Of a stretch of DNA of 22,871 nucleotides, positions 1-22,871 are shown in pieces. The notes under the pieces were generated by a model. It was not told where the DNA came from. It did no database searches and saw nothing but the letters and a program-made list of their open reading frames with translations. A program made the translations under genes and the position numbers. Location: NCBI GenBank assembly GCA_025774615.1, contig JALGVQ010000073.1, positions 1-22,871 on the forward strand, given 5' to 3'. The stretch comes from a bacterium (GTDB lineage Bacteria > Blakebacterota > Blakebacteria > Blakebacterales > Blakebacteraceae). How positions within the stretch are numbered: position 1 is the stretch's first letter; every line of letters starts with the position of its first letter.

Positions 1-1388
1 GGCAGTGAGGGATCGATGATCTGGTTGTCGAGCTTTTCCCGGAAGTGGGTCGAGGCACTGTCAGCATACACGGTCAGGTTCGCCATTACGTCCATTGTGC
101 CATCGTGTCCCATGAAGAGCTTGCCGCGCTCCCGACTGTTGGCGAGAGTAGCGCTATAGAAGAGTGTGAGGTTCCTCTCAGGGTATTCACACGAAACGTG
201 GAATACATCCGGTACGTCCCGCTTCTCGGTAACCGGGAAATCAGCCCGACTGTACGTATCGAAAAACCTGTCGTTGTCGTAGAAGTAGACCCCACCCGAT
301 GCAGTGACGGTCTCCGGTATCCCCACGTTGAGAATCTGGTTCACCGCGTCATACTCGTGGCTGAAGAGATCTCCCGAGAGACCGGTCCCATAATCGAACC
401 AGCAGCGCCAGCGGAAGAACCGCTCCGGACTAAATGGAACCCTGCTCGGTGCGGCCTCCTGGAAAAGATCCCAGTCGATGGTATCCGGCGTCCCATCCGG
501 ATCTATATCGTAGACCCAGGCACCGCCGGGGGAGTTGCGGTTAGTGGTGGTCTCTATCAGGGTGATCGGGCCGAGGATGCCTTTATCCACGATCTGTCTG
601 GCCTTCTCGTGGCTCTCCAGCTGGCGATTCTGGTGACCCAGCTGGAAGACGATACCTGAAGAATTCACTGCCCGGCGGAGGTCGATGGCCTCCTGTTCGA
701 CACGGGTCATGGCCTTTTCGAGATAGACATGGATCCCTTCGGCGGCCGCATCCATCGCCATCCGGGCGTGCCAGTGGTCAGGAGTGGCGATGAGAACCGC
801 ATCCACATCTCCCGACCGGAGCATATCACGGTAATCCCGATATCGCTTTGTGCCATACTGTGTGTTCTCTCCACCCGGACGATAGGTGTTCGTCGCGGCA
901 TCCATGCATGTCTCGGCCCGCTTGTCGAAGAGATCGCACACAGCGGTTATCTCGACATTCAGATCGGTCTGGGCCATGAAGTCTTCCAGCCCCTGGGGGT
1001 TCTCATTCTTCCATGTGTCGATGTAGCCGGCCGGCACAAATCCGGCGCACCAGGTGAGCCAGTGTCCCTCACCACCATATCCGATCACGCCGAGGCGAAT
1101 CTTTTCCCCTGCAGCATGTCTCGACGCCGGGATGATCGCGGGTGCACCGGGCAGTTCCCCCAGCTCGTCCATGATCTGCTGACGCCTCCGGCCATCCATC
1201 CCCTTCTTCTTGAACGCTCGCCAGAAGAGCCACCCCACTACCGGGATGCCGGCCAATCCTTTCAGCAGATCACGACGTTCGATACCGCCATTGGTGTCGG
1301 CAGTCACCGCTTCCGGTGGATCAGGCTGCTGAACTTCCGGCTCCGCTGCCATCGATTCTTCGTGGTTCGTCGTCTCATCCTGGTTCAT
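1..1388 (-). CDS. Gfo/Idh/MocA-family oxidoreductase with twin-arginine-type signal (3' end outside window)
   Basis: I translated the minus strand: an open frame of at least 462 codons starts at ATG 1388 and runs off the left edge without a stop. GGAGGG lies 6 bases before the ATG. A hydrophilic leader of about 35 residues is followed by ERRDLLKG (residues 37-44) and a hydrophobic stretch, which resembles a Tat signal or anchor. The NAD-binding Rossmann motif GYGGEG lies at 103-108, then VLIATPDHWHARMAMDAA and an EK motif (E224-K225). The usual proline after EK is alanine here (EKAMT). Further on is GDLFSHEYDAVN, the substrate/metal-side motif common in exported Gfo/Idh proteins of environmental bacteria. 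By family it is an NAD(P)-dependent sugar or polyol dehydrogenase or a related enzyme; the substrate cannot be read. It is last in a five-gene run, 39 bases after the DoxX gene. Confidence 0.9.
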   Translation of the reverse strand, partial: MNQDETTNHEESMAAEPEVQQPDPPEAVTADTNGGIERRDLLKGLAGIPVVGWLFWRAFKKKGMDGRRRQQIMDELGELPGAPAIIPASRHAAGEKIRLGVIGYGGEGHWLTWCAGFVPAGYIDTWKNENPQGLEDFMAQTDLNVEITAVCDLFDKRAETCMDAATNTYRPGGENTQYGTKRYRDYRDMLRSGDVDAVLIATPDHWHARMAMDAAAEGIHVYLEKAMTRVEQEAIDLRRAVNSSGIVFQLGHQNRQLESHEKARQIVDKGILGPITLIETTTNRNSPGGAWVYDIDPDGTPDTIDWDLFQEAAPSRVPFSPERFFRWRCWFDYGTGLSGDLFSHEYDAVNQILNVGIPETVTASGGVYFYDNDRFFDTYSRADFPVTEKRDVPDVFHVSCEYPERNLTLFYSATLANSRERGKLFMGHDGTMDVMANLTVYADSASTHFREKLDNQIIDPSL

Positions 1389-1427
1389 CTCGATCCCTCC
1401 ACGGATACGTTCTGCTGCGAAATGTTC

Positions 1428-1937
1428 TCAGCCTGTTTTCTTCAGCAACCTGAGCCTGTCCAACCCCACGATGCCTCCTGTCGGGAAGAGCGCAAGCACA
1501 AGCAGGGCGGTCGCTTCGATCAGGTTCTTGTTCACAATGATGTAACTGCCCTCGGGCGGCATGGTGAATTTGAAGGCAATGAATGGTGGATTTGCCAGGT
1601 AGTAGGACAGCACAAGGATCATGCCGGCCAGCGCCATCGGTTTGGACAGAAGCCCGAGGATCAGGCAGAGGCCTATCACGATCAATCCCCACTGGTTGAG
1701 GAAATCGACGATCGTGAGGATGGTATGATGGTCAGCCATCCAAGTGAATATCCCCTTGAAGATCCACTTCGATTCAGCCAGGTATGGACCAGCCGTCCAG
1801 TACGGGTTGAACGCCTTGACCAGTCCCTCGTAGAGCAGGTGCCAGCCGATGAAGATCCTGAGCAGTACGAGGGCGGTCGCCTGCATGTTTGTATAGCTCA
1901 GCGTGCCTGCCGGATCGATTCTCGTGTTACCTTCCAT
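1428..1937 (-). CDS. DoxX-family integral membrane protein
   Basis: The protein has 169 residues and about four membrane segments (roughly 20-42, 80-98, 100-117 and 131-155). A DoxX-like N-terminus (VLLRIFIGWHLLYEGLVKAF) is followed by a long loop rich in aromatic residues. I chose ATG 1937 because AGGAG lies 4 bases upstream; the frame stays open to a TTG at 2000, but that has no ribosome site. DoxX and the related DoxD/TQO subunit are small quinone- or redox-linked membrane proteins, and many DoxX proteins have no proven role. Here it lies between an ApbE flavin transferase and a Tat-type oxidoreductase, so a role in an envelope redox chain is plausible but only inferred. An 80-base gap to apbE holds no clear signal. 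Confidence 0.82.
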   Translation of the reverse strand: MEGNTRIDPAGTLSYTNMQATALVLLRIFIGWHLLYEGLVKAFNPYWTAGPYLAESKWIFKGIFTWMADHHTILTIVDFLNQWGLIVIGLCLILGLLSKPMALAGMILVLSYYLANPPFIAFKFTMPPEGSYIIVNKNLIEATALLVLALFPTGGIVGLDRLRLLKKTG

Positions 1938-2017
1938 TACGCTCCTGCTTTCGATGATTGCTTGTCTGCCATCGTATCCCGAACTGGTTCCATCGGTCAA
2001 TGATACCGCTTCTATCC

Positions 2018-3055
2018 TCAGGGTTCATCGACCCGCTTACCCGGCCATCCGGTCGATTCCGACATCGCGCCGTCCCTGTCGATGATGAGGGAGTCACAAC
2101 GGGGAAGCGAATCCATCAACGTGAGCCCCTTCTCCCCTTCCATGATGAAAAGTGCCGTTGCAAGGGCATCGGCCGCGAGTGCGGTAGGCGCGATCACGGA
2201 AACACTCGATTTCATGCTGGGAGATCGACCTGATCCGGCATCGATGATGTGGTGATATTTCATCTCCGGGTCGAAGTAAATTTCATAGCTGCCCGAAGTC
2301 GCGACGGCTCCCTCGGTCAGGGTGAGGATATCGGGATACTCACCCGCCCTGGCAGGATCCTGAACAGCGATCGTCCACGGTTTTCCATCCTCCCTCTTCC
2401 CCCCCGTCCTGATATCCCCGCCGGCATTGATGAGAAAATTCCTGATCCGGTGGCGCTTCAGAACCTCTGCGGCCATATCCACGATAAAACCCTTGGCGAT
2501 CCCGTCGAGGGTAAGTCCCATCCCCTCCCTGTGGAATCGGAGGGTGTGTGTCTCAAGCGAAAGCGCGTCCACGCCGGTTCGATCGAGGACCCGTTTCAGC
2601 TCTTCATCGGACGGCTCGACAATACCGGCATCGCCGGATCCCGCCTCGAACAGATCGAGAAGCGGTTTGATGGTAATATCAAAGGTGCCCTCGCTGAGCC
2701 GGTTATAGTGGAGAGCCCGCTCCACCACATGACCCAGTTCTGGTGGAAATCCCTCAATGAGCCCTTCCTGATTGAGATATGACAGCGGCGAAGAAGTATC
2801 GTGTCTGCTCAGGATGGAGACGAGACGTTCGATCTCTTCGAACGCTCGTCCTGCGGCCTCCTCTGCGCGTCCCGGGGAAGGACTGAGGGCCGTGATCGTC
2901 ACCAGGGTACCCATGGAGGGCCGGGCCGCTGTGACCCGGTATTTCCGCCAGCCGACCTTCACTGATTCAGGCGCGACCAGAGATTCCTCGACAGGTGTGA
3001 GACCCAGTTCCCGGAGTGCCGCAACAGTATCGATTATCCGGCCACGATCTTCCAT
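2018..3055 (-). CDS. apbE: FAD:protein FMN transferase (ApbE family)
   Basis: The 345-residue protein matches the ApbE fold throughout: PSMGTLVTI near 46-54, FDITIKP at 125-131, DGIAKGF at 184-190, NAGGDI at 210-215, ATSGSYE at 252-258 and HHIIDAGSGRSP at 268-279. These are the flavin and Mg binding segments. Family members move FMN from FAD onto a Thr or Ser of target flavoproteins such as NqrB/C and RnfG/D. The start is ATG 3055, with GGGGAG five bases upstream. Unlike many ApbE proteins there is no lipobox or signal peptide. Instead there is a hydrophilic N-terminal extension of about 40 residues, so the protein looks cytoplasmic or exported in an unusual way. No obvious flavinylation target lies in the window. 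Confidence 0.93.
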   Translation of the reverse strand: MEDRGRIIDTVAALRELGLTPVEESLVAPESVKVGWRKYRVTAARPSMGTLVTITALSPSPGRAEEAAGRAFEEIERLVSILSRHDTSSPLSYLNQEGLIEGFPPELGHVVERALHYNRLSEGTFDITIKPLLDLFEAGSGDAGIVEPSDEELKRVLDRTGVDALSLETHTLRFHREGMGLTLDGIAKGFIVDMAAEVLKRHRIRNFLINAGGDIRTGGKREDGKPWTIAVQDPARAGEYPDILTLTEGAVATSGSYEIYFDPEMKYHHIIDAGSGRSPSMKSSVSVIAPTALAADALATALFIMEGEKGLTLMDSLPRCDSLIIDRDGAMSESTGWPGKRVDEP

Positions 3056-3077
3056 GCAGACTCCCCGGCGATCACTT

Positions 3078-3629
3078 CTATTTTTTCGGCTTCTTTGGTT
3101 TCTTCTTCCCTACCTTCTTCGGCTTCTTTTCCTTCGGATCCGGTTGCTGCTGCAGTTCCGGCTGTTCCGTGGGAGGAGTCGTTCTGTAACTCGTGGTCGA
3201 GATCAGGACATCGTTCTCACCATCACCATCCATGTCCACGTCTGCATAGACGATCACGTAGAGGTTGTTATATCCGACACCATCCCGCTCCTCATTCAGA
3301 GCGTAGATCACATACCGGTGAAGGTGCCCGTCCGGCAGTGTCACTCCGAGCTCGGGGATATCCCGATGGACACCACTCAGGACGTCGATCCGGCTATTTT
3401 CGGGAAAGAAGGTGCCGTACTCGGCCAGATATAATTCCTCCCCCTGCTCGATGAAGTGGATGTACTCCTCGATTACCGTGTAGAGGGCTTTCGATTTAGC
3501 GGCAGTGAAGTTGGGGATCGAGATTCCTACCAGAACGCCGAGCACCGTGATCGTGATAATGAGTTCAACGAGGGTGAATCCCCCCGCACGATGACGGTTC
3601 GTGATGCGGGTCTTGAAGAAGGGGCTCAT
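3078..3629 (-). CDS. Type IV pilin / pseudopilin-like protein with lysine-rich tail
   Basis: A 183-residue prepilin. A short basic leader ends RAGG, then F18-T-L-V-E22 opens a hydrophobic helix to about residue 41. Prepilin peptidase would cut after G17, and E22 is the conserved Glu5 of mature pilins. The C-terminal domain contains an acidic DxDxDG-type loop (D130, D132, D134, G135, D136, E138, D140) that looks Ca-binding, as in GspG-type pseudopilins and EF-hand-like loops. The last 18 residues are nearly all Lys and Pro (12 Lys), which is unusual for a pilin. AAGGAGG lies 6 bases before ATG 3629, and the ATG overlaps the upstream stop (ATGA). It could be a minor pilin of a type IV pilus or a type II secretion pseudopilin. 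A divergent PilB/GspE-type ATPase lies about 4.7 kb away. Confidence 0.87.
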   Translation of the reverse strand: MSPFFKTRITNRHRAGGFTLVELIITITVLGVLVGISIPNFTAAKSKALYTVIEEYIHFIEQGEELYLAEYGTFFPENSRIDVLSGVHRDIPELGVTLPDGHLHRYVIYALNEERDGVGYNNLYVIVYADVDMDGDGENDVLISTTSYRTTPPTEQPELQQQPDPKEKKPKKVGKKKPKKPKK

Positions 3630-4207
3630 TTCGGCCCTCCTTCGGTGAATACCATGTTGAACCCGGGAGTCTCAGGAGGCACGGCAAGGGAGAGTTCGTA
3701 CATCCGCGGCGACGGCCGTGAGTAATTGAACATCTCCAGGTCGGATTCCTCAATGAATCCTGTGGGGAGATACTCCTCCAGGAGTACGGCCAGCCTGTCG
3801 GGACTCTCACCTTCGATCCTCAGATATTCGCGCAATGCCGAATCGATGATCACCATGGCGGCCACCGGCGTTTCAGCAGCTTCAAGGGATTCAGTTTCCG
3901 TGATCGATGCCCCCAGGTAGAGGAAGACATTGACGATCACGATCACCACGACCAGTGCGATCGGCACCATCCGCTGCAGCCGGGCCTGTCGCTTCTTTGC
4001 CTCCTCACGATCCTGGCGCTTGAGTTCGACAGATTCGCTCTTTTCGACCGACTTCTCCACGACCTCTCCCGCTGCCTGCAAGGCAAGACATTTATTGCAG
4101 GTGGCCGCACCCTCCCCGCCGGGGGGGAGGCACGTTTCACAGAGCGGCGCGCTGCAACTCGAACAGCTGCCTTCTGCTTCACGATCGGGATGCTGTGCAC
4201 ATTTCAC
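3626..4207 (-). CDS. Zinc-ribbon/B-box-like single-span membrane protein with pilin-like outer domain
   Basis: The protein has 193 residues and starts at GTG 4207, with GGGAG 7 bases upstream. The N-terminus carries C3, H6, C15, C18, C23, C26, C37 and C40, spaced like a B-box or double zinc-binding module. A charged, probably coiled-coil segment (about 47-79) leads to one membrane span (80-100). The outer domain includes ALREYLRIEGESPDRLAVLL followed by an EYLP stretch. This resembles the part after the helix in pseudopilins (AL..Y....G..P..L..L...YLP), but no prepilin cleavage site is present. It overlaps the next pilin gene by 4 bases (ATGA), so the two are probably made together. I do not recognise a named family. 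A cytoplasmic zinc module joined to a pilin-like outer domain suggests an assembly or coupling factor, which is inference. Confidence 0.75.
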   Translation of the reverse strand: MKCAQHPDREAEGSCSSCSAPLCETCLPPGGEGAATCNKCLALQAAGEVVEKSVEKSESVELKRQDREEAKKRQARLQRMVPIALVVVIVIVNVFLYLGASITETESLEAAETPVAAMVIIDSALREYLRIEGESPDRLAVLLEEYLPTGFIEESDLEMFNYSRPSPRMYELSLAVPPETPGFNMVFTEGGPK

Positions 4208-4335
4208 GACGGTTCTCCCATTCCCTGTTCCGATGATCCGGTTCTCGAGCGGCTATAGTACCGGACGATCGGAGCCTTGATGCACCAGAACTATCTGCTT
4301 GCAGTCCTGCCCAATAGTATCCGAATCTAACCGGG

Positions 4336-7300
4336 ATGCCCATAAGACAAACCGGTGATCCGGGTGAAGCGCCCGGGACCGCAATCCCTGTCGGGGATAG
4401 AACCATGACCGATCCGATTGACCGCAGCTGCAGGGATGATGCAAAACCTGTTGCACTCTCCGCTACCGTCCTCTCACCGGGAATAGATACGGCCGATCGG
4501 GAAGCATCGATCGAGGACCACGTCGCTCAGGAAAAACGGGAACGCCTCTCTGACCGACTGCTGAACGAAAGCCCGACTGCTGAGCTCGTTCACCTGCTGT
4601 TGATCGGCATCGTCGCGGCCATCATCTGGGGAAGAGTCCCGAACAGCGCCGTATATCTCTGGGCATCGGCTGTAGTGCTCGTTACCGGTCTCCGTTTCAC
4701 ACTACGGCGGCATCTCTGCGCGAGAGGAGGGACGGCGGAGAGCATCTATCTGGCCATACGAGGATCGATTCTCCTTTCGGGTCTGGCCTGGGGCCTCGGT
4801 GTCCTGCTGCTGTCCGGAAGGCTTGGCCACGAAGAACTGGCACTGATCCTGGTTATATTTGCGGGCCTGGTCGCGGGTGCCACCAGCACCCTCATGGCGG
4901 ACAGGGTGAGTTTCCATATTTTTTCCGCGGCCATGCTGCTTCCCCTGATCGGAGCGTTACTGATCAGCGGTACAGCGCGCTTTAATATCTTCGCAGCGAT
5001 CCTGACCGCCCTCAACGGGATTATAGTTTCGGTCATCCATCGGAGATCTCACCAGCAACTCGCACTGCACCTCGAATCAAATGTCCGTCTGGAACTGAGC
5101 GATATACTGCTGGAAACCGAGCGGGATCGCCTGCAGGCTTTCTTCGAGCGGGCGCCGATCGCGATCGCGATGGTTGATCAGAAAAGCATCATCCTCGATA
5201 TCAATCCCGGATTCACCGGCATCTTCGGATATCAGCGTGAGGAGGCGATCGGTGCCGATCTGAACCTGCTGGTCGTCCCCGAGGAAGAGGTTGATCAGGC
5301 CCGGGCGTTCGACCAACAGATCGCTGGTGATGAGGCTACCATCATCGAGACGCTCCGGATGTCGAAAGAGGGAAAACTGATCCCGGTACAGGCTTCAGCC
5401 ATTCATTCAGCGGCAGGACCTGAGGCACTGACCTTTGTCATCTATGATGACATCAGCAGAATCAAGGAAGCCCAGGCGACGGTCGAATTCACCGAACGCG
5501 AACTCCGCCTCAGGAATGATATCTCGAACGCCTTTCTGACGTTGGATGATGAAGAGGTCTTTGCGGATATCCTGCAGATGATCCTGAAGACCTTCGAGAG
5601 CGAGTACGGAATATTCGGGTATATCGACGAGGAAGGATCGTGGGTCTGTCCGTCGATGACGCGTGACATCTGGGATAGCTGCCAGATGCCTGACAAGAAC
5701 ATCGTCTTCCCTGAGGAATCGTGGCCGGGATTCTGGGGTAAGTCGATGCGTGAGCGGGTGAGCGCCTTCCTGAACGAACCATTCACCGTCCCCGACGGTC
5801 ATCTACCTGTCTACCGTGCCCTCAACGTGCCGATCGTGCACCAGGACATCCTGATCGGTAATATCCTGATCGGCAATAAAGAGACCGACTATACCGATGC
5901 CGACCTGCATCTCCTGGAGGTTCTGGCAGCGAACATCGCTCCAATCATGAGCGCCAGGCTCCAGAGGGACCGGGAGGAAAAGGAACGGAGAGAAGCCGAG
6001 GAAGCACTGAGTGACGCCGAGGAGCAGTATCGGCGACTGGTCGAGTCCGCCTCTGATATGGTTTGGGAAGTGGACCTGGAAGGTAAGTGGTCATTCCTGA
6101 ATCACGCCGCCGAGGACCTGCTCGGAACCAGTCGTGACATCCTTCTGGGTCAGCCCTTTATCGAGAACATAGTCCCCGAATCGGTTGAACAGGGCGCACA
6201 GGAATTCCAGAGGGTCCTGTCAGGTGAGGAACTGATCGATTTCGAGATCGTCTTCTCCAGTTCTGATGGAGAGTCGAAGAACCTCAGTTTCGCGGCACGC
6301 CCGATCCTTGACAGCCAGGGCACCGTCACGGGCGCGCGCGGGATGGCCCGGGATGTAACAGCACGTGTCGCAGCCAGGGCAGCGCTGGATGAAGCCCGCA
6401 TATCCGCCGAGCAGATGGCCCAGGCGCGCACCAGTTTCCTGGCAAACATGAGTCATGAGATACGTACTCCGATGAACGGGATCCTGGGCATGACTGAACT
6501 TCTGCTCGATTCCGAACTGACTCCCGAACAGCGGAAATCTGCTCAGCTTGTACGCACTTCGGCGGATGCCCTGCTGCGGATCATCAACGACATCCTTGAT
6601 TTTTCGAAGATCGAGAGCGGCCACTTCGCTATCGAGGATATCCCCTTCGATCTGGCCGCGGTCGTCGACTCCACCCTCCGAACCTTTGTCGTCCCCGCAT
6701 TCGAGAAGGGGATCGAGCTCGTTTCCGATATCCATACCGATGTCCCCGGAATGGTGATGGGTGATCCCGGGAGACTCCGCCAGATCCTGAACAATCTTAT
6801 CGGCAACGCGGTGAAATTCACCCCCAAGGGTGAGATCGCTGTCAGGGTCGAGCTGGTCACCGATCCGGATAAGGGTGAGTGTCTGTACTTCGGAGTTCGG
6901 GATACCGGGATCGGCATCCCCGAGGAGAAGCTCGATCACATCTTCGAGGAGTTCTCACAGGCGGATGTATCCACCACGAGAGAGTACGGGGGGACCGGAC
7001 TCGGCCTGGCGATCTCGAACAGGATCGTCGGTCTCATGGGAGGGACGATCGAAGTCACCAGCATTGTCGGTGAGGGAAGCGAGTTCAGTTTCAGGACACC
7101 GCTCAGGGTCGGTGAAAGTGAGATTCATCCCGTCGGTGAAAGAGATCGGATTGCTCTGAGCGGTGTGCGGTCGATCGTGGTGGATGACAACACGACCAAC
7201 CGGCGGATCGTGCGTGAGATGCTCGGCGCCGTCAACATCTCGGTGGCCGAGGCCGAAGATGCAGACTCCGGCCTGGCCATGCTCCACCAGGCGGCGTCCT

Positions 7301-8349
7301 CCGGGAATCCATACGACCTCGCGGTCATCGACGGTTACATGCCGGGACGTGACGGATTCGAACTGGCGGAGATCATCCGGAATGATCCGGTCCTGAAAAA
7401 CACCAGGATGATGCTGCTGACCTCGGGCGCCCGCAAGGGTGACGGCCAGCGCTGCCGGGAGATAGGGGTCGATGCCTACCTCACCAAGCCGGTCTCCCGG
7501 ACCGACCTGCTCGAAGCGACCGTCGTCGTGCTTACAGAGAAAAAGGATGAGCAAAATACGGGGCGTCTGGTCACCCGACACTCTATCGAGGAAACCCGGC
7601 AGCATCGCCGTATCCTGCTGGCCGAAGACAATCCGGTGAACCAGAAGGTCGCCTCCACGATGCTCCGGAAACGGGGGCACACGGTCGATGTCGTGGAAAA
7701 CGGTCAGGAAGCGGTAGACGCTGTCCGGGAAAACAGGTATGACATCGTATTGATGGACATCCAGATGCCGACCATGGATGGTATCACCGCGGTCAGAGAG
7801 ATCCGATCCGATCAGCAGCATGCGGATCTGCCGATCATCGCCCTGACCGCCCACGCACTGAAGGGAGATGAAGAACGGTTCCTGGAAGCAGGGATGAATG
7901 GATATCTTTCAAAACCGTTCCGACCGCATCAGCTGTACGCCGTGGTTGAAGAGTGGACATCCGATCCGGCAGGAGATGCCATGATGAAACAGACCGGAGA
8001 TTCAGAATCACTTCCTGTCGACCTGGAGTCTTTCCGGGAGACGATGCGGGAGGCCGGGGCTGAAGACGCTGTTGAGAGCATGCTGGAACTCTTCCTCGAT
8101 GACGCCCCCGGCAGAATGGAGGCGCTGCAGGAAGCAGGCGCTGATAGTGATGCCGAAACCATCGCAAAGGCGGCCCACGCCTACAAATCTGCTGCCGCCA
8201 CTATCGGGGCAAGCGAACTTGCCTCCACTCTGAACACCATCGAGTCTCTTTCGAAAGATGATGATATAGAGGGAGCGATCAGCCACATTGAAACAGCACA
8301 GGCGCAGCACACCGAAGTGATGGAGTACCTCAAAGCTTATATGCAATAA
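4336..8349 (+). CDS. Six-TM hybrid sensor histidine kinase (PAS-GAF-PAS-HisKA-HATPase-REC-REC-Hpt)
   Basis: A 1337-residue membrane kinase carrying a whole phosphorelay. About six membrane spans fill residues 82-236. PAS domains lie near 264-380 and 567-690, with a GAF domain between (about 395-555). HisKA follows, with phospho-acceptor H707 (MSHEIRTPMNG). The ATPase has N824 (N box), the D856 G1 motif (DTGIGIP) and GGTGLGLA. Two receivers follow with acceptors D999 and D1141, then an Hpt domain with H1281 (HAYKSAA). By family, phosphate passes His, Asp, His, then to an external receiver. The start is uncertain: ATG 4336 and ATG 4405 both lack a strong ribosome site, and both precede the first span. 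The ATPase gene follows after 12 bases, so the natural partners are the receivers at 9918-10514 and 10532-10903. The signal is unknown. Confidence 0.93.
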   Translation: MPIRQTGDPGEAPGTAIPVGDRTMTDPIDRSCRDDAKPVALSATVLSPGIDTADREASIEDHVAQEKRERLSDRLLNESPTAELVHLLLIGIVAAIIWGRVPNSAVYLWASAVVLVTGLRFTLRRHLCARGGTAESIYLAIRGSILLSGLAWGLGVLLLSGRLGHEELALILVIFAGLVAGATSTLMADRVSFHIFSAAMLLPLIGALLISGTARFNIFAAILTALNGIIVSVIHRRSHQQLALHLESNVRLELSDILLETERDRLQAFFERAPIAIAMVDQKSIILDINPGFTGIFGYQREEAIGADLNLLVVPEEEVDQARAFDQQIAGDEATIIETLRMSKEGKLIPVQASAIHSAAGPEALTFVIYDDISRIKEAQATVEFTERELRLRNDISNAFLTLDDEEVFADILQMILKTFESEYGIFGYIDEEGSWVCPSMTRDIWDSCQMPDKNIVFPEESWPGFWGKSMRERVSAFLNEPFTVPDGHLPVYRALNVPIVHQDILIGNILIGNKETDYTDADLHLLEVLAANIAPIMSARLQRDREEKERREAEEALSDAEEQYRRLVESASDMVWEVDLEGKWSFLNHAAEDLLGTSRDILLGQPFIENIVPESVEQGAQEFQRVLSGEELIDFEIVFSSSDGESKNLSFAARPILDSQGTVTGARGMARDVTARVAARAALDEARISAEQMAQARTSFLANMSHEIRTPMNGILGMTELLLDSELTPEQRKSAQLVRTSADALLRIINDILDFSKIESGHFAIEDIPFDLAAVVDSTLRTFVVPAFEKGIELVSDIHTDVPGMVMGDPGRLRQILNNLIGNAVKFTPKGEIAVRVELVTDPDKGECLYFGVRDTGIGIPEEKLDHIFEEFSQADVSTTREYGGTGLGLAISNRIVGLMGGTIEVTSIVGEGSEFSFRTPLRVGESEIHPVGERDRIALSGVRSIVVDDNTTNRRIVREMLGAVNISVAEAEDADSGLAMLHQAASSGNPYDLAVIDGYMPGRDGFELAEIIRNDPVLKNTRMMLLTSGARKGDGQRCREIGVDAYLTKPVSRTDLLEATVVVLTEKKDEQNTGRLVTRHSIEETRQHRRILLAEDNPVNQKVASTMLRKRGHTVDVVENGQEAVDAVRENRYDIVLMDIQMPTMDGITAVREIRSDQQHADLPIIALTAHALKGDEERFLEAGMNGYLSKPFRPHQLYAVVEEWTSDPAGDAMMKQTGDSESLPVDLESFRETMREAGAEDAVESMLELFLDDAPGRMEALQEAGADSDAETIAKAAHAYKSAAATIGASELASTLNTIESLSKDDDIEGAISHIETAQAQHTEVMEYLKAYMQ

Positions 8350-8353
8350 GGAG
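8348..8353 (+). promoter_or_regulatory. Ribosome binding site choosing GTG 8362 for the ATPase
   Basis: AAGGAG overlaps the kinase stop codon. It lies 8 bases before GTG 8362 but only 2 bases before the first in-frame GTG at 8356, so 8362 is the better start. Confidence 0.6.
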
Positions 8354-8361
8354 CGGTGCCG

Positions 8362-9939
8362 GTGATCGACAGCAGGTCATGCCAATGGATGGTCGACGCG
8401 GTCAGGAAGGCAGGATATTCCGCACCTGATATTCTCTGTCTTGATCCACCAGATACCATCACGGAACTGTGGAAGGACACTGCTGAACAGTCAGGTATCA
8501 CCCTTGACGAACTGGCGGATATCATTGCCCGTCATGCCAAACTGAAGCAGGCTGATCTGAACAGTGCTGATGACCTCGCGCTCAAGTTCCTCCCTGAAAA
8601 GATCGCCCACCAGTATCTCGTATTCCCCCTCCGTGAGGACCATGAGACTCTGGTCGTCGCCACCTCCGCTCCCTTCGATCTTGATGTTTCCAAGGTGATC
8701 AGGTTCGCCTCCGGCAGATCCCCCGAGTTCGAGATCGCTCCTCCCGAAGCACTTCAGGAGAAGATCGAGGCACGCTACTCACCCGACCGGATCGTCGAAG
8801 GCCTGCTCGGTGATATGGATGTCCTCGGTGAGGATGTGACGGTTCTGGGTGAGCGGAGTGATGAGGATATCGGTGTCACCGACATCGAGGCGGAACCGGT
8901 GATCAGACTCACGAGTGCCATCATGCGGGATGCCATCATCCAGGGCGCGAGTGATGTGCACATCGAACCCTCACGCATCGGCGGTGTGGTCCGGTTCCGT
9001 GTCGATGGAGTCATGCGCCACTACATGCAGATGCCGATACCGGCCCTGATCAGGATCGTTTCGAGGTTCAAGATCCTCTCGAAAATGGATATCGCCGATC
9101 GGCTCCGACCTCAGGACGGCCGGGCAACGGTGAGAGTGAGGGGGCGCAGCTACGACATGCGTATCTCTACCGTACCGACCCAGGTGGCCGAAAAGATGGT
9201 TATCCGGATACTCGATTCGGGGGCTGCCGTCTCTCTGGACGAGATTGGTGTCATGCCGGCCGAATTGGAAGAGTTTCGCCAACTCCTCTCACGGCGTGAC
9301 AGCGTTGTCATCATCACCGGACCGACCGGGTCGGGGAAAACCACCACCTTTTATTCTGCCCTGCGCGAACTCGCGACAGGATCGGTGAACATCATCACCG
9401 TAGAGAATCCGATCGAGTACGAACTGGACAGTATCACGCAGATACAGGTGGAACCGGACCAGGGGGTCACCTTCGCTTCAGCCCTGCGTGCCATCCTGAG
9501 GCAGGATCCCGATATCATCATGATCGGAGAGATCCGGGACGCGGAAACCGCGGGGATCGCTGTTCAGGCCAGTCTCACCGGTCATCTGGTGCTCGCCACC
9601 ATGCATACCAACGATTCGGTCGGCGTGATCACCCGACTGACCGACCTGGGACTCGATCCGACCGCTATCGCTGAATCGCTCAGGGGAGCGCTTGCCCAAC
9701 GGCTTCTGAGGAAGGTCTGCCGGGAGTGCGCCGAGCGGATACTCGAAGAGGATCTAACACCAGAGGAACGCGAGCAGTCCGATCGATACGGTGTCCTCCC
9801 GATCTACCGCGCCAAGGGCTGTACCCTGTGCGGTAATACCGGTTATCGGGGGCGGTTCGCGGTCATGGAGCTATGGAGTTCCAATGCTGAACTGGAAGAA
9901 CTTATCGCTCGAAGACATTGCTGGACGCCGCGCTGGTGA
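8362..9939 (+). CDS. PilB/GspE-type secretion or pilus assembly ATPase, C-terminus cut by a frameshift
   Basis: 525 residues from GTG 8362. The N-terminal region (about 30-130) resembles the MshEN/GspE N-domain. Catalytic motifs are intact: Walker A GPTGSGKT (320-327, K326), Asp box TVENPIEYE, Walker B with E390 in IGEIRD, and the His box LATMHTND. A zinc site CxxC...CxxC sits at C453, C456, C487 and C490. Such hexameric ATPases drive type IV pilus extension or type II secretion from the cytoplasmic face. After NAELEELIARR the frame gives eight unrelated residues and a stop. The expected family ending (an LxxAL...V..G.TTL.EV motif) is present one frame away from 9918, fused to a receiver. About 20 family-typical residues before that motif are also missing. 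It is either a recent frameshift or deletion, or a sequence error. Confidence 0.88.
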   Translation: MIDSRSCQWMVDAVRKAGYSAPDILCLDPPDTITELWKDTAEQSGITLDELADIIARHAKLKQADLNSADDLALKFLPEKIAHQYLVFPLREDHETLVVATSAPFDLDVSKVIRFASGRSPEFEIAPPEALQEKIEARYSPDRIVEGLLGDMDVLGEDVTVLGERSDEDIGVTDIEAEPVIRLTSAIMRDAIIQGASDVHIEPSRIGGVVRFRVDGVMRHYMQMPIPALIRIVSRFKILSKMDIADRLRPQDGRATVRVRGRSYDMRISTVPTQVAEKMVIRILDSGAAVSLDEIGVMPAELEEFRQLLSRRDSVVIITGPTGSGKTTTFYSALRELATGSVNIITVENPIEYELDSITQIQVEPDQGVTFASALRAILRQDPDIIMIGEIRDAETAGIAVQASLTGHLVLATMHTNDSVGVITRLTDLGLDPTAIAESLRGALAQRLLRKVCRECAERILEEDLTPEEREQSDRYGVLPIYRAKGCTLCGNTGYRGRFAVMELWSSNAELEELIARRHCWTPRW

Positions 9940-10514
9940 GGGTAGAGGATGGCACCACCACGCTCGATGAGGTCGAGCGGGTCATGGGGGTCGGCGGCGA
10001 GGACGTGACCGCCCCGGAATCGCCACTCGTGGAGCCGGCGATCGAACCCTCCTCCCCACCGGTGTCGGTACATGCAATCGGGAATAGTCCTGAATCGGAG
10101 ACCGAGATCCAGGCTGAGATGCAGGAGCAGTACCGGGGAGCATTGGCCCTTGTGGTGGATGATGACGCAGTGAACCGAAAACTCGGCCGTATCCTTCTCG
10201 AGAAAAATGGATTTCAGGTGGCAGAGGCGGAGGATGGCCAGGCGGCGATCGAACTGCTGAAGCTGGAATCGGAATTCAATCTCCTTGTGCTCGACCTCGA
10301 TATGCCGAACGCGAGCGGAGAAGATGTACTTCATGCGGTGCGTGGGTCGGTCAGTACTGCAGGAATCCCCGTCATCATCCTGACCGGTACCGAGGATCAC
10401 GACGCGGAAGTGCGTCTCATCGAAGCCGGCGCCGACGACTATATCCGAAAGCCGCTCAATCCACCGAAATTCATGGCCCGGGTCAACGCGGTGCTGAGAC
10501 GCGCCGGGACCTGA
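9918..10514 (+). CDS. Detached C-terminus of the ATPase plus linker and receiver (REC) domain
   Basis: The 198-codon open frame begins with LLDAALVRVEDGTTTLDEV, the usual last helix motif of PilB/GspE ATPases, and not with a credible start: TTG 9918 has no ribosome site. A Pro/Glu/Ser-rich linker of about 45 residues follows, then a full receiver: acidic pocket VVDDD, phospho-acceptor D126 (VLDLDMP), ILTGT and the conserved Lys in IRKPL. The natural reading is that this is the second half of one ATPase-linker-REC protein interrupted at about 9900-9918. If expressed alone, ATG 9984 or ATG 10120 could serve, but neither has a clear ribosome site. The receiver is a likely phosphate target of the Hpt domain of the upstream kinase (inference). 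Confidence 0.75.
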   Translation: MLDAALVRVEDGTTTLDEVERVMGVGGEDVTAPESPLVEPAIEPSSPPVSVHAIGNSPESETEIQAEMQEQYRGALALVVDDDAVNRKLGRILLEKNGFQVAEAEDGQAAIELLKLESEFNLLVLDLDMPNASGEDVLHAVRGSVSTAGIPVIILTGTEDHDAEVRLIEAGADDYIRKPLNPPKFMARVNAVLRRAGT

Positions 10515-10531
10515 GAACGAACGGATCAGAA

Positions 10532-10903
10532 ATGGACGGAACACAGACCATTCTCGTGATCGATGACGAAGAGAACATCCGTGAACTGGTGCGAGCCATA
10601 CTGGAGAACGCAGGTTACGAGGTGCTCGACGCGGCTGATGGTGATCTCGGGATCGAAATCTTCCAGGCAAACCAGGTAGACCTGATCATCACCGATCTGA
10701 TCATGCCCGGGAAGGAAGGTATCGAGACCATCTCTGAACTGAAGAAGGAACAGCCCGACCTCAAGATCATCGCTATCTCAGGCGCCGTGGACAGTTCTAC
10801 CTACCTCCATCTGGCAGGCAGTCTGGGCGCCGATGAGACCCTCGGAAAACCGTTCAAGGTGAACGAACTCATTGAAACCGTTGAACGACTCCTGAATCAG
10901 TAA
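10532..10903 (+). CDS. Single-domain CheY-like response regulator
   Basis: 123 residues that are nearly all receiver: acidic pair D11-D12 (VIDDEEN), phospho-acceptor D55 (ITDLIMPG), the Ser of AISGA in place of the usual Thr, and Lys of GKPFKV. There is no output domain, so it acts by protein contact or as a phosphate shuttle or sink. It starts at ATG 10532, 17 bases after the previous stop, with only a weak GGA upstream. It ends plus-strand transcription just before the hairpin at 10908. As the last gene after a hybrid kinase and an ATPase-REC, it probably serves the same phosphorelay. Direct control of pilus or secretion activity is inference. Confidence 0.92.
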   Translation: MDGTQTILVIDDEENIRELVRAILENAGYEVLDAADGDLGIEIFQANQVDLIITDLIMPGKEGIETISELKKEQPDLKIIAISGAVDSSTYLHLAGSLGADETLGKPFKVNELIETVERLLNQ

Positions 10904-10907
10904 AACA

Positions 10908-10947
10908 GGGTGCCCCTCTCTCGCGGGAGGCTGAGAGAGGAACACCC
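10908..10947 (-). terminator. Hairpin terminator between converging regulator and ftsZ
   Basis: An inverted repeat pairs GGGTG and CCTCTCTC on the left arm with GAGAGAGG and CACCC on the right arm. There is a two-base mismatch and a 10-base loop. Read on the minus strand it is followed by TGTTTT, so it fits as a rho-independent end for the dcw transcript. On the plus strand it lies 5 bases after the CheY-like stop without a T-run, so it may stop both directions. Confidence 0.65.
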
Positions 10948-10978
10948 CATGCACTATTGAACCGGCCAGCGCCAGCCA

Positions 10979-10993
10979 GACCTGATTCAGGTC
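10979..10993. repeat. 15-base perfect palindrome downstream of ftsZ
   Basis: GACCTGA-T-TCAGGTC, two 7-base arms around one base, lies between the ftsZ stop and the main terminator. The 3' hairpin has almost no loop, so a strong RNA stem is unlikely. It could be a protein site or chance. Confidence 0.3.
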
Positions 10994-11007
10994 CGGCAGA
11001 GCGACCG

Positions 11008-12195
11008 TCAGTCCATCTGTTTGCGCAGGAAGGTGGGTATATCCAGATCGTCGGGCGTGAATGACTGGATCTGCCCCTTCTCTATCACGATCTGCTCCCT
11101 GCCGCTGGCGGATAGTCCACCACCCCGCTGATATGCGGGGATCTCCGAAGCGTGGTCGTGACCCTGAGTGGGGAAGACCACGACCTTTCCATCCTCTTCC
11201 GGCTCCTCGAATGGAATGCCCCTCTTCCGGCCTCCGCTGCCGCCGAGACCCGTGGCGATAACGGTGACGCGGATCGTGTCTCCGATACGGTCATCCACCA
11301 CGGCACCGAAGATGACGTTGGCATCGCTCCCGGCGGTCTCATTGATGAGCTGGACCGAATCGCTCACCTCGTTGAGGGTCATACTCGCACTGCCGGTGAT
11401 ATTCACCAGGAGGCCGCTCGCTCCTTCGATCGAGATCTCTTCGAGCAGCGGACTCGAGATAGCCTGGGTGGCCGCTTCGACCCCCCGGTGCTCTCCCGTC
11501 GCCTCACCGGTTCCCATCAGCGCGTCCCCCATCTCCATCATCACGGTTCGCACGTCGGCGAAATCGAGGTTGATGAGGCCGGGTATAGTGATCAGGTCGC
11601 TGATGCCCCGAGTAGCATGCAGGAGGATGTCATCAGCCATCCGCAGCGCTTCGGTGAAGGGCGTGTCATCTTCAGCGATGGCAAGCAGTCGCTGGTTCGG
11701 GATCACGATCAGCGTGTCTACGCTCTCCTTGAGAGTCCGCACTCCCTCCTCGGCGCGTTTATGCCGTTTGACGCTCTCGAAGAGGAACGGTTTGGTCACC
11801 ACCGCGACCGTCAGTGCTCCCTGCTGGCGGGCTACATCCGCGATGATGGGGGTTGCGCCCGTTCCGGTACCGCCACCCATACCGCAGGTGACGAACACCA
11901 TATCGGCTCCCGCGAGCGCCTCATGGAGCGTATCACGATCCTCCTCAGCGGCACGTCGGCCGATCTCAGGGTTCGCGCCCGCACCGAGGCCCTTCGTGAA
12001 ACTGTTTCCGATCTGTACTTTCTGTTCGGCCTTGCAGTTATCGAGGGCCTGGGAATCGGTATTCACGGCGATGAATTCAACACCGGTGAGTCCGGCGCCG
12101 ATCATCCTGTTCACCGCGTTACCGCCCGCGCCTCCGACACCTACCACCTTCATGATGGCATGCCCTTCGGTAGCCAGCCCCAGGGTCAGTGTCAT
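11008..12195 (-). CDS. ftsZ: Cell division protein FtsZ
   Basis: 395 residues, a normal FtsZ length. The nucleotide-binding N-domain starts [15 protein letters not shown], the tubulin signature GGGTGTG is at 107-113, and the catalytic T7 loop NLDFADV is at 209-215. A linker rich in charged residues and glycine leads to a conserved tail, [13 protein letters not shown], the peptide that binds FtsA. It polymerises with GTP into the Z-ring that places the divisome. ATG 12195 has GGGAGGT 6 bases upstream. A 91-base gap separates it from ftsA, the largest gap from murD onward, and this gap may hold a separate promoter. It is the last gene of the cluster and is followed by a hairpin terminator. Confidence 0.98.
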
Positions 12196-12227
12196 TGTTC
12201 TACCTCCCGCTCTGCTGCCGGCTGTCT

Positions 12228-12242
12228 GCCGGAACCTCCGGC
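12228..12242. repeat. Short hairpin in the ftsZ leader
   Basis: GCCGGA-ACC-TCCGGC, 6-base arms with a 3-base loop, lies about 30 bases before the ftsZ start in a stretch with several CCGG repeats. It might shape the ftsZ leader RNA; function is unproven. Confidence 0.3.
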
Positions 12243-12255
12243 CGACAATCCGGCT

Positions 12256-12284
12256 CTGTTACACTCCAATGCCCTGTCACGCAA
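12256..12284 (-). promoter_or_regulatory. Weak candidate promoter for ftsZ
   Basis: On the minus strand TTGCGT (12284-12279) and TAACAG (12261-12256) are 17 bases apart, just after the ftsA stop. Each box matches the sigma-70 consensus at only about half its positions. Internal ftsZ promoters are common in other bacteria, but this one is a guess. Confidence 0.2.
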
Positions 12285-12286
12285 CT

Positions 12287-13525
12287 TTAAAAAAAATCGT
12301 CCATCCACTTGCGCATGCGCGCCGTTATTGAATCGAACAGTCCATTTCCCGAACTGAGCAGTCGTCTCCCCCGACCGTGCCCCTCCTGCATCGCGTAATG
12401 AAGCAGGCCCACCGCGGTGGCGAAGACCGGAGTCGACACCTCATCGGAGAGCCCGGCGACTCCCATCGGTATCCCGAGTTTCACCGGTAGATCGAACACC
12501 TGCTCAGCAAGTTCGCAGGCTCCTTGAATCATTGCTCCTCCACCGGTGATCACCATGCCGGTCGTCAGCAGATCGGCGAACTCTGATCGCTGTATCTCCC
12601 GGAGAGTCAGCTGGAATATCTCCTCCATCCGTGGTTCGATGATGGCGGCGAGCACATCACGCGAAACTTCCCGTGGAGGGCGTCCCCCCACACCCGGTAC
12701 CTCGATCCGTTCATCGGCATCCACCATCGCCTGCATCGATACTCCATGGTCTATTTTGATCAGTTCGGCCTGATCTCTCGGAGTTCGCAGACCGATCGCG
12801 ACGTCATTTGTTACATTTTCGCCTCCCAGCCCGATCACAGCAGTGTGCCGGATCGAGCCGTCATAGAAGACCGCCAGATCAGCGGTTCCACCGCCGAGGT
12901 CGAGCACAGCGACACCCAGTTCCTTTTCGTCCTCGGTGAGCACCGCATACGAAGTCGCCAACGGCTGAAGGACGAGATCCTGCACTTCCACACCAGCCCG
13001 CTGGACACTCTTGTAGATGTTCTGAGCACTGGTGACGGCACCGGTGATGATGTGGATCTCCCCCTCAAGACGCACACCCGCCATTCCGACGGGATCCTTG
13101 ATACCCGGCTGGTCATCAACGATGAATTCCTGCGGAATCACGTGGATGATCTCACGGTCCATGGGCAGCGCGATCGCCTTGGCGGCCTCCACTACCCGAT
13201 CCACATCGGGCTGGGTGATCTCGTTACCCTTGCGGCTTACGGCTATCACACCCCTGCTGTTGATGCTGCGGATGTGATCTCCGGCGATACCCGCGAATAC
13301 CGATCCGATCTCCACACCGGCGAGCCGTTCGGCTGAATCGAGGGCATCCTCGATGCTCCTGATGGTCTTCTCGAGATTAACGACCACTCCACGCCGGAGC
13401 CCCAGTGACGGGCTCTTCCCGACACCGATGATGCGCAATGATCCGTCATCATCGGGTTCGGCGATGATCGCCACGATCTTCGTGGTCCCGATATCCAATC
13501 CGGTGATCAGGTTCTGACCTGCCAT
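12287..13525 (-). CDS. ftsA: Cell division protein FtsA
   Basis: 412 residues of the actin-like FtsA family. Phosphate-1 loop GLDIGTTKIVAII is at 9-21, phosphate-2 motif VLDLGGGTADLAVF lies mid-protein, and the adenosine motif VITGGGAMIQG follows. The 1C-domain region follows the first loop, as expected. The C-terminus GLFDSITARMRKWMDDFF is the amphipathic helix that anchors FtsA to the membrane. It tethers FtsZ filaments and recruits later divisome proteins. ATG 13525 lies 4 bases after the ftsQ stop, and a G-rich site sits inside the end of ftsQ, so the genes are probably coupled. The last codons and the stop include a run of eight T, a possible slippage spot that would change only the very end. 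Confidence 0.98.
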   Translation of the reverse strand: MAGQNLITGLDIGTTKIVAIIAEPDDDGSLRIIGVGKSPSLGLRRGVVVNLEKTIRSIEDALDSAERLAGVEIGSVFAGIAGDHIRSINSRGVIAVSRKGNEITQPDVDRVVEAAKAIALPMDREIIHVIPQEFIVDDQPGIKDPVGMAGVRLEGEIHIITGAVTSAQNIYKSVQRAGVEVQDLVLQPLATSYAVLTEDEKELGVAVLDLGGGTADLAVFYDGSIRHTAVIGLGGENVTNDVAIGLRTPRDQAELIKIDHGVSMQAMVDADERIEVPGVGGRPPREVSRDVLAAIIEPRMEEIFQLTLREIQRSEFADLLTTGMVITGGGAMIQGACELAEQVFDLPVKLGIPMGVAGLSDEVSTPVFATAVGLLHYAMQEGHGRGRRLLSSGNGLFDSITARMRKWMDDFF

Positions 13526-13529
13526 GGGC

Positions 13530-14345
13530 TTACTCGCCCCCTTTCAGTTCTCTATAGATCACCATGTCTGCGAATCGCAGATCCACTTCAGAGATCGGAC
13601 CGTGTCGCTCCCGGCCTTCCTGCACCAGAGAAGAGACGAGCGGCAGTTTCTCCTGGATCGTATTCTCCTGCAATCTCACAAGCACGGCATCACCGGAGAG
13701 AACGAGTGTGATCTCTCCGTCCACGCCCGGTTGAACCTCTGAAACCGTATCGTAGAGACGCGGCGTATCCTCCCTCAGCACTCTGAGTACTTCGATCGCG
13801 CGAAGGAGCGCCGGCTTCCGTTCCTCTTCATTTTCAAGAACCGCCCCGGTGATGAAAGGCAATGCGCCGTAGCGTTGCGGTTCCAGTCCGCTCAGGATGT
13901 TCCCTTCATCATCGATCCCCATCACGGGTGATCCATTCAGCAGGGCAACCGGAACGAGTTCCTCAATTTCAATGATCACCGAGGCGGGAAGACTCCGTCT
14001 GATGGCGACATTCCTGACGAGTGGATGGGCCGCTACCCGCGCTCCCAGCTGTTCCAGATCCTCTTCCCCGACCTCGCCGGTCTTGAACCGTTCAGGTTCA
14101 GCAAGCGCCAGGAGTACAGCCGGATCGAGGTATCTCGTACCCTCTACCGTCACTTCCTCAACAGTGAAGGATGTCGCACCCGAGACACCGGTGAGCGCTG
14201 CCCGCGCGAAGATACCGAACGCGCTGAGCAGAAGCAGCGCGGTAAGGAGAGCTCCGACCCGCGGCAGCAGTTTGTTCCGTTTCCGCCGACGTCGTGTAGT
14301 ATCCTGCGACTTCTTCAGTCGATTCTTTCTGCTGTTGCGGCTCAT
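13530..14345 (-). CDS. ftsQ: Cell division protein FtsQ/DivIB
   Basis: 271 residues from ATG 14345, chosen because it overlaps the murB stop as ATGA. An in-frame ATG at 14396 lacks a ribosome site and would overlap murB by about 55 bases. A very basic cytoplasmic N-terminus (about 28 residues with many Arg and Lys) precedes one membrane span (about 30-50). The POTRA domain starts FTVEEVTVEGTRYLDPAVL, followed by the FtsQ beta domain (about 130-250). FtsQ links the cytoplasmic divisome to FtsB/FtsL and the septal synthase FtsW-FtsI; the partners lie outside the window. Sequence similarity is low, as usual for FtsQ, so topology and position between murB and ftsA carry much of the call. Confidence 0.94.
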   Translation of the reverse strand: MSRNSRKNRLKKSQDTTRRRRKRNKLLPRVGALLTALLLLSAFGIFARAALTGVSGATSFTVEEVTVEGTRYLDPAVLLALAEPERFKTGEVGEEDLEQLGARVAAHPLVRNVAIRRSLPASVIIEIEELVPVALLNGSPVMGIDDEGNILSGLEPQRYGALPFITGAVLENEEERKPALLRAIEVLRVLREDTPRLYDTVSEVQPGVDGEITLVLSGDAVLVRLQENTIQEKLPLVSSLVQEGRERHGPISEVDLRFADMVIYRELKGGE

Positions 14346-15334
14346 TGAACCGCCATCCTTCCGATTTTTCGACGCCCCGTAGCGGGCGGCATCCATACAG
14401 TGCGTGGGACCGGGTCATCCCCGAATCCGAGTGTCACTACTTCCAGTTCCAGACTCACACCGGTCTTTATCTTCACCTGTTCCCGCACTCTCTCGATCAG
14501 AGTCCTGATATCGGTTGCGGTGGCATTCCCCATATTCAGTGTGAAATTGGCGTGTTTCTCGCTGATCTGTGCGGCCCCTTCCCTCATCCCCTTGAGTCCG
14601 CATGCCTCTATGAGTCTCCCGGCCGCGTCACCCGGCGGGTTCCTGAATGTGCTCCCTGCGCTTCTCACACCCTTCGGCTGTGTATTCAACCTTTGCTCCA
14701 TCGCCTCTACTGTCCGACTCTCGACGGCATGAGGCTCCTTCTCAGGAGTGAATCCGAGTTCCACTCTGCCGATCACCGATCCTGCCGGAAGCGAGGTGCT
14801 CCGGTATGCGAGATTGAGCGCATCGGCTTCGACCGTCACCGTGTGTACTTCCGGCGGGCTGGTGACGACCTCGACCCTCTCGAGACTGTTGCTGATATCT
14901 CCCCACGCCCCACCTGCGTTCATCACACTCGCTCCACCGATAGAGCCCGGTACACCGGCAAGACCCTCCAGGCCCGAGAGATTACGACCGGCCGCCCATC
15001 TGACGATGCGGGATGTCGCGACTCCCGCGCCCGTACGCAGCGAACCGGGACCTGTCTCATCCCACTCCTGCAGGGCATCTGTAGAGATCACCACACCATC
15101 GAATCCTTCATCAGAAACAAGCAGGTTGGTCCCGCCACCAATCGTCACATAGGCGACTTCCAGCTCTCCAAGGAGCATGATCAGCCGTTCGAGACTCGCC
15201 AGGTCAGGCGGCCGTACCAGCGCACGACAGGGACCGCCTACACCCATATAGGTGTAGTGTGCAAGCCGCTCTTCGAGACGTATCTCACCGACTCGCGCCT
15301 TCTGGAGTGCCCCGTCGAGTGCCCGGATCCGCAT
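14342..15334 (-). CDS. murB: UDP-N-acetylenolpyruvoylglucosamine reductase MurB (type II)
   Basis: 330 residues. FAD motif IGGGTNLLVSDEGFDGVVI starts near 66, and GLAGVPGSIGGASVMNAGG near 125-142 also contacts FAD. The catalytic Ser is S228 in AGSTFRNPPGD, and the Glu lies in ISEKHANF near 263. The region between resembles the shorter type II enzymes. MurB reduces enolpyruvyl-UDP-GlcNAc to UDP-MurNAc with NADPH. ATG 15334 shares one base with the murC stop (TGATG) and has AGGAGG 4 bases upstream; GTG 15337, giving a GTGA overlap, is also possible. It overlaps ftsQ by 4 bases. No ddl gene follows, unlike the cluster in many proteobacteria. Confidence 0.97.
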   Translation of the reverse strand: MRIRALDGALQKARVGEIRLEERLAHYTYMGVGGPCRALVRPPDLASLERLIMLLGELEVAYVTIGGGTNLLVSDEGFDGVVISTDALQEWDETGPGSLRTGAGVATSRIVRWAAGRNLSGLEGLAGVPGSIGGASVMNAGGAWGDISNSLERVEVVTSPPEVHTVTVEADALNLAYRSTSLPAGSVIGRVELGFTPEKEPHAVESRTVEAMEQRLNTQPKGVRSAGSTFRNPPGDAAGRLIEACGLKGMREGAAQISEKHANFTLNMGNATATDIRTLIERVREQVKIKTGVSLELEVVTLGFGDDPVPRTVWMPPATGRRKIGRMAVQ

Positions 15335-16722
15335 CACCCCTCCTCCCTCTCCTCGAGGATCTTCACGAGCTCCCGGGCAGCCTCCCAGATATCACCTGCA
15401 CCCATGGTGATAACCATATCCCCATCCCGGGCGATCTCAGCCAGAAAGGCCGGAACGTCGCTCAGATCGGGGATGTACTCCACATGTCGATGCCCGTGTT
15501 CGCGCGAAGCATCGGCAACCAGTTCTGCCGACACTCCCGGAATCGGTTCTTCCCTGGCCGGGTAGATCCCGGTCACCACGAGCAGGTCGGAATCGAGGAG
15601 CGCCGCGCCGAACTCCCCGGCGAAATCACGTGTTCTGGAATAGAGATGCGGCTGGAACACCGCCACGATGCGTCGATCATACCCTGCCCGGACCGCCTTC
15701 AGCGTCGCGCTGATCTCGGTGGGATGATGGGCATAATCATCGACCACCATCACGCCACCGCACTCTCCCCTGATGTCGAATCTTCTGGCGACACCGGAAA
15801 ATGTGCCGATGGCACTCAGCAATACGGCAGGATCGAGATCGAGGTGGAGCCCCACACTCAGCGCGGCGAGCGCGTTCCGAACGTTATGTACCCCGGGAAC
15901 CTGAAGCGCCACTGCCCCGAGCGGCTCACCCCGCCACATCACCTCGAATCGGCTTCCATTATCCTTGAATTCAAGCGAGTCAGCCCTGAGATCGGCCTGG
16001 GATGTGAGACCGTAGGTGACCAGCGCGCGATCGATACGCGGGATCAGGTCGCGGGCTCCCTCATCGTCGAGACAGCAGACCACTGCTCCGTAAAAGGGAA
16101 CCTTGTTCGCGAATTCGACGAATGCGGAGCAGAGCGTTTCGAAGTCACCATATGTATCGAGATGCTCAGGCTCGACATTTGTGATCACCGCCACAGTCGG
16201 GAAGAGTCTCAGGAAGGAACGATCGTATTCATCCGCTTCGGCTACCAGGTACTTCCCCTCACCCAGCCGCATCGAGGTTCCCAGGTCGTGTACGAGACCA
16301 CCGGCGATGATCGTCGGAGAGAGCTCGCTCTCCATGAGAAGATGTCCGATCATGCTCGTGGTGGTCGTCTTCCCGTGGGTGCCGGCTATACCGATACTGA
16401 AATGCAGCCGCATCAGTTCACCCAGCATCTCCGCACGCCTGATGACCGGCACCTTCAGTTCGTGTCCGCGCCGGACCTCGGGATTATCACGATCGACCGC
16501 TGAGGTATAGACAACGGCATCTGCCTGATCGACATGCGCGGCGTCATGTCCCTTGAACACCTGCGCGCCCAGTTCCTCGAGCCGGTCGGTCACCTCGGTG
16601 AGACTGAGGTCTGAACCACTCACCTGATACCCCTGCTTCAGAAGCAATTCGGCGATCCCGCTCATGCCGATTCCACCGATCCCCACGAAGTGGATCCGCT
16701 CGATGCGTGTGAATCTGGTCAT
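15334..16722 (-). CDS. murC: UDP-N-acetylmuramate--L-alanine ligase MurC
   Basis: 462 residues, typical for MurC. The N-domain carries the Rossmann-like HFVGIGGIGMSGIAELLL (11-28), which binds the UDP part. P-loop GTHGKTT is at 114-120. Later come the Mur-ligase motifs NVEPEHLDTYGDF, GVHNVRNALAAL, the VARRFDIRG segment and DDYAHHPTE. The enzyme adds L-Ala to UDP-MurNAc with ATP in the cytoplasm. ATG 16722 overlaps the murG stop (ATGA), with GGGAGGGG just upstream. All catalytic motifs appear intact. Confidence 0.98.
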   Translation of the reverse strand: MTRFTRIERIHFVGIGGIGMSGIAELLLKQGYQVSGSDLSLTEVTDRLEELGAQVFKGHDAAHVDQADAVVYTSAVDRDNPEVRRGHELKVPVIRRAEMLGELMRLHFSIGIAGTHGKTTTTSMIGHLLMESELSPTIIAGGLVHDLGTSMRLGEGKYLVAEADEYDRSFLRLFPTVAVITNVEPEHLDTYGDFETLCSAFVEFANKVPFYGAVVCCLDDEGARDLIPRIDRALVTYGLTSQADLRADSLEFKDNGSRFEVMWRGEPLGAVALQVPGVHNVRNALAALSVGLHLDLDPAVLLSAIGTFSGVARRFDIRGECGGVMVVDDYAHHPTEISATLKAVRAGYDRRIVAVFQPHLYSRTRDFAGEFGAALLDSDLLVVTGIYPAREEPIPGVSAELVADASREHGHRHVEYIPDLSDVPAFLAEIARDGDMVITMGAGDIWEAARELVKILEEREEG

Positions 16723-17888
16723 GATCCCCTCCCCACGAACATCGCTGTCATCCGTTCACGGTCCTCATCCGGTATATCCCTGGCCATCTCGACGAGTCCT
16801 CCGGCGATCCGGAGGGCAGCATCTCCCTGTGACAGGCCGGACACAGCTTCAGACATTGCCTTAAGCATCCCGGGATCATCCGAACACCTGGTGATCTCGG
16901 TGATGAGTACCTCTGCCGACAGACGAGCCTCAGGTATGAGCACTGCCGCGCCCGCTTCTGACATGGCCCTGGCATTCGCCTCCTGGTGCCCCGCTGCCGA
17001 AGTGGAAAGGGGTACCAGCAGTGAAGCGATCCCATGGGAACTCAGCTCGGCGAGCGTCGAAGCGCCGGAACGGCAGAGGGCGAGATCGGTCGCTGACCAG
17101 GCAGAGTTCATCTCTTCGATGAACGGTCGTACCGCGACTCGCCCGGCCGCGTCCTCTGTACCGTTCTCAAGGAGCCTGTCGACACGGCTGCTGATATCGT
17201 CGTATTCGTGCGAACCGGTCTGCCACAGGATGCTGAGATCGGGGATGGCGAGCAGATCTTCCAGCGCGTCTGAGACCACGCTGTTCAACGCCCTCGATCC
17301 CTGGGAACCACCGGTCACAAACAGGCAGAATCCTCCGGTCGCAAGCCCCATCACGGTTCGCGCCTCCGCGCGATCCACGCGGTCGATCGGACGGGACGGG
17401 GTGCCGGAAAACGCAACATTCCTCCGTCGTCGAAGTGCTCCACGCGCTTCTTCATGAGCGATGAATACCCGACCTGCCAGAGGAGCCAGGATGCGGATCG
17501 TTGCCCCGGGCATCGCGTCGAGCGCCAGCAGTACCACCGGTACACCGGCCAGCCTCGCGGCAAGCAGGGCTGGACCCGAGACGAATCCACCGGTGCCGAA
17601 TGCCACGTGCGGTCTGAACCTGATGATCTCCCGGAGACTCTGGATGAGTCCGGCGAACGCGTTCACCGGAAAAAGCAGGTTCCGTGCCACTTCACGCCGG
17701 TGGAACCCCTCTACAGAGAGGGTGATGTATGAGCGGCCTTCTCCGGAGAGGACTCGCTCTTCGAGCCCCCGTTTACTGATCGCGAATCTCGTCTCAACTT
17801 CCGGCAGACGCTCTTCCATCTCCTCGATCACCGCGAGGGCGGGGAAGAGATGCCCTCCGGTCCCGCCAGCAGCAACCCAGATCCTCAT
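16719..17888 (-). CDS. murG: UDP-GlcNAc:lipid I N-acetylglucosaminyltransferase MurG (divergent)
   Basis: 389 residues of the GT28 MurG fold. The first G-loop is AAGGTGGHLFPALAV (6-20, with H13), FGTGGFVSGPALLAARLAG lies at 97-115, and the donor-site motif FVTGGSQGSRALN follows. The late HQ..NA motif is present (GHQEANARA). MurG makes lipid II from lipid I on the inner face of the membrane. The segment that in most MurG proteins reads HEQN...G..N is here LALDAMPGATIRI (121-133), so several usually conserved residues are replaced. The gene still sits in its normal place between ftsW and murC with ATGA overlaps on both sides, and is very likely the working MurG. GGAGG lies about 9 bases before ATG 17888. 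Confidence 0.95.
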   Translation of the reverse strand: MRIWVAAGGTGGHLFPALAVIEEMEERLPEVETRFAISKRGLEERVLSGEGRSYITLSVEGFHRREVARNLLFPVNAFAGLIQSLREIIRFRPHVAFGTGGFVSGPALLAARLAGVPVVLLALDAMPGATIRILAPLAGRVFIAHEEARGALRRRRNVAFSGTPSRPIDRVDRAEARTVMGLATGGFCLFVTGGSQGSRALNSVVSDALEDLLAIPDLSILWQTGSHEYDDISSRVDRLLENGTEDAAGRVAVRPFIEEMNSAWSATDLALCRSGASTLAELSSHGIASLLVPLSTSAAGHQEANARAMSEAGAAVLIPEARLSAEVLITEITRCSDDPGMLKAMSEAVSGLSQGDAALRIAGGLVEMARDIPDEDRERMTAMFVGRGS

Positions 17889-19078
17889 GGGAGTATCCTC
17901 CCCCCCGGATCATCCACACTCAGATCCACTGTTCGGGACACACTCAGAAGCAGACCCGCGCCGGCCAGTGAGATCACGAGGGAAGAGCCACCGTATGAGA
18001 TAAAGGGAAGGGCAAGTCCCGTCGCCGGCAGAAGGGATGTCACCACCCCTATATTCACCAGTGCGTAGATCCCTATCGTGAGAGAGATACCCGCTGCCAG
18101 CAGGGCTCCGGTCGCTGAGCCGGCCGCCCGGGCAACCTTGAATCCTCTGAGAACGAGAGCCAGGATGAGGATGAGAACCACAATGGCTCCGATGAATCCG
18201 AGTTCCTCCCCGATAATGCTGAATATGAAGTCGTTGAACGGTTCCGGGAGGAACCTGAGTTTCTGTGCACTGTGTCCGAGCCCTTTCCCGAAGAGCCCTC
18301 CATCGCCGAGAGCGATCAGAGACTGCCATACCTGGTAATTCGATCCCTGAAGGTCACTTCCGCCATCGAAGAAGGCCAGTATCCGTGCACGACGGTATTC
18401 ACTTCCCATCAGCGCGATCCAGGCCAGCGGCAGGGCAGCGGCTGTGATCGCCCCGAAATGGATGAGACGGGCGCCAGCCAGCGCTATCAAACCTGCGCAG
18501 ATCAATGCCACGGCTACAGCGGAGGAGAAATCCTCAAGCATGATGAGTGCGACGACCGTGGCGACCGGAACGATGATCGGCACAAACCCTTCCTGGAATC
18601 GGTCGAGCAGATTGCGTCTGGCCACAAGCATATCGACGAGCCAGAGAAGAAGCGCGAAACGCGCGAGCTCGGAAGGCTGGAAACTGATCGGTCCCAGTGA
18701 TAACCAGCGCTGGGCGCCGTTCGATTCCCCGCCGATCCCCGGGAGGAGGACGACGATAAGTGCCACGAAGCTGAATAACAGAAGAGGCCGACCGAGACGG
18801 ACCACCCGGGCAAAACGTGCTCTCGAGAGGATGAACATGATACCAATACCGATAACGACCCTCGCAAGGTGACGTTTCAGGTACCAGGCACTGTCGCCGA
18901 ACTGTGACGCCGCGACTGCAGAGGAAGCGCTGTACACCATCACGGTGCCCAGCCCCACGAGCAGGAGCACCAGCATCAGGATGGTCCTGTCCATCTGGGC
19001 TGCCGGTGGTGTGACGTGACTGCCGCTACGCACCAGGCTCTGATGCGATTTCCGCTTCTTCCGCTTCCTCGACTTCAC
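17885..19078 (-). CDS. ftsW: Septal peptidoglycan polymerase FtsW (SEDS family)
   Basis: 397 residues from GTG 19078, chosen because it overlaps the murD stop as GTGA; an in-frame ATG at 19174 would overlap murD by about 100 bases. A very basic N-terminus (about 25 residues) precedes some ten membrane spans. SEDS motifs include the first-span GLGTVMVYSASSA, ISFQPSELARFALLLW, and the outer loop RFLPEPFNDFIFSIIGEELG. This loop holds the Asp matching the catalytic residue of FtsW/RodA, with Phe-Asn where His-Thr is usual. PFISYGGSSL lies near the end. By family it polymerises lipid II into glycan at the septum together with FtsI, which is not in the window. It overlaps murG by 4 bases. Confidence 0.96.
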   Translation of the reverse strand: MKSRKRKKRKSHQSLVRSGSHVTPPAAQMDRTILMLVLLLVGLGTVMVYSASSAVAASQFGDSAWYLKRHLARVVIGIGIMFILSRARFARVVRLGRPLLLFSFVALIVVLLPGIGGESNGAQRWLSLGPISFQPSELARFALLLWLVDMLVARRNLLDRFQEGFVPIIVPVATVVALIMLEDFSSAVAVALICAGLIALAGARLIHFGAITAAALPLAWIALMGSEYRRARILAFFDGGSDLQGSNYQVWQSLIALGDGGLFGKGLGHSAQKLRFLPEPFNDFIFSIIGEELGFIGAIVVLILILALVLRGFKVARAAGSATGALLAAGISLTIGIYALVNIGVVTSLLPATGLALPFISYGGSSLVISLAGAGLLLSVSRTVDLSVDDPGGRILP

Positions 19079-20466
19079 TCTCTCTCCAGAACCTCCTTCC
19101 TCAACCGGCTGACCGCTTCCCTGAAACGATCGCCTCGCTCTTCGTAGTTCGAAAACATGTCGAAACTGGAACACGCCGGAGCGAAGAGTACCACCCCTTC
19201 ATCCCCGGCCAACCGCCAGGCGGTCGTGACCGCATCCTCAAGACTTTCAGCCTCATGGAGCGGTACCGTGCCCTCCAGATCATTCAGCAGCCAGGGCCGG
19301 GACTCGCCGATCAATACAGCTGCAGTACCGCACCGCTTGAGTTCCTCCCGGAGGGGGGAAAACGGGATCCCCTTGTATTTCCCTCCCGCGAGGAGGACCA
19401 CACCCGACTCGAAACCACTCAGCGCCGCCTGTGCCGACGCCACGTTCGTGGCCTTCGAGTCGTTATAGAACCGTACGCCTTCGATAACGCCGACCGGCTC
19501 CATACGGTGGGGAAGTGCCCTGAACGCTCGCAGTGCCTCACCGATTGCGTTCCTCCGAATACCGTAGCGCCGGGCGGCAAGAGCAGCCGCCAGCGCGTTC
19601 AGAAGATTGTGGCTGCCGGGCAGTTGCAGATCATCCAGCGCGAAGAGTGGTTCCGTTTCCTCACTGCCTGGCAGTGACGCCACCGCGTGAGTTGTTCCTT
19701 CATGATCCTCGATCCATGCCCCGGGACCCGCCGGCCTGCCATCCAGTGTGAAGGAGAGTCGTTCACCAGGCGCGAGTCCGGCCAGACGGGTGGCGCCATC
19801 GTCATCGGCACAGTAAATGGCCCAGTCCCCCTGGCGCTGCCCCTCCCACAACCGCGCCTTCGCTGCTTCGTACAATTCCGCCGTCGGATGGCGATCGAGA
19901 TGGTCGGGAGTCACATTGAGGAGAACCCCGGTCTCAGCCCGGAATGTCTCAATCTTCTCCAACTGGAACGATGAGAGCTCCAGCACGATCACCTCAGCCT
20001 CCGGTTCCTCAACAACGATCGAGGAGAAGGCCCGTCCAAGGTTCCCCCCGGCAACAGCACTGATCCCGCCGGCCAGGAGCATGTCCGCCGTGAGTGCTGT
20101 TGTTGTCGATTTGCCATTACTTCCCGTTATCCCGATCACCGACCCATCGAAGAACCACGATGCCGCCTCGATCTCGCTCACAACCTTCATCCCGCGCTTC
20201 AACGCTTCGGCCGCCGGGCCGGACGCTGGATCGACACCGGGTGAAAGCACTACCAGGTCGGCGCCGTCCAGCAGGGTGCGGCTGTGACCACCGGTTTCAA
20301 TCTCAACCCCCCTGCTCTCCAGTTCTGCCAGTTCCCCCTGCCGGTCAGGTTGAGACGCCGAATCGCTTGCCACTACACGAGCGCCGCGACGGGCCAGCAG
20401 CCCCGCCACTGATCGCCCGGAGATTCCCAGACCGATGATCACCACTCTTTTGCCCGCAACATCCAC
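19075..20466 (-). CDS. murD: UDP-N-acetylmuramoyl-L-alanine--D-glutamate ligase MurD
   Basis: 463 residues of the Mur-ligase family. The N-domain starts with the Rossmann-like VVIIGLGISGRSVAGLLARR. P-loop GSNGKST is at 115-121, then ELSSFQLE, NVTPDHLDRH, GSHNLLNALAA, FYNDSKATNVASAQAAL and LLAGGKYKG, all typical of MurD. APACSSFDMFSNYEERGDRF closes the substrate site. It adds D-Glu to UDP-MurNAc-L-Ala with ATP. The start at ATG 20466 is supported by position (3 bases after the small gene upstream) and by the VVIIGLG start, but no ideal ribosome site precedes it. Translation may depend on coupling with the small gene. The stop overlaps the ftsW GTG. Confidence 0.98.
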   Translation of the reverse strand: MDVAGKRVVIIGLGISGRSVAGLLARRGARVVASDSASQPDRQGELAELESRGVEIETGGHSRTLLDGADLVVLSPGVDPASGPAAEALKRGMKVVSEIEAASWFFDGSVIGITGSNGKSTTTALTADMLLAGGISAVAGGNLGRAFSSIVVEEPEAEVIVLELSSFQLEKIETFRAETGVLLNVTPDHLDRHPTAELYEAAKARLWEGQRQGDWAIYCADDDGATRLAGLAPGERLSFTLDGRPAGPGAWIEDHEGTTHAVASLPGSEETEPLFALDDLQLPGSHNLLNALAAALAARRYGIRRNAIGEALRAFRALPHRMEPVGVIEGVRFYNDSKATNVASAQAALSGFESGVVLLAGGKYKGIPFSPLREELKRCGTAAVLIGESRPWLLNDLEGTVPLHEAESLEDAVTTAWRLAGDEGVVLFAPACSSFDMFSNYEERGDRFREAVSRLRKEVLERE

Positions 20467-20469
20467 GTC

Positions 20470-20616
20470 TCAGTCTCCATCCACCTTTATCGGTGGCGTC
20501 GAACGAGACTCACCACCAGGCTCCACACCGGTCTGATCCACCTCGACAGGACGGGTATCACCGGTATCATCGGCGGATAGTGAAGTTGTTTTCCTACCCA
20601 GGTTGAATGTGAGCAT
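20470..20616 (-). CDS. Unrecognised 48-residue small protein between mraY and murD
   Basis: An open frame from ATG 20616 to TGA 20470. GGAGG lies 6 bases before the ATG. It begins 12 bases after the mraY stop and ends 3 bases before the murD ATG, so it fills the only sizeable gap in this part of the cluster. The protein starts MLTFNLGRKTTSLSADDTGD and ends PPIKVDGD. It is hydrophilic, acidic overall, rich in Asp, Glu, Thr, Gly and Pro, and has no membrane span, signal peptide or cysteine. It looks flexible. I recognise no family. The tight fit and ribosome site argue for real translation, either for the protein itself or to carry ribosomes into murD. A chance frame in a spacer remains possible. 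Confidence 0.55.
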   Translation of the reverse strand: MLTFNLGRKTTSLSADDTGDTRPVEVDQTGVEPGGESRSTPPIKVDGD

Positions 20617-20622
20617 CTCAGT

Positions 20623-20627
20623 CCTCC
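20623..20627 (-). promoter_or_regulatory. Strong ribosome binding site before the small gene
   Basis: GGAGG on the minus strand, 6 bases before ATG 20616 and just after the mraY stop. It is the best ribosome site in the mraY-murD spacer, and murD itself has none so good. Confidence 0.6.
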
Positions 20628-20628
20628 A

Positions 20629-21720
20629 TTACCTGATCTTGAACGTCGTCAGACTAACCAGAGCCAGCAGGATCCCGATGATCCAGAAACGGATCACTAC
20701 CCGTGACTCCGCCCATCCAAGGAGCTCGAAGTGGTGGTGGATCGGGGCCATTCTGAAGACCCGTTTCTCATTCCTCCACCGGTAAGAGGCCACCTGGATC
20801 AGCACCGAAGCGGCTTCCACCACGAATACGCCGCCGACGATGATCAGCAGGAATTCCTTCTTCAGAAGCAGCGCCATCCCGGCGAGCGCTCCTCCGAGCG
20901 CCATCGAACCGGTATCTCCCATGAACACCTGTGCGGGATGGGCATTGAACCAGAGAAATCCCAGACATGCCCCGACCATTGAGAGCGCGAAGATCGTGAG
21001 CTCCTCTGATCCCGGCATATAGATGATGTTCAGGTATTCCGCTGATATCGTGTTCCCGGTCACGTACGCCATCAGCATGAAAGCCAGCATGGCGATCCCG
21101 ACGAGCCCGATCGCCAGACCATCGAGTCCGTCCGTGAGATTCACGGCATTCGATGTCGCTGTAACAACAAGGATGACGACGGGGATGTAGAGCACCCCGA
21201 AGTCGAGCATCGCTTCCTTGACGAACGGGACCATCGTCGCGGTCGCATATTCGGGTGGACCTGGAGGCCAGAAGATCATGATCAGTCCGACGATCAGACC
21301 GAGAGTGACCTGTCCAAGGAGTTTGTATCTCGCCACCAGACCCTTCGGATACTGCTTCACTGTCTTCAGATAGTCATCGACGAACCCGACCCCTCCCATC
21401 CAGATCGTGCAGAGCAGGATGATCCAGGTGAAACTCGTATCGAGTCGCTGCCAGAGCAGGGTCGGCACCAGCACTGCCGCCAGGATCAGTAATCCACCCA
21501 TCGTCGGTGTACCGGCTTTGACCAGATGCGTCGTTGGACCATCAGGCCGGATGTGCTCACGCAGCTGCCATCGTGAGAGCTGTCGGATCAGCCAGGAACC
21601 GAACACGAAACAGATCAACAGCGCAGTTATTGCAGCCAGCGCAGAACGGAATGAGATGTAACCGAAGAGGCGCAGGAACCCGACCTGGTCACTGAGTGGG
21701 AGGAGCAGATGATAGAGCAC
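20629..21720 (-). CDS. mraY: Phospho-N-acetylmuramoyl-pentapeptide transferase MraY
   Basis: 363 residues, an integral membrane enzyme with about ten spans. The start is GTG 21720: AAGGAGG lies 8 bases upstream and the protein then begins MLYHLLLPLSDQV, the normal MraY N-terminus. Motifs in order are KAGTPTMGGLLI, the Asp pair in GFVDDYLK, NAVNLTDGLDGLA, FNAHPAQVFMGDTGSMALGG and the MraY-specific APIHHHFELLGWAESRVVIR. It moves phospho-MurNAc-pentapeptide from UDP to undecaprenyl phosphate, making lipid I. The GTG lies one base past the murF stop, with the ribosome site inside murF, so it is coupled to murF. Confidence 0.98.
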   Translation of the reverse strand: MLYHLLLPLSDQVGFLRLFGYISFRSALAAITALLICFVFGSWLIRQLSRWQLREHIRPDGPTTHLVKAGTPTMGGLLILAAVLVPTLLWQRLDTSFTWIILLCTIWMGGVGFVDDYLKTVKQYPKGLVARYKLLGQVTLGLIVGLIMIFWPPGPPEYATATMVPFVKEAMLDFGVLYIPVVILVVTATSNAVNLTDGLDGLAIGLVGIAMLAFMLMAYVTGNTISAEYLNIIYMPGSEELTIFALSMVGACLGFLWFNAHPAQVFMGDTGSMALGGALAGMALLLKKEFLLIIVGGVFVVEAASVLIQVASYRWRNEKRVFRMAPIHHHFELLGWAESRVVIRFWIIGILLALVSLTTFKIR

Positions 21721-21721
21721 C

Positions 21722-22871
21722 TCACTCACCTCCTTCGGTCGAATCGAGATCGGAGTACTTCTCCTGGATCCGTCCGGCCAGCCGTTCGAGCCCGACACCC
21801 CGGCTCGCTTTCAGCAGGATCAGATCGCCCTGGCCAAGTCTGCCATCCAATGCATCCCAGGCATCGTCCGCGCTCCCGGTAAGCAGGATACGGTCATCGC
21901 TCATCCCGGCCAGACGCGCCCCGTCGGCGATCTCGCCGGCGAACTCACCCACTGCCACGAGCAATTCAACGCCGCATTCGAACGCTTCCTGTCCGATCAC
22001 CGCGTGGAGTTCTCCGCTCTCTTCACCCAGTTCGAGCATGTCTCCCAGGACCGCGACCCGCCGCATCGGGCGGGAGTTGCTCCAGTCCCGCAGAAGCGAG
22101 AGCGCGGCAACGGCACTGACCGGATTCGAGTTGTATGCATCGTTCAGTACAACGATTCCGCCGCTCTCAATGACTTCTGTCCGCCACTTCACCCCCCGGT
22201 ACGATTCGAGTCCATCCTGGATCTCCTCGGGGGAGCACCCCATCGCCTCGCCCACGACGATCGCTGCCAGGGCGTTTGCGACGTTGTGCTGTCCGGGAAC
22301 CCATAATCTGATCGGTGCCCCATCGTTGTACCGAAAGAGCGGGAAAACGCCACCGATCGACTCGATGATCTCCCCGCGCACATCGACACCTTCTGAGAAA
22401 CCGAAGGTGATCGATCGCGCTTCGGTGTTCGCGCTCATCGATCTCACACGGGGATCGTCACCGTTCAAAACCACAAAACCGTGCGGCCCGATCGCCTCGA
22501 CCAGTTCCCGCTTGGCATCGGCGATCCCATCCAGATCATCGAAGAACTCCAGGTGGGCCGAACCGACATTGGTGACGACTCCCGCAGTGGGTTCGGCGAT
22601 TTCACACAGTCGTGTGATCTCTCCAGCATGGTTCATACCCATCTCGGCGACCACGATCTCATGGGTCCTGCGCATTCTCAGCAGGGTCAGGGGTACACCG
22701 ATATGGTTGTTCAGTGATCCCTCGCTCCGAAGTGCCCTGAAACGGGTTCCGAGGATTGCGGCGATCATCTCCTTGGTCGTGGTCTTGCCGTTGCTTCCTG
22801 TCACTCCGACCACCGGCAGGCCGAGTCGCCGTCGGTGGTACAGCGCCAGTGACTGCAGGGCATCAAGAGTA
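21722..22871 (-). CDS. murF: UDP-MurNAc-tripeptide--D-Ala-D-Ala ligase MurF (5' end outside window)
   Basis: The stop is at 21722 and the frame runs off the right edge. About 383 codons are visible, beginning TLDALQSLALYHRRRLGLPV, a normal MurF stretch just before the P-loop. The first part of the N-domain (about 90-100 residues) lies outside; an internal GTG at 22813 is not the start. P-loop GVTGSNGKTTTKE is followed by EGSLNNHIGVPLTLL, VVAEMGMNHAGEI, NVGSAHLEFF, GQHNVANALAA, LNDAYNSNPVS and VLGDMLELGEES. These MurF motifs separate it from MurE. The enzyme adds D-Ala-D-Ala to UDP-MurNAc-tripeptide. The last codons (DSTEGGE) contain the mraY ribosome site. Confidence 0.97.
   Translation of the reverse strand, partial: TLDALQSLALYHRRRLGLPVVGVTGSNGKTTTKEMIAAILGTRFRALRSEGSLNNHIGVPLTLLRMRRTHEIVVAEMGMNHAGEITRLCEIAEPTAGVVTNVGSAHLEFFDDLDGIADAKRELVEAIGPHGFVVLNGDDPRVRSMSANTEARSITFGFSEGVDVRGEIIESIGGVFPLFRYNDGAPIRLWVPGQHNVANALAAIVVGEAMGCSPEEIQDGLESYRGVKWRTEVIESGGIVVLNDAYNSNPVSAVAALSLLRDWSNSRPMRRVAVLGDMLELGEESGELHAVIGQEAFECGVELLVAVGEFAGEIADGARLAGMSDDRILLTGSADDAWDALDGRLGQGDLILLKASRGVGLERLAGRIQEKYSDLDSTEGGE
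21729..21735 (-). promoter_or_regulatory. Ribosome binding site deciding the mraY start
   Basis: AAGGAGG at the end of murF, 8 bases before GTG 21720. It supports GTG 21720 over the longer open frame that begins inside murF. Confidence 0.7.

Follow-up and report, generated by a model that had tools for sequence, protein, structure and literature searches.

Introduction

The closest described relatives of the ATPase considered here are the GspE, PilB and MshE ATPases (PF00437, with the MshEN domain, PF05157). The MshEN domains that bind c-di-GMP do so through the motif RLGxx...LxxxLxxQ (PMC5013675), and MshEN has been found in association with receiver domains, as in Bd2402 of Bdellovibrio (PMC5013675). 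Type IV pili are also under two-component control in the Pil-Chp and PdeK-PdeR systems, which act through separate response regulators, cAMP, FimX or PilZ (PMC11656802). In hybrid kinase phosphorelays, phosphate passes from HisKA-REC-REC-Hpt to REC.

The locus described here resembles each of these systems and departs from each of them. Like GspE, PilB and MshE, its ATPase has the MshEN-T2SSE domain order, the Walker A sequence GPTGSGKTTT and a CxxC...CxxC arrangement before GYRGR. Unlike them, its intact relatives possess a C-terminal receiver, and the copy studied here lacks both the last T2SSE positions and the c-di-GMP motif of MshEN. As in the MshEN-REC proteins typified by Bd2402, MshEN and REC belong to one polypeptide, but here REC follows a complete motor ATPase at its C-terminal end, and a dedicated hybrid kinase bearing an Hpt domain is encoded alongside. 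All of the phosphorelay domains are found in one operon, as in other hybrid kinase phosphorelays, yet the apparent output would be neither a transcription factor nor a second-messenger enzyme but a motor ATPase. Finally, two-component control of pilus motors is shared with Pil-Chp and PdeK-PdeR, but the receiver is here covalently part of the motor. We found no description of a kinase-linked ATPase-receiver fusion among the open-access papers searched.

We analyzed a stretch of 22,871 nucleotides, hereafter the window. With a probability of about 0.9, positions 8356 to 10514 represent one ancestral MshEN-T2SSE ATPase-receiver gene, the second in a conserved operon, from which 49 nt are missing such that the reading frame is shifted. 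The protein encoded there belongs to an existing family, of which it is a damaged representative.

Organization of the locus

The source genome (G000) is a MAG of 3.3 Mb in 324 contigs and is 82% complete; the window is its contig C74. The phylum is sampled by four genomes (G000-G003), and the three relatives, G001-G003, are all incomplete. The contig was assigned to the lineage of G000 because its FtsZ is 80% identical to the FtsZ of G002.

Positions 4336 to 8349 of the forward strand encode a hybrid histidine kinase of 1337 amino acids, in which Pfam identifies an N-terminal membrane region followed by PAS, GAF, PAS, HisKA, HATPase_c, REC, REC and Hpt. Its stop codon ends at 8349 and the ATPase frame starts at 8356 on the same strand, placing a kinase of the REC-REC-Hpt type directly upstream of the ATPase. 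The ATPase frame (8356-9939, 527 amino acids) matches MshEN (2.1e-14) and T2SSE (1.5e-115, profile positions 4-333 of 370), the latter with a score of 386 bits against a curated cut-off of 24.9. Walker A is present, as is the tetracysteine motif ahead of GYRGR (VCREC...GCTLCGNTGYRGR). Scores for the GspE and PilB equivalogs TIGR02533 and TIGR02538 fall below the NCBI cut-offs (464 versus 630 bits and 428 versus 676 bits, respectively). The MshEN profile is matched, yet the N-terminus of the window protein (ELWKDTAEQSGITLDELADIIARHAKL) lacks the R, G and Q of the c-di-GMP motif defined in PMC5013675.

Further along the same strand lie the receiver discussed below and a stand-alone receiver of 123 amino acids (REC2, 10532-10903, PF00072 1.4e-27), which is the last gene of the cluster. 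After this lone receiver, ftsZ, ftsA and the remaining cell-division and wall cluster are encoded on the opposite strand.

On the other side of the kinase gene, and divergent from it, is a gene for a prepilin-like protein with an N_methyl motif (3078-3629, reverse strand), which adjoins the gene (3626-4207) of a small membrane protein with a zinc finger. In relatives, several ATPase-receiver fusions likewise have prepilin-like matches nearby.

The ATPase frame lacks 49 nucleotides

The ATPase is family-like up to IARR, and its translation then ends ...LEELIARR-HCWTPRW*. An initial annotation had described eight non-family residues at this end; the end is indeed out of family, but the residues number seven. 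A second frame, open from 9891 to 10514, begins KTLLDAALVRVEDGTTTLDEVERV, which is the C-terminal tail of the family. The tail itself (KTLLDAALVRVEDGTTTLDEVERVM, 9912-9986) is followed by a Pro/Glu-rich linker (9987-10148) and a full receiver (REC1, 10149-10484). We built a profile of this tail from the sequences of 186 relatives and searched the entire window with it in all six frames; only the second frame matched (E 2.1e-7; next best 2.2). The conserved C-terminal tail is thus complete in the window but sits in a different frame from the ATPase that precedes it. The receiver matches Response_reg (PF00072) at 2.3e-25 over profile positions 2-110 of 111, and its active site is complete: the DD pair in VVDDD, the phospho-Asp in LDLDMP (10293-10295; D126 of the frame counted from TTG 9918), the Thr in ILTG and the Lys in IRKPL. 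These results bear out the earlier description of a family final motif one frame over, from the region of 9918, that reads through a linker into a complete receiver.

The distance from GYRGR to GxTT is 48 codons (144 nt) in 135 of 148 scored ATPases, the exceptions being mostly regex slips or one residue longer. In the window this distance is 95 nt, so that 49 nt (16.3 codons) are missing from the C-terminal helix region, at a junction that lies between 9910 and 9917 and that is gap-free in all intact orthologues. Because 49 nt equals 1 modulo 3, this deficit accounts exactly for the frame change between ATPase and receiver. It also rules out a one-base change, which had been proposed alongside a small deletion as the cause of the break; the small deletion stands. 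Residues are lost at the junction as had been suggested, at 16.3 codons rather than about 20. Short repeats flanking the junction (CGCTCGAAGA and CGCTCGATGA, 55 nt apart) were considered as the cause of the deletion and set aside, as both copies are retained and the deletion is left unexplained by them.

In the truncated ATPase, the match to the T2SSE profile stops at position 333 of 370. An intact orthologue, by comparison, matches positions 2-370, and its alignment with the solved structures of GspE and PilB extends almost to their ends. The truncated protein is therefore likely to be unstable or inactive.

An open frame across the junction invites the possibility that programmed frameshifting fuses both frames into a single protein, since the -1 frame, beginning at 9891, runs across the junction without a stop. 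However, there is no XXXYYYZ heptamer, local RNA folding is no better than that of shuffled sequences (z -0.02), and 16 conserved residues would remain absent from the product, which makes frameshifting highly improbable.

In the receiver frame, third-position GC between 9918 and 10119 is 0.78, in line with coding sequence. Possible receiver starts are a GTG at 9936, which overlaps the TGA stop of the ATPase as GTGA (9936-9939), an ATG at 9984, which has a 5/6 match to AGGAGG at a spacing of 11, and an ATG at 10119. Judged by these features, GTG 9936 or ATG 9984 could serve as the receiver start, GTG 9936 being a candidate for re-initiation. The statement that the second frame has no credible start was accordingly too strong.

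Relatives carry the intact fusion

We used the read-through of both frames as a query against 386 genomes from across the domain and recovered co-linear single open reading frames comprising ATPase, tail, linker and receiver in seven of them, with a gap-free junction. The phylum of the best read-through match (G063), a large one distinct from that of the window, has fusions of approximately 715-890 amino acids in dozens of genera. Among 20 such loci retrieved with wider flanks, a kinase with REC-REC-Hpt lies directly upstream in several (L256, L259, L260, L263 and L264). With the L256 fusion as query, matches of E 1e-150 or better were found in 71 of 395 genomes. ATPase and receiver form one open reading frame in all 30 of the best loci inspected; the receiver match is full in 27, and the other three comprise two degenerate receivers and one contig end. 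The ATPase-receiver fusion is therefore common and widespread, and not unique to the window. When genome contigs were scanned with just the ATPase as query, the matches were all unfused ATPases, because close PilB/GspE homologues rank first.

The order of kinase and ATPase seen in the window recurs in L256, L260 and L267. L267 is a full three-gene cluster, and its identity to the window is 54.5% for the kinase part, 55.6% for the ATPase, 56.7% for the fused receiver and 44.3% for the lone receiver. The kinase adjoining the intact fusion in L256 is 47% identical to that of the window. Taken over L256 and L267, identity is 56% for the ATPase, 49-57% for the receiver and 47-55% for the kinase. 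The fused receiver of the window is 57% identical to that of L267, as against about 30% to other receivers, and REC2 shares 44% identity with the receiver that follows the L267 fusion and 49% with a receiver upstream of the L256 kinase. The operon is intact at approximately 55% identity in G395 and G693 (a hybrid kinase ending in Hpt, then the ATPase-receiver), with the lone receiver also present in G693. The incomplete genomes of the window's own phylum, G001-G003, contain no orthologue of the fusion, so the intact form is unseen close by. The ftsZ neighborhood holds other genes in G002, and in G003 the contig ends shortly past ftsZ.

In the ATPase tree, the window falls in a clade of 28 (SH-aLRT 100) whose other 27 members all have a C-terminal receiver, and the surrounding branch of 40 rows is likewise entirely fused. 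In the receiver tree, the window receiver groups with 29 fused receivers of the same ATPase subfamily (100/100), and is separated from both stand-alone receivers and the other receivers of the window. Since both trees place the two halves in one fused clade, we conclude that the halves share one fused ancestor. The window has the upstream kinase of this clade and the placement of both its halves there, and lacks the single open frame. The comparison with orthologues called for in the initial annotation has thus yielded single-frame fusions, in the same operon, within whose clade both halves are nested.

These trees contradict the idea that a truncated ATPase gene and an unrelated, independent response regulator gene are neighbors by coincidence. 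Receivers are abundant in the source genome (48 matches), which would make such an encounter conceivable, but the receiver's frame carries the ATPase tail and both halves belong to the same fused clade, so we give this idea almost no credence. A natural two-gene arrangement, in which the ATPase has evolved to stop here and the receiver is a separate, diffusible and functional protein, fares little better. The possible starts at 9936, 9984 and 10119 would allow it, and lone receivers are common beside such genes. However, the ATPase's own tail is still encoded in the second frame, 49 nt of a gap-free conserved helix have been lost, and all 30 of the nearest orthologues are fused. Close relatives with two separate genes would have favored such an arrangement, and they were found at none of the 30 nearest loci; we regard it as very improbable.

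Assembly flaw or real lesion

Both halves of the gene retain their catalytic residues and are free of further stops. Because they are otherwise intact, the break is either recent or not real, and it is probably an assembly flaw or a recent lesion and not a new kind of gene.

Scanning of 423 kb of the source genome revealed four tandem duplications, each with two exact copies, of 25, 38, 29 and 32 bp (L298:12510, L300:17228, L305:1183 and L328:8690, respectively). None is a multiple of three in length and at least three break genes; those broken in L298, L300 and L305 are, as named from their translations, a secretin, an anti-sigma-like gene and a sugar-binding protein. In 133 kb of the congener G001 there are ten tandem duplications, half of them multiples of three. 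Control loci from other genomes contain three tandem duplications in 1.25 Mb. These figures suggest that small joins in this pair of MAGs are assembly errors, with replication slippage in the cells as the alternative.

One of the ten in G001, exact and 25 bp long, disrupts the frame of a different T2SSE ATPase at L071 (G001:C480, approximately 864-916), within the tail segment that is also affected in the window; it could be an artefact, slippage or phase variation. Other exact tandem duplications of G001, of 22-66 bp, lie at L339:689, L341:223, L344:234, and L346:12487 and 3906, a rate far above that of the control genomes.

Against a general sequence error, we found no frame breaks among the 48 receiver domains of the source genome or in the window's other genes, which weakens that explanation. 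Three partial receiver matches in this genome had appeared to be candidates for frame breaks and were rejected, since natural inserts before the conserved Lys end the profile match early (G000:C25:3345-4169 and G000:C270:9813-10055).

If the deletion is real and fixed, the motor would be truncated and probably inactive, and re-initiation at GTG 9936 would perhaps yield a free receiver. Consistent with this, the contig is continuous through the junction, the GTG overlaps the ATPase stop, and the surrounding genes and the 48 receiver domains are unbroken; moreover, with at least three further T2SSE ATPases in the genome, a damaged copy may be dispensable. On the other hand, neither half shows decay, and frame-breaking small duplications are in excess in this assembly and that of the congener. 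We hold a fixed deletion only tentatively. For the 49-nt gap itself, we consider an assembly error somewhat probable and a real, recent lesion a serious possibility that falls short of an even chance. Should the lesion be real and the receiver be made from GTG 9936, a motor-fused switch would have been turned into a diffusible one, and short out-of-frame duplications and deletions in such motor and pilus genes might act as on/off switches in this lineage, a reading that we consider very improbable. The window copy serves mainly as a warning that a gene in this MAG or its congener can falsely look split, owing to the small out-of-frame joins that both contain.

A putative phosphorelay to a motor ATPase

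In its ancestral form, the gene at 8356-10514 would have stood in an operon whose conserved order is hybrid kinase (REC-REC-Hpt), ATPase-receiver and lone receiver; as written, the window would specify a motor without its last conserved segment and a receiver out of frame. Judging from domain order and operon structure, the kinase of intact relatives would sense its signal via the PAS and GAF domains, and phosphate would pass from His to REC, to Hpt and to the motor-attached receiver, with the lone receiver perhaps being a phosphate sink or a second target. The receiver might then set hexamer assembly or turnover of the PilB/GspE-like motor. Direct setting of the motor by phosphorylation, as the initial annotation had envisaged, is plausible. 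MshEN has lost the residues of the known c-di-GMP motif, so that the input may have changed from c-di-GMP to phosphorylation.

The intact module, an Hpt-bearing hybrid kinase with a receiver-bearing pilus or secretion motor, is conserved over many genera of one phylum and is present in others. If phosphorylation sets the motor directly, an environmental signal would have a short path to pilus extension or secretion that uses neither a transcription factor nor a second messenger.

Several related loci show variations of their own. Between the kinase and the intact fusion of L264 (G505) is a short protein (5289-6098) in which a receiver accompanies a portion of the N-terminal region of the ATPase, without the motor domain. 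Kinase-linked fusions at L261 (3821-5983), L279 and L281 have a degenerate C-terminal receiver, which in L261 lacks the usual phospho-Asp surroundings, suggesting that these are pseudo-receivers. In L241 (G520:C28), another fusion is interrupted about midway through the ATPase and occupies two overlapping frames; that genome's relatives have it intact.
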